Of a DNA stretch of 64,000 nt, positions 1-64,000 are shown piece after piece (position 1 is the stretch's first letter; every line of letters begins with the position of its first letter). The notes below the pieces were generated by a model, which ran no database searches, had not been told where the DNA came from, and worked only from the letters and a program-made list of their open reading frames with translations. Source of the DNA: a bacterium. Its GTDB lineage: Bacteria > Planctomycetota > Planctomycetia > Isosphaerales > Isosphaeraceae. The stretch covers positions 1 to 64,000 of the forward strand of contig WGMM01000030.1 of NCBI GenBank assembly GCA_016125085.1. Reading direction: 5' to 3'. The position numbers and the translations under genes are program-made.

Positions 1-1656
1 CAGAAGCAGGACTTTCGGGTTCGCCACGATCGCCCGGGCCAGCGCCAGCCTTTGCCGCTGGCCGCCCGAAAGCGTCACGCCACGTTCGCCCACCGGCGTT
101 TCAAGCCCCTGAGGTAACCGGTCGATGGTCGATTTCAAATCGGCAAGTTCCAGGGCGAGTTGCATCTCGGCGTCGGTCGCGTCGGGCCGTGCATATTTCA
201 GATTCGAACGGATCGTGCCTTCGAAAAGCAGCGACTGCTGAGGCACCAGGGCGACCGTCGAGCGCAGATCGGCCAGTTTCCAGTCGCGAACGTCGCGGCC
301 GTCGAAAAGCATGTGCCCGCAGCCCGATTCGGGCACGTCGTAAAGCCTGGCCATGAGTGCGAGCAGTGTCGATTTGCCTGCGCCGGATGGGCCGATGATG
401 CCGACGACTGAGCCTGGTTCGATCGCGAGGGAAATGCCATCGATCACGGTTTTCGAATTCGAGTCTCCATAGCGGAAGCGGATATCTTCCATCGCCAGTG
501 AGCCTTCCGGGGCTTCGATCGGTAGAGCGTCAGGTTTGTCGGCGATGGTTTCGGGTTCGTCGAAGACTTCGCTCAGCCGTTCGACGGAGACGGCCGTCGA
601 TTGCGCTGTGGCCTGAAATTGCGTCAGGCGGACGATCGGTCCGTAAAGCTGGCCGATGAGGCTGTAAAATGCAAGCAGTTCGCCCATCGTGAGCCGCCCC
701 TGCCCGACAAGCGTCACGCCGCCGATCAGAACGCCGATCGTGCCTGTGCCGGTGATCAGGGCCGCCAGCAAATTCAATCGAGCACCCACACGGGTGTTCT
801 GCCAGCTCAGGTCGCGGTGGCGTTCGATCCTCGAGTCCAGCTCCGCCAGTTCGGACTCTTCCCGGGCACAGCCGCGAACCACGCGCACGGCTGAGACCCG
901 CTCGCTCAACAGGGCGTAAATCGAAGCGACCTGGCTGCGGATGGCCTGCGACAGAGTGCGGATTTTTTTCGAAAAGAGCTTCTGATTGACGAGATACGCT
1001 GGCAGTACGACCAGGGCGATCAGGGCAAGCCGCCACTGCAGGTAAACCAGTACGCCCGCGATGCCTACGGCCAGGATCAGGTCATTGATCAATTGCAGCA
1101 GGCCGCCATTGACGAACGACAGGATCGATCCGACGTCGCTGGTCACTCGGGCCATCAGCCGGCCGGTCTGCTGGGTATCGAAATACGCCATGGGCAGCCG
1201 CATGAGCTTCTTGTGCAGTGCGGCACGCAGTTTGACGACGATCTCCTGACTGATTCGTCCCATGCGGTTCGAAACGGCCCAGGAGAGCCCGGTGCGTGTC
1301 AAATGACATCCTACGATGGCAGATAATCCAAGTGCGATCGCCAGATAAACGCTCGAATCCGGTGTCGGTCGACTGGCTGGATCGGTCGCGGCGAACGGCA
1401 GCAATTCGTCGAGAATCCGGCCCTGCAGAAGCGGCACCGGCAGGACGAGTACCGATTGCAGCATCAGGCCGAACAGGCAGATGAGAAAGTCAGCACGATA
1501 GGGACGAAGGAATTCCTTTTCGAGCCGGCGCAGTGGGGCGGCCAGGCTGGTCGGCTTGTCACGATCGAAGGCGGATTTCGAACTCGCCGCCGATTTCGAA
1601 TCGACCACTGATTGTGCTGAGGAATTTCGAAAGACGGAGCGAATCCGGCGGATCAT
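1..1656 (-). CDS. ABC exporter half-transporter, permease fused to ATPase (3' end outside window)
   Basis: This gene is missing from the ORF track because its stop lies beyond the left edge; I read it from the ATG at 1656. The N-terminus (MIRRIRSVF...) is followed by a six-helix type membrane domain containing FDTQQTGRLMARVTSDV, a typical exporter coupling segment. The ATPase domain shows Walker A GPSGAGKST near residue 420 and the signature LSGGQRQRLALARA near residue 525. The window stops in the strand leading to Walker B (NPKVLLL). Its start codon overlaps the stop of the upstream ABC gene (ATGA), so the two are translationally coupled and probably form a heterodimeric MsbA/LmrA-type exporter in the inner membrane. 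The substrate cannot be told from sequence. Confidence 0.9.
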   Translation of the reverse strand, partial: MIRRIRSVFRNSSAQSVVDSKSAASSKSAFDRDKPTSLAAPLRRLEKEFLRPYRADFLICLFGLMLQSVLVLPVPLLQGRILDELLPFAATDPASRPTPDSSVYLAIALGLSAIVGCHLTRTGLSWAVSNRMGRISQEIVVKLRAALHKKLMRLPMAYFDTQQTGRLMARVTSDVGSILSFVNGGLLQLINDLILAVGIAGVLVYLQWRLALIALVVLPAYLVNQKLFSKKIRTLSQAIRSQVASIYALLSERVSAVRVVRGCAREESELAELDSRIERHRDLSWQNTRVGARLNLLAALITGTGTIGVLIGGVTLVGQGRLTMGELLAFYSLIGQLYGPIVRLTQFQATAQSTAVSVERLSEVFDEPETIADKPDALPIEAPEGSLAMEDIRFRYGDSNSKTVIDGISLAIEPGSVVGIIGPSGAGKSTLLALMARLYDVPESGCGHMLFDGRDVRDWKLADLRSTVALVPQQSLLFEGTIRSNLKYARPDATDAEMQLALELADLKSTIDRLPQGLETPVGERGVTLSGGQRQRLALARAIVANPKVLLL

Positions 1657-3638
1657 GAGGGCCTCCGATCTTCGGCCGGAACGTCCGGCGAACGGGCAAT
1701 GCCCAGATCGATCAAGGGCATCGGTTCAAGCGATTTCGAATCCGGTTTTGCGGCGTTAAGCGAAAGCGCGGCATCGCCGAACTGGCTGACGCACAATTGG
1801 CGATATTTGCCGGAAACGTCGGCGATCAATTCCGCGTGATTGCCCTTTTGGAGGATTTTGCCCTGTTCCATGACGACGATCATGTCGCTGTCAACGATCG
1901 TCGAAAGCCGGTGGGCGATGATGATCGCAGTACGGCCCGAGAGCAGATTTTTCAGAGCTTTCTGGATGAGCGATTCGCTCAAGGTGTCGAGTGAGCTTGT
2001 GGCTTCGTCCAGAATGACCAGCGCCGGGTCCATGCACAGGGCTCGGGCGATCGAAAGCCGCTGCCGCTGGCCCTGGCTTAGTTTGTGGCCGCCTTCGCCT
2101 ACGAGAGTGCCGTAGCCTTCGGGCAATTCCATGGTGAAGTCGTGTACGAGTGCAGCCCGTGCGGCGGCTTCCACCTCGGCGTCGGTGGCTTCGGGATTGC
2201 CGTAGCGTATATTATCGGCGATGGTGCCGCGGAAGACGACGGGCTCCTGGGGCACGATGCCGATGCGGCGGCGCAGGTCGCGTGAATTCAGCTGGCGGAT
2301 GTCGATGCCGTCGAGCGTGATCGCGCCGCCGGTAACGTCGTAGAATCGCAGCAGAAGGCTGATCATCGTCGTCTTGCCGCAGCCGGTATGGCCGACGAGG
2401 GCGACTTTCTGCCCGGGGCAAATCGTGAGATCGATGCCGTCGAGCACCGTGGGGCCTTCGCCGTAGGCGAAACGGACCGAGTCGTAGCGCACCTCGCCGC
2501 GAATGTAGTCGAGATGGACGGGCCGTTCGGGCTCGACGACTTCCGGTTTCAGGTCAAGAATTTCGCCGACCCGGTCGACCGACGCGCCAGCCTGTTCGAA
2601 CACGTAGGCCAGGTCGGCCAGGCGGGCGATGGGGCCGAAGAGCATGCCGGCGAGTGCGGCGGTCGATATCACTTCGCCGGGTGTCATTCTTCCGTTCAGG
2701 ACTTCCAGCGCACCGGCTCCGAAGACCGTGGCGGTTCCCAGGCCACTGATGGCGGCGGAGATATTGCCGAATGCGTTGCGCAGGCGGACTTCGGCCACGC
2801 GCGGGTCATGCACATCTTCCAGCTCGGCGACGAATCCGCTGACTTCGGCGGCCTCTCGGGCGTGGGATTTGACGACGACAACGCCGTCGAGCTTTTCCTT
2901 GAGGTGGCCGAAGAGGACGTCCATCTTTTCGCGGATGATCTGGTTCGTGGCCCGGATCTTCTTCATGAAGAAGCGGAAATTCAGGCCATACAGGGGCGCG
3001 AAGAGGACGACCACGAGCGCCAGCCGCCAGTTCCGCCAGAACAGCAGGCCCGAGATGGCGAATGTGGTGCCCATGTCGGTGAGGATGGTGAACGTCTGCC
3101 CGGTGACGAACGTCTGCACGGCGCCGACGTCGTCCATCATGCGTGAGATGACGGAGCCTGTCGGTGTGCGGTCATAGTAGCCCAGGCTCAGTTGCTGCAT
3201 CCGTTCGTAAAGCTGGTGCCGCATGTCGCGCACGAGCCGCTGGCCGACATGGCCGATGACCATGGTGTTGGCGAAGCCGATTGCGGCCTGGGCGGCAAAC
3301 ACACCCATAAGTGCCGCGGCGTACCATGGCAGGCGGTTCCAGGCCTGGGGGGCGACGACGTCGTCCACGAGCCCCTGTACCAGGAGCGGGCTCTGCATGT
3401 TGACGACGACGGCGATGGCGGTCAGAAAACTCGCCAGGCCGACCCATTTTCCGTAAGGCTTCAGCCACTCACGAATCCGCTTGATGGTGTCCAATTCGTG
3501 TCGATCGCTCCACGCGGATGACGAAACCCCGGGTGCCGCCGTGCCAGGATCCGAACTTCTCACCTTTCCGGAATGCGAGGATTCCCCGCGAATTTCGCCG
3601 GAAAGTTCGGGCGGATGCATCCATGGATGAACCAGCAT
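1653..3638 (-). CDS. ABC exporter half-transporter, permease fused to ATPase
   Basis: This is a full-length exporter half of 661 aa with a long polar N-terminal leader of about 55 residues before the first membrane segment. The membrane domain contains YYDRTPTGSVISRMMDDV, the usual helix/coupling signature. The ATPase has Walker A VGHTGCGKTT near residue 414, signature LSQGQRQRLSIARA (SQ instead of SGG), Walker B LVILDEATSS with the catalytic Glu present, and H-loop AHRLST. It is followed with a 4-bp overlap by a second exporter half, so the pair should act as a heterodimer pumping lipid, drug or peptide outward. The true start could lie further in, because the first 50 residues look unlike the family and a TATAGT box sits only 14 nt before the ATG. 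Confidence 0.92.
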   Translation of the reverse strand: MLVHPWMHPPELSGEIRGESSHSGKVRSSDPGTAAPGVSSSAWSDRHELDTIKRIREWLKPYGKWVGLASFLTAIAVVVNMQSPLLVQGLVDDVVAPQAWNRLPWYAAALMGVFAAQAAIGFANTMVIGHVGQRLVRDMRHQLYERMQQLSLGYYDRTPTGSVISRMMDDVGAVQTFVTGQTFTILTDMGTTFAISGLLFWRNWRLALVVVLFAPLYGLNFRFFMKKIRATNQIIREKMDVLFGHLKEKLDGVVVVKSHAREAAEVSGFVAELEDVHDPRVAEVRLRNAFGNISAAISGLGTATVFGAGALEVLNGRMTPGEVISTAALAGMLFGPIARLADLAYVFEQAGASVDRVGEILDLKPEVVEPERPVHLDYIRGEVRYDSVRFAYGEGPTVLDGIDLTICPGQKVALVGHTGCGKTTMISLLLRFYDVTGGAITLDGIDIRQLNSRDLRRRIGIVPQEPVVFRGTIADNIRYGNPEATDAEVEAAARAALVHDFTMELPEGYGTLVGEGGHKLSQGQRQRLSIARALCMDPALVILDEATSSLDTLSESLIQKALKNLLSGRTAIIIAHRLSTIVDSDMIVVMEQGKILQKGNHAELIADVSGKYRQLCVSQFGDAALSLNAAKPDSKSLEPMPLIDLGIARSPDVPAEDRRPS

Positions 3639-3718
3639 CCGTGATAACTATAGTGGTGGCATCAAGTGTTCCGCGCGATTTTTTTCGCGAGCAACCCGGC
3701 CGATTCGAACCGGGCGAA

Positions 3719-4498
3719 TCAGCGTACTGCGCCACCATTGACCCGCACCGTCTGGCCCGTCAGGAAATCGCTCTGGTCCGACGCCAGAAACAGGCAAGCA
3801 CGGGCGACATCATCAGCCGTGCCCCACCGATCCATCGGCGTTTCTCGAAGGACTCGTTCCTGCCATGCCTGCGGTGCCGTATCGCCCCAGGCCGTTCGAA
3901 TCCAGCCAGGGGCGACGCAATTGACACGCACCCTCGGCGCCAGGCTCATCGCCAGGCTCTTCGAAAACGCCATCACGGCCCCCTTGGTCGCCGCGAACAG
4001 TTCCCCGGAATCGCCATCCATACCTGTTTCAGCCTGATCCCAGCCCATCGTGACGATCGCCCCGTGCCCTTGGGCAATCATGTGCCGGCCGATCAGACGG
4101 CATGCCGAAATCGTGGAGAGAACGTCCACTTGCCAGAGCATAGCCAGCTTCGCATCGAAGTTGGCGTGGCGGGCATCGCCTGTGAGAATATCGGCACCGG
4201 CAAGGTGGATCCAGGCTTCCAGTCCTCCCCATTTTGCCCAGGCTTCTTCCGTGAGACGATGGACATCTGCGGAGTCCGCCAGGTTCGCCAGGATCGGCTC
4301 GCAACGTCGGCCCATAGCACGGATGGAGTCGGCAAGCTCGCGAGTTTCTTTGGCCTTTCGGAAACCGTGCACGAGCACGTCCCAGCCTGAATTCGCCAGC
4401 ACGAGCGCCGTGGCCCGGCCGATACCGGAACTGGCGCCGACGACGATGGCTCGGGGCGGAATGCTGCGTTCTGCGATCGGCGGATCCGATTCCGGCAT
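3719..4498 (-). CDS. Atypical short-chain dehydrogenase/reductase lacking the catalytic Tyr
   Basis: This is a Rossmann-fold SDR. The cofactor loop is VGASSGIGRA near residue 20, the central segment is HLAGADI in the NAG position, and the C-terminus LTGQTVRVNGG is typical of the family. The active site is abnormal: the YxxxK motif reads FAATK, and the catalytic Ser region reads VTMGWDQ. I checked these codons on the minus strand. The protein may bind NAD(P) without normal SDR chemistry, or use a different mechanism. I chose the ATG at 4498 (259 aa); the ORF track extends 12 codons to a GTG at 4534. It is divergent from the porin gene, with two dyads between them. Confidence 0.85.
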   Translation of the reverse strand: MPESDPPIAERSIPPRAIVVGASSGIGRATALVLANSGWDVLVHGFRKAKETRELADSIRAMGRRCEPILANLADSADVHRLTEEAWAKWGGLEAWIHLAGADILTGDARHANFDAKLAMLWQVDVLSTISACRLIGRHMIAQGHGAIVTMGWDQAETGMDGDSGELFAATKGAVMAFSKSLAMSLAPRVRVNCVAPGWIRTAWGDTAPQAWQERVLRETPMDRWGTADDVARACLFLASDQSDFLTGQTVRVNGGAVR

Positions 4499-4530
4499 AG
4501 TGAGATTCTCTCGAACGATCCGCACGATCG

Positions 4531-4552
4531 TCACAATCGGAATATTTTGTGA
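4531..4552. promoter_or_regulatory. Dyad TCACAA-N10-TTGTGA between divergent SDR and porin genes
   Basis: The half-sites TCACAA and TTGTGA are perfect inverted repeats separated by 10 nt, which is the spacing of a dimeric regulator on one DNA face. A second dyad, ATTCGA-TCGC-TCGAAT, follows directly at 4553-4568. They lie in the intergenic space of two divergent genes. Operator function is inference only, and TTCGA words are common in this genome. Confidence 0.3.
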
Positions 4553-4686
4553 ATTCGATCGCTCGAATCGGACGATACCGAAATGGGATGAATCTGGTCA
4601 ACCTTCAGCAGTCCACGGCCGGGGGGGTGGTGAGGCTGAAGGCCGAAGGTTGCGAGCCGAGATTTTCCGTCGGAGGAAAGAATACG

Positions 4687-6444
4687 ATGCGATTCTCTAC
4701 CGCTTCGTGTTGCCGCTTGTCGTTCGATTTCTGCTCTCTGCGCTGGATCGTCTTTGCGATCGCAATCACTGTCGGCTCTTCGGTGGCTTCGGATGTGGCT
4801 GCTCAGACGGCGGATCCGAACGCTCCGGCAGCGGTGCAGGAATCGACTGGCGAAGTGCCTGTGGCGTCGACCCGCGAGGCCGAACTCGAACAGCGGATCA
4901 GAGAGCTGGAAAAAGCGGCGAACGACCGGGCCGAACGCGAGGCGGCTCTGGAGAATCGCCTGAAATCTCTCGAAAAGATGCTCAACCGCGATGCTGGCGT
5001 CGTTCCTTCGACCAATCTGGAATTGCAGGATCCACGCGATGATCCGCTACCGGGTGAAGAAGCGTATCTGCCGGAATCTGTCGGATTGGAGGCTCCGGGC
5101 ATGATGCCCGCTGTGCCTGGAGCGAATTTGCCCTCAGGTGCGTCATTGGCGGAAAAGGCTTCGGCCGCGGCGAAAGCGGACGAAATTCAGATGCCTTACA
5201 AAGGCAAGCCGATGAAAGGCACAGCCGGGTTCGGAGTGGGTTCGGGTTTTTTCATATCCTCCGAAGACGAAGAATATCAACTGCAGTTTCACAACCTGAC
5301 TCAGCTCGATCTGCGGCAGTACAGCTTTCCGCAGATGTATCCGACCAACAGCAGCTTTGGGTTCCCGCGGGAATGGGTGATCTTCAATGGACGGCTGACG
5401 AAACCGATCGAATACCTTGTGATTCTGAACTGGGGTTTTACGAACATCAACCTTCTGGACGCCTTCGTCAACTTCAATTATGACCCCCGGCTCCAGGTCA
5501 AGATCGGCCGATTCAAAACGCCATGGAGCTATGAGTTCTACGCCGAGCCGATCAACGGTCTGATCAACCCGGAACGTTCGATCTATTTCAACAACATCGG
5601 CGAAAATCGCGACACAGGTGCGATGGTCTGGGGGCAGGTCTTCGACAAGACGACGGACTATGCCGTGGGTGTTTTCAACGGTGTCCGCAACGGATACGTC
5701 GACAACAACGACGCCAAGGCCGTGATGGGCTATTTCAATACGCGGCCTCTGGAGAAAACGGGTGCTTTCGGAGATCTGTTCAAGCACTGGAACGTCGGTG
5801 GTTCGATGGCGTTCAACGTCTACAACGACCCGGCCCGGCCTGAGCTTTACCGGACGAACGTACCTTACCCCGGCGACGCGACGATGTCGCCGCTCTGGCT
5901 GCAGCTCAACAAGGACGTCTATGCGTTCGGATCGCAACAGTTCTATGGCCTTCACAGTGCCTACTACTACAAATCCCTGTCGCTCATCGGCGAATGGTAC
6001 AGCGGTTACGAGACTTACGCACATAAGTCGAGCCTGCTCAAGGGTGATAAGGTCGTCAACAATGGCTGGTACGTTCAGGCCGGTTACTTCCTGACCGGCG
6101 AGCACGTGACGTCACGGGGGCTCGTCAATCCGCTCCGTCCGTTCAACCCCAAGAGCTGGGACGGCATGGGTGCTTTCGAACTGGCTTTCCGCTGGGCGAA
6201 TCAGACTGTCGATCAGACGATCTTCCAGTTCGCGTCGAAAACCAAATGGACAAACGATACCGACGTGATTGACCTGGGCGTGAACTGGTACTGGGATTCG
6301 AACATCAAGTTTTATCTGGGATGGGAACGTGCGTTGTTCGGTCGCCCGATTCAGGCGGCACCGGGCGTGAATCCCAACGGACCGCCCCAATACTGGATGT
6401 CCAACTCGGACATGTTCTGGGCCCGGATGCAGCTCTATTATTGA
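4687..6444 (+). CDS. OprP/OprO-like outer-membrane porin with N-terminal coiled coil
   Basis: I place the start at the ATG at 4687, because GGAGGAAAG lies 6 nt upstream and the resulting N-terminus (MRFSTASCCRLSF... VASDVAAQ) is a signal peptide. The ORF track begins 46 codons earlier. The mature 585-aa product has a coiled coil (EAELEQRIRELEKAA... LKSLEKM, about residues 60-100), a proline-rich linker, and a C-terminal half rich in alternating aromatic strands such as VKIGRFKTPWSYEFY and a final MFWARMQLYY. This matches the phosphate-selective porin O/P family common in planctomycetes. It would trimerise in the outer membrane and pass anions or other small solutes. The coiled coil may anchor or space the trimer. 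A strong hairpin follows the stop. Confidence 0.85.
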   Translation: MRFSTASCCRLSFDFCSLRWIVFAIAITVGSSVASDVAAQTADPNAPAAVQESTGEVPVASTREAELEQRIRELEKAANDRAEREAALENRLKSLEKMLNRDAGVVPSTNLELQDPRDDPLPGEEAYLPESVGLEAPGMMPAVPGANLPSGASLAEKASAAAKADEIQMPYKGKPMKGTAGFGVGSGFFISSEDEEYQLQFHNLTQLDLRQYSFPQMYPTNSSFGFPREWVIFNGRLTKPIEYLVILNWGFTNINLLDAFVNFNYDPRLQVKIGRFKTPWSYEFYAEPINGLINPERSIYFNNIGENRDTGAMVWGQVFDKTTDYAVGVFNGVRNGYVDNNDAKAVMGYFNTRPLEKTGAFGDLFKHWNVGGSMAFNVYNDPARPELYRTNVPYPGDATMSPLWLQLNKDVYAFGSQQFYGLHSAYYYKSLSLIGEWYSGYETYAHKSSLLKGDKVVNNGWYVQAGYFLTGEHVTSRGLVNPLRPFNPKSWDGMGAFELAFRWANQTVDQTIFQFASKTKWTNDTDVIDLGVNWYWDSNIKFYLGWERALFGRPIQAAPGVNPNGPPQYWMSNSDMFWARMQLYY

Positions 6445-6460
6445 CGCCTTCGAATCGCGG

Positions 6461-6495
6461 GATCGACCAGCCGGCGACTCGTCGGCAGGTCGATC
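6461..6495 (+). terminator. Hairpin after the porin gene
   Basis: GATCGACC-A-GCCGGC-GACTC-GTCGGC-A-GGTCGATC folds into a 14-bp stem with one A/A mismatch and one G-U pair, starting 16 nt after the porin stop. There is no T-run, so it may stabilise the 3' end of the mRNA or assist termination rather than act as a classical intrinsic terminator. Confidence 0.45.
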
Positions 6496-6577
6496 TTGGC
6501 CAACCTGGCGAATTCGGATAACCTGCTGCTCCATAACGAGAAACCGACAAACTCTCGGCATCGTTCAGGAGCCAGGG

Positions 6578-8029
6578 ATGGCCGATCACGGCTCGCTCGT
6601 GGAGCATGCTGCATATCTTCCGCCACACGAACGGTTTCGGCCTGTTCGTAAGGCTTCGGACGTAAGCCCGGATCACCGCATTCGCGACTTCGTTCTTGCC
6701 GCAGTTCTCTTTTGCTTCCTCACAGCCTGCTACATTGCGAACGGGCGTTATGTCGGGTCCGGTGATTGCGTCCCGGCCATGTATTTGCCGATCGCGATGG
6801 CCAGGGGTGACGGACCCTGGCTCGACAGGTTCGCGGCTTACCTTGCGGGGCCGGATGGCCGCCTGCCGGGCTACTGCGAAAAAAGCCAGGGGCACGTCGT
6901 ATCTCGTTATCCCGTAGGCCCGGGACTGCTTCTGACGCCGCTGGTGGCACCTCAGGTCTGGCTGCGGGATCTGACCGTGCCGGGTTGGGATGGATCGGCC
7001 GAAAGCTGCAGGCAGGCGGCGCGCCAGATGGCCAAGAATGCTTCGGCCGTGATGGCGTCTCTCTCGATGGTGTTATTGTGGCTGATTTTAAGGTCGCTAT
7101 TCGGAGATTCCGCCGCACTCTTCGGAACGCTCGCCGCAGCGCTCGGTTCCGGGATGTGGAGCACGGCCGCTCAGGCCCCCTGGCAGCATGGCCCGGCCGT
7201 TTTCTGTCTGTGCATGGTGATGGTCGTACTAAAATTTGGCACGGAGAATCGGCTTGCGGGTCTGGTCGCCGGATTTTTCGCCGCGATGATCGTCGTCTGC
7301 CGCACCGTGGATTTACCGATCTCGGCGGCGCTGGGGTTGTTCGTGCTGCGTCGCAAGCCCGGCATGCGTGTGGGTTTTCTGGTCTCGTCCAGCATGGTCG
7401 CGATTGTTTGGGCGACCTGGAATGTCTACTTTTTCGATCACTTGACGGGCGGCTATGCCGAGATCGAAAAAATGCACGGCTGGGCGCACGGTATCCAGGG
7501 GAGCTGGTCGACGCCGCTGCCTACTGGCCTCGCAGGAACGTTCCTGAGCCCAAGTCATGGCCTGATCGTCTATTGCCCATGGGTGCTCGCCGTTCTGGCT
7601 GCGCCTGCCGTACTCAAGCGAATCGTAGATCCGAACGATCGCCGGCTTGCTGCCGTGCTCGGTTTCAGTTTGCTGCCAACGACAATCATCCTTGCCAAAT
7701 ATGGCTGCTGGTGGGCCGGACATTGTTTCGGACCCCGGTTCTGGATCGACTCCACACCGGTTTTTGCGGTTTTCGCCGCGGGATTGTGGTCGATCTCCTG
7801 TCTCTCGCCTGGAATGATGAGCACCGTTCTGAGAGCATTTCTCGTCGTGTCTCTCATCTGGTCCGCTGGATTGCACGCGATCGCCGTCGCGACTTACCCG
7901 ACGTCATGGCATTCCGTTCCGACGAACGTGGACAGGGACCACGACAGACTCTGGGATTTTCATGATAATGAAGTGACACGCGGGCTAAGGGAAGGCCCTC
8001 ACCCGCGCGAATGGTCAAGCTGGTTCTGA
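6578..8029 (+). CDS. Polytopic membrane protein of unknown function, glycosyltransferase-C-like
   Basis: This 483-aa protein has about ten predicted membrane helices. The ATG at 6578 is supported by AGGAG 7 nt upstream. The first periplasmic loop holds NGRYVGSGDCVPAMYLPIAMARG and later SRYPVGPGLLLTPL, a layout seen in uncharacterised planctomycete membrane proteins that resemble GT-C (PMT/ArnT-like) enzymes with an acidic residue in the first loop (SGD). I see no further catalytic signature. It stands alone between the porin and a convergent kinase-like gene. A role in transferring sugars from a lipid carrier is only a structural guess. Confidence 0.7.
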   Translation: MADHGSLVEHAAYLPPHERFRPVRKASDVSPDHRIRDFVLAAVLFCFLTACYIANGRYVGSGDCVPAMYLPIAMARGDGPWLDRFAAYLAGPDGRLPGYCEKSQGHVVSRYPVGPGLLLTPLVAPQVWLRDLTVPGWDGSAESCRQAARQMAKNASAVMASLSMVLLWLILRSLFGDSAALFGTLAAALGSGMWSTAAQAPWQHGPAVFCLCMVMVVLKFGTENRLAGLVAGFFAAMIVVCRTVDLPISAALGLFVLRRKPGMRVGFLVSSSMVAIVWATWNVYFFDHLTGGYAEIEKMHGWAHGIQGSWSTPLPTGLAGTFLSPSHGLIVYCPWVLAVLAAPAVLKRIVDPNDRRLAAVLGFSLLPTTIILAKYGCWWAGHCFGPRFWIDSTPVFAVFAAGLWSISCLSPGMMSTVLRAFLVVSLIWSAGLHAIAVATYPTSWHSVPTNVDRDHDRLWDFHDNEVTRGLREGPHPREWSSWF

Positions 8030-8086
8030 TTCGAGGAATCGATGCCTCCGGATGGATGGTTCGATTCGCAACTTGCTTTCAGAGAG

Positions 8087-9652
8087 TTACTTCTGAATCG
8101 CGCACGCGAGCAGCGAATTCTTCACGTCGCGCATTTTCAGCGGTTTGCGGAGAATCGTGTAGCGCTGGCGGATCGAAGCGGGCAAGGTGGCTTCGAGTTT
8201 GAGCTGTTTCGGCCCGAGCAGCAGCAGGCCATGGGGCGCGGTTCGTCCGAGAGAGCAGATCCGGTCGATCTCCAGGAACGCTTCGAGCGAGTCACGGCCC
8301 TGGCCGTCGGCGTCGTAAACGATGATATCCGCAGGTTTTTCGCGAGCCATGTCCGCGGCCGTTTCGGTCGTTCGCACCATGCGGCTCTTCCAGCCGAGCT
8401 TGTCGAATGTTTTTCGAAGCTCGCGCTGGATCTCCTCCTGGGCTTCCACGCAAAGGACGACGCGATCGACCTGATGTTGAAGTGCGATCGGTCGATTCTC
8501 GGGGACTTTGGGGGCTTCTGAGTTTTGCGGGGTTTCGGAGGCTTCCTGGGGTTCCGCTCCATTGAGCCACGCGTACAGTTCAGCGGTGTCGATCGCGGCC
8601 GAGGGATCGACAGGCTCAGACCGGGTTTCCGGCTCCAGCCCTTTTTCGATCCGTTCGAAACACTGAATGATGTCGTCGGCTGCCGCCAGTCGGATCTCGG
8701 GCCGGAAGGCCATCATGCGGGTGACGGTGCGCGAAATTTCATGTTTCGGCGGATTCGAGATATCGGCGAGCGGGATCTCGCTGCCGAAAGTTCGCACCAT
8801 CAGAGCCTGGAGTTCCTGGCCCTGCTCAAGTTCCGGATGTGGCGAGTTGCCGGCCAGCAATTCGTAAAAGACGCAACCCAGGAAATAGGCATCGGTCCGA
8901 AGATCGCCGGCAGAGGTATGTGTGGCGTGCTCCAGCTCTCGATACGCAGGAGAGCCAGTGAAGGAATGATCCTTTGCGCTGATTTCGGACGCCCAACCGA
9001 AATCGAACCAAACGGGTTTACCGTCCGGCCTGATCATGATCCGGTCCGAACGGATCGCGCCGTGGCGGAACCCCTCGGCATGGATGGCTTTGAGGCCACG
9101 GGCCAGTTCCAGCAGGAACGGAACCGCCTGGTTTCGGTCGAAACGGCCGTGCGTTTCGATGAAACGTCGCAGGGTCATGCCATCGACCCATTCACGGATC
9201 AGGCACGACCGGCCTTGATATGTTTCGATCCCTTCGCAGCGCACGGCCCAGGGCGATCCGATCTGGCGCGAGACATCAAGGTCGCGCTTCAGGCGAGCGA
9301 CGATGGCCGGGTCGGCCTGGGACTGCGATGTCAGCACTTTGAGAGCGACTTTGCGGCCATCCTCGATCGATCGGGCTTCGAAGATCCGGTCGTTTTTGTC
9401 GCGATGGATAAAGTCCGTGAGTACGAATTCGCCGAATCTCAGGTGCGAAATCCGGCCGTTCCGCACTTGTTCGCATTGCCAGGGGGTGAGCCATCCGCGA
9501 CGCCGTGCGTAGCCGAGGATCATTTCGTCGGACGGTGCTTCATCATGATGGCCCAGGCGGGACAATTCTTCGACTCGATCGTCGCTGAGGAGGCCGGATT
9601 CGGCCAGAGCGATCATGACGCCGTTCGGATCGATGACGTATGACATCGGCAT
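8087..9652 (-). CDS. Protein pseudokinase fused to a C-terminal receiver-like domain
   Basis: The N-terminal 70 residues (LAESGLLSDDRVEEL... LTPWQCEQVRNGR) form the small helical module often preceding planctomycete kinases. The kinase domain keeps the VALKVL lysine and a DFG triplet (VWFDFGWA), but the catalytic loop is HGAIRSDRIM instead of HRDLKPxN, so the catalytic Asp is missing. The glycine loop is also lost (IHRDKNDRIF). After a proline-rich linker, the last 120 residues look like a receiver: DRVVLCVEAQEE, a putative phospho-acceptor in DIIVYDADG, and a conserved KP (ILRKPLKM). The ATG at 9652 or 9646 fits GGAG upstream better than the track start at 9715. It probably acts as a signalling scaffold rather than an active kinase. 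Confidence 0.85.
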   Translation of the reverse strand: MPMSYVIDPNGVMIALAESGLLSDDRVEELSRLGHHDEAPSDEMILGYARRRGWLTPWQCEQVRNGRISHLRFGEFVLTDFIHRDKNDRIFEARSIEDGRKVALKVLTSQSQADPAIVARLKRDLDVSRQIGSPWAVRCEGIETYQGRSCLIREWVDGMTLRRFIETHGRFDRNQAVPFLLELARGLKAIHAEGFRHGAIRSDRIMIRPDGKPVWFDFGWASEISAKDHSFTGSPAYRELEHATHTSAGDLRTDAYFLGCVFYELLAGNSPHPELEQGQELQALMVRTFGSEIPLADISNPPKHEISRTVTRMMAFRPEIRLAAADDIIQCFERIEKGLEPETRSEPVDPSAAIDTAELYAWLNGAEPQEASETPQNSEAPKVPENRPIALQHQVDRVVLCVEAQEEIQRELRKTFDKLGWKSRMVRTTETAADMAREKPADIIVYDADGQGRDSLEAFLEIDRICSLGRTAPHGLLLLGPKQLKLEATLPASIRQRYTILRKPLKMRDVKNSLLACAIQK

Positions 9653-9776
9653 GAATCTCCGCGTATGTGTATTAGTGGCAGCGAGTTCGGTCAGGTCTGC
9701 CGGTACCGTCGGCATGCGCCGCGACGGATGTTACTTACTCTTACGGGTACATTCGGCAGTTTGGGACAGCGATGAC

Positions 9777-11060
9777 TTATCTTTTGATGCCGCGAATCGC
9801 CGGCTCTGCACCGATGCCCGCCAAGATCGCCAAAGTCGGCACGATGGGGGCCCTCATGCGAATGTCCGTCCAATAAACGAGATGCACCATCGCTAAACTC
9901 GTAACGACCGCCAGAATCGCCAGTGTCGGCCAGGTCCAGGATGAGCGGAGCCTCAGCGCCAAAAGGGCAAAAAACCAGAATGGGACGGTCCAGATCGCGC
10001 AGATCGTACGTACCCGACTCCCGAAAACTTGGGAGGAGGGAGCGATTGCCCAGAAACGCAACTGTTTATGGATACAAGCGATAGCGAATTCCCTCGGGTG
10101 ATTGCGGATAAAATCGAACGCTTTCGCCTTCATCCGTCGGTCGGCCTCCGGCTCGGGAAGTCCGACGGTATCCGTCCCAATCGAATCCATCCATGCTTGC
10201 TGGCGCGGGCCTGTCCAGACAGCGCCCGGGGGCCCGAAGACGACGTCTTCGTAATAGACCGCGTTGTTCGCCAGGGCCAGGGTGTAGCCGCCGTGGGTCG
10301 TAGTCAGAACAGGCTCGCCGAAGCGTGCCATGTTTCGTAAGACCCATGGCAATAAAAGGATGCCACAGATAAACGCGATTCTGAAGGAATCTGCGAATCG
10401 GTGTTTCAAGGGGCTTCGATCGGTCGGAATCCACCGCACGAATGCCGTTAGAATCATGCATGCAAGCAAGCTTGGGCGGCAAAGTGCGGCTGCGCCGAAC
10501 CAGAGCCCGGCGGATCGAAGCCGATCATGCATGATGGCATGGATTGCCCCTGTCAGCAAAAATGCCGCGAGAGTTTCGGTCATGACCAGCGGAGACTGGC
10601 TGACCAGAACTGGGTCGAAAGCGGTCAATAGTCCCGTAATCCACCATGCCGATGACCATTTCAGGCGAGATTCCTGGCTGTCGCTTTTCTGATCGCTCAG
10701 CAAGTCACTGACGTGTGACGCCGTCCGCATTGCGAGCCAGGTCGTCGCGCCGCCGAGAATTGCCTGCAAAACGACGAGTGTGGCATGAAACGTCCTTCCC
10801 TCGCCGAAGATGGCGATCAGCGGCGAGATGACGATTGGATAGAGCGGTGGCCGGTACGCTGTCGGGCGGCCGTCGTAGACGAAGCCCTGGCCCGTGATCA
10901 GCGAATTGCCCAGTTGGATGTAGTGATCCGGATCGGTCGGGATGTCCTGTAGCCGGGAAAGCCCGAAGACCAGGCGCACGACCACGGCCATCGCCGGAAA
11001 AGCGAAACAGGCGAATCGGCCGAAATGTCGCAACGAGAACTTCTGCAAGGCGGAATTCAC
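9777..11060 (-). CDS. GT-C family membrane glycosyltransferase (PMT_2/GT39-like)
   Basis: This 427-aa protein has about ten hydrophobic segments and an acidic motif in the first external loop, IPTDPDHYIQLG, followed by RPTAYRPPLYP. That arrangement is characteristic of dolichyl/polyprenyl-phosphate-mannose protein mannosyltransferases and ArnT-like enzymes. It would transfer a sugar from a polyprenyl-phosphate donor on the periplasmic side. The start is a GTG at 11060 without a clear Shine-Dalgarno sequence. It lies 63 nt behind a GT4 gene and a flippase on the same strand, so the three probably build and export one glycan. Confidence 0.8.
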   Translation of the reverse strand: MNSALQKFSLRHFGRFACFAFPAMAVVVRLVFGLSRLQDIPTDPDHYIQLGNSLITGQGFVYDGRPTAYRPPLYPIVISPLIAIFGEGRTFHATLVVLQAILGGATTWLAMRTASHVSDLLSDQKSDSQESRLKWSSAWWITGLLTAFDPVLVSQSPLVMTETLAAFLLTGAIHAIMHDRLRSAGLWFGAAALCRPSLLACMILTAFVRWIPTDRSPLKHRFADSFRIAFICGILLLPWVLRNMARFGEPVLTTTHGGYTLALANNAVYYEDVVFGPPGAVWTGPRQQAWMDSIGTDTVGLPEPEADRRMKAKAFDFIRNHPREFAIACIHKQLRFWAIAPSSQVFGSRVRTICAIWTVPFWFFALLALRLRSSWTWPTLAILAVVTSLAMVHLVYWTDIRMRAPIVPTLAILAGIGAEPAIRGIKR

Positions 11061-11123
11061 ATTTCGATGCGGTGAAGTGGACCGAAAGCCATCAGCATTC
11101 CGTCGTGCGAGCCCCGATGGAAA

Positions 11124-12419
11124 TCAGACGGAGTTTCTGTCGAAGTCACGAACCATCCGGTCCCCGAAATGGGGATGCGGCTGAAGTTGGGCATGGGGCT
11201 TGTCACGCCCGGCTTTCGCCTCTTCGATCATAGCGAAGTAGCGATCCATATGGGAGGACTCGGACCATTCGTTGCGATGGACCGAGTAGCCCCGTTCGGC
11301 CAGGCGATCACGCAGCTTCGGATCGTGCAGCAGCGTCAGAATCGCGGCTTCGAGCTGGTCGGAATCGTCGTAGCCGATGCCGCCGCCGCTGAGTTCGCCG
11401 GTTTCGGCGATCGCCCCTCCGCCCCGATGGACGATCACGGGCGTTTTCACGGCGAATGCTTCCGCGACGACATATCCGAACGTTTCCGGGAACAGGGACG
11501 GAACGACGACGGCCTCCGCGCCGTGAAACAGGCGAGTCAGTCGCTGCCGGTCGCAAAGCCCGACGAATTCGACGTTTCGCAAATTCTCGGCCAGGCGTTT
11601 CAGTTCCGGTTCGAAGGGGCCTGTGCCGGCGATTTTCAGGTCGATCCGCGGGAATCGGGCCATCAGCGGAATGAGCTTTTGAAAACCTTTCATCCGAACG
11701 AGTCGGCCGGCCGCGGCCAGATAAGGCCGATCACCGATCGCTCGGGGCGCATGCTCCACACCGCCTGACCATTCGTTCGGCAGGAAATAGGGCAGAACAG
11801 TACGGGGAACGCTGGATTCGACCGAACGATGCCGGTTCATGGCGTCGTGGCTGGGGAAGATGAGCTGATCGAGGCAGTCGAGCGAGCGCTTGACGAGCCC
11901 CGTATGCCGCCAAAATTGCGGCGGCCTGTGCGCTCTCAGGACGCAGCTCAGGCAAGTGCGGCTGTCACACGATTTCTCGTCGTTCTTCCAGAGAAGATGG
12001 TTGGCGCAGTGCAGCCAGTGTTCGTGAGCCGTCATGAATCGCACCGAGTCCTGGCCCATACGCAACAGACCTGGGCCGCCGATCAGCGAGATATTGTGGA
12101 AATGAACGACATCCGGCCGAACGCGGGCGAGGATTTCGCGAATCGATGATTTCTTAAGTGTCGGCTGGCCTGATATTTGCGTGCTCAGTGGCGAGAGGAT
12201 CCCCCAGCGGCTGCGCAGGGGGTGAAGCGTCACGCCGTCGACCGGTTCGTAGGACCGCTCGGGATGGTCGCCGCGAACGGCTTCGAAAGCGTCGGCACAG
12301 TAAATGACATGCACTTCATGGCCGCGCCGGGCCAGAGCACGGGAGAGCCGATCAACGTAAGCCGCGTCGCCGCCGAAGCTGTGTGGCCCGAAGAAAGTCG
12401 TCAGCATGCAGAATTTCAT
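11124..12419 (-). CDS. Glycosyltransferase family 4
   Basis: This is a GT-B fold enzyme of 431 aa. The N-terminal domain starts MKFCMLTTFFGPHSFGGDAAYVDRLSRALARRGHEVHV, the usual acceptor-side Rossmann with a glycine loop. The C-terminal domain has AGTGPFEPELKRLA and the E-x7-E nucleotide-sugar motif PETFGYVVAEAF. It would transfer a sugar from a nucleotide donor to a lipid-linked acceptor on the cytoplasmic face. The start ATG overlaps the stop of the flippase gene by 4 nt (ATGA), so the two are coupled. The acceptor and sugar are unknown. Confidence 0.9.
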   Translation of the reverse strand: MKFCMLTTFFGPHSFGGDAAYVDRLSRALARRGHEVHVIYCADAFEAVRGDHPERSYEPVDGVTLHPLRSRWGILSPLSTQISGQPTLKKSSIREILARVRPDVVHFHNISLIGGPGLLRMGQDSVRFMTAHEHWLHCANHLLWKNDEKSCDSRTCLSCVLRAHRPPQFWRHTGLVKRSLDCLDQLIFPSHDAMNRHRSVESSVPRTVLPYFLPNEWSGGVEHAPRAIGDRPYLAAAGRLVRMKGFQKLIPLMARFPRIDLKIAGTGPFEPELKRLAENLRNVEFVGLCDRQRLTRLFHGAEAVVVPSLFPETFGYVVAEAFAVKTPVIVHRGGGAIAETGELSGGGIGYDDSDQLEAAILTLLHDPKLRDRLAERGYSVHRNEWSESSHMDRYFAMIEEAKAGRDKPHAQLQPHPHFGDRMVRDFDRNSV

Positions 12420-13822
12420 GTGAGCTGTTTCTCCGAACGTGTTTCCTGATGTAGTTTACGCGGGGTTTCGGTCCTGGCTGTGCCTGAATCCACCCGGCCC
12501 TGAACGATGCTTTTCGGAGTGGTTGAAGTGCCGTTTCGTGAGGGCAGATAAACCGCGGCCCCCGTGGCGAGCGCTGTCAAAGCCGCTGTGCCGAGCATGG
12601 CCGCTGCCGTACCGTTGAGGCCATAGCGTGAATGCGCCCAGATCACTTGAGGCAGGGAAATCGCGAGACAGCCGGACATGATCTTAAGGCCGAGCCGTTC
12701 CCTGTGCGTAGCCACGAGGGTCGTCAGATGGATCGAAGCGGCCGCCATCAGCGGCACGCGCCAGATACCGACGGAGAGAAGTGGCGAAGCGTCGGCGAAG
12801 TCGGGCGTGAACAGCATGCGAACGATGACGGTGGCGAAAATGCTGACGGCCAGCGTCACAGGAACGATCGCGGCCATCGCGGCCATGGTGATCCGGCGCA
12901 CTTCCGCAGTCTGCTGCTTCCGGTTCGCGACCCATGATCGAACAAGTTGCGGCAGAAGGACTTGCTGAAAAATGACTGCGAACGTGACGGAAGCGGAGAC
13001 GATCCGGTGCGTAGAGCCATAAAGGCCGACTTTCCCCCAGTCATCGAGAAAGCCGATCACCAGAACGTCCATGCTGGACATGGCGACTTGCGTGAGCTGG
13101 AGACCCAGAACCCCCTGCCCCTGGCTGAAGACCGGTCCAGCGAATCGGCGTCCATGGCGGAGACTGATTCGGGGTATGCCGAATTCCGCACGGAATTGCC
13201 GCCATATCAGAAGGATACCGCACATTTCACCGAGGAAGAACAGCCATGGCACCAGTACGAGTCGGCTGGCGTCCGTGACGAAGACGGCGATACCGAGCGC
13301 GTAGACGGCCGTCCGGATGACGAGCGAAATCGCCACGAGCCCTGACCTGCGGAGGCTGCGGAAGACGTTGTCCAGGCCGATCGCCGTGGGAATCAGGAGG
13401 AGGCCGAAACTGGCGAGCAGCAGGCGATCTTCAGGGGCATGAAAGACGACCAGCGACGCGAGGCTGAGCCCCGCCCATAACGCCATGGCCAGCTGGAGTT
13501 TGAGCGATACGTACGAACCGATGATGCGCGGATTCGGCCTGGCGCGCCGCGAAAGTTCGCGATAAAAGACCAGTTCGACGCCGTCGCGGATCACGAAAAT
13601 CAGCCAGTAAATGAGGCTGAAGCAGAATTCGATACGTCCGAATCCGTCCCTGCCCGTCCTTCGGATGAGTTCCAGAACGACTGCCAGCGAAATCAGCCGG
13701 CAGGAGATTTCCGCCAGGCTGAGGAACGCGAATTGCGAAGCCAGCCCACGCAGGCGTGGACCGCCTGGGCAGGGAGTCACTCCTGCCGTTTCAGTGGCTG
13801 CGCGTTCGGCAGACGGGTTCAT
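12416..13822 (-). CDS. Wzx-like polysaccharide flippase (MOP superfamily)
   Basis: This 468-aa integral membrane protein has about 12-14 hydrophobic segments and no catalytic motifs. The opening RGLASQFAFLSLAEISCRLISLAVVLELIRRTGRDGFGRIEFCFS and GLDNVFRSLRRSGLVA are typical of the polysaccharide-biosynthesis (Wzx/RfbX) branch of the MOP exporters. It would flip a lipid-linked oligosaccharide across the inner membrane. It is the first gene of the flippase-GT4-GT39 block. Two small dyads lie just upstream in the divergent intergenic region. Confidence 0.85.
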   Translation of the reverse strand: MNPSAERAATETAGVTPCPGGPRLRGLASQFAFLSLAEISCRLISLAVVLELIRRTGRDGFGRIEFCFSLIYWLIFVIRDGVELVFYRELSRRARPNPRIIGSYVSLKLQLAMALWAGLSLASLVVFHAPEDRLLLASFGLLLIPTAIGLDNVFRSLRRSGLVAISLVIRTAVYALGIAVFVTDASRLVLVPWLFFLGEMCGILLIWRQFRAEFGIPRISLRHGRRFAGPVFSQGQGVLGLQLTQVAMSSMDVLVIGFLDDWGKVGLYGSTHRIVSASVTFAVIFQQVLLPQLVRSWVANRKQQTAEVRRITMAAMAAIVPVTLAVSIFATVIVRMLFTPDFADASPLLSVGIWRVPLMAAASIHLTTLVATHRERLGLKIMSGCLAISLPQVIWAHSRYGLNGTAAAMLGTAALTALATGAAVYLPSRNGTSTTPKSIVQGRVDSGTARTETPRKLHQETRSEKQLT

Positions 13823-13856
13823 GGGCGCTTCGGAATCCTTTCCGTATTCCCAGGCA

Positions 13857-13895
13857 ATGCAATGGTTTGCATCGGTCGTGACGTGTCCGCGTCAC
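13857..13895. promoter_or_regulatory. Pair of dyads in the divergent flippase / sugar-binding-protein intergenic region
   Basis: ATGCAA-TGGT-TTGCAT (13857-13872) and GTGACG-TGTCCG-CGTCAC (13878-13895) are two perfect 6-bp inverted repeats only 5 nt apart, 35 nt upstream of the flippase start. The gap between the divergent genes is 291 nt and holds no convincing ORF or terminator. They could bind a regulator. No family can be assigned. Confidence 0.3.
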
Positions 13896-14113
13896 ATTGG
13901 TCGGCCCCTCATTGTCGAAGAAATCACGATTTTGTCCAGTGCAGACACGGCCTCGCGAGCATTCTCCAATCCTGTTCGTCGTTCGTTCTTCTTGACACAT
14001 CACACCGGCTGCGGTTTGATGAACGGACCCAGGGCGCCGGCCAGATTGCGAATCGTCATCTGGCCTGAGTCGCTTCGAACGATCGTCATCACCGATAAAT
14101 CAGGTTTTCTCCC

Positions 14114-15223
14114 ATGCACTTTCGCAGCATTGCGTTGCCATCGCTGGTTCGTCTGACCATCGTGTCATTTTCGGCGATCGTGGGAGGTTGTGGCGGCTCG
14201 AACGCACCGGTATCGCCCGAATCTGGAAACTCGGCGATCCCCGCGGGAGCCGGTGCGGGAACAGCGGCCGGAAGTTCTTCCAAGGGAGTGGTTTTCGTCG
14301 GTTTCGACGGCAGCCCTCCTTTGATCGAAGCGATGCGTGCTGGCAAGATCCAGGGGCTGGTTCTGCAGGACCCCTTCCGCATGGGGGCGGAGTCGGTCAA
14401 GGCGATGAGCGAAATCCTCCGCAAGAAGAAGGTTGAGCCAGTCATCGGCACGGGCGAGCATATGATTACGCCCGAAACGGTGGACGACCCGTCAAAAAAG
14501 GATCTCGTTCTTCCGCCCAAGCTCGAACATACCGTGGACAGTAAGGCCGGCGGAGCGAAGGCGAAGACTTTCCGGATCATGGTGATACCCAAGGGCACCA
14601 CTCACGAGCACTGGAAGGCCGTGCACGCCGGTGCAGCCAACGCGGCGAAAGAGCTGGGCGATGTCGAGATCATCTGGCAAGGGCCGACCAAGGAAGATGA
14701 CCGGGCCGACCAGATCAAACTGGTGCAGAGTGCCGTGGCTTCGAAGGTGGACGGCATCATCCTGGCTCCGCTGGATGCCCGGGCCCTGGCCGAACCGGCT
14801 GAGCAGGCGATTGCCAAAGGCATTCCCGTCGTCGTGTTCGACTCGGCTCTGGAATCGAAGAAGGTCTCGGCCTATGTCGCGACGAACAACTATAACGGCG
14901 GCGTTCTGGCCGCCAAACGGATGGGCGAACTCCTGGGCGGCAAGGGCCGGATCATCCTGCTGCGATATAACGTCGGTTCCGCGAGTACCGACGAACGGGA
15001 AAAAGGGTTCACTGATACGATCGCCAAAGAATTTCCCGAAATCACCTATCTTTCCAACGATCAGTATGCCGGGGCGACGGCTGATTCGGCCCAGCAGGCT
15101 TCGCAGAATCTGATCGCCCGTTATCGCGGCCGTATCGATGGCGTATTCTGCCCCAACGAATCCAGCACGCTTGGCATGCTGCGGGTTCTGGACAGCATGG
15201 GCCTCACGGCCCGGAAACCATGA
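14114..15223 (+). CDS. Circularly permuted sugar-binding lipoprotein of an ABC importer
   Basis: The 369-aa product starts with a lipoprotein signal (FSAIVGGC, Cys26) and a Gly/Ala/Ser linker. Residues 58-135 (GVVFVGFDGSPPLIEAMRAG... VEPVIGTGEHMITPETVDD) match what is normally the C-terminal end of RbsB/LacI-type binding proteins; compare E. coli RbsB, which ends VVGFDGTPDGEKAVNDGKL.... The usual N-terminal lobe start (KTFRIMVIPKGTTHEHWKAV) appears only at residue 151. The protein then runs in normal order to FCPNESSTLGMLRVLDSMGLTARKP and stops exactly where the moved block would continue. The stop overlaps the ATPase start (ATGA). It should bind a sugar-like ligand in the periplasm for the importer that follows. 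Confidence 0.88.
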   Translation: MHFRSIALPSLVRLTIVSFSAIVGGCGGSNAPVSPESGNSAIPAGAGAGTAAGSSSKGVVFVGFDGSPPLIEAMRAGKIQGLVLQDPFRMGAESVKAMSEILRKKKVEPVIGTGEHMITPETVDDPSKKDLVLPPKLEHTVDSKAGGAKAKTFRIMVIPKGTTHEHWKAVHAGAANAAKELGDVEIIWQGPTKEDDRADQIKLVQSAVASKVDGIILAPLDARALAEPAEQAIAKGIPVVVFDSALESKKVSAYVATNNYNGGVLAAKRMGELLGGKGRIILLRYNVGSASTDEREKGFTDTIAKEFPEITYLSNDQYAGATADSAQQASQNLIARYRGRIDGVFCPNESSTLGMLRVLDSMGLTARKP

Positions 15224-16764
15224 CTGCGCAGCCTCTGCTGGTTCTGCAGGAGGTCTCGAAACGATTCGGCCCGACCCAGGCGCTCGACGGGCTCGACCTC
15301 GAAATTCGGTCCGGCGAATGTCTGGCCCTAGTCGGCGAAAACGGTGCCGGCAAAAGTACGCTGCTGAAAATCCTGTCCGGCCAGTATCGGCCCGACCGGG
15401 GGACAATGCGCTTCGAAGGCCGCCCGTTCGAACCCCGAAATCCGCGTGATGCGATCCGCCATGGGGTGGCGATCGTGCATCAGGAACTCTGTCTGGCACC
15501 GCACCTTTCCGTCGAGGCCAATATCCTGCTCGGGCGGGAACCGAGCCGGCTGGGGTTCTGCCGCGCGAGAAAGTCCAAAGCGATTGTCCGGGAAATCCTG
15601 GCAAGACTCGATCACGCCGGTCTGGATGTCGATACGCCCGTCAGTGCGCTTACGCCCGGGCTCAGGCAGATTGTCGAAATCGCGCGAGCCATCGCGGCCG
15701 ACGCTCACGTCGTTCTGCTCGACGAGCCGACGAGCAGCCTGACCGAAGTCGATACCCGGCGGCTGTTTCGGTTGATCGATGCCCTGAAGGCCCGGGGGAT
15801 GGCCGTCGTATTCATCAGCCATGCTCTTGAAGAAGTCGACCGGGTCGCCGATCGAATCGCCGTACTTCGGGACGGTCGGCTGATTCGTGTCGCAGACAGG
15901 GCCGATTGGGATCGAGGATCGATTGTCGGAACGATGGTCGGGCGGACGATCGAGGATCTCTACCCTGCGAGACCGGAAGCGCCTATCGCAGTTGACGCTG
16001 CAGAGCCCCCCCCGCTTCTCGATGCGGTCGAGCTTACCGGGGAAATCGTGCCCAAAGGCGTTTCGCTGAGGCTGATGCGAGGGCGAATTCTTGGGCTGGC
16101 CGGGTTGATCGGTTCGGGCCGCACGGAGTTGGCCCGGGTGATGATGGGCCTTGATCGAACGATCGGCGGAAGGATGACGATATGCGGCGAGCCGATCCGG
16201 CCCATAGCCTCGGCCCGCAGCCGTATCCGGCGCGGACTCGGCCTGTTGAGCGAAGATCGAGCGGGCGAAGGCCTGGCCGTGAACCGATCGATCGAAGAGA
16301 ACATGTTGTATTCGACTTATGCCCGAGATGCCCGCTTTGGGCTGATTCGCTCGGCCAGTTCGCGAGCGAGAGTCCGAAAATGGGTTTCGAGCCTGGGTAT
16401 CAAGTGTGTCAGCCCCGGGCAGCCGATTCGCGATCTTTCCGGCGGCAATCAGCAGAAAGTCGCCCTGGCACGACTCTTCGAGCAAGAAGGCGACGTGCTG
16501 ATTCTGGACGAGCCGACTCGCGGCGTCGATGTCGGGGCGAAGGCCGAGATTTATCGAATGATTCGTGAACAGGCGGATCACGGTCGCGCCGTTTTGCTGA
16601 TCAGTTCGTATCTGCCTGAGTTGTTCGGACTTTGCGACGATCTGGCCGTCATGCGTGATGGTCGATTGTCTCCGGTCAGGCCGATCGGCGAATGGTCGCA
16701 GGAACAGGCCATGCACTGGGCGACGACTGGGGTGGAAATGGCTGCCGGGAGCGAGAGAGCATGA
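15220..16764 (+). CDS. Sugar ABC importer ATPase with two nucleotide-binding domains (RbsA/MglA type)
   Basis: The 514-aa protein has two tandem ATPase domains, as in RbsA and MglA. The first has Walker A GENGAGKST, Q-loop VHQELCLAP, signature LTPGLRQIVEIARA and Walker B VVLLDEPTSS. The second has the degenerate Walker A GLIGSGRTELARVM that is normal for this subfamily, signature LSGGNQQKVALARL and Walker B ILDEPTRGVDVGAK. It energises sugar uptake together with the permease downstream. Both borders are 4-bp ATGA overlaps, so binding protein, ATPase and permease are one coupled operon. Confidence 0.95.
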   Translation: MTAQPLLVLQEVSKRFGPTQALDGLDLEIRSGECLALVGENGAGKSTLLKILSGQYRPDRGTMRFEGRPFEPRNPRDAIRHGVAIVHQELCLAPHLSVEANILLGREPSRLGFCRARKSKAIVREILARLDHAGLDVDTPVSALTPGLRQIVEIARAIAADAHVVLLDEPTSSLTEVDTRRLFRLIDALKARGMAVVFISHALEEVDRVADRIAVLRDGRLIRVADRADWDRGSIVGTMVGRTIEDLYPARPEAPIAVDAAEPPPLLDAVELTGEIVPKGVSLRLMRGRILGLAGLIGSGRTELARVMMGLDRTIGGRMTICGEPIRPIASARSRIRRGLGLLSEDRAGEGLAVNRSIEENMLYSTYARDARFGLIRSASSRARVRKWVSSLGIKCVSPGQPIRDLSGGNQQKVALARLFEQEGDVLILDEPTRGVDVGAKAEIYRMIREQADHGRAVLLISSYLPELFGLCDDLAVMRDGRLSPVRPIGEWSQEQAMHWATTGVEMAAGSERA

Positions 16765-17843
16765 ATTCGCCGACCGAAGAAACGAGACCGCGTCGCCCAT
16801 TTTCCTGGCGTGCATTCGCCGGCCGTGCCCTCACGACCGGCGGTCCCTTCGCGGGGCTGATTCTTGCCGTCGTGTTCTTTTCGTATCTCACTCGTGAGGA
16901 GGGCACGTTCCTTACCGAGTTCAATATCCGTACGATTGCGGTCCAGTCGGTGATCGTCGGTCTGGCCGCGCTGGGGATGACGCTCGTGATCGTTTCCGCC
17001 GGGATCGATCTTTCGATCGGTTCCCAGGTCGCACTGGTCACGGTCGTGACGGCCGTCCTTGGCCGGGATCATGGCCTGTCGCCGATGGCGTGCGTGATCG
17101 GCGGTACGCTCGTCGGCACGGTTTGCGGCATGGTCAACGGGCTGGCGATCGACCGGCTCAAACTGATGCCCTTCATCGTTACGCTCGGCACGCTTCAGAT
17201 TTATCGCGGGCTCGCGAAACTGCTGGCGAAAAACACGGCGGTCTATTTCCCGGCAGACGCCAAGCCGCCCTGGCTGGCAGAAATCATGGCGATCGAGCCG
17301 GGGCCGAGGCTGGCAGCCTTTGCGAAGAGCCTGCCCCCTGTTCTTGCGAAGCCGGTCCTGGCCATTCCGCCAGCGGTTTGGCTGTTGATCGTCATGGCCA
17401 TGATCGTTTGGGTCGCTTTGCGGAAGACGACGTGGGGCCGATATGTCGTCGCCGTCGGTTCGAACGAGGCGACGGCCCGCCTTTGCGGCCTGCGGGTCGG
17501 TGTGCTGAAGGTGTCGGTCTACACCTTTTGCGGGTTTCTCACGGGACTTGCCGGGATCATGCAATTCGCCGAGATGAACGGCACGGGCGATCCCGTAGTG
17601 GCCGGGGGGCTTGAGCTTGAAGTGATCGCGGCGGTCGTGATCGGCGGCGGCTCACTGGCAGGTGGCGAGGCATCGGTCATCGGCACTTTGACCGGAGCCT
17701 TGATCATGCGAGTGCTTCGCAGTGGATGCGTGCATGCAGGTATCCCGAACGCCACGCAGGACATTCTGATCGGGGCGATCATCGTAAGTGCTGTCGCCCT
17801 GGACAAATTCCGTTCGGGGTTCGCCAAGCGCGCGGCCGGATAA
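16761..17843 (+). CDS. Sugar ABC importer permease (RbsC type)
   Basis: This is a 360-aa inner-membrane permease with about 8-10 helices. The conserved segment GMTLVIVSAGIDLSIGSQVAL and a second GGGSLAGGEASVIGTLTGALIM are hallmarks of the branched-chain/ribose permease family. I place the start at the ATG at 16761, which overlaps the stop of the ATPase gene (ATGA); the track adds 23 codons that run inside the ATPase gene. It pairs with the RbsA-like ATPase and the permuted binding protein. The exact sugar is unknown. Confidence 0.93.
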   Translation: MNSPTEETRPRRPFSWRAFAGRALTTGGPFAGLILAVVFFSYLTREEGTFLTEFNIRTIAVQSVIVGLAALGMTLVIVSAGIDLSIGSQVALVTVVTAVLGRDHGLSPMACVIGGTLVGTVCGMVNGLAIDRLKLMPFIVTLGTLQIYRGLAKLLAKNTAVYFPADAKPPWLAEIMAIEPGPRLAAFAKSLPPVLAKPVLAIPPAVWLLIVMAMIVWVALRKTTWGRYVVAVGSNEATARLCGLRVGVLKVSVYTFCGFLTGLAGIMQFAEMNGTGDPVVAGGLELEVIAAVVIGGGSLAGGEASVIGTLTGALIMRVLRSGCVHAGIPNATQDILIGAIIVSAVALDKFRSGFAKRAAG

Positions 17844-17891
17844 ATGCGGGCGATCTTCGAATTCGTTGCCCCGGAAATCGAGTCGACAGAG

Positions 17892-17964
17892 TACCCCCAA
17901 CCGGACTCGAACCGGTGTCGCCTGGCTGAGAACCAGGTGTCCTAGGCCGCTAGACGATGGGGGC
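17892..17964 (-). tRNA. tRNA-Glu (anticodon CUC)
   Basis: The reverse complement folds as a full 73-nt cloverleaf. The acceptor is GCCCCCA/UGGGGGU with a G-U first pair, and the D-arm GUCUAGCGGCCUAGGAC is near-identical to bacterial tRNA-Glu. The anticodon stem is CCUGG/CCAGG with loop UUCUCAG (CUC reads GAG), and the T-arm is CCGGUUCGAGUCCGG. The discriminator is A and no CCA is encoded. It stands alone between the sugar permease and hemD. Confidence 0.93.
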
Positions 17965-18235
17965 CAGAAGTCTTCATTATCGGTCATGAAGGCCAGGACA
18001 TCAATCTTTCGGTGTTGGGAATGGGCATTCTCCCGATTGCTGGCTTTGTGTGCCCGGTGGTTTGGTGCACTGCTCGGCTGCAGGATGTATCTGCTAGAAT
18101 GGTGGAAATGGTTCCGATCCGATAGCGATCCAGGTACATGGGATGTCAGGCGATCAAGCCTGCAGTCGATGTGTTCTTTCGCAGTCGCCGGAATCGTGCG
18201 TCGCACACGATCCTGTCGCACACGTTTCGCTGGGA

Positions 18236-19138
18236 ATGACGGCATTGTCGAACGAGAACGAGAATTCGGATAACTCATCGGAAAATCTGGCGCGTTTGAG
18301 GGTCGTCGCCCTCGAGAGCCGGATGTCCGACCAGACAGCGATTCTGCTGGAACGTGCCGGGGGCGTCGCAGTTCGCGCCCCTTCAATGCGTGAACTGCCG
18401 CTTGAGGACAACGCCGAAGCGCTTCAGTTCGCGGCGAGGCTGATCGCGGGTGAGATCGATGTCGTCATCTTTTTGACCGGCGTCGGCGCGAAGCACCTGG
18501 CAGATGCGATCGAGACCCGCTATCCGGCAGATCGCTGGCGTGCGGCACTTGAGAGGGCCTTCGTCGTCGCACGTGGGCCGAAGCCGCTCACGGTGTTACG
18601 AGGTTGGAAGGTGCGAGTCGACGTGCAAGTGCCTGAGCCCAACACGTGGCGTGATTTGCTGGGTGCTCTCGACCGGGCGACTGACGTACGCGGCAAGCGC
18701 ATCGCAATTCAGGAATACGGCCAGACCAACACGGAATTGACCGATGGACTCAGCGCACGCGGTGCCGCCGAGGTGATTCGCGTGCCCGTTTACCGCTGGG
18801 CTTTGCCGGAAGATCTCCGGCCGCTCAAGGCCGCGATTCGCGGTTGCATCGATGGGACGGTCGGGGCGATCGTCGTGACCAGCGCACAGCAGGTCCGCCA
18901 TTTGATGCAAGTGGCTCAGGAGGAAGAGCTTGGTGATCCCCTGAAAGACGCCTTGCGCGAGCGTGTCGTCATCGCCAGCGTCGGGCCGGTGGCGACCGAA
19001 GCTCTGGGGGAATTCGGCCTCGTTCCGGATATCGTGCCGGAACATCCGAAGCTGGGGCCTTTGGTCAAATCGCTTGCGGCCGGTTGGCGAACTGTGGGCA
19101 AGACCATGCCCGCAAATGCTTTCGGAGCAGGATCCTGA
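18236..19138 (+). CDS. hemD: Uroporphyrinogen-III synthase
   Basis: The sequence LRVVALESRMSDQTAILLERAGGVAVRAPSMRELP, then VDVVIFLTGVGAKHL and VVTSAQQVRHLMQ with ASVGPVATEALGEFGLVPDIVPEHPKLGPLVKSL, follows the two-domain HemD pattern. The enzyme cyclises hydroxymethylbilane to uroporphyrinogen III, the branch point for heme and cobalamin. The next gene, hemE, uses its product, which strengthens the call. I use the ATG at 18236 (300 aa); the track start at 18143 would add 31 residues without family similarity. Neither has a strong Shine-Dalgarno sequence. Confidence 0.85.
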   Translation: MTALSNENENSDNSSENLARLRVVALESRMSDQTAILLERAGGVAVRAPSMRELPLEDNAEALQFAARLIAGEIDVVIFLTGVGAKHLADAIETRYPADRWRAALERAFVVARGPKPLTVLRGWKVRVDVQVPEPNTWRDLLGALDRATDVRGKRIAIQEYGQTNTELTDGLSARGAAEVIRVPVYRWALPEDLRPLKAAIRGCIDGTVGAIVVTSAQQVRHLMQVAQEEELGDPLKDALRERVVIASVGPVATEALGEFGLVPDIVPEHPKLGPLVKSLAAGWRTVGKTMPANAFGAGS

Positions 19139-19205
19139 CGAATCGTTCGCATCTTCGGGCCCACTCATCACTTGGACTGAGACAGAAAGAAAGACGAATC
19201 CGAAC

Positions 19206-20249
19206 GTGAACACTCCGAAGGTCGGTACGAACGCATTTTCCCTGGCGTGTCGCAGACAGCCCGCCGGGCATACGCCGGTCTGGCTCATGCGGCAGGCCGG
19301 GCGATATCAGCCGGAATACAGGGAGTTGAGGTCGAAGGTCGGATTTCTGGAGCTGTGCCATAGCCCCGAACTGGCGGCCCAGGTGACGATCGACGCGGCG
19401 AACTGGCTCGATACCGATGCCGCAATCCTGTTCGCCGATATTCTGCTGATTCTGGAGCCGATGGGCTTCGACCTTGCATTCGTCAAAGGCGATGGTCCGG
19501 CCATCTACAACCCTGTTCGGGCCGCCGAAGATCTCGACCGGGTGAGAGGCGAAGGAGTCGCGGATGCACTGAGTTACGTGTACGAAGCGGTCCGCCTGAT
19601 CCGCCGCGATCTGCCGGCACATCGCGACCTGATCGGTTTCGCGGGTGCTCCTTTTACGCTGGCCTGTTATGCGATCGAAGGTGGCGGCAGTCGCCATTAC
19701 GACAAGGCCAAGGCCTTCATGTATCGAAATCCTGAGGCATTCGATGCCCTGATGGGCAAGCTCACTTCGGCGACGGTCGAATACCTCAATGCCCAGATCC
19801 GTGCCGGGGCTGATGCGATCCAGCTCTTCGACAGCTGGGTGGGGAATTTGTCTTTGAGGGATTACCGCCGGTTCGTTCAGCCCCACATGAAGACGCTTTT
19901 CGAAGGTCTCTTGCCCGGACCTGTGACGATCCATTTCGGTACCGATACGGGCCATTTGCTGGAAGCCCAGAGAGACGCCGGGGGCGACGTCATCGGGCTC
20001 GACTGGCGAGCGGACCTCGACCAGTGCTGGGCTCGTCTCGGCGATTCTGTGGCCGTGCAGGGCAACCTTGACCCCGTACTGTTGCTGGGGCCATGGGACG
20101 AGATCGAGCGGCAGACGCGTATCATTCTCGATCAGGCTGCCGGAAGGCCGGGCCACATCTTCAATCTTGGGCACGGGATTCTGCCAAGTACGCCGCCGGA
20201 CAATGTACGGCGACTTGTCGATTTCGTGCATGAGGCCACCCGTAGCTGA
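19206..20249 (+). CDS. hemE: Uroporphyrinogen decarboxylase
   Basis: The 347-aa product carries the N-terminal signature PVWLMRQAGRYQPEYRE, the substrate-cleft segment ILFADILLILEPMGFDLAF, GFAGAPFTLACYAIEGG, and the C-terminal LGHGILPSTPPDNV. These are all diagnostic for HemE. It decarboxylates four acetate side chains of uroporphyrinogen III to give coproporphyrinogen III in the cytoplasm. The start is most likely the GTG at 19206; the track start at 18963 lies inside hemD and would add 81 unrelated residues. It lies 67 nt behind hemD on the same strand. Confidence 0.95.
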   Translation: MNTPKVGTNAFSLACRRQPAGHTPVWLMRQAGRYQPEYRELRSKVGFLELCHSPELAAQVTIDAANWLDTDAAILFADILLILEPMGFDLAFVKGDGPAIYNPVRAAEDLDRVRGEGVADALSYVYEAVRLIRRDLPAHRDLIGFAGAPFTLACYAIEGGGSRHYDKAKAFMYRNPEAFDALMGKLTSATVEYLNAQIRAGADAIQLFDSWVGNLSLRDYRRFVQPHMKTLFEGLLPGPVTIHFGTDTGHLLEAQRDAGGDVIGLDWRADLDQCWARLGDSVAVQGNLDPVLLLGPWDEIERQTRIILDQAAGRPGHIFNLGHGILPSTPPDNVRRLVDFVHEATRS

Positions 20250-20267
20250 TGGTCTTCGCTGTATCAC

Positions 20268-20302
20268 ATGAAGCATAAAATCGCTCGCTTGCGACGCTTC
20301 AT
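20268..20302 (+). terminator. Hairpin after hemE
   Basis: ATGAAGC and GCTTCAT pair as a 7-bp outer stem enclosing an inner TCGC/GCGA stem, 18 nt after the hemE stop. There is no T-run, so termination is only suggested. Confidence 0.3.
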
Positions 20303-20347
20303 TCAATCGTCGTCGATCATGGGTTTCGACTTCAGGGATTTTGCCCG

Positions 20348-21337
20348 ATGCCGGTCGTACACAGCCTGACTCTGAACCCTTGCCTGGATAAGACCCTGAC
20401 GGTTCCGCCGTGGAAGCCGGGTGACAATGTCCGTGGTACGGCTGTGCGCGAAGTCGTCGGTGGCAAGGGCAATAACGTGGCCCGAGCGCTGAGGCGACTT
20501 GGTGTCGGAGCCCGGCCTGTCACTTTCCTGGGTGGGGCGACCGGCCAGCGCTGCCGGGAATTGCTCATTCATGACGATGGGTTCGAACCGCTCATCATCG
20601 ATTCGCGCGCGGAAACTCGCACGATTCTGACGGTCCGAACGGGCGAGTCGGCGATTCAATCGGCGTTTTTCGACCCGGATCCCCAAATATCGGCTGACGA
20701 AGCATGTGCGATGCGAACTGCGATCGAGCTGGCGATCCGAAATTCGCAGGTGCGTGCTTTGACGCTTTCGGGGTCGAGCCCGTCCGAAGAAACCCACTCG
20801 TTATTCGCTGAATGCGTAGAGCTTGCTCAGCGCGCGGGCATACCCGTTTTGATGGACACGTACGGACCTTCGCTGCTGCGTGCTTCCGGCAGCGCCCCTG
20901 ATGTCGTGCAGACCAATCTGAAGGAAGCGGCCGGGGCTTTGAAGGTCGAGAGCGATCAACTTTCGGAAGCGGTCATTTTTGACTGGCTCTCCAGCTGGGT
21001 GAAGAGAGGGACAAAACTGGCCCTGGTGACGCAGGGACCGGGATCCGTTCTGGCTGTTTCGAAGGACGCGTTCTGGAGGGTGATCGTACCGAAGATCGAC
21101 CCTGTGAACCCGATCGGCAGCGGCGATAGCTTACTGGCCGGGCTATGTCGTGGACTGCTCGGTGACGAATACGTGACGGATATTCTGAGGTATGCTGTGG
21201 CCTGTGGGGTGGCCAACGCAGCGGTCTGGGATGCTGGTGCGATCGACCCTCGAACGGTTTCTGGCTATGCTGAACTCATCGAGATCCATCAGGTTAGGAT
21301 CGTCGGCGATAAATTCGATACGATCGTCAGGGCTTGA
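20348..21337 (+). CDS. PfkB-family sugar-phosphate kinase (1-phosphofructokinase / tagatose-6-phosphate kinase type)
   Basis: This 329-aa ribokinase-fold enzyme has LTLNPCLDKTL at the N-terminus, the sugar-binding signature VVGGKGNNVARALRRLG near residue 38, and the C-terminal ATP/anion-hole motif NPIGSGDSLLAGL holding the catalytic Asp near residue 258. The TLNPxxD opening and GGKGxN place it in the FruK/LacC branch, so it probably phosphorylates fructose-1-phosphate or tagatose-6-phosphate at the expense of ATP. The small lipoprotein downstream is unlikely to be functionally linked. No PTS gene is visible nearby. Confidence 0.88.
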   Translation: MPVVHSLTLNPCLDKTLTVPPWKPGDNVRGTAVREVVGGKGNNVARALRRLGVGARPVTFLGGATGQRCRELLIHDDGFEPLIIDSRAETRTILTVRTGESAIQSAFFDPDPQISADEACAMRTAIELAIRNSQVRALTLSGSSPSEETHSLFAECVELAQRAGIPVLMDTYGPSLLRASGSAPDVVQTNLKEAAGALKVESDQLSEAVIFDWLSSWVKRGTKLALVTQGPGSVLAVSKDAFWRVIVPKIDPVNPIGSGDSLLAGLCRGLLGDEYVTDILRYAVACGVANAAVWDAGAIDPRTVSGYAELIEIHQVRIVGDKFDTIVRA

Positions 21338-21475
21338 AATCCCGGGATCGATTTCCTAATGTTGAACCGTCCGGTCGGCCAAGGCGGATCATTTCCGTCT
21401 GTCACGAATCTGCGGGATTCGATTCCGTTGTCGTTTCGGCTGATCGGCCCAACTTCGATTGAGGAGACAAATCAA

Positions 21476-21670
21476 GTGAAGAATCTGGTTTTGAGCGGTA
21501 TGTTCCTGATGTTGACGTTCGCGGTTGTCGGCTGTGGTGGCGAAGGTGGCAGTGCCCCTGCTCCCGCTGCCGCTCCCGCTGCTTCGGCCCCGGCTGTCGC
21601 TGGTGATGCTCCGGGTGCTCCGGGCGCTCCCGCTGCTGCTCCTGCCGAAAAGCCTGCTGAGAAGAAATAA
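21476..21670 (+). CDS. Small Ala/Pro-rich lipoprotein
   Basis: A GTG start at 21476 with GAGGAG upstream gives a 64-aa product, MKNLVLSGMFLMLTFAVVGCGG, with a lipobox (VVGC) and then a low-complexity Ala/Pro/Gly tail ending KPAEKK. The ORF track starts 39 codons earlier without a ribosome-binding site. It would be a tiny surface or outer-membrane lipoprotein. Such short lipoproteins are frequent in planctomycetes and have no known function. A clear intrinsic terminator follows. Confidence 0.75.
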   Translation: MKNLVLSGMFLMLTFAVVGCGGEGGSAPAPAAAPAASAPAVAGDAPGAPGAPAAAPAEKPAEKK

Positions 21671-21677
21671 GTGATTC

Positions 21678-21757
21678 GGCTCGGTCCAAGTCGATGACTT
21701 CGACCGAGCCGCAACCGCAAGAAGGGGTGATTCTTCGTACGGAGAATCACCCTTTTT
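21678..21757 (+). terminator. Double hairpin with T-run after the small lipoprotein
   Basis: A first stem GGCTCGGTC/GACCGAGCC (21678-21710) is followed by GGGTGATTCT/AGAATCACCC (21725-21752) directly before TTTTT. The second is a classical rho-independent terminator. Confidence 0.85.
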
Positions 21758-21864
21758 CGTTCCTGACGAAACTTCGACAGAGCGTCGATTCGCCCGCTTC
21801 ATTGCCATTTCGATGATTCGCACCGAAAACTCTGCCGAGACGTCGTATCCGTCGAACAGACGGA

Positions 21865-23007
21865 TTAAGCCTTGAGTTTCCGCGATGCGAACACGAAATA
21901 GCGTGTCATGTTGAAGCTGATACCCGTCGCGATCACGATGCCCACGAATGCCGCGACCAGCTTGTGGTCATCGAAAAAGGCAAAACGCGAAGGAAGCCAG
22001 ATCCGAAGCATGAAACTGACGCAGAGAGCCAGGGCGTTACTGAGCAAGTATGTGCCGTATTGCCTGAGAAAGGTCGAATTTCGCCTGGCGTCATTGAATG
22101 TGAGTCTGCGGTTCAGGATAAAATTCCACGTAATCGCCAGCCAGATCGCGAGAAAACCTGCAAGCGCGAGGTCGGCTGTGCTTTTGACGAGCGGCAATGC
22201 GTATTGACTGAGTTCCGAATTCTTGAAAATGGCCTGGAACCCTGCGTAGCTCGTCAGGTCGACGAACATTCCGGAAAATCCGACCGTGCAGAACTGAACG
22301 AGCCTGGAGACATTGCCGAATTTGTGATCGACATAAGATTTCAGGAAGCTCAATTCGGTCTTGCCGAGTCGCGAATCACTGGCTTTGACAGGTTTCTGGT
22401 AGTCCGTACTGGCGAGCATCATGCTTCTTTCGCTCGGAACGCGAAGCTGGAATTCCAGGGCGATCCATCTTCCGGCGGGCTTAATGGCGGCATTTCTGTC
22501 GCGGATCGCCTGTGGCCGAACGACGAGGGCCGAGGCGTTGACGGCCTGACAGCCGGTCAGTTTTTCCAGCCCGATGGCCGCGATCTTGCCGAACCAGTCG
22601 CGGGAATTCCGCGATGCGACAACAAGATCCGCCTGGTCCGAATTGAGTAATTCGACCGCGTTGAGAAACCAGTTCGGGGCAAGTTCGAAGAAGTCATCGA
22701 CGACGAGCAGCACTTCGTGATCGAGTTTGGGGATGAACTGCTCGATCAGCGTGGAGCGATAGGTCGGGTGGATCGGGCTTTTCGCGTCCGATTCGAATTC
22801 GAGAGTCAGATTGCGGGTTTCGATCTCCCACCCCTGAGCGTCGAACGTGTCTGCGAGAGAGCGGACGTAGGACTCGGAATCGGATTCCTGCCCAGGAATG
22901 CGGTGAAGTGAAAGAATGCACATTCGGCCACGCGACGTACCGCCATATGAGGCGGGACTCGTGGAAGTGCTTGTAACGCGAGTGTGACCGATGGGCATCG
23001 AAGGCAT
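21865..23007 (-). CDS. GtrA-like membrane protein fused to a degenerate GT2-like domain
   Basis: The C-terminal 140 residues (LVQFCTVGFSGMFVDLTSYAGFQ... LAITWNFILNRRLTF... FNMTRYFVFASRKLKA) are a four-helix GtrA domain, which moves polyprenyl-phosphate sugars across membranes. The N-terminal 230 residues resemble a shortened dolichol-phosphate-mannose synthase fold: VLLVVDDFFELAPNWFLNAVELLNSDQADLVVASR sits where the DxD metal site (usually DADLQHDP) is expected. The sugar-nucleotide loop at the start is not recognisable. Fusions of DPM1-like and GtrA domains are known, but here the transferase half looks inactive or highly diverged. The first 45 residues are low-quality and the start may be the ATG at 22923. 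Confidence 0.75.
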   Translation of the reverse strand: MPSMPIGHTRVTSTSTSPASYGGTSRGRMCILSLHRIPGQESDSESYVRSLADTFDAQGWEIETRNLTLEFESDAKSPIHPTYRSTLIEQFIPKLDHEVLLVVDDFFELAPNWFLNAVELLNSDQADLVVASRNSRDWFGKIAAIGLEKLTGCQAVNASALVVRPQAIRDRNAAIKPAGRWIALEFQLRVPSERSMMLASTDYQKPVKASDSRLGKTELSFLKSYVDHKFGNVSRLVQFCTVGFSGMFVDLTSYAGFQAIFKNSELSQYALPLVKSTADLALAGFLAIWLAITWNFILNRRLTFNDARRNSTFLRQYGTYLLSNALALCVSFMLRIWLPSRFAFFDDHKLVAAFVGIVIATGISFNMTRYFVFASRKLKA

Positions 23008-23047
23008 GAACCGGGTTAGATTCGCTAAATCAGGAGACGATAAGCCA

Positions 23048-24202
23048 TCAGTCCCGTGACTCGGACGGGGCGGTGAGGTTCATCGGATCGTTTATCTTAG
23101 CATCGTATGCCGATTCGATCCAACCTCCGCCAAGGACCATGTCGTTTTCGTACAGCGTAAGCACCTGGCCAGGAGTGACGGCCGTCTGGGGCTGGGCGAA
23201 TCGGACGATCACTTGATCAGGCCGGGATTCGGAAACTTGCACGGTCGCCTCGACCGCCTTGTGACGGGCGCGAATCTGTGCGAAGCACGGCAACGGTTCG
23301 GTCGGCGGATCGATATGCCATCCGAACCGTTCGGCCATGAGGCCGGATTTCATCAGGTCATCCTGATCGCCGACCACGACTTCGTTCGATTCCGGAAGAA
23401 TTTCCAGCACGTAAAGCGGTTTCCTGGCTGCGATGCCGATGCCGCGCCGCTGACCCACGGTGAAGGATTCGAAGCCCGTGTGTTCGCCCAGCACCTGGCC
23501 CTGCTTGTCCACGATCATACCGCCGGTTTCGCGTTCGGGAGCCTTTTCCCGCACGAAACGGACATAGTCGTTGTCCGGCACGAAGCAGATTTCCTGACTG
23601 TCCGGCTTGTCGTGCACGGGCAAGTCCATCTGCCGGGCCATCGCCCGGATTTCGGACTTCGGGAAGTCGCCGACCGGGAAGAGAATCCGGGGGAGCACCG
23701 ATTTGCGCAGGCCGGAAAGTACGTACGACTGATCCTTCGTCGCGTCCAGCCCGCGTGCGATCCTGGGGCGGCCTGCCGCATCCCGTACCATCCGGGCATA
23801 GTGTCCGGTGGCCACGTAATCGGCGCCCAGCTTCTGGCCATAGGCCCAGAGCTTGCCGAACTTCAGCCAGATGTTGCACATCACGCAGGGGTTCGGTGTG
23901 CGCCCCTGATAGTATTCGTCGACGAAATAATCGACGATACGCTCGAAGTCGGGCTCGAAATCCAGCACATAAAACGGAATGTCAAGCTTCGACGCGACCC
24001 GCTGGGCATCGAGCGAATCGGTCAGGCTGCAGCAGGTTTTCGTCCGCCGCTCGAATTCGACCGAGTGAGAGCCTGTTCTCATGAACAGGCCAATGACGTC
24101 GTACCCTTTTTCCTTGAGGAGCCATGCGGCAACCGAACTGTCCACGCCCCCACTCATGGCGAGGACGACTCTTGCACCCTTGGGTTCTGCGGTCGCTTGC
24201 AT
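23048..24202 (-). CDS. mnmA: tRNA-specific 2-thiouridylase
   Basis: The protein has the PP-loop VVLAMSGGVDSSVAAWLL at the N-terminus, the first catalytic Cys in TPNPCVMCN, the second in DSQEICFVP, and GHYARM and GFESFTVGQRRGIGI. This full MnmA set identifies the enzyme that thiolates U34 of tRNA-Lys, -Glu and -Gln. I prefer the ATG at 24202 (MQATAEPKG, 384 aa) to the track start at 24253. A TATAAT box at 24264-24259 would place transcription near 24252, downstream of the longer start. A palindrome covers the presumed transcription start. Confidence 0.95.
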   Translation of the reverse strand: MQATAEPKGARVVLAMSGGVDSSVAAWLLKEKGYDVIGLFMRTGSHSVEFERRTKTCCSLTDSLDAQRVASKLDIPFYVLDFEPDFERIVDYFVDEYYQGRTPNPCVMCNIWLKFGKLWAYGQKLGADYVATGHYARMVRDAAGRPRIARGLDATKDQSYVLSGLRKSVLPRILFPVGDFPKSEIRAMARQMDLPVHDKPDSQEICFVPDNDYVRFVREKAPERETGGMIVDKQGQVLGEHTGFESFTVGQRRGIGIAARKPLYVLEILPESNEVVVGDQDDLMKSGLMAERFGWHIDPPTEPLPCFAQIRARHKAVEATVQVSESRPDQVIVRFAQPQTAVTPGQVLTLYENDMVLGGGWIESAYDAKINDPMNLTAPSESRD

Positions 24203-24609
24203 CGAAACGTTTCTCGACGTCACATGCGGCTGTATTGAGACGGCACGTCTCACGCAAGATTATAGCCGATCCGGACCTGCGAAGGTATGGGAATTTCCTC
24301 GGATTGCGAATCGCCCGCGGAATTTCGCATATGTTCCGATTTCCGGACGAACACCGGCTGTAATCGATCCGCAGTAGCCCCCAACCGTTCGAGGCGGAAT
24401 TCGCATCATCAACGGACTATATTCCATCGGAGTCGACCCTGCTTCGCGTGCTTCTTGAATATTCATGAAATTGAGTCTGCCCTGATCGGAGGGATTTACC
24501 GGTGTTCCGGGCGATTCCGGTCAGACCGGTCGATACGCCCGTTTTTCTCCGCTTCGAACGAAGGGACTTGGGGCAACCTGGTCGATCTATAGAGAAGGAT
24601 GTGGACCAG
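24203..24609. promoter_or_regulatory. 407-nt divergent intergenic region with mnmA -10 box and palindrome
   Basis: The region separates mnmA from the divergent BON-like gene. On the minus strand it holds TATAAT (24264-24259) without a good -35 hexamer. TGAGACG-GCA-CGTCTCA (24236-24252), a perfect 7-bp palindrome with a 3-nt spacer, lies immediately downstream. No credible ORF or RNA gene was seen in the rest. Confidence 0.35.
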
Positions 24610-25536
24610 ATGTACTGGACGCTCAGGCAGAGCGGGGTTTTGTCGATGAGCTGCAGGTTCATTCGGGCTATCTTCCTGACTGCCGCGTTTGCGTTTGTCG
24701 TGCAGCATCACGCACAGGCTCAGGCTCCCGGGGACGCTCCTCCAGGACTGCCGCCAGTGATCGAAAGTCTCGGTGCCGGTGATCCGCCGGATCTGCCGCC
24801 GTCATCGTCTCCTTCGGCGCCATCCTTCGATAACGTTACGGCCCCTTATCTGCAGAAGCCTGCCGAAATGCCTGCCCAGGGGCGATCAGGCAGCGTGCTC
24901 GATACGCTCGACAATCTTCCGCCCGTCGGTTCGGAATCGCAGCCGCCCCGATTGCCATCATTACCCGATGATCTTCCGCCTGATTCCCCGGAATCCGCTC
25001 CATCGACATCGGTAGAACAGCCCAGAGTCGTTCGATTCGGCGACGTTCGGACCGAGTCCGCCGCCCGCCAGCAGTTTCCTGAACTTCGGAACAAACCTGC
25101 TTCTCCTTCCCGAAGCTCAAGCGATCTTGCACGGTCTTCGAACCGGCCGGAAGAACCTGAAGCGAAGTCCCGGGGGTTCCTGTCCCGTTTGATGCCCTGG
25201 CGCAGGCAGCCGCCGGCCGAGCCGCCGCTGGTCGTATCCAGCCGAAACGACGACGATCGTTCCTACCGGTCGAACATGCCGCTCGATTCCTCAGTCCCGT
25301 CCGCTCGAAATCGAACGATCGCGGACCGGATCGATCAGGAGTTGCAGAAAAAGGCCGACCGGGCAGCACGTCTGGCGGTCGGAACCAAAACGAATGAGCT
25401 GAATGTCCAGGTGATCGACGAGGAAATCTATATCCGTGCCCGGCCGATGTGGTTCTGGCAACGGCGTCAGATCACAGACGAGCTGCGGAACCTGCAGGGT
25501 TTCGAGCCGAAACGACTGCACGTGACGGTTTATTGA
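24610..25536 (+). CDS. Secreted proline/serine-rich protein with C-terminal BON-like domain
   Basis: The ATG at 24610 follows AGAAGGA at a suitable distance and gives a 308-aa product with a signal peptide (FIRAIFLTAAFAFVVQHHAQAQA). Residues 40-230 are low-complexity, rich in Pro, Ser and Asp (PPGLPP, PPDLPPSSSPS). The last 65 residues, TIADRIDQELQKKADRAARLAVGTKTNELNVQVIDEEIYIRARPMWFWQRRQITDELRNLQGF, have the alpha-beta pattern and length of a BON domain, which binds phospholipid or peptidoglycan. A tethering role at the envelope is inferred. No enzymatic motif is present. Confidence 0.65.
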   Translation: MYWTLRQSGVLSMSCRFIRAIFLTAAFAFVVQHHAQAQAPGDAPPGLPPVIESLGAGDPPDLPPSSSPSAPSFDNVTAPYLQKPAEMPAQGRSGSVLDTLDNLPPVGSESQPPRLPSLPDDLPPDSPESAPSTSVEQPRVVRFGDVRTESAARQQFPELRNKPASPSRSSSDLARSSNRPEEPEAKSRGFLSRLMPWRRQPPAEPPLVVSSRNDDDRSYRSNMPLDSSVPSARNRTIADRIDQELQKKADRAARLAVGTKTNELNVQVIDEEIYIRARPMWFWQRRQITDELRNLQGFEPKRLHVTVY

Positions 25537-25591
25537 CCGGTCGCGTTCGCGACGATCATGATCTCCGTGAAGAATTTTGACCCACAGACAT

Positions 25592-27601
25592 TTACGGCTG
25601 AGGTGGCGGCTCGGCGCGTCCGGAACCGGGGATGAACCGGGGCACACGTCCGCCGAGAATTCCGTTGAAGAGCATGTCCAGACTCGTATCGACGGCCCGG
25701 TTCTTGAGATTTTCGCCGAGCTGTTTCATGTTGGCGTCAAACGAGTTCTGATCGACTTCCGGTTGACCGATCGTGCCTCGAATCGGAATCTTGAACACCT
25801 CGGTTCCCAAGAACGATCGAAAAAGTGCGACGTTCTGCAGAAGTGTCGGCGTGACAGGCACTTCGACAAGCAGGTCGAGCTTCTGGTCGAAAGTGACCGA
25901 GCCGGAAAAGTCGAGTCGGGTGAGCTGGCCGATAGGCACGCTCAGGCCATGCTGGATGACACGATCCTTGACGATTTCGAACTGGACGGGCTGGTCAAGC
26001 GAAAATGTCGGCGGTGGCGGCAGACCGACGCTCTGGGTCAAATTCAACAGCCACGGCCCCGGGCCGAAGCGGACATCCTCGAAGGCGAGGTCGCCTTTCA
26101 GCGACAATTCTGTTTTACGGTCCGTCACCGGGATCACGCCATCGAGAATCCGGGCCGAGATGAAGCCGTCGACTTTCGTCGCCGACGCCAGGGCCGGCGC
26201 CGGGTACACCATGACTTTTTCCGAGATGAGCGGGCTCAGCGACAATCGGGTGAGCGTCGTGTTCGGCCCGAGCCGGACTCGGGCGGGCATGGCGTCTTCC
26301 GTCATTTCGACGGTAGGTTCGACGAACAGCCGGCCATCGTTGACTGTCGTGTCGATCGGTGCGATCGCCACCTTGCCATCCTGCCACTTCATATCGAGGG
26401 CGATGTCGCCGACCTGAATCCCGTCCAGGTCGATGCCGGATACTCGGGTCGCCATCGAAGCTTTCATCCGGTTCAGAGCTTTTTTGTCGACGGGCCCGGA
26501 TGCCTGGAAGGTGACAGGCGTCATGGCGAAACGGACTTTGCCCATATCGCTTTGCGCCAGGATTTCACCGATTTTCGCCGGGTCGACTTTCACTTCGCCG
26601 CCGACGTCCACGGCCGCGGATTCGCCTGTCAGATCGCTGGCGGAGCCCTTCAGGCCGATGTCCAGTCCGGGCAGGCCAAGTTTCGTATCGGCGAACGTCA
26701 CGTTCACGGTCGGTTCGTACGAGGCTCGCAGGTCGGACCGAAACCGGAACCGGTCGATGGCCGTAAGCAGTTTCGGAAGGTCTTCGGAGTCCTGCCATTG
26801 CAGGTCGGCCCGGATATCGGGAACGATGTGATACGATTTCGGTCCTTCGGTTACGTGAATGCGCCCCGTGACCCATGCGGTGGCTGCCAGCCCCATGCCG
26901 CTGCCGACGAACGGCCAGCGATCGAATTCGGCGACGATGTCGACCGATTTATCGGTCCATCGCTGGATTTGCCCCCGGGCTGCTAGCGAGAATTTCACCT
27001 TGCGGGCACCCTCCCCACTGGCCGTGAGCGAGAAGCCCAGTGGCTTGGGAGCTTTCGGCAAGTCGATTTCGACATCGGCGTCATGAGACACGAAGGGTTC
27101 GGGCATCTCGGGAGAATGCACAGTCAGTTGGGAGTCGGCGATCACGATGGCGAAGTCTTTTTCGGCTTTCGGATCGATCAGCTTGCCCAGAGCCCGAATC
27201 AGGTTGATCTTGCCGTCGGCTTCCCGGCGGATATTCATGACGGCTTTACGGAAACTGAGCGTGCCCATGTCGTTCGGGTCTTTGATGATCTGCCACAAGG
27301 TGCGGCTCAGCTGCACTTCATCGGAGGTGATCACCACGGTTCCGTCCTGATCATGCAGGCGGAATCCCTCCATCACCACCGGGCGATTCCAGTCGAACCG
27401 GAACCGCTCGACGGTGATTTTGCCTGGCGCAGTCATGGGGCCGAGCACATCAAGGATACGCTGCGTGCCGATGGGGCTCTGGAGAATCCGGGGCAGAAGG
27501 ATCACCGCCAGAATCGCAGCGCATACGGCCAGTCCGGCGAAGGCCACGAGCCAGGTCCGCCAGGATCGCTTGCGGGGTTTCGTCGTCGTGGCGTCGGTCA
27601 T
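25592..27601 (-). CDS. AsmA/TamB-like bridge protein
   Basis: One N-terminal membrane helix (WLVAFAGLAVCAAILAVILLP) is followed by about 620 residues of repeating beta-strands, with segments such as GKITVERFRFDWNRPVVMEGFRLHDQDG and LDFSGSVTFDQKLDLLVEVPVTP. This is the pattern of the AsmA superfamily, whose members span the periplasm as hydrophobic grooves and move phospholipids to the outer membrane. The start at 27601 is supported by AGGAG 10 nt upstream (track: 27625). The 669-aa length is medium for the family. It is convergent with the BON-like gene. Confidence 0.75.
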   Translation of the reverse strand: MTDATTTKPRKRSWRTWLVAFAGLAVCAAILAVILLPRILQSPIGTQRILDVLGPMTAPGKITVERFRFDWNRPVVMEGFRLHDQDGTVVITSDEVQLSRTLWQIIKDPNDMGTLSFRKAVMNIRREADGKINLIRALGKLIDPKAEKDFAIVIADSQLTVHSPEMPEPFVSHDADVEIDLPKAPKPLGFSLTASGEGARKVKFSLAARGQIQRWTDKSVDIVAEFDRWPFVGSGMGLAATAWVTGRIHVTEGPKSYHIVPDIRADLQWQDSEDLPKLLTAIDRFRFRSDLRASYEPTVNVTFADTKLGLPGLDIGLKGSASDLTGESAAVDVGGEVKVDPAKIGEILAQSDMGKVRFAMTPVTFQASGPVDKKALNRMKASMATRVSGIDLDGIQVGDIALDMKWQDGKVAIAPIDTTVNDGRLFVEPTVEMTEDAMPARVRLGPNTTLTRLSLSPLISEKVMVYPAPALASATKVDGFISARILDGVIPVTDRKTELSLKGDLAFEDVRFGPGPWLLNLTQSVGLPPPPTFSLDQPVQFEIVKDRVIQHGLSVPIGQLTRLDFSGSVTFDQKLDLLVEVPVTPTLLQNVALFRSFLGTEVFKIPIRGTIGQPEVDQNSFDANMKQLGENLKNRAVDTSLDMLFNGILGGRVPRFIPGSGRAEPPPQP

Positions 27602-27918
27602 ATCGGTCAATCTCCTGAAACTCATGCCGTGCGTTTCGGGGCAGCGCCTGGCTGGCGATCGCGGGGTGGCTTCGCAGGAAGTGCATGTCCCGCAGTTGCC
27701 GAAAGTTCGGATCGATCGTGCGGCTGTCGATCGAAATGCCTGGCCGTCGGAATCGTCGAAACCGATGCGATCCCTACTTTTCGCACAGACTTAAATATCT
27801 TAACATGAAGTGGGGAACGCGGGACAAGGTGGCCTGTCGTAACGGAACGTGTCCGGAAGCCCGGAACGACTGATGCGGCGACAGGTCTTGAAATTGACAG
27901 GAAAGACGCAGGAAAAAA
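27602..27918. other. 317-nt divergent intergenic region
   Basis: This region separates the AsmA-like gene (minus) and the MFS gene (plus). It contains one AT-rich patch (CTTAAATATCTTAAC near 27792) that stands out in a GC-rich background and may be a promoter for either gene. I found no complete sigma-70 pair, terminator or small gene. Confidence 0.3.
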
Positions 27919-29157
27919 GTGACCGACCCATCGGATGGGCGTGACGTACGCAGGAGCCTGTGTCTTCTGCTGGCGATGCTTTATGGTTCTCAAGGGGCGT
28001 GGTATCCGGCCCTTTCTCTCCACCTGAAGAGCCTTGGCGTCTCGCCCCGGGCCACGGGCTGGATTTTCTCTACCTTGCCCATGGCGGCCATTGCCGCGCC
28101 GCTGGTTCTGGGGCGGCTTGCGGACCGTCGCATCGCTGCGGAGCGGCTGCTTGCCTGCACATATCTAGTGGGTGCCACGGTTTTGCTCTCCGTCTCGGCG
28201 TACCCGGGGCAGGATGCGGCTGTGCTCACCTGTATTTTTCTCCTGTACTGGCTCTTCGTCGCCCCTGGCTACAGCATCAGCAACACGATCGCCATGCGGC
28301 ATCTGGAAGATCCGCGCACGGAATTCGCCGGTATTCGGTTGTGGGGTTCCGTCGGCTGGATGACCGGCAGTTATTTCGTCGCGGCGTTTCTGTTTTTGCG
28401 ATCAGGAACGGCAGCGACTGGCGGGATTCCGCAGATTTTCTATGTCGGGGCGAGTCTGACGGTCCTCACGGCGTGGCTTTCTTCCAGGCTTCCGCAGTCA
28501 CGACCGATGGAAACGCGCAGGGTCGGTTTCCTGAAAGTGCTGAAAACGGGGCTCCTTCAGGATCGCGACTTTCTGACCTATCTGCTTGTCGGAGTCGGTG
28601 TCGGTTTGACGACTCCTTTCGTCTTCCAGCTCATCCCGGCGCTGCTGGAGTCCAGAGGGCTGAGCCGTCCCTGGGTTCTCAGCGCGATGACGCTGGCGCA
28701 GATTCCCGAAGTGTTCGCCCTGCTCGTGCTGCCGACGTTGATCCGCCGCATGGGATATCGAGGGGCACTCATTCTCGGAGTGCTGTGCTGGGTCCTGCGC
28801 TATGGCGTGATCGCGGCGGGGGCTTCGCTTTTCTGGATTGTGGCGACGATACCGCTTCAGGGGCTGGCGATCGGATTTTTTACGATCGGCGGACAGGTCT
28901 ATGTCGATGAAAAAGCGCCTCGGGAAAGCCGTGCTTCGGTTCAGGCATTGCAGGTGATGTGCACTTCGGGGGTCGGCTGCTTTCTCGGCAGTCTCCTGGC
29001 GGGCGAGAGTCAGGCACTGTGGCCGGATCGGCCGGATTTCGTATTTCTCGTTCCGTGTTTGATTGACCTTGCCTTGGCTCTTGTGCTATTACTAGGCTTT
29101 CACCCTTCCGGACATGAACGTCCGACCGATCTCTCCCTGGCCCCATCCGCCCGCTGA
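27919..29157 (+). CDS. Major facilitator superfamily transporter (NHS/LacY-like)
   Basis: This is a 412-aa carrier with 12 predicted helices. The first loop 2-3 motif is LGRLADRRIAAERLL, a variant of the MFS GxLaDRxGrk motif. LWGSVGWMTGSYF and FTIGGQVYVDEKAPRESRASVQAL match the nucleoside:H+ symporter/LacY-like branch. The substrate is unknown; nucleosides or sugars are plausible. Translation starts at a GTG with AGGA upstream. A hypothetical gene follows on the same strand after 66 nt. Confidence 0.85.
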   Translation: MTDPSDGRDVRRSLCLLLAMLYGSQGAWYPALSLHLKSLGVSPRATGWIFSTLPMAAIAAPLVLGRLADRRIAAERLLACTYLVGATVLLSVSAYPGQDAAVLTCIFLLYWLFVAPGYSISNTIAMRHLEDPRTEFAGIRLWGSVGWMTGSYFVAAFLFLRSGTAATGGIPQIFYVGASLTVLTAWLSSRLPQSRPMETRRVGFLKVLKTGLLQDRDFLTYLLVGVGVGLTTPFVFQLIPALLESRGLSRPWVLSAMTLAQIPEVFALLVLPTLIRRMGYRGALILGVLCWVLRYGVIAAGASLFWIVATIPLQGLAIGFFTIGGQVYVDEKAPRESRASVQALQVMCTSGVGCFLGSLLAGESQALWPDRPDFVFLVPCLIDLALALVLLLGFHPSGHERPTDLSLAPSAR

Positions 29158-29223
29158 ATCGATTCGAAGTGAGGCGTTGCAGGCAATCGGCTTGATTGAG
29201 ACCAATTCCGGCGGAGCGTGCTT

Positions 29224-29847
29224 GTGGATGACTACTTGCGGATCATGACGGTCAGCGACCGGGAGATTCCGCTGATCGACCTCCAGAAGGCGGCCAGGCA
29301 TGGCGCCGTCTGGTCGATGGATCTGCCGGACAGCCAGGGAAACTATCTGGTCGTCGGGCCGGAAGTCGGCGACACTTCAGCCATCTGGGCGACGATCGAG
29401 CGAAATCCCGTCGGCCCGGGCACCCTCGGAGCCGAAGAAGTCGCAGAATTTCTCGACACGCTCGACCAGGGCGGGCCGCCCTCGGCCTGCCGCTGGCTTG
29501 AGGATTATCTCGAAAGCGTGCGGGCGATTTACGCGATCCGCATTTATCCGGATCGCATGAAAGAATCGCCCCAGGCGTTCGAAACGGTTTACGAAGTTCG
29601 CACGACGGTACACAGGATCGTCGGCGGGATCGGCCGATGGGGCGACATCGGCTACACCAACGAGCAGGACCGGCTGATCTGGTGTCACAGATCACGCAAC
29701 CTGCAGGGCATGACGGCAGCCGCGATTCTGGATGAAGTGACCGGCCGCTGGATCGACATTATCGTCGACCTCGATAATGACCGTGAATTCCAGGCCTTCG
29801 TCAACGGAGACGTTCTGCCCGTCATGGTCGCCCGAGCGATGGACTGA
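29224..29847 (+). CDS. Conserved-looking soluble protein of unknown function
   Basis: This 207-aa acidic protein has no signal peptide or membrane segment, and I do not recognise a family. Features seen are DLPDSQGNYLVVGPEVGDTSAIWATIERNPVGPG and a C-terminal IIVDLDNDREFQAFVNGDVLP. GTG at 29224 has GGAG 7 nt upstream; the track uses GTG at 29218 and an ATG lies at 29245. Codon use and GC content match the neighbours. It could be a stand-alone partner of the MFS gene upstream, but nothing proves this. Confidence 0.6.
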   Translation: MDDYLRIMTVSDREIPLIDLQKAARHGAVWSMDLPDSQGNYLVVGPEVGDTSAIWATIERNPVGPGTLGAEEVAEFLDTLDQGGPPSACRWLEDYLESVRAIYAIRIYPDRMKESPQAFETVYEVRTTVHRIVGGIGRWGDIGYTNEQDRLIWCHRSRNLQGMTAAAILDEVTGRWIDIIVDLDNDREFQAFVNGDVLPVMVARAMD

Positions 29848-30027
29848 CGCCAGCTTGTGACCTTTCGGAGAACGGAAATCCTCCGAACGTATCCATCCGG
29901 CTCAAGGAACTTTTTTGACGCCACGGGTATCATGGGAAATGGTGATGGCGAGTCGAACGGACCGTCGCTGAATTCCGTTCGTTCGCCGGATCGATTCGGG
30001 AAATCTTCTCAACACTTCACCAGGACG

Positions 30028-30798
30028 ATGCCAGACATGACCATTATCCCTCGTTCCGTACGTGTCATGATGACGATGGTCGCCGCCACGGCGGCTTTCG
30101 GTTCGGTCCGGTCCCAGGATGCGAAAGGCGGTGCCGGCGTGGACAAGAATATGATCGTCGTGACAGGATCCGCCGAGGTTCGCGCTGTGCCGGATCTGGC
30201 CAGGATCAATGTCGGTGTCGTCACGAGTGCCCCCACGGCTGCCGCAGCCCTTGCCGAGAACAACTCGGCCATGAATGCGCTTTTCGCTGTGATCAAGGCC
30301 CAGGGCGTCGCGGATAAGGACATCCGGACTTCGAACCTGTCTGTGCAGCCCCAGTACTCGCAGCCCCAGCCCGGCCAGCGGGGGGAGTTCGTTCCGAGAG
30401 TCGTCGGATATCAGGTTACCAATACGGTTTATGTCACGCTTCGGCAAATCGACAAGCTCGGGCCGATGCTCGACGTTCTCATCGCCAACGGCGCCAATCA
30501 GGTGTACGGCATTTCGTTCGATATCGACAAGGCCGACGAGCTTCTCGACAAGGTGCGCGGCCAGGCCGTGGCTGATGCCCGCAGACTTGCCGAGCTTTAT
30601 TGCTCAGGCGATAAGGTGAAGCCGGGCCGGATCCTGCAAATCGAAGAATCAGGCGGCGACTTCGGACCTCGGCCGATGATGGACAAGATGGTCGGAATGC
30701 GTGCGATGGCGATGGCGGCCCCTGCCCCGGTCGCGGCCGGCGAGTCGTCGCTGGAAGTTCGCGTTCGAGTCGCGTTTGCGCTTGAAGCTCGCGACTGA
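30028..30798 (+). CDS. Secreted SIMPL-domain (DUF541) protein
   Basis: A signal peptide (SVRVMMTMVAATAAFGSVRSQ) precedes the SIMPL pattern: MIVVTGSAEVRAVPDLARINVGVVT, then AENNSAMNALFAVIKAQGVADKDIRTSNLSVQPQY, VVGYQVTNTVYVTLRQIDKLGPMLD and ANQVYGISFDIDKADELLDKVRGQAVADARRLAE. Members such as BP26 of Brucella and YggE form periplasmic or outer-membrane oligomers linked to stress tolerance. The 256-aa length is normal. The ATG at 30028 gives the signal peptide at the N-terminus; the track adds 57 residues. Confidence 0.88.
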   Translation: MPDMTIIPRSVRVMMTMVAATAAFGSVRSQDAKGGAGVDKNMIVVTGSAEVRAVPDLARINVGVVTSAPTAAAALAENNSAMNALFAVIKAQGVADKDIRTSNLSVQPQYSQPQPGQRGEFVPRVVGYQVTNTVYVTLRQIDKLGPMLDVLIANGANQVYGISFDIDKADELLDKVRGQAVADARRLAELYCSGDKVKPGRILQIEESGGDFGPRPMMDKMVGMRAMAMAAPAPVAAGESSLEVRVRVAFALEARD

Positions 30799-30836
30799 TT
30801 CGAGATGGTTTCGCGAATCGAATATTCATCGAATGG

Positions 30837-30864
30837 CCCTGCCCTTGCGGCAGGGTCTCGTTTT
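30837..30864 (+). terminator. Intrinsic terminator between SIMPL gene and photolyase
   Basis: CCCTGCC-CTTGC-GGCAGGG is a perfect 7-bp hairpin followed by TCTCGTTTT. It sits between two convergent stops and can end the SIMPL transcript. Confidence 0.7.
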
Positions 30865-30887
30865 GGCTCCGATGAGACGAGACGCGA

Positions 30888-32273
30888 TTAAGGATTCAGG
30901 CTGCCGACACGTTCGATATAGCCGCGCGAGTCGAATTTCTTCCGCGTACTTTCGTAACTCATGAACCGCACCGTGCCGAAGATTGGCCTCTCGCCCCACG
31001 GGCGGTCGTGTTTGCCGCCGATCGCCCAGGCGACGCCCGTGTATCCGTTCGGATCACGGCCGTCCATCTCCCATTTGTCGTTGAGCTTCAAGGCGATTTC
31101 GAATGCCGTTTCGGCATTCGGCGTCCATTCCAGAATTTTTTTGGCCCAGTACATTCGCATGTAATTGTGCATTCGGCCAGTCCTGACCATCTCCGATTGT
31201 GCCGCGTTCCATAGGGGATCATGCGTGTCGGCGTTTTCAAGCCGATCGTAATCGTAAAGATAAGCCCGCGGGTCGTCAGCGTGACGGGCCAGGGTTTTTC
31301 TCGCCCAGTCCGGGCAGCCTTCAAGTGTATCGTAATGCGAGTTTCGAGCGACGAAGTTGACGGCTAGCTCGCGCCGGACGACGAACTCTTCGACGAACGC
31401 GTCGATCGAAGCAGCTGGACCACCGCTGGCTCGTACGGCAAGAACGACATGGATGGGGTCGATATGGCCGAAATGCAGGTGTGCGGAAAGTTCGCTCGTA
31501 TGATAACGCGCCGGTTCGTTCCGCAATTCGTCGTAATTCTCCAGACGCTGACGAATGAATTTTTCCAGCCTCCTTTGAGCCTCTTTCGCTCCGCCGCGAT
31601 AGTCAGGCAATTCCGAAGCACCGCCAGCCGCGCGGACCAGACTCATCAGATGGCCCTCGTCGACCGGTTCGCCGATCGGAACGTTGCCTAAAGGCCAGGC
31701 GACGTTCGCCGAAGGATTCGGCACGCGTTCCAGAAATTGGTCAAGCACTTTGGCGATTTTCGGTCGAATGGTACGAGCGGCATATTCCTCTTTGGGAAAT
31801 TGGGCTGAGGGGACGACGACATCGGCATCGACGACTTCGAAGCGAACGGGCGATTCGGTCGCGATCTTCTGCCGCCAGAGCTGGCCGATCCGGACCGGGT
31901 TTTCGTCGCCGATCAAGATCGCAGGCTTAAGTTCGCGGGTGGCGTTCAGGACGACCTCGGGCGGAGAGCCGAAGCGGACAATTAGCGGAACGCCTTTTTG
32001 CGCAAGGTCTTCGGCTGCGTCAACGAGCCCCTGGACGAGGAAACGGTAGTGCCGTCGCTGGGCATCGGGGTAATTGTCGGTGAGTGCGAAAATGCACGCA
32101 ACGGGAACTTTCAGACGGTTCGCGTGATCGATGGCCAGGTTCAGCGCTGCATTGTCGCGGCCCCGTTGAGCCCGCTGCATCCAGTACAAGACGCATCGTC
32201 CATCTTGATTGACCGGCTGGCGGTTCGCCTCACGAGTTCTTGAGACCGGGGACTGAACGGAATTAGCAAACAT
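30888..32273 (-). CDS. Class II CPD photolyase
   Basis: The 461-aa protein begins the photolyase domain with RCVLYWMQRAQRGRDNAALNLAIDHANRLKVPV, a class II hallmark. The FAD-binding part has the class II signature WNAAQSEMVRTGRMHNYMRMYWAKKILEWT and KWEMDGRDPNGYTGVAWAIGGKHDRPW. It uses blue light to split cyclobutane pyrimidine dimers in DNA. It is a single gene with no repair neighbours and is convergent with the SIMPL gene. Confidence 0.95.
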   Translation of the reverse strand: MFANSVQSPVSRTREANRQPVNQDGRCVLYWMQRAQRGRDNAALNLAIDHANRLKVPVACIFALTDNYPDAQRRHYRFLVQGLVDAAEDLAQKGVPLIVRFGSPPEVVLNATRELKPAILIGDENPVRIGQLWRQKIATESPVRFEVVDADVVVPSAQFPKEEYAARTIRPKIAKVLDQFLERVPNPSANVAWPLGNVPIGEPVDEGHLMSLVRAAGGASELPDYRGGAKEAQRRLEKFIRQRLENYDELRNEPARYHTSELSAHLHFGHIDPIHVVLAVRASGGPAASIDAFVEEFVVRRELAVNFVARNSHYDTLEGCPDWARKTLARHADDPRAYLYDYDRLENADTHDPLWNAAQSEMVRTGRMHNYMRMYWAKKILEWTPNAETAFEIALKLNDKWEMDGRDPNGYTGVAWAIGGKHDRPWGERPIFGTVRFMSYESTRKKFDSRGYIERVGSLNP

Positions 32274-32617
32274 GGAGAGGCGGAGACCTCCGTGTCGTGG
32301 GGCTAGGCTTTTGGGTTTTTGCAGTCTGGGCGCTTGGGGGCCACATTGAAGATCATATGATGGGAACTGGCGAATCGTGACAGATTCGTTCGGATTCGTC
32401 CTTGTTCGGTATGAGAATCGCTATAGAGTATTTCAGTAGAGATCGTGTCGACGTTGTGAAAAGAGTTTCTTCATGAAACTTTCATCCTTCGTCGGTGCGT
32501 AAGCGAATACAATCTCTTTCCAATGGACGGGCATTGAGATACGAGACGAATTTGACGTCAAACGCACCGTCAGGATGTTTCGCGTTTGAGTCTACCCTCT
32601 TTGGTGGACCCCAATCC
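32274..32617. promoter_or_regulatory. 344-nt region upstream of the DUF1559 gene with a perfect 12-bp palindrome
   Basis: TTTGACGTCAAA at 32551-32562 is a perfect 12-bp palindrome 55 nt before the DUF1559 start. An imperfect hairpin, AAAGAGTTTC-TTCAT-GAAACTTTC, lies further upstream near 32462-32486. A TTGTTC/TATAGA pair has only a 14-nt spacer and is not a good promoter. No ORF is supported here. Confidence 0.35.
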
Positions 32618-33772
32618 ATGCGGCAAAGCCGTAGTGACCGTAAAGGTTTCACGCTCATCGAATTACTGGTGGTCATCGCGATCATCGCCGTTCTGATCTC
32701 TCTGCTTCTTCCTGCCGTGCAGTCCGCACGCGAGGCAGCCCGTCGCGCTCAATGCGTGAACAACATGAAGCAAATCGGCCTTGCGCTTCATAACTATCAC
32801 TCGACTCACAACGTCTTTCCTCCAGGACGGATGGCTCCGGATGTCCTGATCAATGGCGTGCCACGTTATACGATTACCAGCTACGGCACGGGCAACGTTC
32901 CCGATGCCCCGGGTAACTGGACCGGTTACTACTCGGTTCATACGCACATTCTGCAATTCATGGAGCAGACCGCGGCCTACAATGCGATGAACTTTTCCGG
33001 TGTGAATCTGGGCCAGCTTCAGAATTCCTCGGGCGCGATCGTTTCGGTGAACTACACCACCTACACGCTGACCTCGAACGCTTTCATCTGCCCATCCGAC
33101 CCGAATGGCCAGGGTGGCGGACCGGGCGGCGAAAACAACTATCGCGCCAACTTCGGCGGCAGCACGCCCTATGCCGGTGGCGGCCTGCGTGGCGATAACA
33201 CGCCAAGATCCGGAACGGACAACGGTGCTTTCACTTATGGACCGGGTCTGGGCGTTTCGCAGTATTCCGACGGCACGAGCAATACGGTGATGTTCTCGGA
33301 ACGCACCAAGGGCTCGGGAACATTCAACGCTCCGACGAAAAGCGACAGCGTGATCGCACCTTCTTTCACGATTACGTTCAACCCCGTGGCCGATGCGGAT
33401 GGGCTGCTGCAGACGTGCAACCGGAGCTTCACTCCGGACCGGTACTTCTACCAGCAAGGTCGGTATGTTGCGAGCCCCGGCTTCGGTCTCCAGTTTTCGG
33501 ATGGCTGGGGTTATTCCTGGTACATTTCGACGCTGTACAATCATACCGCTCCTCCCAACTGGGTCGGTGTGGACTGCGGTGTCGGTTCGAGCCTGACCGA
33601 CGTTCCCAGCGAACACGCGATCGTGTCAGCCAGAAGTACGCACCCGGGTGGCGTGAACAGCCTTTTTGCCGACGGATCGGTGAAATTCATCAAGAACACC
33701 GTTGCCGTACCGGTCTGGCGTGGACTTGGCTCTCGTAACGGTGGCGAAGTCCTCAGCGCGGATTCCTACTGA
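32618..33772 (+). CDS. DUF1559 pseudopilin-like protein
   Basis: The N-terminus [63 protein letters not shown] is the type IV pilin-like methylation/transmembrane motif fused to the DUF1559 opening. The C-terminus [19 protein letters not shown] is the H-x9-DG motif that ends this family. These proteins are greatly expanded in planctomycetes; the function is not settled, though secretion through a type II/IV-like system is likely. The ATG at 32618 gives 384 aa and places the prepilin motif at the N-terminus; the track start adds 41 residues. Confidence 0.95.
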
Positions 33773-33798
33773 TCCATCGCCTGGTCGAACATCGAAGG

Positions 33799-33830
33799 CC
33801 CGGATCGTTCTGGACGGTCCGGGTTTCTTC
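33799..33830 (+). terminator. Terminator between DUF1559 gene and lipoprotein
   Basis: CCCGGATCGT and ACGGTCCGGG pair over 10 bp (one G-U) around a short loop, followed by TTTCTTC. It may reduce read-through into the lipoprotein gene. Confidence 0.6.
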
Positions 33831-33865
33831 ATTGTGTCAGGTCCGAATCTCCTGAAAGGTTTACC

Positions 33866-34330
33866 ATGAAATACTACCGATTCGCTGCGACTTCTCTGCT
33901 TCTTTCGTTCTCTCTGGCCATCGCTGGATGTGGAGGAACGGCACCTGTAGAGACGACCGAAGTCGCCAAAGCCCAGCCTGGCCTCAATGGAGGCATGGCC
34001 TATCCGATCCCCGGTGACCTGGGCTATGTGGAAGTGGTTGTAGAACGCACGAAGCCGGGGCAACCTGTGATCGTCGCGGCGTATTTTCTGGATGCTACGG
34101 CCAAAAACGCCTTGGCAGCTGATCCTTCGGCGGTCCGGGCCCGTCTGGTTCTGCCTGTGGAAGATGCTCCGAAAGAGGTCGCTCTCACCGCGAAGGCGAA
34201 GTCAGGCGGCAAATCCACGGGGAAAAGGTTCGCGACCGAACCGGGCAACTTTGACTTCGACGAACTCAAGGGCGAGCTTCTCGTCACTCTGGACGGCAAG
34301 GAAGTCTCCGTCCCATTTGCGTTTCGCTGA
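33866..34330 (+). CDS. Lipoprotein downstream of DUF1559 gene
   Basis: The 154-aa product has a lipoprotein signal (LLLSFSLAIAGCGG, Cys at about 22) and a compact beta-rich domain: YVEVVVERTKPGQPVIVAAYFLDATAKN and FDFDELKGELLVTLDGKEVSVPF. AAAGG precedes the ATG. Small lipoproteins of this kind often follow DUF1559 genes in planctomycetes, so the two may work at the same envelope site. No specific function is known. Confidence 0.75.
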   Translation: MKYYRFAATSLLLSFSLAIAGCGGTAPVETTEVAKAQPGLNGGMAYPIPGDLGYVEVVVERTKPGQPVIVAAYFLDATAKNALAADPSAVRARLVLPVEDAPKEVALTAKAKSGGKSTGKRFATEPGNFDFDELKGELLVTLDGKEVSVPFAFR

Positions 34331-34382
34331 TTAACCTTTGGGTTGTCCAGCGAAATCACTTCGATTCGTTCGATCGAAATCC

Positions 34383-34420
34383 GGGCCGGCCGTTCTTTCC
34401 TGGAGAACGTGCCGGCCCTT
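34383..34420 (+). terminator. Strong hairpin after lipoprotein gene
   Basis: GGGCCGGC-CGTTCT and AGAACG-T-GCCGGCCC form a 14-bp stem with one bulge, followed by TT. It lies 52 nt after the lipoprotein stop and 74 nt before the convergent VWA gene's stop. Confidence 0.55.
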
Positions 34421-34493
34421 GTGATTGACCGAATTCCGGTAGGACGTCCGCGATTTGCAGCGAACGTCAAAGATTACCGGGCGATTCATCGGA

Positions 34494-36746
34494 TCACACC
34501 ATGCCCGATTTCCGTCTGAGGATCCATTCCGCAGAAATCGTGCCCAGGAAAGCCAGAAACATGGGCCAATTATCCCAGAGCCGGAATTCTTCCTGGCTTT
34601 CGAACTCGCTGAACTGGCGCAGGTCGATCGAATTGAGTTCTTTCACCAGGCTTTCTGGTGTCAGTACTTTTCCACCGGTGGCTGCGGCGATCGCAGCCAG
34701 TAACGCTGGATCGGCGGTGGGCTGTTCGAGTTCCCGGTCTTCCTGCGAAACGAGGAACCGGGCCGTCGCTTCGCCGATCGTCTGACCGTTTACGAGGCCC
34801 TCCACGGTCAGCCTGTACTCGCCGGCTTCACCACGGGCGACAAAATTGCCTCTCGCCTCTGAGCCTTGTACGAACACGGATGCTGATTCGGCCGCCTTCG
34901 GTGCATCAGGTGCATTCGGCACATTCGCGGGTACGACAGGTTCGATGCGGGTGCGGAATGACACGCCCGGCAGAGGTTCGCCCTTGGGGTTTTTCGCGTC
35001 AGCCGTAAATTCCAGTCGGCCACCGCGCGGGATTCGCCGCTGATCGAGAACCAGGTTGACCGGGTTTTCGTCCTGATTTTCCTTGCGGGCAAGCCAGAGA
35101 ATCGTCTGACGCCAGAATCGCCGGTGAGCCATTGCATGGTCCTGCGTGGCCCCTGGCATCACGCTTCCCCGTGGCCACACCCAGGTTTCGCCAGCGAACG
35201 CGAGTGTTCGCCCGCGGCCGAGATCCTGCGAAACCAGCAAAGGTTTCTTGTCTTCCGTTTCCAGAAGAATCGCCGCGTTCGGCTTCACCTGCCCGAAAAT
35301 GTGGGCACCAGGAATCGCCGGCAGGCTACGCCAGAGACGGTCCGATTCGGCTGCGTCGGCGGCAACCCGCGTGATGTAACTTTCGGCAGCAGCGTTGGTC
35401 GGCACGATTTTCAGGCCACCGTCGGGCTCGTTCTGGGCCATCCCCAATGGAATTTCAACAGGCAAAACGCCTGCGACCGGCGTATTCGCCCAGCCACCGC
35501 CCGAAAAACTCAGTCGACCGCCGAGCATGAGAAGCCCCGCGCCCCGCTGAACATTGGTCGCGAGTTTCTGGATCTGCGTCGGCGTCAGCACCGAAACCGG
35601 GGCGTCGAGCACGAAGACGTCGTATTTCCCGGGTTCCAGCAGGGTGTCGTCGAGGTCTCCATCATTCAATGATGCAGGTTTGCGCAGAACGACGAGATCG
35701 ACCCGGATATCGGGCGAAGCGTCCAACGCCCGTGCCAGAAACCGGTACTCCCAAGAAAATGCCGGGCCCTGGACATAAAGCACGTTCAGGCCGCCCTTGA
35801 GGACGGTCACATAGGTACCGGTTTCGTTGTTCGTCGTGGTGACTTCGCCGTCCTGAGGTGAGATTTTCAGCGTCAGCTTCGTTTCGCCCGGCTTCTGGGG
35901 CGTGTAGGAAAGATCTCGCAGCGCGAATGGCTTGCCGTTTTCCGGGGCATCGAACTGGGTACTCGCCACGGGCTGGGGCGAATCTTCTTCGAAAAGCTGG
36001 GCCGTGAGCTTCCGGCCGGCGAAGCCCTGCGACGTGACCGTCGCCCGGACCTGGAGCTGATTCTTCACGAAGACGGTGGGGCCGGCGATCATGTCCTTGA
36101 CGGCGATATCGCGGATACCTTCGTCCGGCGTGGCCGAGCCGAAGGTGACGACGTTCACCGGGACGCGCAGGGCCCTGAGATTGGCAGCGGCGGTCATCGG
36201 TGGGGGGCCGCCGTTCGAAGCCCCGTCGGAAAGGACGTAAATAGCGGCCACGCGACCGCTGCCGAGGCGCGCAGGGCCATCAGCCAGGGCTGTGCCGAGA
36301 GCCGTTTCCGGTCCTTCAGCTTTCCCGGGCTTCGCGGGATCGTAATCCGCGACGGCGGAATCGAAGCCTTGATAGGTCGCTTCCAGCGGGGGGCCGATTC
36401 GCTTGATCTCTTCGTCGACCTTCTTGAGCGTTTCCGTGGCGATGTCCCAGCGCGATCGGCCAGCGGCCTGGTCGGAAAGCGTCATGCTCCGCGATTTGTC
36501 CACCTGAAACAGCAACATGGCCGGCCGTTCGCGTTTAACGGACATGACCAGGCTTGGCCGCAGGCCCGCGAAAAGCGTCATGACCAGGGCCAGCATCCGC
36601 AGGCCGAAACAGATTCGCGCTGTGGTCGTGCGTGTACCGCCCGCGCGGATACGGTCCCTGTAGGCCAGGTACGAGAGATAAATCACCAGGAATGCGGCGG
36701 GGGACCAGACCAGCCAGCCGCCGATCGGATTGACGGAGAAATTCAT
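34494..36746 (-). CDS. Membrane protein with VWA-like and glutamine-amidotransferase-like domains
   Basis: The 750-aa protein has two N-terminal helices and one C-terminal helix (MFLAFLGTISAEWIL). Residues 78-240 form a VWA-like fold; the MIDAS reads DKSRSM, with IYVLSDGASNGG later. The middle third (LNVLYVQGPAFSWEYRFLARAL... YDVFVLDAPVSVLTPTQIQKLATNVQRGAGLLMLGG) is the class I glutamine amidotransferase-like fold found in this planctomycete family. It is the last gene of the MoxR-DUF58-BatA-VWA set and overlaps the previous gene by ATGA. Its role in the complex is unknown. Confidence 0.85.
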   Translation of the reverse strand: MNFSVNPIGGWLVWSPAAFLVIYLSYLAYRDRIRAGGTRTTTARICFGLRMLALVMTLFAGLRPSLVMSVKRERPAMLLFQVDKSRSMTLSDQAAGRSRWDIATETLKKVDEEIKRIGPPLEATYQGFDSAVADYDPAKPGKAEGPETALGTALADGPARLGSGRVAAIYVLSDGASNGGPPPMTAAANLRALRVPVNVVTFGSATPDEGIRDIAVKDMIAGPTVFVKNQLQVRATVTSQGFAGRKLTAQLFEEDSPQPVASTQFDAPENGKPFALRDLSYTPQKPGETKLTLKISPQDGEVTTTNNETGTYVTVLKGGLNVLYVQGPAFSWEYRFLARALDASPDIRVDLVVLRKPASLNDGDLDDTLLEPGKYDVFVLDAPVSVLTPTQIQKLATNVQRGAGLLMLGGRLSFSGGGWANTPVAGVLPVEIPLGMAQNEPDGGLKIVPTNAAAESYITRVAADAAESDRLWRSLPAIPGAHIFGQVKPNAAILLETEDKKPLLVSQDLGRGRTLAFAGETWVWPRGSVMPGATQDHAMAHRRFWRQTILWLARKENQDENPVNLVLDQRRIPRGGRLEFTADAKNPKGEPLPGVSFRTRIEPVVPANVPNAPDAPKAAESASVFVQGSEARGNFVARGEAGEYRLTVEGLVNGQTIGEATARFLVSQEDRELEQPTADPALLAAIAAATGGKVLTPESLVKELNSIDLRQFSEFESQEEFRLWDNWPMFLAFLGTISAEWILRRKSGMV

Positions 36747-38977
36747 GCCGCCACCTCACGCCTGGAAGGCTGCGGCGAGCCACCCGTGAGGTTCGGGTCG
36801 TCCTTGTAGAACCGGTTCGCAAGATAGTTTTCGAAGCTGAGTACGACGAGCAGCAGCAGCATGAGCCAGGGGAAGAATTCGACCCCGACGCGAGCCAGGC
36901 CGACGGCTTTTTCGAGCGATTCGGTGTCCTGGGCCAGCGAGTATTTGTCCTTGCCGAAAACGGTGTCGAGCGATTCCTTGACGATCGGTCGCAATTGGCT
37001 TTCGGTAGCTGGCGGGTTCACGGAAAATCCGGTCGAACGCGCTGTGCCCGCCGCACCGGTGAGAGCCACGCCCCAGTGGCCCAGAAGGTCGGGTTTCAGA
37101 ATCGGCAGCCGGTTTTCGCTGGGAGCGATGTCCCGCTTCTCGCCAGGGCGATCCCCCGGGCCTTTCACAAGAGCCGACTTGAAACCTTTGTCCGGCTCCA
37201 CGGGCAGGAGATAATCCTGCCCTGCTTCGACCATCGCCGTCTGGGAATCGGTATCGGCAAGATAAGCGCACATGCGATTGACGACCTGCACGAACGACCA
37301 GGATCGCGGGAAGTCGTTCCAGGCGGCGGCGTCCGAGCTGGAAGGCCGACGAGCCAGAGGCGTGGTCCAATAGAGGATTCGCCCGGCGACATTGGCGTCA
37401 AAAACACGTTCCAGCAGAGCCGAACGGCCATCGGAGATTTGCAGCAATTCCCTCGTACCCTGTCCTGAGCGGGTCGTCTGTCGATACCGAAATACCGGCA
37501 CAGTGGTCAGCTCGGTACGAAGTTCTTCAGCATATTGGGCAAAGATCGGGTGATTCACGTCGGGGGCTGAAAAATGCAGAGGCTGGCCTGCCGGGGCTTC
37601 GAATCGGTTATCGGCCGTCGCGGGCAGGAGCGTCATGGCCGTGGCCCCGTTGTAGGAATCGTCGCGGGAACGATCGCCGAGGGCAACGCACAGGCCCACG
37701 CCGGAACGCACAGCCAGGTTCAGCTGTGTCCAGAGAGGTTCGGGAATCTGGGCGACATTGTTCACGATGATCGCATTGGGCCGGTCGTCGGCCTTACGCA
37801 AGCGTTCGGCCAGTTGACCGACACGAAGAATTTCGACCCGGAACGGCCGCGACACTCCCGGCAGAGCTGCCCCGCCAGCACCCCGGGCGGGGTCGAGTGC
37901 TTCGGCCAGGAACAGGGCGTCCTGCTCGACATCGGTGACGATCAGTACTTTCACCGGCGGCCGAACGACCAGAGAAAAATAGGCCGTGTTGTCGAACGGC
38001 ATCGGGTCTTCGTCGCGGATGCGGATCTCGCCCTGATGGAGACCGTCACGCCCGGGTTCGAGAGGCGGAGTTCTCATGATGATTTCGGCGTCCGAATCGG
38101 CCGAAAGCTCGACGGCCCGCTGGTCCCGCTTGCGGCCATCGAGCCAGAGTTCGAGGATGCGCGTCGTCGCCGGACCGGTGTTCGAAACCACGAGCTTGAT
38201 GTCCAGCGGCTCGCCAACGACAGCGGCCGACGCGTCGAATTCCAGATTCTTCAGGCCGGCATTCACCGGTTCCGGCGGATTGAGCCGCAAGAGATAAAGC
38301 TGGACTGGCACATCCTTCGTCTTTTCCGGTTCGGCGGGCGTAGGTTTCGAGACTGGCCGTTGCAGATCCAGCGACCTTTCGGCCAGATCCGTCATCACAT
38401 AGATTTCGCGCCGGGGGCGATCCGAGGACAGGACGCTTTTGTAGGCGGCGTCGATGGCGTCGTTAAGCGGGCGGTTGGCCGGCCGCAGTTCCAGGGCCTT
38501 GATACGTCCTTCGGCTGTGGATGGCGACATCGCGGGCGTTTCGATCGGCTCGGCCGAATCGATCAGGAAGATCTGGCTGGTGATCGGCGTTTCCCGGACG
38601 ACTTTTCTCGCGAGGTCCTTGGCCTCGGTCAAACGGTCGCGGTTGCGGGCGTCCGTCCACTGCATGGAGAGAGAAGTGTCGATGACCAGGGCGATAGCTG
38701 TCGGCACGTTGGACTCGCCGAGCTGTGCCGTGGTGTTACAGGCGGGTCGAGCCATGCAAAGGGCCATCAGCGCTACAACGGCCATGCGTGAGGCCAGCAG
38801 GGCCCACTGGCGGATGCGAAGCCTGCGTGTCGACTGCCGCTGCTTCTGTTTGAGCAGACGCAAGGCCGGGAAGAAGATGTGTTTGGGCTTCTGGCGCATC
38901 ACCATATGGATGATCACGGGCACGGCCACGAAGGCCAGGCCCGCCAGCAATCCCAGATGCACCACCGAGAGATTCAT
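36743..38977 (-). CDS. BatA-like membrane protein with VWA domain
   Basis: The N-terminal 90 residues (LGLLAGLAFVAVPVIIHMVMRQKPKHIFFPALRLLKQ) are the BatA aerotolerance-regulator domain with two helices. A VWA domain follows with MIDAS DTSLS and VMTDLAERSL. Two Ig-like beta regions and a late membrane helix (FFPWLMLLLLVVLSFENYLAN) complete the 744 aa. Such proteins partner with MoxR ATPases and DUF58 proteins, probably in envelope protein maturation. The start lies 27 nt after the DUF58 stop. Confidence 0.87.
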   Translation of the reverse strand: MNLSVVHLGLLAGLAFVAVPVIIHMVMRQKPKHIFFPALRLLKQKQRQSTRRLRIRQWALLASRMAVVALMALCMARPACNTTAQLGESNVPTAIALVIDTSLSMQWTDARNRDRLTEAKDLARKVVRETPITSQIFLIDSAEPIETPAMSPSTAEGRIKALELRPANRPLNDAIDAAYKSVLSSDRPRREIYVMTDLAERSLDLQRPVSKPTPAEPEKTKDVPVQLYLLRLNPPEPVNAGLKNLEFDASAAVVGEPLDIKLVVSNTGPATTRILELWLDGRKRDQRAVELSADSDAEIIMRTPPLEPGRDGLHQGEIRIRDEDPMPFDNTAYFSLVVRPPVKVLIVTDVEQDALFLAEALDPARGAGGAALPGVSRPFRVEILRVGQLAERLRKADDRPNAIIVNNVAQIPEPLWTQLNLAVRSGVGLCVALGDRSRDDSYNGATAMTLLPATADNRFEAPAGQPLHFSAPDVNHPIFAQYAEELRTELTTVPVFRYRQTTRSGQGTRELLQISDGRSALLERVFDANVAGRILYWTTPLARRPSSSDAAAWNDFPRSWSFVQVVNRMCAYLADTDSQTAMVEAGQDYLLPVEPDKGFKSALVKGPGDRPGEKRDIAPSENRLPILKPDLLGHWGVALTGAAGTARSTGFSVNPPATESQLRPIVKESLDTVFGKDKYSLAQDTESLEKAVGLARVGVEFFPWLMLLLLVVLSFENYLANRFYKDDPNLTGGSPQPSRREVAA

Positions 38978-39004
38978 CGCGATTCGCCCCGTGACGCGCG
39001 CCTG

Positions 39005-39904
39005 TCAGCCTTTACGCTGGCGGCTCAGAAGATAGCCCATCAATGCCTTGTCGAACGGCATCCCCGTGTGAAGCGGAACGTAGTCGACCCGGGCCCGGAA
39101 AAGATCACGCTTGTACTGGTCGCGAAACGCGTTCACCGATTCCAGATAATCGGCACGGGCACCGAGCGCGTCTACGGTCAGAATTTCGCCCGTCTCGGGG
39201 TCTTCCAGCTCGACGATGCCCTGGAACGGGAAGTCGGCTTCCGCTTCGTCCAGAATATGGAACACGATCACTTCGTGCCCGGAGTGCCGCAGGCGGTGAA
39301 TGGCCTTGAGAATCGGCTCGGCGTCAGCGAGGAGGTCGGTGAACAGCATCACCAGGCTGCGATGCCGTATCATTCGCGAAACCTGGCGAATTGAAGCCGG
39401 GATGTCCGTCAGGCCAGTCGGCTGGAGCCGGGCCAATACCGACAGGATATTCGCCAGATGCGTGCGACGGCTCTTGGGCGGAAGGCTTTCACGCACTTTT
39501 TCGTCGAACGCGATCAGGCCGACCGGGTCCTGCTGCTGGACCATGAGATAGCCCAGTGCGGCAGCCAGGCTGATGGCATATTCGAACTTCGTCAATTCCT
39601 GCCGGTAGGTATAGCCCATGGAGGCCGAAAGGTCCATGAGCAGGTAGCCGGTCAGGTTCGTCTCGGCCTGAAACCGCTTGACGTAGAAACGGTCGGTCTT
39701 GGCGAAAACGCTCCAGTCGATGTCGGAGATATTGTCGCCGGGCGTGTACTTGCGGTGCTCGCTGAACTCGACGGAAAAGCCGTGAAACGGGCTGGCATGC
39801 AGGCCCGATAGAAAGCCTTCCACGATGAACTTGGCACGAAGGTCCAGCCGCGACACGTTGCGGATGACTTCGGGCTTCAAGAACTTTTCGGCGGGGTTGG
39901 CCAC
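39005..39904 (-). CDS. DUF58 (VWA-like) protein
   Basis: The 299-aa protein has the DUF58 motif EFSEHRKYTPGDNISDIDWSVFAKTDRFYVKRFQAETNL at about residue 45 and a MIDAS-like site DLSASMGY. It starts at a GTG. DUF58 proteins are cytosolic or membrane-associated partners of MoxR ATPases, encoded next to them across bacteria. Here it follows MoxR by about 80 nt and precedes BatA/VWA genes in the usual order. Confidence 0.93.
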   Translation of the reverse strand: MANPAEKFLKPEVIRNVSRLDLRAKFIVEGFLSGLHASPFHGFSVEFSEHRKYTPGDNISDIDWSVFAKTDRFYVKRFQAETNLTGYLLMDLSASMGYTYRQELTKFEYAISLAAALGYLMVQQQDPVGLIAFDEKVRESLPPKSRRTHLANILSVLARLQPTGLTDIPASIRQVSRMIRHRSLVMLFTDLLADAEPILKAIHRLRHSGHEVIVFHILDEAEADFPFQGIVELEDPETGEILTVDALGARADYLESVNAFRDQYKRDLFRARVDYVPLHTGMPFDKALMGYLLSRQRKG

Positions 39905-39983
39905 GGCTTCGGTCGTGTCTTTTTCTTATTCGGTTCGTTCGGTCAGGCCATTCGGTGAGGTCGGGCGTTGCCGAGAACCTGCT

Positions 39984-41012
<1,029 letters not shown>

Positions 41013-41298
41013 GGTTCGATCGGTCCTCAAGCGGGCGATATGCTGTTGCGTTTCGATGCGGGAATGTGCGGCAGGTTCGCATTCCGGGGCTACCGGGTTT
41101 TTACGAAACTCGCCGCGAATTCGGAGTCATGAGCATATCCGCCGATCACCGGGTTTACAAGATTCCCGGCGTCACGAAAGCGTCGAGCGGCAAGTGCTTT
41201 CTGCATGGTCCCGAAATCCACGTGCTTATCGGCCGTGAATTGTCCTAAACTGTGAGCCAACCGAAGTCATTTTTTCCGGCCGAACCGAAGAGACCGAC

Positions 41299-42045
41299 AT
41301 GACCGCCGACGAGATTACCACCCCGACGAACGAAAATCCTCCGTCCGCACCGGATTCGTACGCAGCGGCCGTTGCCCCCGCGTGGGCCTATGTCCTGCCT
41401 TTCGCCGTTTTTCTGGTGGGCACGAATCTGGAAGGTCAGGCCGAAAACGATGACGGGACCATGATCGGCGAACGCTATGCGGTTATTTACTGTGTGAAAA
41501 TCCTCGCGGTGCTTGCGACCATGTTCGTTTCTCGCAAGGCATGGCGTGATCTCAAACCACTGCCGGGCCTGGGCACAGTCCTGCTTTCCGTGGCGATCGG
41601 CGCGTTCGTCACCGTGTTCTGGATTGGCCTGGACGGTCTTTATCCCCCGCTTCCTGAATCGCTCGGCAAGCGCTCGGCCTTCGACCCGACACAACTGGAG
41701 CCCGCGACGAAGTGGCTCTTTCTGATCTTTCGAACGCTTGGGCTGGTCGCTATCGTGCCTGTCATCGAAGAACTCTTCATGCGCGACTTCATCCTGCGGT
41801 ACGTCACCGATCCGGACTGGCAGAAGATCGCCCCCTGGGCCTTCAATCCTACGGCGGCCGTCGTGTCTCTCGGGCTGTTCGTCGCCGGGCACCCGGAATG
41901 GTTCCCGGCCCTGCTCTGCGGGATTCTCTGGCTCTGGCTTCTGCGCAAGTCGAAAAGCGTGTCGGCCCTGGTCATCAGCCACGCGGTTGCGAATCTTGGC
42001 CTCGGAGTGTATTCCGTCGCGACGGGCGACTGGCGTTTTCTGTGA
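41299..42045 (+). CDS. CPBP/CAAX-like intramembrane protease
   Basis: The 248-aa protein has about six membrane helices. The three-part Abi/CPBP active site is visible: VPVIEELFMRDFILR (EExxxR), FVAGHPEW and VISHAVANLGLG (conserved His and Asn). It resembles the CAAX prenyl protease-related proteins that occur with exosortase systems, but no exosortase is present here. It would cut a membrane substrate or act in protein maturation. It stands divergent from the MoxR operon. Confidence 0.85.
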   Translation: MTADEITTPTNENPPSAPDSYAAAVAPAWAYVLPFAVFLVGTNLEGQAENDDGTMIGERYAVIYCVKILAVLATMFVSRKAWRDLKPLPGLGTVLLSVAIGAFVTVFWIGLDGLYPPLPESLGKRSAFDPTQLEPATKWLFLIFRTLGLVAIVPVIEELFMRDFILRYVTDPDWQKIAPWAFNPTAAVVSLGLFVAGHPEWFPALLCGILWLWLLRKSKSVSALVISHAVANLGLGVYSVATGDWRFL

Positions 42046-42163
42046 TCGACTTCTGCTGCGGCCGGCGTGACCCTTCGACCGAATTCATGAATCGATGATG
42101 CTGAATCGCTCGACCTCCGACTTTCGTCGGATTTCTGGTCACGCAGCCGGGGAGCCATCGGCG

Positions 42164-42559
42164 ATGAACGATGACGTGAATGGCCTGGAATCGATCGATG
42201 CCTACATCGCGGCAGCGTCTGAAGCCGTGCGAGAGCGTCTGGAATCCATGCGGGCCACGATTCACGCCGCGGCTCCGGAGGCCGCCGAGGCGATCAAGTA
42301 TCGCCTGCCGACTTTCGTGCTCGGCAAGAATCTGGTTCACTTCGGCGCGTTCCGGAACCACATCGGGTTCTACCCGACGAGTTCCGGCATCGAGCATTTC
42401 GCAGAGGAATTGCGTGATTACGTCACTTCGCGAGGTGCGGTCCAGTTTCCGCACGATCGGCCGCTGCCGCTGGATCTCGTGAGCAGGATTGTCGAATTTC
42501 GCGTGAACGAGGAGCATTCGAGAAAGAGCAAGAAGCCGAGCCGTCGTCCGAAGGAATGA
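42164..42559 (+). CDS. DUF1801 protein (YdhG-like)
   Basis: The pattern IDAYIAAASEAVRERLESMRATIHAAAPEAAEAIKYRLPTFVLGKNLVHFGAFRNHIGFYPTSSGI is diagnostic for the DUF1801 family, small alpha-beta proteins related to YdhG and frataxin-like folds that are proposed to bind iron. The start at 42164 (GGGAG upstream, 131 aa) drops 23 residues from the track ORF. A basic tail (SRKSKKPSRRPKE) ends the protein. The function is not established. Confidence 0.85.
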   Translation: MNDDVNGLESIDAYIAAASEAVRERLESMRATIHAAAPEAAEAIKYRLPTFVLGKNLVHFGAFRNHIGFYPTSSGIEHFAEELRDYVTSRGAVQFPHDRPLPLDLVSRIVEFRVNEEHSRKSKKPSRRPKE

Positions 42560-42568
42560 TGTTTGCGG

Positions 42569-43063
42569 TTATTTGCCCTGCTTGACCCGCTTTGGCTGCC
42601 AGGGCAGGTCGAAGCTCTGGTCATTCACGGTGATTTTCGCCGTGCCGTCGATGGCGTCACCTGCGACCTTGCCGGAAAGTTCCGCTTTCCAGGTCACGCC
42701 GTCGGTGGTGCCGGAGGCTTCGAATGACAGCTTGTCGCCTTCGATTTTCACCTTTTCGAGTTTCGTGATCTCCTTATCGCCGCGCAAGAGTTTCCCGGTC
42801 AATTCGCCTTTTTCGCCCGCCTTGATTTCATATCGATCGATGACCTGAGTGCCCTGGTTGTCGTACTCAAGTTCCCATAAACCCAATGCAGGGCTGGACT
42901 CTTTTTTGTCGTCCGCTTTCTTCTCGCCTTCCAGCGGATCAGCAGTCTGGGCCGCCTTTTTGTCGTCGGCTTCGGCCAGCCGAAAATCGATCGTTCCGAA
43001 CGAGAGGGCAGCGAATGCGATCGTTTTCAGGATCGAGTGCCGAAATCCGAGTCGAGTTATCAT
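42569..43063 (-). CDS. Secreted small beta-rich protein of unknown function
   Basis: AGGAG precedes the ATG at 43063 and the product has a signal peptide (SILKTIAFAALSFGTIDFRLAEA). A charged Lys/Asp/Glu-rich segment follows, then about 100 residues of beta-strand (ALGLWELEYDNQGTQVIDRYEIKAGEKGELTGKLLRGDKEITKLEKVKIEGDKLSFEASG) resembling small planctomycete proteins that hold a lipocalin-like sheet. It is 164 aa; the track ORF extends 103 residues upstream into unrelated sequence. It converges on the DUF1801 gene with a 9-nt gap. Confidence 0.7.
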   Translation of the reverse strand: MITRLGFRHSILKTIAFAALSFGTIDFRLAEADDKKAAQTADPLEGEKKADDKKESSPALGLWELEYDNQGTQVIDRYEIKAGEKGELTGKLLRGDKEITKLEKVKIEGDKLSFEASGTTDGVTWKAELSGKVAGDAIDGTAKITVNDQSFDLPWQPKRVKQGK

Positions 43064-43256
43064 CTTACGAGTCTCCTCATGAGTTGGTGGACTTCCAGGG
43101 ACGTTATGGTGAAACACTCGTGAAGCGACTGCAAGATTCCGGTTCTTAATCCTCGAAATTTTTTCGAACGACCGCTTCGGCAGGAAACCGGGCATTACCG
43201 CAAGAGGCGTTCGACAAACGAGACTCGTTTCAGCCCCATGGCCAGGCGATCCGGTT

Positions 43257-43808
43257 TCAACCGATTCCGAACGCGTCGGCCACCCGGTTGAAGAACGCGA
43301 ACAGGGCGATGACGTAAACGGCCTCGGCGATCTGGGGTTCTGTCCAGCCCTGGCGACGCAGGTCCTGGGCATCGTCGGCCGACATTCTGGCCGGGTTCAC
43401 CGTGAGCTTGCGGGCATATTCCAGCAGAGCCGCTTCAGGCTCGGTCAGACGCGGCAGGGCGGCGTCCAGATCGCCGGCGGCAAGTGCGTTGACGAGTTCG
43501 GTATCAGGTTCCTGCGACCGCAGAAATCGTGCATGCAAATCCGTTCAGTACCTGCACTGGTTCAGGGCGGAGACGAGCGTGGCCAGCATTTCCTTGATGC
43601 GATAAGTCAAATGGCCGTCGCAAAAATGCAACCGGTCGGAAAAGGCGACGACATCGCGAAAGAAGTCAGGCCGGTGGGCGAAGCATTTGAGAATATCGGG
43701 CACCGCGGGCCGCCCGGGATTCGAAGCGAACCACTCCGCGTAGGCCGCCGAAGCATCGCCTGGGGCCGACGATTCCGGAATCAGCCGAATGTAAGTTGAT
43801 TTCGCCAT
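43257..43808 (-). CDS. Probable selenoprotein, AhpD/CMD-family peroxidase, UGA read as Sec at residue 88
   Basis: The track splits this gene in two ORFs (43545-43808 and 43257-43538) that are in the same frame and separated by one TGA at 43547-43545. Joined, they give 183 aa: SALNQCRY-U-TDLHARFLRSQE. AhpD-like peroxidases have CxxC with H downstream (CxYCxxxH), and the UGA replaces exactly the second Cys while the His is kept. The tail (LLEYARKLTVNPARMSADDAQDLRRQGWTEPQIAEAVYVIALFAFFNRVADAFGIG) is intact. The following hairpin fits bacterial SECIS rules. It would reduce peroxides in the cytoplasm. Confidence 0.85.
43509..43526 (-). promoter_or_regulatory. SECIS-like hairpin downstream of the UGA codon
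   Basis: In the mRNA, 18 nt after UGA, UUUCUGC-GGUC-GCAGGAA forms a 7-bp stem (one G-U) with a GGUC loop. The loop G falls 26 nt from the UGA. E. coli fdhF also shows GGUC in its SECIS loop, and bacterial SECIS elements need a G in the first two loop positions about 16-37 nt after the UGA. It lies within the coding sequence. Confidence 0.7.
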
Positions 43809-44012
43809 CGGAGGAGCCCCATGTGGTCAACCGATCCGGTCATGACGGTCGGGCATACGAAATTCGTGGAAAATCCACATCACGATTCTAACGCTACCGG
43901 CTGAGACGTGATAGTTTGTGTCTCCATCGCATGGCGCGTTCGCCTCCAGGGCGCGACGTACCAGATGTCTCACATACGATTCTCTCCCACTCGCTCAAGG
44001 AGCGTCCCGGCC

Positions 44013-44540
44013 ATGAGTATCTGGCTCAAAAGCACCTCGCATTATAAGGTCCCGTTCGCGATCATTCTGGCCTCGCTGGGCGCGATCTTCGGTATGGGCT
44101 ACATGCAGGGTGGCGAACAGGCCGCTCAGGGCGTGCTGGACTACGCCGTTCGACAGATCGCGTTTCAATTCCCCATCGGAATTCTCGTGATTTTCATCGC
44201 CAGCCGGTTCTTCGAATTCGATTTCGGCACGATCACCACGATTTCGCTGAAGGTCCTGGCGATCTCGGCCCTGTGCCTTGCGATTTCGGTCGCCATGTTC
44301 GTGTTCGCAGGCCAGTCGGAAACATCGCTTATCACGGCCGCCATCAATTTCGTGGTGTTCCTGTTCATGGTCATGATCCTGTTCGGAACCAGCGGGCTCG
44401 AAACCTGGATCATCGCCGCCCTTTCCATCGCCTTGCCATATGGCCTGAACCATTACGTCTATCCGATGGTCAAGGCGCAGATGCAGAATCAGGCCCCTGC
44501 GGCTGCCGCACCGGCCCGCCCCCGTGGCAAACGGCGTTGA
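44013..44540 (+). CDS. Small membrane protein of unknown function
   Basis: AAGGAG 10 nt before the ATG at 44013 supports this start (175 aa; the track begins 35 codons earlier). The sequence has five hydrophobic segments (VPFAIILASLGAIFGMGYM, FPIGILVIFIASRFF, ISLKVLAISALCLAISVAMFVFA, LITAAINFVVFLFMVMILFG, TWIIAALSIALPYGL) and a basic C-terminus (PARPRGKRR). I do not recognise a family. It lies between the selenoprotein-like gene and a potassium channel and may be an independent gene. Confidence 0.65.
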   Translation: MSIWLKSTSHYKVPFAIILASLGAIFGMGYMQGGEQAAQGVLDYAVRQIAFQFPIGILVIFIASRFFEFDFGTITTISLKVLAISALCLAISVAMFVFAGQSETSLITAAINFVVFLFMVMILFGTSGLETWIIAALSIALPYGLNHYVYPMVKAQMQNQAPAAAAPARPRGKRR

Positions 44541-44703
44541 TCGTTTCGACGCACAACTTCGAACCTGAGCCCGTCGCTTGATCGATGGATCGCTCTGGAC
44601 AGATTCCGGCGATTCCGTAATCTTGATCAGACCGGGCTGCAAGCTCCATGGATGGAGCGATTCGGGCTGGAGAGCCTGAGACACGGAACGGAGTCCACCG
44701 GCA

Positions 44704-45564
44704 ATGACCGCATATCGAGCGTCGGCCTCTTCGATGAGTGGCCAACCGAGCCGATCGGTTCATGGCGCGCACAAATCGGCCCGACATACGAAGCCGTCTC
44801 ATCGGATCTATTCCGAACACGACGACGTTCCGGATGACGAACCCGTTGCCGTTCCTGAGCACGATCACAAGCACGAGCCGAATTGGGGGGCTGAACATCG
44901 CCTGCTCAGCGGCCGCGCGAATGTGGCCGTCAGTGTGCTGGGGGTCGTTCTGCTGATCGCCCAACTCATCGAGATCGAGGACGGTAACGAATCGAACTGG
45001 GATCTCGCCCACGTGACGGACGGCCTCTTCTGCATCGTCCTCCTGGCGGACTTTTTGCATGCCCTGATTCTGGCGCCCAACAAAAAGCGATTCCTGCGGC
45101 GGAACTGGTGGGAGCCTCTGGCGTCGATCCCCATGATCGACACCGCCGGACACGGGATGCTGGCTGTGCGTGTCCTGAGGATTCTCAGGCTTTTACGTAT
45201 CTTCAAGCTGCATGTTTCGATCCGCGAATATGCCCGAGATGGACAGGCTTTTCTGGAACGAAACCGGATCCACGAAGTCGGAAGTATGCTTGGCCTGACG
45301 ATCGTAACAGGGGCCCTCGGCTTCTTTTATGCCGAGCAGGGCGTGAATCCGAACGTTCACAGCTTTCGCGACGGTGTCTGGTGGGCCATGGTCACGGTTA
45401 CGACGATCGGCTACGGAGACATCTATCCGGTCACCACGGTCGGTCGGGCGATCGCCGTCGTCCTGATGGTCGTCGGCATCGGCACGGTCAGCCTGTTCAC
45501 GGGTATGATCGCGGCGGGGCTTCTGCGTGAGAACCGCTGCCCTCACTGCGGCGAACGAGTCTGA
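44704..45564 (+). CDS. Voltage-gated-type potassium channel with C-terminal zinc-ribbon-like tail
   Basis: The selectivity filter TVTTIGYGDIYPV follows a pore helix, with flanking S5 (GLTIVTGALGFFYAEQG) and S6 (AIAVVLMVVGIGTVSLFTGMIAAGLL). Upstream S1-S3 are present, and S4 has regularly spaced Arg residues (RVLRILRLLRIFKLH), so it is a six-helix, Kv-like channel subunit. The N-terminus is His-rich (PEHDHKHEPNWGAEH). The last residues ENRCPHCGERV hold one CxxC pair of a potential metal knot. GGAG precedes the ATG. The channel should be tetrameric in the inner membrane and sense voltage or a ligand. Confidence 0.88.
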   Translation: MTAYRASASSMSGQPSRSVHGAHKSARHTKPSHRIYSEHDDVPDDEPVAVPEHDHKHEPNWGAEHRLLSGRANVAVSVLGVVLLIAQLIEIEDGNESNWDLAHVTDGLFCIVLLADFLHALILAPNKKRFLRRNWWEPLASIPMIDTAGHGMLAVRVLRILRLLRIFKLHVSIREYARDGQAFLERNRIHEVGSMLGLTIVTGALGFFYAEQGVNPNVHSFRDGVWWAMVTVTTIGYGDIYPVTTVGRAIAVVLMVVGIGTVSLFTGMIAAGLLRENRCPHCGERV

Positions 45565-46850
45565 AAATCGCGGATGCAGCGCTCGGGCGGAATCGCGAGA
45601 TGACGCAAACCGGACCAGCACGCAAGCCCGCGGGAATCTCTCAGGCCCCAGTGTGCCCGAGCATGCGCCAGCCAGGCGACGAGGCCGTCGTGCGGGTCGA
45701 AAATCAAGCGGGCGAGCACCCGCCGGACTCTGCCCACGGTCGGCTCGATGGGGTAATCAAGCGGAACTTGAAACAAAGTATGCAATTGCGCTGACGTGCA
45801 ACCGCGCAGGGCGTATTCGACAGCCGTTCGCCCCGAATCGATATCGCCGGTCGCGGAAATTTCCAGTCCTGAATTTCTGACTCTGATCTGCCGATCGGTC
45901 AGCACGCCAAGGTTCCGGTCACTCAAGTCCGGCCCGCCGTAGGCTATGCCTCGATGAGCTTCGAAACTCTTGTCGGAGTCGAAGAGCCGGTTCGCGTAGA
46001 CCAGAAAGTCGGGCCGCCGGTCAGGCGGAAGGTTCAGCGCGGTGTCGATGATGCGGTGCTGCAGTTCGAGCGGGCCGACGGCGTTCATGAGCTTCAGGCC
46101 GATTGTCGTCCCGTTCGGTTCGACATTGCGGATGTTCGGCACGATTTCGTTGAGCCATCGCAATAGGCAATCGTGCGACCTGGACCTGTCGTCTCCGGCG
46201 AGAGTCGGCGAGAAATCCTTTTCGAAAGGCATCGGGCCGGGGTTGCCGGAATCATGCCAGGTTCGGGCAAGGCTGCCGATCACGTTTTCGTATTCGGCCA
46301 GCCGCCAGGGTTCGTCCAGGCTCGCGGGCAGGTGCATTTTCGCCGAAGCGGCGACGGTCATGCCGGTTTCGGTCATGATTTCGAACGAGCCCCGGCAAAG
46401 TGCGAGATAATCCTCGAACGATCGACCCCAGCCTCGGCCTTTCCAGCTTACCGTCCATCCCGAGCGATTCGACTGGCCGACGATCGGCTCCACCGCCATG
46501 CGGATGTCGTCCGTTGCCCAGGCGGCCATGCTGCGGCTGCCGGAAGCGTCCTCGCCGATCACGGTCTTCAGAACGACGAAAGCCAGGCCGGCTTCCGCCG
46601 ATTCACGCACCTGGGCGAGCGTCATCGAAAGCTGCCCTGAGCCTTTGCCGAACGGGTGATCGATCGCCCGGCCGGCATAAGTTCCGGTCAGCTCGACCTG
46701 GTAGACTTCGCGGAAGTGATCTGCGAACGGTTCAGGCCACCAGCCCCGAAGTGCGGATTCGTAATCCGCTTCGATCAAAGACGATAAAGAAGATTCGATG
46801 TCCGCATGGCGGCTGAGTCGATCCACGTGCGGTATTTCGTTGATCGGCAT
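45543..46850 (-). CDS. Dihydroorotate-dehydrogenase-like TIM-barrel protein
   Basis: The fold pattern is DHOD/PreA-like: YAGRAIDHPFGKGSGQLSMT near residue 60, VVLKTVIGEDASG with the conserved KT, a mid-sequence IGLKLMNA with the second FMN Lys, and ISATGDIDSGRTAVEYALRGCTSAQLHTLFQVP at the C-terminus. The diagnostic N-x-[SC]-x-P-N active-site loop is not recognised; MTVAASAKMHLPASLD stands in that region. GAGGTGG upstream supports the ATG at 46850 (435 aa, longer than PyrD). It may be a flavoenzyme of unknown substrate. Its end overlaps the convergent channel gene by 22 bp. Confidence 0.7.
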   Translation of the reverse strand: MPINEIPHVDRLSRHADIESSLSSLIEADYESALRGWWPEPFADHFREVYQVELTGTYAGRAIDHPFGKGSGQLSMTLAQVRESAEAGLAFVVLKTVIGEDASGSRSMAAWATDDIRMAVEPIVGQSNRSGWTVSWKGRGWGRSFEDYLALCRGSFEIMTETGMTVAASAKMHLPASLDEPWRLAEYENVIGSLARTWHDSGNPGPMPFEKDFSPTLAGDDRSRSHDCLLRWLNEIVPNIRNVEPNGTTIGLKLMNAVGPLELQHRIIDTALNLPPDRRPDFLVYANRLFDSDKSFEAHRGIAYGGPDLSDRNLGVLTDRQIRVRNSGLEISATGDIDSGRTAVEYALRGCTSAQLHTLFQVPLDYPIEPTVGRVRRVLARLIFDPHDGLVAWLAHARAHWGLRDSRGLACWSGLRHLAIPPERCIRDFQTRSPQ

Positions 46851-46901
46851 GGCCACCTCTGAAGGGATTCTCCGAATTCCGTGCACGACACGAAAATCGC
46901 T

Positions 46902-47552
46902 TTAAACTTTAGGACGATTCAGCGGCAGCCCGAGTGCCAGCAGGTCGGCCTTCAACTTGACTGCATTGTCGAAATGCAGGGCCTGCAGGCCGGCGGCTTT
47001 CGCACCTTCGACATTTTCGAGCATATCGTCGATGAAAACGCAACGGGCCGCAGGCGAGCCTGATACTTCGACACAGCGACGGTAGAATGCGTCGGCCGGT
47101 TTCATCGCGCCGACTTCGTGCGAGAACACCAGTGATTCGAAGCGGCTCAGGAGAGAGTCGAACTGTCGAACGAAATGCGATGCATGAATTGCGTTCGTGT
47201 TCGAGCCGAGTACGAGTTTGACGCCGGAATCTCCAAGTTCGTGTGCGAGCGCATGCACGGGTTCGTTCGCAGTGAAGATATCGGCCCAGTCCGCCGTGAT
47301 CTGCGACGGAGACTGCGGCAGACCCAGCCGGACTTTCAATTCCGCGACGAACGCGTCAGGGCCGACCCTGCCGCTTTCGAAATCCATCAGCAGATTTCGA
47401 AAGCCCAGCGAAGTCGCTCGTTCCATCAGCCTCTCGCCGCTGAGACCCAGCGGTTCGCCCAATCGATTTGCCGCGATGCGGTAATCGAAGTGGGCGATCA
47501 CGTTTCCGAAATCGAAAATGACCGTTTCGATACTCAAATCCCCGACCTCCAT
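46902..47552 (-). CDS. HAD-superfamily hydrolase (class IA)
   Basis: The 216-aa protein has motif I VIFDFGNVIAHFD, motif II LVLGSNTN, a Lys in EVGAMKPADAFYRR (motif III), and motif IV VFIDDMLENVEGAKAAGLQAL. The helical cap follows motif I, as in class IA. The DFGNV form of motif I (Gly instead of the second Asp) is normal in YihX-like phosphatases, which remove phosphate from sugar phosphates. The substrate cannot be given. It sits upstream of the DHOD-like gene with about 50 nt between. Confidence 0.88.
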   Translation of the reverse strand: MEVGDLSIETVIFDFGNVIAHFDYRIAANRLGEPLGLSGERLMERATSLGFRNLLMDFESGRVGPDAFVAELKVRLGLPQSPSQITADWADIFTANEPVHALAHELGDSGVKLVLGSNTNAIHASHFVRQFDSLLSRFESLVFSHEVGAMKPADAFYRRCVEVSGSPAARCVFIDDMLENVEGAKAAGLQALHFDNAVKLKADLLALGLPLNRPKV

Positions 47553-47603
47553 GAAACTGCTGGTTCCGACTTCGAATTGCCTTCGTCGCGAAGCGATCTT
47601 CGA

Positions 47604-48497
47604 TCAGGACGCTTTTGCGCTGGCTTCCGCGGCCGGTTTGACGAGCCGCGATTCGAAAAAGTCGCCCATGGCTTTCTGGGCGCGCTTCAGGTCGTCGCCC
47701 TTGAAGGCGTGGCCGCCGCCTTCGATGATCAGGAATTCCGCCGGGACCTTCTTGCTGTCGAATTCCGTCTTGATCTTTTTGCTGTGTTCGATCGGCACGA
47801 GTTCGTCCTTGTCGCCCGCGATCAGCAGGGTCGGTGCATCATCCGGCGTAACGGCCAGGAGCGGCGACATTTTGGCTGCGGCGTCCTGCTCCATAACCAG
47901 GGCGGGGAAGTTCTTGTAGGCCGGCAGGCGGTTCGGATCGCTCGAAACCATGATCCGAAGATCGGTCGGCGCGACCCAGGCACATGCCGCCGCGACTTTG
48001 TCGCTGACACGTAATACGGGATCGGCGTCATCCGCTTTGCCGGCGTCGGCCGTCGTGGCCAGCATCAGCGAAAGGTGTCCGCCGGCACTCATGCCGAAGA
48101 CGCCGAGACGTTCCGGATCGACCTGATATGTCGCGGCCTGGGACCGGATATGCCGCACGGCCCTGCGCACGTCGCCGACGGCTTCTTCGATGCCGAATTT
48201 CGGGCTGCTGCCGTGCCGCACGGCGAAGACCGTGAACCCGCGGTCGAGAAGGTCCTGAAAGAACGGTTTCATCGATTCCGGCGGTGCCCATTGGGAATAC
48301 CAGCCGCCGCTGACCATGAACAGAACACCTGCCCCGTTCGGCTTTTCGGTGGGGCGGAAGACGTCGTAAGTCATCGCCAGCCCATGCTTGTGGCCATAGA
48401 CGACATCCGGCGTGATCTTCACTTCGGCCTTCGCGGCCGCGAATGGAGTCGCCACAGTAATCGACAATACGAGCCAGGTAATCGCCATTCGGGACAT
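47604..48497 (-). CDS. Secreted alpha/beta hydrolase (esterase/BD-FAE-like)
   Basis: A signal peptide (MAITWLVLSITVATPFAAAKA) precedes the hydrolase core: oxyanion region VSGGWYSQWAPPE, nucleophile elbow GMSAGGHLS (Ser), Asp in LLIAGDKDELVPIEH, and catalytic His in GGGHAF. All three triad positions are present in 297 aa. It is an exported esterase or acetyl-xylan-esterase-like enzyme; the exact ester is unknown. The gene lies alone between the HAD gene and a GT2 gene. Confidence 0.85.
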   Translation of the reverse strand: MSRMAITWLVLSITVATPFAAAKAEVKITPDVVYGHKHGLAMTYDVFRPTEKPNGAGVLFMVSGGWYSQWAPPESMKPFFQDLLDRGFTVFAVRHGSSPKFGIEEAVGDVRRAVRHIRSQAATYQVDPERLGVFGMSAGGHLSLMLATTADAGKADDADPVLRVSDKVAAACAWVAPTDLRIMVSSDPNRLPAYKNFPALVMEQDAAAKMSPLLAVTPDDAPTLLIAGDKDELVPIEHSKKIKTEFDSKKVPAEFLIIEGGGHAFKGDDLKRAQKAMGDFFESRLVKPAAEASAKAS

Positions 48498-48638
48498 CGT
48501 TCACCTCGGGAAATGCGAATCGGAGGCCAGTTTCGAAGCGCAATCAAGTGCTGTGTTCGAAGGATGGGAATGGCAACATCTTATCAAGTCGCTCGACGCA
48601 AATCGCAGGAAAATTCGAGGCGATCGGATCGGTCCGTT

Positions 48639-49613
48639 TCAAGTGTCCTGACCGTGAGCGACCCCGCCCAGAAACAGTCGCGCGGCGGTTCGTGGTTCGC
48701 GAACGAGTGTTCCGAACAGAACCCCCGGACTTTCGGCCCATGCCTGCTTGAGTGCATGAAGTTCCGACCGCCGGTCTCCGCGGCGAGCGGCCTGATAGGC
48801 CCGGTTCGTCCAGGCTTGGGCCATCCGCTTACGGATTTTCGCGTCGATCAGCGGCCTTTCCGATGCAAGGAATGGCTCGCCGGCGAGGATCGACCGCATC
48901 AGCCATGCGTTCTCTTCGAGATCGATCGTGCCGCGAGCCAGCTTGTGCGTTTCGCTGGCCTGATGCCACCGTTGCCGGGCCAGCGGTATTTCGACGAATG
49001 CGACGGCCGAAGCCTGCCCTGCCCTGTGCCAGAAGTCCCAGTCGAGAACATATTTCCAGCGGGAGTCGAAGCCGCCGAGGCGTTCGTGAAGGTCATGCCT
49101 GAAGCTCACGCCCGGGCAACGAATCGGATTGCCGGTCGCCAGAACGCGGCTGAGAGCCTGCGGCGGCCACACGGCGAAACTCTCCGGCCAGATGAAATCG
49201 ACATCATCGCAATCGATCGGTTGACCGGTCGGGTCGATCATCGTGACTGGCCCGAGGATCAGGCCGACGTCGTGATGCATGCTCGCGATTGCCCGGTGGC
49301 GGGCGAGAAACGTGGGTTCGAGAAGGTCGTCCTGGTGCAGGATCGTGACCCAATCGCCACTCGCTTCCGCCACGCACCGGTTCCAGTTCCCAGCGAGGCC
49401 CAATGGCTGGCCGCTTGCATTGCCGACGATCCGGGCCCTGCCGCCGCATGTTTCCTGTACGATCTTGAGCGTATCGTCCTTCGATCCGTCGTCGCAGACG
49501 ATCAGTTCGAATTCGCCGTCGGTTTGGGCCAGCACGCTCCGAACCGCTTCCGCGATGTACCTGGCACCGTTGAAGGTCGGAATCGCGATCGTCCAGCGAA
49601 GTTTGCGGCTCAT
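48639..49613 (-). CDS. Family 2 glycosyltransferase
   Basis: The start MSRKLRWTIAIPTFNGARYIAEAVRSVLAQTDGEFELIVCDDGSKDDTLKIV is the classical GT2 nucleotide-binding domain with the DDGS motif. ILHQDDLLEPTFLARH provides the DxD-like metal site (HQDD). The C-terminal 90 residues are helical and Arg-rich, without a membrane segment. It transfers a sugar from a nucleotide donor, perhaps to a cell-surface glycan, but no glycan genes are next to it. Confidence 0.88.
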   Translation of the reverse strand: MSRKLRWTIAIPTFNGARYIAEAVRSVLAQTDGEFELIVCDDGSKDDTLKIVQETCGGRARIVGNASGQPLGLAGNWNRCVAEASGDWVTILHQDDLLEPTFLARHRAIASMHHDVGLILGPVTMIDPTGQPIDCDDVDFIWPESFAVWPPQALSRVLATGNPIRCPGVSFRHDLHERLGGFDSRWKYVLDWDFWHRAGQASAVAFVEIPLARQRWHQASETHKLARGTIDLEENAWLMRSILAGEPFLASERPLIDAKIRKRMAQAWTNRAYQAARRGDRRSELHALKQAWAESPGVLFGTLVREPRTAARLFLGGVAHGQDT

Positions 49614-49719
49614 CCGATTTGAGATTTATCCGTCGTTCTGGATTCATCGTGCGCGAACGAGCCGCTTGTGGCGATCCTGATCTGCCGGTGATGCGATTCG
49701 TCGGCAGGACGTGCCGAGG

Positions 49720-50058
49720 TCATTCCGGCGAACTTGCCGTCGAACTTCGTCGTTCTTCGGACAACTTCCGCAGGTTTTCCCAGGTGAAAAGGCCTGAGCC
49801 ATGACCGTCGGACCAGCCGATTTTGAGTGCGTACGAACCGACGAGTTCCATGTCAGCCACTTTGATGTCGTCCGGAACCGATGCCGGGTCGAGGATCCGG
49901 GCACCGGTCCATTCGTCCTTGCACGCCGCGCAGGGGCATTCGCCGCGAAGCCATTTGTAGGGCAGATTCACGCTCCAGGAGCCTTCGTCCCACGCGAGCT
50001 GGAGAAAGCCTTCGGACTGGCGGGCCTTGATGTCGGACGGCGGATCGATCATGGGCAT
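49720..50058 (-). CDS. DUF971 (GBBH-like N-terminal) protein
   Basis: The 112-aa protein has DIKARQSEGFLQLAWDEGSWSVNLPYKWLRGECPCAACKDEWTG and ALKIGWSDGHGSGLFTWENLRKL. This is the complete DUF971 pattern, including the Cys pair CPCAAC and the SDGHxSGxF motif. The domain resembles the N-terminus of gamma-butyrobetaine hydroxylase and is linked to iron-sulfur protein assembly in some bacteria. It lies just behind the DUF1501 gene, on the same strand after 40 nt. Confidence 0.9.
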   Translation of the reverse strand: MPMIDPPSDIKARQSEGFLQLAWDEGSWSVNLPYKWLRGECPCAACKDEWTGARILDPASVPDDIKVADMELVGSYALKIGWSDGHGSGLFTWENLRKLSEERRSSTASSPE

Positions 50059-50098
50059 TTCGGTCTTCGTTCGGTAGAAGTACGAATCGGGCGGAAGG

Positions 50099-51505
50099 TC
50101 AGCCGAAGATCTCTTCGATCGGCTGGCCGGTGGCAGCAGGCAAAGGACGGCCGAGAGTGTCGATCATTTCGGTCGCCGGGTCGATTCCCAGGCTTCGGAA
50201 GATCGTGGCCGCCAGGTCGTCCGGGCGCGTGGGGCCGGTGGTCGGAAACGCGCCTGTCTTGTCGGATGCCCCATAAATCATACCTCCATTGACCCCGCCG
50301 CCGGCAACAAGTGCCGTGTAGCACATCGGCCAGTGGCCCCGGCCCTGCGGGTCCTGGTCACCAATTTTCGGGGCCCGGCCCATCTCGCCGGTCCAGACGA
50401 GCAGTGTGTTTTCCAGAAGTCCCCGAGCGGCCATGTCTTCGATCATCGTCGGGATCGTCTGGTCCGTCATCGGCAGGAGGCGGTTTTTCAGGTCCGAAAA
50501 GTTTTGCTTGTGCGTGTCCCAGCCCCCCTGCCCGCCCGAGCCGCCATTGCCGATCGACCGGGAGAAGTAGACCGTGACGAACCGGACGCCGGATTCGACC
50601 AGCCGCCGGGCCAGCAGGCAGCTCTGGCCATAAGTGTTCCGGCCGTAGGCATCACGAAGTTTGTCCGGCTCCTGAGAAAGGTCGAACGCCTGCTTCAGCC
50701 GTGGCGATGTGAGCATGGCCACCGCGCGATCCTGAAAACGGTCGATCCCGCCCGCGGCGGCCGAGGTTTCCAGCAGTCGTGCTTGTTTGTCGATCAGTCG
50801 CACGAGGCCTCGGCGGTCGTTCAACCGATCCAGCGGCATGGTGTCAGGCAGACTCAGTTCCGGCAGACGGAAATCGGGTGAGTTCGGGTCCTGCCCGATG
50901 TAGAACGGGTCATAGGCTTTGCCGAGAAAGCTGGCGAACTGGCCCGGCGTCTGGCTGCCGTCGGCGATTTTGTGGGGATAGGAGACGAATGTCGGGAGAG
51001 CGGGGTCTTCGACCGGCCGGAAGCGCGCGACGACGCTGCCCATGGCCGGGTAAAGCTCCTGGCTGTCGCGCAGGCGCTGGTCGTCCAGCGGCGGCACGTG
51101 GCCGGAAAGGCTGTAATAACCGGCCGAGTTGTGATTTTTCATCCGGTGATGCATCGTGCGCACCTGCGAGAAATGGTGCAGCACTTTCGAAAACCGGGGC
51201 AGGTGTTCGCAGATGGTGACGCCGGGGAGCGAACTGGCGATCGGCCGGAAATCGCCCCGCATGTTCGAAGGGGCATCGGGCTTCATGTCGAAGGTGTCGA
51301 TGTGACTCGGCCCGCCCCACTGATGCAGGAAGATGACCGACTTGACCCGTGGCGACAGGCTGTCCTTTTTCTTGGCTTCCGCTTTCAGGAGCCCGGGCAA
51401 CGTCAAGCCGTAAAGCCCGCCGAAGCCGACTGTAAGCAGGTGACGGCGATGGATCGGCAGGTTCGAAGCGGTTCGCACGATTTCATCGATGTTTCCGTTC
51501 GCCAT
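50099..51505 (-). CDS. DUF1501 (sulfatase-like) secreted protein
   Basis: The N-terminal region IHRRHLLTVGFGGLYGLTLPGLLKAEA is a Tat-like signal. The body VIFLHQWGGPSHIDTFDMKPDAPSNMRGDFRPIASSLPGVTICEHLPRFSKV, the NHNSAGYYSLSGHVPP segment and TLLVWTGEMGRAPKI define the DUF1501 family, which has an alkaline-phosphatase/sulfatase fold. It is paired with the DUF1549/DUF1553 gene upstream, as is usual in planctomycetes, where such pairs are thought to act on polymers or their sulfated sugars. The length of 468 aa is normal. Confidence 0.94.
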   Translation of the reverse strand: MANGNIDEIVRTASNLPIHRRHLLTVGFGGLYGLTLPGLLKAEAKKKDSLSPRVKSVIFLHQWGGPSHIDTFDMKPDAPSNMRGDFRPIASSLPGVTICEHLPRFSKVLHHFSQVRTMHHRMKNHNSAGYYSLSGHVPPLDDQRLRDSQELYPAMGSVVARFRPVEDPALPTFVSYPHKIADGSQTPGQFASFLGKAYDPFYIGQDPNSPDFRLPELSLPDTMPLDRLNDRRGLVRLIDKQARLLETSAAAGGIDRFQDRAVAMLTSPRLKQAFDLSQEPDKLRDAYGRNTYGQSCLLARRLVESGVRFVTVYFSRSIGNGGSGGQGGWDTHKQNFSDLKNRLLPMTDQTIPTMIEDMAARGLLENTLLVWTGEMGRAPKIGDQDPQGRGHWPMCYTALVAGGGVNGGMIYGASDKTGAFPTTGPTRPDDLAATIFRSLGIDPATEMIDTLGRPLPAATGQPIEEIFG

Positions 51506-51578
51506 GGCCGTTTCCTTCCCCGAGTCAACCGAAATCTGCCGTCATCGAATCCTGTCTCGACTCATCCGCGGTGATCCG

Positions 51579-53834
51579 CTAGTGCCGGAACAGGAATTCC
51601 TTGGCGTTGAGAGTCGCCCAGACGAGGTCTTCCCAGGCTCTGCGAAGGTTCGCCGCATTTTTGAGATAGGCGGTCGTCGCCGAAGTTTCCTCGGATGTCG
51701 GCCGACGGCTGAGCGTCGAAAGAAAGAGATCTTCGACGGCGCCTGGCATGTCCGACTCGCACTGTCGCAGCCAGGTTTCGATTCGGTTCTCGCGCGATTC
51801 GAGAGCCCGGCGAACCGTCACGCCGTTGATGAGCTGAAAGGCCTGCGCCAGTGTCGTGTCGTCGCTCCGCTCGCATTCGCAAGAAAGGAGCCGCTCCGGC
51901 TTGCCGAAGACGCGCATGAACTCCTCGCCGCGGGTCACCGCCGCAGCTTCCTGGGCGGCTCTCTGGCCATTCGGGCCATCGTCGGAGGGCCGGGCGTAGC
52001 CCGTCGACTGATCGACGATATCGCGCAAGACCTCCGCCGGCAAAAGTTTCACGATCGCGCGGCCGAAGTCGCTTTCGGTCGCCGGCGAATTCGCCGCCGG
52101 GAGACTGTCGACGCGGTAAACGGTGCTCGTCACGATCTCACGTGCAAGTGGCTTGATCCGGTATCCGGCTTGAACGAACGATTTCTCAAGCGCATCCAGT
52201 AGCGCGGGATTCGAAGGCGGGTTCGTGTCGCGGAAGTCGTCCACAGGGTCGACCACACCCCGCCCCATGAGCTGAAACCAGACCCGATTGGCCAGATTCC
52301 GGGCGAATTGGCGATTGTCTCGGGTCAGCCAGTCGGCCAGGTGCTCAAGCGCGGCATCCGGCGATGTTGCGCTACCGGCCAGTTTTTCGCCGCCAGGCGG
52401 CTTGGCCGGCAGGCGAACTCCGGAACGGGGTTGCGTGATTTCCGGCTTGCCCTGGAAGAAAATGACGACGTCGCCATTGACTTCGTGCTTGTCGAACCGG
52501 TCGCGACGCACGTTGTTGATGTCCTTACGCCGGAGGTTTGCGAAATTCGCCGCCAGGCCGTAGTAATCGTCCTGTGTCCAGACGTCCGAAACGTGGTTAT
52601 GGCATTTGGCACACTGAAACCGATAGCCCAGAAAGACCTGGGCGAACGTTTCGGCGGCCGTTTCCGGGTCGCGGTTCGTTCGATGAAAGGCGGATGCCGG
52701 ATCGGCCCAGGTGCTGCCGGTGGTGGTGATCAACTCCCGGGCGAAACGGTCCATCGGCTCGTCGGCAGCGATCCGGTCCCGGAGCCAGCGGTAGAATTGC
52801 CGGTTGCCCTTGGGGCCCATGACTTTCGGTTCGTTGCGCAACAGGTCGGACCACTTCAGGGCCCAGAATTCGGCGAATTCGGGCCTTTCCAGAAGTTGAT
52901 CCACGCGTCGTTCGTAGCGGTCGGGGCGTACGTCGGCCAGGAATTCGCGGATCTCGCCAGCGGTAGGCAGAACGCCCAGTAGGTCGAGGTAGACACGCCG
53001 CAGCAGGGTTTCCGGCGCGGCCTCAGGTGAAGGATTGCGCCGGAGCTTTCGAAGCTTGTCGAACACGGTCCGGTCGAGGCTGGTGCGCGCTTTCGGATCC
53101 GACCAGGCGAAACCGGGGTTGTCTTCCAGAAATACGAGCCGTGAGGCCGCGTGGCCGCCCAGGTATCGTACGCCGACGACCCACTCACCGGGGCGATCGG
53201 CCGTAAATCGGCCTGAAGTGGTGATCGCGGCACCGGTCGGGTCGGCGATGTCGAATCCGGCGAGGTCCGTGACGTCGTTTTTCGAGCCGTCCGACCAGTG
53301 TGCCTGAACCCGCAGATCCACTTCCCGGGGCTTGCCGGGGTCTGTCCACAGCTCGCCGGGCGTCACCGTCAAGGCCGACAGCTGCGGCCCGGCTTCCATG
53401 TCGTCGGTCGCGCCCTGGGTAATCCAGCTTCTGAGCGTTCCGAAAGCGACATCGCCGGGCTTGAATTTTACGCCCCCTTCATGCGGAATCTCGCCGGACG
53501 GTTTCGCCAGCAGAAGGCTCGCTTCCGGGCGATTCCGGCTCAATCGCCGGCCTGAGGCTTCGTGGGTCAGCGTGAACCAGTCCGTGGCCGGATTTTCGCC
53601 TCGCAGGCTCAGCTTGAGGCCACCTTTGCCGGTGAGATTTCCATGGCAAGGGCCCGAATTGCAGCCGAGCTTGGTCAGCAGGGGCAGAACTTCCCGCCTG
53701 AAGCTGACTTGGCGGTTCGCATCGGATGCAACGGAAGAATTGGCGTAGGCGACGAGGACCGTCAGACCGCAAGCGAAGACGCTCAGGAGCGATCGGTTCC
53801 GACCAGGGTGAGAAAACGTGGTTCGGCAAGCCAT
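51579..53834 (-). CDS. DUF1549/DUF1553 secreted protein with c-type-heme-like motifs
   Basis: After a signal peptide, the N-terminal part holds LGCNSGPCHGNLTGKGGLKLSLRG, a CxxxCH-like motif of the planctomycete cytochrome C-like domain. A BIG2/Ig-like segment (LTVTPGELWTDPGKPREVDLRVQAHWSDGSKNDVTD) follows. The DUF1549 part (TLLRRVYLDLLGVLPTAGEIREFLADVRPDRYERRVDQLLERPEFAEFWALKWSDLLR) includes CAKCHNH, and DUF1553 follows (ANRVWFQLMGRGVVDPVDDFRDTNPPSNPALLDAL). It is 751 aa long and precedes the DUF1501 gene by 73 nt, so the two form one transcription unit. Confidence 0.93.
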   Translation of the reverse strand: MACRTTFSHPGRNRSLLSVFACGLTVLVAYANSSVASDANRQVSFRREVLPLLTKLGCNSGPCHGNLTGKGGLKLSLRGENPATDWFTLTHEASGRRLSRNRPEASLLLAKPSGEIPHEGGVKFKPGDVAFGTLRSWITQGATDDMEAGPQLSALTVTPGELWTDPGKPREVDLRVQAHWSDGSKNDVTDLAGFDIADPTGAAITTSGRFTADRPGEWVVGVRYLGGHAASRLVFLEDNPGFAWSDPKARTSLDRTVFDKLRKLRRNPSPEAAPETLLRRVYLDLLGVLPTAGEIREFLADVRPDRYERRVDQLLERPEFAEFWALKWSDLLRNEPKVMGPKGNRQFYRWLRDRIAADEPMDRFARELITTTGSTWADPASAFHRTNRDPETAAETFAQVFLGYRFQCAKCHNHVSDVWTQDDYYGLAANFANLRRKDINNVRRDRFDKHEVNGDVVIFFQGKPEITQPRSGVRLPAKPPGGEKLAGSATSPDAALEHLADWLTRDNRQFARNLANRVWFQLMGRGVVDPVDDFRDTNPPSNPALLDALEKSFVQAGYRIKPLAREIVTSTVYRVDSLPAANSPATESDFGRAIVKLLPAEVLRDIVDQSTGYARPSDDGPNGQRAAQEAAAVTRGEEFMRVFGKPERLLSCECERSDDTTLAQAFQLINGVTVRRALESRENRIETWLRQCESDMPGAVEDLFLSTLSRRPTSEETSATTAYLKNAANLRRAWEDLVWATLNAKEFLFRH

Positions 53835-54120
53835 GAGCCAGGCCTGGGGATCGGGGAATTCGGAAGGAAGGTCCGGATCGAATCTTCGCGTGAGGACGGC
53901 ATGCTGACGAACGGATCGGGCACCCTGATTTTATGTCGATTCGCGGGCTTGGGCAACGGAAATCGTGTTCGTTTCCAGGGTGATCCTCGATTCATCGAAG
54001 TCGATTCTCCTGCCCGGGTGGATCCCTTTCGATTGTCAAACTGTGGTCCAGGGCTCATAATATCAACGGCGAAAGCATGTTCGTTCCAAACGTGTCATTC
54101 CCGGAAGCCCGCGACAAGTC

Positions 54121-56241
54121 ATGAGCCTGCCCATTCTCGGTGAGATGCCCTGTTCTTCCCGCCAGGCGGTGAGGAACGATCCGAACGTGGCGCCAACAAT
54201 GCTGCCCGTGCTCGAGGACGAGCCCGTCCGCAGGCCCCATCTTCCGATGACGCGTCAGGAAATGCTCGCCCGAGGCTGGAACGATGTCGACATCGTTTTC
54301 GTCACCGGCGATGCCTATATCGATCATCCTGCATTTGCGGCCGGTGTGCTCGGCCGGGTGCTGGAAGCTGGCGGTTTTCGGGTCGGGATCGTGGCCCAGC
54401 CGGATTGGCGATCGGCCGACCCGTGGCGCGAATTCGGCCGCCCGCGCCTGTTCTTCGCCATTTCGGCGGGGAATATGGACAGCATGATCAATCATTACAC
54501 GGCCAACAAGAAGGTCCGCAATGACGACGCCTACAGCCCGGGCGGTCGGATCGGGCTGCGGCCGGACAGGGCCACGCTGGTCTATTCCCAGCGTGCTCGT
54601 GAGGCTTTCCCCGGCGTGCCCGTGATCGCCGGCGGTGTCGAAGCCAGCCTTCGCCGTCTTGCGCATTACGATTACTGGTCGGACACGGTCCGAAAGTCCA
54701 TCCTGCTCGATTCCAAGGCTGATCTGGTCGTCTTCGGCATGGGTGAGCAGCCGATCCTTGAAATTGCGAAACGGCTTGCAGCGGGCGAATCGGTTCGCGA
54801 CCTGCGCGACATGCGTGCCGTGGCTTACTGCATGGGCGCGAAGGAAACGCCGCCGGAAGACGCCCTTCGCCTGCCGAGCTACGAAGAAGTCAAAACCGAC
54901 AAGGCGGCATTCGTCAAGGCGACGCGGACGATCCACCAGGAAACCAATCCGCTCAACGCCAAGCGGCTCGTGCAGTATCACGACCGCCAGGCTGTCGTGG
55001 TGAATCCGCCCGGGCTGCCGATCAGCCAGGACGACATGGACCGGATCTACGGCCTGCCCTACACCCGCAAGCCTCATCCAAGATACACCGAACGCATTCC
55101 GGCGTTCGAGATGATCAAGGACTCGGTCACGATCATGCGGGGCTGCTTCGGCGGCTGCACGTTCTGCTCGATCACGGCTCACCAGGGGCGGATCATTCAG
55201 TCGCGCAGCCAGGAATCGATCCTGGCCGAACTGAAGCGGATGACCGAGGATAAGGACTTCAAGGGCGTCGTTTCGGACATCGGCGGGCCGACGGCCAACA
55301 TGTACGAGATGCGCTGCACGCGCCCCGAGGTCGAGGCGAAGTGCAAGAGGCTCAGTTGCGTGCACCCGAAGGTGTGCAAGCTGCTGGGCACGGATCACGG
55401 CCCGCTCGTCGATCTGATGAAGAAAAGCCGCGACGTGCCGGGCATCCGCAAGGTGCTCGTCGCCTCAGGTGTGCGGATGGATCTGGCGCAGCGGTCGCCG
55501 GAATACATGAAAGAACTGGCCGCGCACCATGTGGGCGGCACGCTCAAGGTGGCTCCGGAACACACCGACCCGGAAGTTCTGCGGCGGATGAAAAAGCCGG
55601 AGATCGAAGATTATTCCGGCTTCGACAAGCTCTTCCGCGAATCGGCCGCCGCCGCGGGCAAGAAAATGACGACCGTGCCCTACTTCATCGCCAGCCACCC
55701 CGGCAGCGACATTCACGCCATGATCCATCTGGCGTTATTCCTGAAGCGAAACGGCTATCGGCCTGACCAGGTGCAGGACTTCATCCCCGCCCCGTTCGAC
55801 ATCGCCACTTGCATGTACTACACGGGCATCGACCCGATGACGGGCGAAGAGGTGCATGTGGACCGCCAGCTCAAGGACCGCAAGATGCAGCGGGCCCTGC
55901 TGCAGTTCTTCAAGCCGGAAAATTATTTTGCCGTGCGTGATGCACTGCTCAAAGCAGGTCGAGGAGACCTGATCGGCTCGGGCTGCGACTGCCTGATTCC
56001 GTCGAATCCGCCGCGTGAGGCCTTGATGGCCCGCATGAAAAAAGCCAATGCGGCCTTGACGGAAGGCCGCTACGTTCACACTATCGAAGGTTCTCCCGAG
56101 CGTCCGGCATCGCGGCCCGGCAAGGGCGATAAGCCAGCCCCGCGCTCGGCCGGTCAGCCCGGTCAGCCTGAGAGGTCTGGCGGCGGATATCGCCCGGGCC
56201 GGAAGTCGGCCCAGCGCCGCACGCGGCCAGGGTCGCGCTGA
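54121..56241 (+). CDS. YgiQ-family radical SAM protein
   Basis: The core has the [4Fe-4S] motif [19 protein letters not shown] (CxxxCxxC), the YgiQ N-terminal [30 protein letters not shown], FDNxxH-like [16 protein letters not shown], and the Cys-rich region [21 protein letters not shown]. YgiQ enzymes are radical SAM proteins of unknown substrate. The last 60 residues are a basic, Gly/Pro/Arg-rich tail ([20 protein letters not shown]) that could bind nucleic acid. The first 35 residues precede the family core, so a later start is possible. An RsmB-like gene follows 44 nt downstream. Confidence 0.93.
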
Positions 56242-56285
56242 ATCGAACACGTTCGAAGCAAAGTCACACGCGAATCGCAACGCAC

Positions 56286-57833
56286 ATGAAACCCAGAAAG
56301 CCGCGGCCCGCCGCGCAACGTCCGCCGAAACCAGCATTTCTGTCCGATCGCGGCCCGGCACGAATGAGGCAGCCGAGCGCATCGGATCTTTCGCGTGCCG
56401 GCGGCCACGTGGCGTCGACTCTCGCCCGGGAATACTGGGAGGCGCTCGAAAACCCGAAAGGCAAAACGCTTTCGGCGATTCTGCGCGAGCATCCCGAGGC
56501 CATGGGCCTGCTCAACGATTTTCAGAAGTTCAAGACTCGCCAATATCTCGCGGCCATGGCCCGCTGGTACGGCTGGCTTCGAGGTCACTCCCAGCGCCTG
56601 ACCGAATGGCCTCTGCTGCTGGCCTCGCTGCTGGAATCCGACCGGGTGGACGATACCCACCGAGCCTGGGCACGCCGCTGCAACATCGCGCCGGAACGGC
56701 TGATGGCTCTTGGTGATGCGCCTAACTGGGTCGTTCGGGGCGAAGGTTATCGCCGGCTCGTCGGTTCGAATCGTGCCAATGTCGACCCATGGTCGCTCCT
56801 TCCGGGCTGGCTGCGCGGCCATTTGCCCGCTCCGCCGCCCGACGAATCGCCCAAGGACTGGCACACGGCGATTCTCGAAGGTTTTCAATATCGCCCTTAT
56901 CGCTGGGTGCGGCTGCGCGATATTCAGAAGAACCGGACGATCGAAGACACGCTGGAAAAGCTTGAGGAACAGACCGGTCAGTCTGCCTGGCGGGCCCGGA
57001 AAATGCCTGCCGCCGTGCGATGGCCGGTGCACGTGAAGCTGCCCGAAGCACGCGAGCCCTGGCCCTGGATCGCCCAGGATTTCAGCGATCAGATCACGGC
57101 GCAGGTGTGCGACCCCGACCCTGGCGAACGCTGGTGCCTGATCGAGCCAAGGGATTTGAGCATCGCCATCGACCTGGCCGACCGCATGAAGGGCAAGGGT
57201 GTCGTCGTGGTCGTGTCGGCGAACGAACGGCTCCTTCGCGCGGCAGCCCAACTGGCCAAACGCTGTGGGTGCCACAACGTGACGACCCGTGGTATGGCTG
57301 GAGACAATCTGCCGGGCAAGCCGGGAATATATGACGGCGTACTCGTGGACATGCACGGCATGGGTATGGACCGCTGGCGCAGCCAGCCGGAAAGCCGGCT
57401 GAGGTGCGACGAGCGCCAGCTCAAGACGGTCGTGGCCGCGATCGACGCCCGCCTGCGATCGGCTGAGAAAGCCCTTAAGTCCGGCGGTCGTCTGGTTTAT
57501 GCGGTCGGTTCGCTCACGGCCGACGAGACGGATTCGGTCGCGGACCGGTTCGTGACCGAAAACCCGGGGATGACACCGCTGGAGTTCGAAGATCCCCGCA
57601 CCGGCAAACTCGGGCCGCCACGTTTGCACTTCTGGCCTGAGCGGGACTGGGGCGAAGCCGTCTTCATCGCCCGGTGGACGAAATCGACACCATTGTCGGC
57701 GGGCGAACGAAAAGGTAACGTGTCGGCAGAGCGGCCCGCAAAGCCCAAAGCCAGAAGCAAGAAACCTCAAGTGACAGAGGTGGCCGAGGAATCGACCGAA
57801 TCTGCCACACCGCCCACTGACGCCGAAGCATGA
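56286..57833 (+). CDS. RsmB/NOP-family pseudomethyltransferase (catalytic Cys residues missing)
   Basis: The fold order is RsmB-like: an N-terminal helical region, LPGWLRGHLPAPPPDESPKDW... (the usual PxWL), then GERWCLIEPRDLSIAIDLADRMKGKGVVVVVSANERLLRAAAQLAKRCGCHNV and VLVDMHGMGMDRWRSQPESRLRCDERQLKTVVAAIDARLRSAEKALKSGGRLVYAVGSLTADETDSVADRFV. In active 5-methylcytosine rRNA enzymes these segments read LCAAPGGKT, DAPCSGTG and STCS. Here the PGGK SAM loop, the motif IV Cys and the motif VI Cys are all replaced. The 515-aa protein should keep an RNA-binding fold without this chemistry. It overlaps the bestrophin start (ATGA). Confidence 0.8.
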   Translation: MKPRKPRPAAQRPPKPAFLSDRGPARMRQPSASDLSRAGGHVASTLAREYWEALENPKGKTLSAILREHPEAMGLLNDFQKFKTRQYLAAMARWYGWLRGHSQRLTEWPLLLASLLESDRVDDTHRAWARRCNIAPERLMALGDAPNWVVRGEGYRRLVGSNRANVDPWSLLPGWLRGHLPAPPPDESPKDWHTAILEGFQYRPYRWVRLRDIQKNRTIEDTLEKLEEQTGQSAWRARKMPAAVRWPVHVKLPEAREPWPWIAQDFSDQITAQVCDPDPGERWCLIEPRDLSIAIDLADRMKGKGVVVVVSANERLLRAAAQLAKRCGCHNVTTRGMAGDNLPGKPGIYDGVLVDMHGMGMDRWRSQPESRLRCDERQLKTVVAAIDARLRSAEKALKSGGRLVYAVGSLTADETDSVADRFVTENPGMTPLEFEDPRTGKLGPPRLHFWPERDWGEAVFIARWTKSTPLSAGERKGNVSAERPAKPKARSKKPQVTEVAEESTESATPPTDAEA

Positions 57834-58705
57834 TCACATACGACCCGCATCATTTCTGGTCGCACATTTTCGCGGGTCGTGAATCTCGCATCGAACGCAT
57901 CCTGTCGCGGGTTTTCCCGCTGACGCTCTGGGCGTTCTTCATCGAATTCTTCGCGCTGGATGAGCCGTTTGTCGGTACGACTTCTCTCGTTTCGATGATC
58001 GGCGCCGCGCTTGGCTTTCTGCTGGTGTTCCGGATCAACGCCTCCAACGAACGCTACTGGGAAGGCCGCAAGCTCTGGGGCGCGATGATCAACACCTGCC
58101 GCAACCTTGTGCGGTCAGTGCATATCCATCTCGTCGACGACCGCCGCAAGCAGGAAGAGATCACGGTCTGGGTCATCGTCTTCGCCTATGCCACGATCGA
58201 AGTCCTGCGCGGCCGCAAGGGTATCGGCCCCATGGCTCGCCGGCTGCCTTCCGAGGAAGTGGAATGGGTGCTTTCCACCGATCATGTGCCTTATGCCGTC
58301 GCCACGCGCATCACGGGGCTTTTGCGTCAGGCGAAAGACGAAGGACAGATCACCGATATCGTTTATCTGACCATGGATAATCTGGTCAAAGAACTAATCG
58401 ATATCCTCGGCGGCTGCGAACGCATTCACTTCACGCCTCTGCCATTCTCTTATATGGTACACCTGCGGCGGGCCCTGATCGTTTACTCGATCGCCCTGCC
58501 TTTCGGGATCACCAGCCCGCACTGGTACACCTCGGTGGCCGAGTGCCTGCTCGTCAATTTCATCTTCTTCGGCGTCGAGGAGATCGGCGTCGAAATCGAA
58601 GACCCCTTCGGCGAAGACCCCAACGACTTGCCGCTGGAACGTTTCTGCGAAACGATCGAGCGCAACCTCATGGCTCTTGGCGCGCAACCGCTGCCGAACT
58701 CTTGA
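57830..58705 (+). CDS. Bestrophin-family chloride channel
   Basis: This 291-aa membrane protein has the conserved bestrophin core: ALGFLLVFRINASNERYWEGRKLWGAMINTCRNLVR, helix LRRALIVYSIALPFGITSPHWYTSVAECLLVNFIFFGVEEIGVEIEDPFGEDPNDLPL with the acidic DPFG..xND Ca2+-site-like stretch, and IERNLMALG at the end. Bacterial bestrophins form pentameric anion channels. Its ATG overlaps the pseudomethyltransferase stop. A cupin-like gene follows 44 nt downstream. Confidence 0.92.
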   Translation: MITYDPHHFWSHIFAGRESRIERILSRVFPLTLWAFFIEFFALDEPFVGTTSLVSMIGAALGFLLVFRINASNERYWEGRKLWGAMINTCRNLVRSVHIHLVDDRRKQEEITVWVIVFAYATIEVLRGRKGIGPMARRLPSEEVEWVLSTDHVPYAVATRITGLLRQAKDEGQITDIVYLTMDNLVKELIDILGGCERIHFTPLPFSYMVHLRRALIVYSIALPFGITSPHWYTSVAECLLVNFIFFGVEEIGVEIEDPFGEDPNDLPLERFCETIERNLMALGAQPLPNS

Positions 58706-58749
58706 AGATCATGCTATCCGTGTCCGGTATGTAAGCAGCGAAATTCGCC

Positions 58750-59424
58750 ATGAACGACTCCGATCGAAACGCCCTGGAATCGGACCTGCGCGACTTCGAG
58801 CCGGTCTTCTGGATCGGCCCCTGGGGTGATTCGCTCGAACGGCTTTATGAGCCGGACGGCACGCTTTACACGGTCTGCCTGGACGGGCCCGTCGATGTCG
58901 CGACCGATCGCCGTAGCGTCACCGTGAATCGTGGCGACCTCGTCATCCTGCCTCCGGCTGTCGCTGTCGAACTTTCGCGATCAGCACGCTGGTTCGGCAT
59001 CGTCTACACAGGCCCCTACCCTTATCATTTTCGAGAACGTTTCATTCAGGTATGGGGCTTCGAACATGTCGCCGGCAGATGGGGATCAGCGGCCGAAGTG
59101 ATCGCCCCTTCGGATTCGCCTGTCGAAGCCAGCGATCGCGACCTTCGACATCGAATTTACGCAACATTCGGCGCAAGGCCAGACCCTGGCGAATCCTCAG
59201 GGCCTGAATTCGTTCTCTCGGTTCGGCTCGAACCCGAATCGACCGACGGTTTTCGAATCGATTGGGCAGCTCCAGGCTCGACACCCGGAACCGCTGTCGC
59301 TCATGGCAGCGATCGCATCCTGCTCACGATTCCGACCGAGGCGGTTTACCTGACCCACCGGGAAGCTAGGCCCGCGCCAGCCGCCTCACGCACCATGAGC
59401 CCCGAATATCGGCCGGAGCATTGA
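58750..59424 (+). CDS. Cupin-like sensor protein of unknown function
   Basis: The 224-aa protein opens with LRDFEPVFWIGPWGDSLERLYEPDGTLYTVCLDGPVDVATDRRSVTVNRGDLVILPPAVAVELSRSARWFGIVYTG, a cupin-like beta-barrel of the AraC-arm type (GDLVILPPxxxVEL). The usual metal-binding His pair is not seen, and there is no helix-turn-helix domain. The C-terminal half (HRIYATFGARPDPGESSGPEFVLSVRLEPESTDG) is a second beta-rich unit. It may bind a small ligand. A single-gene identity is not possible. Confidence 0.6.
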   Translation: MNDSDRNALESDLRDFEPVFWIGPWGDSLERLYEPDGTLYTVCLDGPVDVATDRRSVTVNRGDLVILPPAVAVELSRSARWFGIVYTGPYPYHFRERFIQVWGFEHVAGRWGSAAEVIAPSDSPVEASDRDLRHRIYATFGARPDPGESSGPEFVLSVRLEPESTDGFRIDWAAPGSTPGTAVAHGSDRILLTIPTEAVYLTHREARPAPAASRTMSPEYRPEH

Positions 59425-59508
59425 TCCGAAAGCCCGGCAGATTATTTCGAACCCGTTTAGCCGCGGGGCTCATTTTCGCAATCGAAATACGGACAGATTC
59501 GCTTCCGA

Positions 59509-60804
59509 TCAACCGCTCACTGGCGGGGCAAGCAAGTCGACGTGAGGCGCGTGCGGATAATTGGCCGATTTGTAGGCGATCTCCAGCTCGGGGGTCATGA
59601 TCCAGCGGCTGCCTTCGGCTCTTGAGGTCAGGACACGGTCGAGGATACCGCTGGTCAGGAGCGTCCGTTCGACCGGATAGGTTGGCTTGCCCGTGTGGAA
59701 CATCCGTTCGATGGCTTTGAGCAGATAGGCGAAATGGGGGTGCCGTGGCGTCGTCCGTTCGTCGAACGCCGTGGCGATCGGCTGCTCCTTCCCCTTCAGC
59801 TTGATGCCGATCGATGTGCCCTGCACGCAGGAGAGCATGAAAATGGCCCCGCTCAGGCCATCGACATAATCGAACAGAAAAAGCCCGGCCTGTTTGTCCT
59901 GACGGATATCGGGCGAGCCGGTTTTGGGGACGGCTTCGAAGGCGGCATCGAGTGCCGTTCGCGAGACGGCCCCGGCATCGACCGCTCGCCAGATGTCGTC
60001 GCCTTTCAGGAATCGCACGGACTCTACGCCCGTTTCCGCCCCTTTACGCTTTTCGACGTGCGACTGAAAAAACTCCAGGGCGTGAATGCCATAGATGTCC
60101 AGGCCGCTGTAGCCGATACCGACGGCCGCCTCGATCTCGGAACCGACGGGCAGGTCGATTTCACGCGTGCGGTAGCCGACGGGCATCGATGAGCCGGCCA
60201 TGAAGGGCACGTTCAGGGCCTTCGCGCGCTGGTAAGTCCACAGGGCGTCTTCCCAGACCGGCCCGAGGTGCTTGTCGTTGAAGACCGGTACGACCTTGCC
60301 GTGTTTGACGAAAGTGTCCGTGATCGCTTCGAAGAACCGCTTGCGGGGGTAAAGCTGCTGCTCTTTGGCGTTGAAGGGATAATTCCCGTGCTCGGCGATG
60401 CACAGCACGCCGTCGACGGGAATGCCGTTCCCGCCCACAGTGACCGCCTTTTCGATCGTGTCGAACAGCGGCACTCCGTGCTTTTTGCACATTTCGCGGC
60501 CGATGTCGGTCTTGTCCGGCGTCTGTTCGATGTAGACGCCTTCGAGCGTCAGCGCTGGCCCTGGGCCACCGTCCTGCTTCCAGCCGTCCATGATCTTGCC
60601 CAGGATCACGTCGGCGTGCGAGCCGTAGAAATAGGTCGTCACCACGGCCGCCACTTTCTTCGGAGCCACCGGCGTGGCGGCTTCGGCGATGGCGGCTGTC
60701 GTGCTTCCCGAGGGGCTCAGGCTCGCGCCGGCGAACCCTCCCGCTGCATAAGCCGCTCCCAGCCTGAGCGTATCGCGACGTGTAAACTTGTAAGGATCAT
60801 GCAT
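59509..60804 (-). CDS. Tat-exported Gfo/Idh-like oxidoreductase family protein
   Basis: The ATG at 60804 (431 aa, GGAG upstream) opens with a Tat signal, YKFTRRDTLRLGAAYAAGGFAGASL. The track start at 61005 adds 67 unrelated residues. The body KKVAAVVTTYFYGSHADVILGKIMDGWKQDGG... VDGVLCIAEHGNYPFNAKEQQLYPRKRFFEAITDTFVKHGKVVPVFNDKHLGPVWEDALW is like the Rossmann half of Gfo/Idh/MocA enzymes with an HxKH-like segment (NDKHLG). It probably acts in the periplasm on a sugar derivative. It follows the propeller gene by 88 nt on the same strand. Confidence 0.7.
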   Translation of the reverse strand: MHDPYKFTRRDTLRLGAAYAAGGFAGASLSPSGSTTAAIAEAATPVAPKKVAAVVTTYFYGSHADVILGKIMDGWKQDGGPGPALTLEGVYIEQTPDKTDIGREMCKKHGVPLFDTIEKAVTVGGNGIPVDGVLCIAEHGNYPFNAKEQQLYPRKRFFEAITDTFVKHGKVVPVFNDKHLGPVWEDALWTYQRAKALNVPFMAGSSMPVGYRTREIDLPVGSEIEAAVGIGYSGLDIYGIHALEFFQSHVEKRKGAETGVESVRFLKGDDIWRAVDAGAVSRTALDAAFEAVPKTGSPDIRQDKQAGLFLFDYVDGLSGAIFMLSCVQGTSIGIKLKGKEQPIATAFDERTTPRHPHFAYLLKAIERMFHTGKPTYPVERTLLTSGILDRVLTSRAEGSRWIMTPELEIAYKSANYPHAPHVDLLAPPVSG

Positions 60805-60892
60805 GGTTTCGCTCCGGCGCGGTGGGGCAGGCTTGGCGGGATTGACCGACGCTTCTAGCGTGACCGATTCGTGCTTCGCCCGCAAGACTGTG

Positions 60893-62479
60893 TCAGGGCC
60901 TGGTGAATTCGCCCGTGATCTTCGGCCCGGCGAATCTGCCGTAAATGCCCTTGCCCCAATGGGCTCGTTCGTTGGCGAAGGATGTCGAAACGGGGATTCC
61001 GGCAAGAGTTCCGGAACCCAGTTCGCGCCCGTCCTGATAGATTTTCATCGTCTCTCCTGAGATGACGAACGTGAGTTTCGTCGGGCCGTCGGTCCAGGCG
61101 GCCGTCGCGCTCAAGTGGCCCGGCATCGTCAATCGATACACGGATCCGTACGATTTCCACTTCTCCGGCGCCAGAAAGGGGGCACGTTTTTCGTCCCACA
61201 CGCACGGATCCTTGGCCGATGTGGCGACAAAAAGGCTGCCGCCGCTGGTCACCAGGCTCGTCACACGCTGACCCCACTGGTTCGGCACGGAGTCGCCCTG
61301 GTTTTCGGTATCGTATGGGTGCACGATCGCGGCTGAAGGTTCAGGGTGATCGAACATTCGGCGGACCAGACGCCATTCGTCAGCCGTCTGTCGATACCGC
61401 CAGAGTTCGCCCCACGGCCAGACACCGGCGAAGATCTCGCCTCCGTAAATCGCCGTGGACTGAGCCTCGCGTGCGGCCGTCGAGACGCCCTTCGGGACCG
61501 GCGGCCAGCCAGGCTGGTCGACGATCGATCGGCCATCGAAGCTGAAAATTCGGCCTGTCGGATACTGGCCCATGATGAGCCTGTCGCCGAACGCCATCGA
61601 GGAATAAAGCTGGTAGCTCACTTTCAGGTTCGGCTCCAGCATGGTACGCCAGCGTCCGTCTTCGAAAACGTAGAAACCGCCGATATTCGAACCTGTGACG
61701 ATCTGGCCATCGCGGACGCCCCAGGCGAAAGTCGTTTCGCCGACGACCGGCAGCGTCATCACGATCGCCCTGGTCAAATCAACGGCCGGCTCGCCTGGCT
61801 TCCAGGGGCAGGCGTAAAGCTTGCTGTATCCGTTCTTGTCGGACGTAAATGGGCGATATCCGCCCGCGCCTCTGTCGATATGATAGAAGCAAAGGAAGCC
61901 GTTCGCGTAGTAGAAGAGCTGATAGCTGCCGCGAGTGGGCGGGGGCAAGATCGTCTGGCCATCGAAAGTGACGGTGCTGTCGCCGAAGCTCAGAATTCCG
62001 TTGCCCACCCGCATGGATTCGTGCGTTCCGCCGGGCCCGGGGTTATCGACCCAGGCCTTGCCGCGTTCGTCCCACTTCTTCAGTCCGCCGTGGGTCGAAT
62101 AGACTTCGCCGTCGCGTGAAAAGAGATACGTGCCGCACAGATCGTTCGGCCGGGGCAGCCGTTCGACCTGGATCGGCCGGTCGAGATTGCGGGGCCGGAC
62201 GTAAAACGCGAGTTCGTGCCTGTCCGATCGATAGCGCGTGCCGTAGCCGTTCGCGAAGCCCGCGCTGATGGTCATCGAGCCGTCGGTGCTCGTCGCTTCG
62301 AACAGCGAACCGAACGCCTGCCCGATATCCTGCCCCCGGTCGGCGACGACTTCGATGCGGATCTCTTCCCCGGGACTTGCGAAAGAAGTTCCGGAACCGG
62401 TCGTGATGAGTGCCGGGAGAATCAGGAAAAGCTGAAATGCCGTGATTTTCGGTCGCGGCGATTTCCGTTCGAAAGCCAT
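60893..62479 (-). CDS. Secreted beta-propeller-like protein of unknown function
   Basis: AGGGAGG sits 5 nt before the ATG at 62479, giving a 528-aa product; the track adds 74 residues. The N-terminus FQLFLILPALITTGSGTSFASPGEEIRIEVVADRGQDIGQAFGSLFEA is a signal peptide followed by a beta-rich domain. The body has repeated FSRDGEVYSTHGG, VFEDGRWRTML, FSFDGRSIVDQP and LWRYRQTADEWRLVRR units that look like irregular propeller blades (display of values over a cycle). No catalytic site is seen. It is cotranscribed with the Tat oxidoreductase-like gene and may deliver or present its substrate. Confidence 0.6.
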   Translation of the reverse strand: MAFERKSPRPKITAFQLFLILPALITTGSGTSFASPGEEIRIEVVADRGQDIGQAFGSLFEATSTDGSMTISAGFANGYGTRYRSDRHELAFYVRPRNLDRPIQVERLPRPNDLCGTYLFSRDGEVYSTHGGLKKWDERGKAWVDNPGPGGTHESMRVGNGILSFGDSTVTFDGQTILPPPTRGSYQLFYYANGFLCFYHIDRGAGGYRPFTSDKNGYSKLYACPWKPGEPAVDLTRAIVMTLPVVGETTFAWGVRDGQIVTGSNIGGFYVFEDGRWRTMLEPNLKVSYQLYSSMAFGDRLIMGQYPTGRIFSFDGRSIVDQPGWPPVPKGVSTAAREAQSTAIYGGEIFAGVWPWGELWRYRQTADEWRLVRRMFDHPEPSAAIVHPYDTENQGDSVPNQWGQRVTSLVTSGGSLFVATSAKDPCVWDEKRAPFLAPEKWKSYGSVYRLTMPGHLSATAAWTDGPTKLTFVISGETMKIYQDGRELGSGTLAGIPVSTSFANERAHWGKGIYGRFAGPKITGEFTRP

Positions 62480-62718
62480 GTCGGCCTCCCTGGGCATAAG
62501 TGAAGACGTCTCGCAAGTCCGGATTCCGGCCTGCCCCGGCTTCAGAGGATGATATCCCGGGCGGGATGTCCGGATCATCGGAAAAATTTGCCAGTGGAAC
62601 GTGATCTTCGATTCGAATGGCGCAACATGAAAACCTCTCGACACACCCTCGGCGATGGTTCTAGAATGCGAATCGACACGAATCGAGCCCGCCGAATTCA
62701 CCCGACGCCGAAACTCTC

Positions 62719-63471
62719 ATGATTTCCATCGACCTGACCGGCCGCACGGCCATCGTCACAGGAGCAGCCCAGGGCCTCGGGCTTGCGACGGCGCGCATGC
62801 TGCATGCTGCCGGGGCGAACGTGGTGCTCAATCACTTCCCGGATGCCGACGGCAATCAGGCCAGGCAAGCGGCTGATGCCGTACTTGCACTCGGAAACCG
62901 CGCGATCGCCTTCCCGGCCGACGTTCGCAGCGATGCCGACTGCCAGGCGATGGTCGCCCGGGCGATCGACGAATTCGGCGGCCTGGATATTCTCGTCAAT
63001 AATGCCGGCATTCTGCGCGATCGAACTCTGAAGAAGATGACGCCCGAAGACTGGCAGGATGTCATCGACACGAACCTGACGGGCGTCTTCCGCATGTGCA
63101 AGGCCGCCGCCGAGCCGATGCGCGAGGGCGGCCGCATCGTGAACCTGGCGTCGATCAGCGCCGTTCTCGGCTTTTTCGGTCAGGCGAACTATGCCGCGGC
63201 CAAGGCGGGCGTAATCGGCATGACCAAAGTGCTCAGCCGCGAACTGGCCCGAAGGAACATCACGGTCAACGCCGTGGCGCCGGGTGTCGTGCTGACCGAT
63301 ATGGGCAAGTCGATCCCTGAAACCGCACGACAGCAGATGCTCGGGCAAATTCCGCTCGGGCGTTTCGGCGAGCCGGACGACATCGCCGCGGCGATTCTGT
63401 TCCTCTGCAGCGGGCTGGCAGGCTATGTGACAGGACAGACACTGCACGTCAACGGCGGCTGGACGGGATGA
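62719..63471 (+). CDS. FabG-like short-chain dehydrogenase/reductase
   Basis: The 250-aa enzyme has an intact SDR active site: cofactor loop [21 protein letters not shown] in [14 protein letters not shown], Ser in [13 protein letters not shown], and YxxxK in [14 protein letters not shown]. The tail [21 protein letters not shown] is typical of 3-oxoacyl-ACP reductases. It would reduce a 3-ketoacyl thioester with NAD(P)H. The following CoA-transferase gene overlaps it by ATGA, so a role in acyl-CoA metabolism is more likely than in fatty-acid synthesis. Confidence 0.9.
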
Positions 63472-64000
63472 ACCGGCGTCAAGGGTCGAAAATCTGCACA
63501 GCTGACGAAGCGGTGGCGGCGATCGCCTCCGGGGCCACCGTCGTCAGCGGCGGATTCGTCGGGGCTGCGCATCCTGAAGCGCTTACGGCCGCGCTCGAAC
63601 GGCGATTTCTCGCCACGGGCACGCCACGCGACCTGACGCTCGTTTATGGGGCCGGCCAGGGTGATGGCGGCCGTCGGGGCCTGAATCACCTGGCCCATGC
63701 CGGGCTGACGAAGCGTGTGATCGGCGGACACTGGGGCCTGGTGCCAGCCCTCGGCAAGCTTGCCGTGGAAAATCGGATCGAAGCCTATAATTTCCCCCAG
63801 GGTGCGATCTGCCAGCTGATCCGCGACATCGCCGCCGGCCGCCCGGGGTGCGTCACGCACGTGGGGCTGGGGACGTTCGTCGATCCCTTACAGACAGGCG
63901 GCCGGATCAACGCCCGCACCACCGAACCCCTTGTAGAGCGGGTCGAGCTGGGAGGCCGGACATGGCTCTGGTACAAGGCTTTTCCTGTCAATGTCGGGCT
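63468..64000 (+). CDS. Acyl-CoA:acetate/3-ketoacid CoA-transferase (3' end outside window)
   Basis: This gene is not in the ORF track because its stop lies outside the window. The ATG at 63468 overlaps the SDR stop. I read [39 protein letters not shown]..., then [57 protein letters not shown] and [19 protein letters not shown]. These segments match the propionate/acetoacetyl CoA-transferase family (YdiF type). It would move CoA between carboxylic acids. About 177 residues are visible; the catalytic Glu region lies beyond the edge. Confidence 0.9.

Follow-up and report, generated by a model that had tools for sequence, protein, structure and literature searches.

Are bacterial rRNA methyltransferases kept for the methyl mark or for binding to the ribosome? 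This long-standing question, usually approached with laboratory mutants, is raised by a gene in the window analysed here, a stretch of 64,000 nucleotides (contig WGMM01000030.1, assembly GCA_016125085.1) from a planctomycete. The family was identified as Isosphaeraceae from the named relatives Singulisphaera acidiphila, Paludisphaera soli, and Tautonia sociabilis. The gene resembles rsmB, and its catalytic motifs are degenerate. A sequence-only reading had proposed a pseudoenzyme that was either structural and rRNA-binding or linked to a neighbouring bestrophin channel. We asked what the gene encodes, how widely its active site has been lost, and which role would fit an RsmB that cannot methylate.

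Identity of the Window Gene

The features of the locus are collected in Table 1. The open reading frame is uninterrupted from its ATG, with zero internal stops, as the sequence-only reading had stated. The protein matched PF01189 with 46–49 bits against a curated cut-off of 27, and it matched the rsmB model TIGR00563 with an E value of 7e-16 but far under the equivalog cut-off. Its best solved relatives by sequence are RsmB/RsmF/NOP2-type enzymes. Structure prediction had been suggested as a check; an AlphaFold model was built from an alignment of 28 relatives and reached a pLDDT of 84.8 and a pTM of 0.81. The top PDB matches of the model were P. horikoshii PH0851 (2yxl) and E. coli Fmu (1sqg/1sqf), with a TM of 0.74 against 1sqg (normalised by target length). 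As the match spans about 450 columns, the N-terminal domain is included in the predicted Fmu-like fold. By descent, the protein belongs to the RsmB family, given the PF01189 and rsmB matches and the Fmu fold with its N-terminal domain. It is also the one-to-one ortholog of the RsmB with a full active site in relatives, many of which have the YgiQ neighbour in common. The minus strand carries an open frame of 535 aa opposite the gene (56163-57770), likely a side effect of codon bias.

Table 1. Coordinates of the RsmB-like gene, its motifs, and its neighbours in the window.
Feature	Position	Strand	Remarks
YgiQ-family radical SAM gene	54121..56241	+	Immediately upstream of the RsmB gene
RsmB-like gene, degenerate active site	56286..57833	+	515 aa; PF01189/TIGR00563 matches and predicted fold
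N-terminal helical domain, Fmu-like in the model	56463..56825	+	About aa 60-180; columns conserved in active relatives are retained 0.82 on average in inactive ones
Degenerate motif I, IEPRDLS	57141..57161	+	aa 286-292; GAGGK-type in active relatives
Motif II acidic residue lost, Ser311	57216..57218	+	Asp in active relatives
Degenerate motif IV, DMHGMG	57348..57365	+	aa 355-360; DAPC[ST][AG] in active relatives
Degenerate motif VI, AVGS	57501..57512	+	aa 406-409; VC[ST] in active relatives
Bestrophin gene (PF25539)	57830..58705	+	Overlaps the RsmB gene by ATGA

Catalytic Motifs of the Window Copy

The readings of motifs I, IV, and VI as IEPRDLS, DMHGMG, and AVGS were correct, as was the claim that both Cys residues and the SAM loop are missing. 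Inside motif VI, position 408 of the nucleophile is Gly. The release Cys of motif IV is replaced by Gly358, and the preceding Pro357 has become His. The SAM-binding Gly/Lys loop of motif I and the motif II acid are gone (IEPRDLS, Ile293, and Ser311). The further claim that every catalytic motif is lost goes slightly too far, as the QD of motif VIII (D265) and D355 of motif IV survive in the window copy. D355 is His in the two sister genomes. Judged by these residues, SAM binding or cytosine attack by the window protein cannot be expected.

The motifs of the window copy are not a sequencing error, since two further genomes of the genus (65–67% identity) show degeneracy at the same positions. 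L162 and L163, both of the window's genus, carry the record title ‘Candidatus Kuenenia stuttgartiensis isolate ...’, yet rpoB places both with Isosphaeraceae; mislabelling is probable.

Distribution in Isosphaeraceae and Beyond

The RsmB ortholog was present as one copy in 41 of 45 Isosphaeraceae genomes and in 26 of the 26 high-quality ones (completeness of 90% or more, contamination of 5% or less). A complete active site (GAGGK, motif II Asp, DAPC, and VC[ST]) was observed in 13 genomes of nine genera; ‘active’ here means the full set of catalytic residues by sequence and not a measured activity. The nucleophilic Cys of motif VI was absent in 26 genomes of 11 genera; seven of these genomes retain the motif IV Cys, and 19 have neither. 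Cultured members fall on both sides: Singulisphaera acidiphila has a complete site, and Paludisphaera soli and Tautonia sociabilis have inactive copies. Conservation of the substitutions had been the first check proposed, and the degeneracy extends over the whole genus. DAPCSG in close relatives had been named in advance as evidence against a pseudoenzyme. At the family level such evidence exists, as DAPC and the motif VI Cys are both intact in nine other genera, but not within the genus. The window copy is therefore a derived loss and not an ancestral non-enzyme.

Victivallales/Lentisphaerae MAGs (L187, 5866-7287; L188, 4367-5653) also encode RsmB proteins of this subfamily whose motifs are complete (GAGGK, DAPCS, and TC/VC), which fits a complete ancestral site. 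Other planctomycete groups outside Isosphaeraceae showed canonical or near-canonical motifs at 36 loci, a biased sample that consists mostly of best-scoring matches. In three other planctomycete families (f4, f5, and f6), most of the genomes sampled had no PF01189 match at E 1e-8. This suggests outright loss of RsmB there, and the protein would then be dispensable in related lineages. Two f5 genomes (L160, L161) have an RsmF-like protein with complete motifs instead.

Selection and Residue Retention

Pairwise dN/dS in the inactive clades was 0.03–0.40 where dS could be estimated, in the N-terminal and methyltransferase halves alike, and it was 0.04–0.18 for pairs with complete sites; the figures are rough because several dS values are saturated. 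In the methyltransferase half, some inactive pairs showed higher dN/dS than active ones. These values indicate that the inactive copies are under purifying selection.

Among the complete copies, 123 columns are at least 95% conserved. Eleven of the 16 catalytic-motif columns were lost in inactive copies, compared with 15 of the 107 elsewhere (Fisher p 1.1e-5); the catalytic-motif windows follow the known family motifs and were not picked by outcome, although the alignment had already been viewed when they were set. Inactive copies had a mean retention of 0.39 in the catalytic motifs; the remainder of the methyltransferase domain reached 0.78, and the N-domain with the linker 0.79. Directly past motif IV, W364, R365, P368, and R371 are retained, and in the N-domain R93, W94, W97, W128, W148, and W169 are retained. 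Decay is concentrated in the catalytic motifs, and most other conserved residues are kept.

It is unlikely that the inactive copies are functionless relics in slow decay after methylation was lost. Decay of this kind would fit the heterogeneous catalytic columns, where different inactive copies have replaced the nucleophile by Ala, Pro, Gly, Leu, or Val, and the dN/dS of several inactive pairs, which is slightly raised in their methyltransferase half. However, none of the inactive copies read has an internal stop in the conserved region, every high-quality genome keeps an ortholog, the dN/dS values of inactive pairs stay low, and inactive copies have persisted in 11 genera after the losses.

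Target Site and Other Modification Enzymes

Regarding the target and ALTERNATIVES, C967 is present in the helix 31 sequence of 16S rRNA, GAGGCTACGCG, in genomes with complete and with inactive copies, wherever it is readable. A missing target base was rejected as the reason for inactivation on this conservation. The 16S rRNA of the window genome itself was not among the assembled sequence, and the C967 reading is that of its relatives. The helix 31 flank is CGCGCAAAACC in G011, G023, and G055 (L051, L054, and L057), and CGCGAAGAACC or CGCGAAAAACC in the others.

A second, active rsmB had been suggested as a search target. The PF01189 search of the source genome gave no further RsmB/F-type gene, so the window gene is the sole one. 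A second match (22 bits, C27) was set aside as cyclopropane-fatty-acid-synthase-like, judged by eye. No second full-length RsmB/F-type enzyme was seen in the inactive genomes, and the remaining PF01189 matches in family genomes were short, near or below the cut-off, and present in both groups. PF10672 genes occur as often in active as in inactive genomes, which led us to reject replacement by a newly gained RlmI-type m5C enzyme. We also rejected a joint loss with the neighbouring RsmD system, since RsmD-type genes are retained in 43 of the 45 family genomes, in both groups alike.

RsmD, which makes m2G966 on the adjacent nucleotide, might also be a partner. The dead RsmB could stimulate RsmD or another modifier of the stem-loop, in the way that METTL14 supports METTL3, and the wide retention of RsmD-type genes beside the adjacency of 966 and 967 would allow this. 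We regard such a scaffold role as quite unlikely. RsmD acts alone in E. coli, and genomes whose RsmB has all its catalytic residues contain RsmD-type genes just as often, which leaves no particular tie between these genes and RsmB inactivation.

Number of Losses and Order of Cysteine Loss

In the rpoB tree, the inactive genomes fall in three places. A single inactive clade was not rejected with rpoB alone (AU p 0.16), but a single ancient loss was rejected with rpoB and rpoC together (2679 columns, AU p = 0.005). The best tree of the combined data contains three losses. From its base upward, it shows the window genus, then G022 with a complete site, and then the inactive g3 and g8 with g11 and g12. 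In the crown, the complete members (nine genomes) are sister to the inactive g5, g6, g13, g14, and g17. A tree that unites clades A and B, the two larger inactive groups, through one loss was disfavoured but not rejected (p 0.077). On these trees, at least two independent losses are firm, and three is the best estimate. In several genera rpoB and rpoC are not adjacent, and rpoC was located there by search.

NSUN/RsmB enzymes use the motif VI Cys for attack on the cytosine and the motif IV Cys to free the product; a release-Cys mutant forms a stable covalent protein–RNA complex (PMC6409601), and mutations of the recycling Cys frequently prove harmful (PMC4510066). Among 39 readable proteins, the nucleophile is always accompanied by the release Cys, and seven have the release Cys without the nucleophile; these proteins share ancestry and are therefore not 39 independent tests. 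Clade A (g5, g6, g13, g14, and g17) contains loss intermediates in four genera. The order of loss read from these proteins matches what selection against covalent trapping would predict. In G010, regain of a Cys is as simple as repeated losses. L023 (G005) has IYVCPT at motif VI, with a Cys one residue ahead of the nucleophile position, and has lost the release Cys.

The seven copies with a motif IV Cys, six of them as DAPC, might be taken to have a changed chemistry, either with this Cys as nucleophile, as in DNMT enzymes (PMC6409601), or with the fold used for a different reaction. This is very improbable, as the motif I Lys is gone in all seven and the motif II Asp in most, and the window protein has neither Cys, nor the Lys, nor the motif II Asp.

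Gene Neighbours

The RsmB stop overlaps the bestrophin ATG at 57830-57833, as had been described. Bestrophin adjoins the RsmB gene in all three readable genomes of the window genus, with ATGA in two of them and the overlap lost in G002. Outside the genus it adjoins only in G023 (locus L007), where RsmB keeps a complete active site, and no bestrophin was found within 6 kb of the RsmB gene at other loci. The YgiQ-family gene is more widely shared, lying directly upstream in many family members, active or inactive. The proposal that a dead RsmB regulates or couples to the channel draws on the adjacency within the genus and is scarcely credible, given the complete RsmB beside bestrophin in G023, the missing neighbour elsewhere, and the unconserved overlap. 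The adjacency is a local feature of the genus with no relation to inactivation, and it does not support coupling.

A Putative Non-Catalytic Role in 30S Assembly

The sole RsmB/F-type gene, the genus-wide degeneracy, the repeated inactivation in the family, and the purifying selection all argue for the pseudoenzyme that the sequence-only reading had proposed. The window gene is the Isosphaeraceae ortholog of the 16S C967 m5C methyltransferase RsmB/Fmu, turned into a pseudoenzyme that is probably retained to serve 30S assembly in some way other than methylation. The protein preserves the predicted Fmu fold and most of the non-catalytic conserved residues. It would still dock on nascent 16S rRNA around helix 31 and would aid early 30S assembly through binding alone. 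We infer that C967 is left unmethylated in species with an inactive copy.

The RNA binding and assembly role is proposed by analogy. E. coli without rsmB builds up 17S pre-rRNA, and RsmB works on an early 30S intermediate (PMC7056703). RlmB and RlmKL continue to promote subunit assembly when their catalysis is abolished (PMC11194073). A counter-case is catalytically dead KsgA, which stalls 30S maturation (PMC9032327). The lack of PF01189 matches in most sampled genomes of f4, f5, and f6 and the raised dN/dS in the methyltransferase half of some inactive pairs also weigh against the assembly role.

More specifically, we tentatively propose that within Isosphaeraceae RsmB turned at least twice, and probably three times, into an obligately non-catalytic ribosome assembly factor. 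The nucleophile would have been lost first and the release Cys later, since an enzyme that lost them in the opposite order would become covalently stuck on rRNA.

Compared with RsmB/Fmu/Sun (16S m5C967; PF01189, TIGR00563, 1sqg/1sqf), the window protein shares the predicted two-domain fold of about 450 columns, motif VIII, the residues flanking the motifs, and the single copy, and its orthologs in the same family retain the active site. It differs in the loss of the motif I loop and Lys, the motif II Asp, the motif IV Pro-Cys, and the motif VI Cys. Separation of ribosome maturation from methylation, putative here, is common to E. coli RlmB(E198A) and RlmKL (PMC11194073), but those are engineered laboratory mutants acting on 23S rRNA, whereas the Isosphaeraceae copies are natural, repeatedly evolved forms of a 16S enzyme. 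NSUN1/NOP2 and NSUN4–MTERF4 (PMC9561284, PMC3916286) belong to the same m5C fold family and have non-catalytic roles in ribosome biogenesis, which are putative for the bacterial copies; they keep their catalytic residues, unlike the inactive Isosphaeraceae copies. No description of inactive RsmB in Isosphaeraceae was found in the literature searched, which lay mostly outside subscription journals.

Implications

Evolution appears to have repeated the separation-of-function experiment in this family, with complete-site relatives in sister genera. The order of cysteine loss agrees with a clean prediction of the two-cysteine mechanism. Annotation pipelines that label all PF01189 proteins as m5C methyltransferases would be wrong for about half of the Isosphaeraceae genera. 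If the proposed role is true, the conserved value of RsmB in Isosphaeraceae would be its binding and not its methyl mark.
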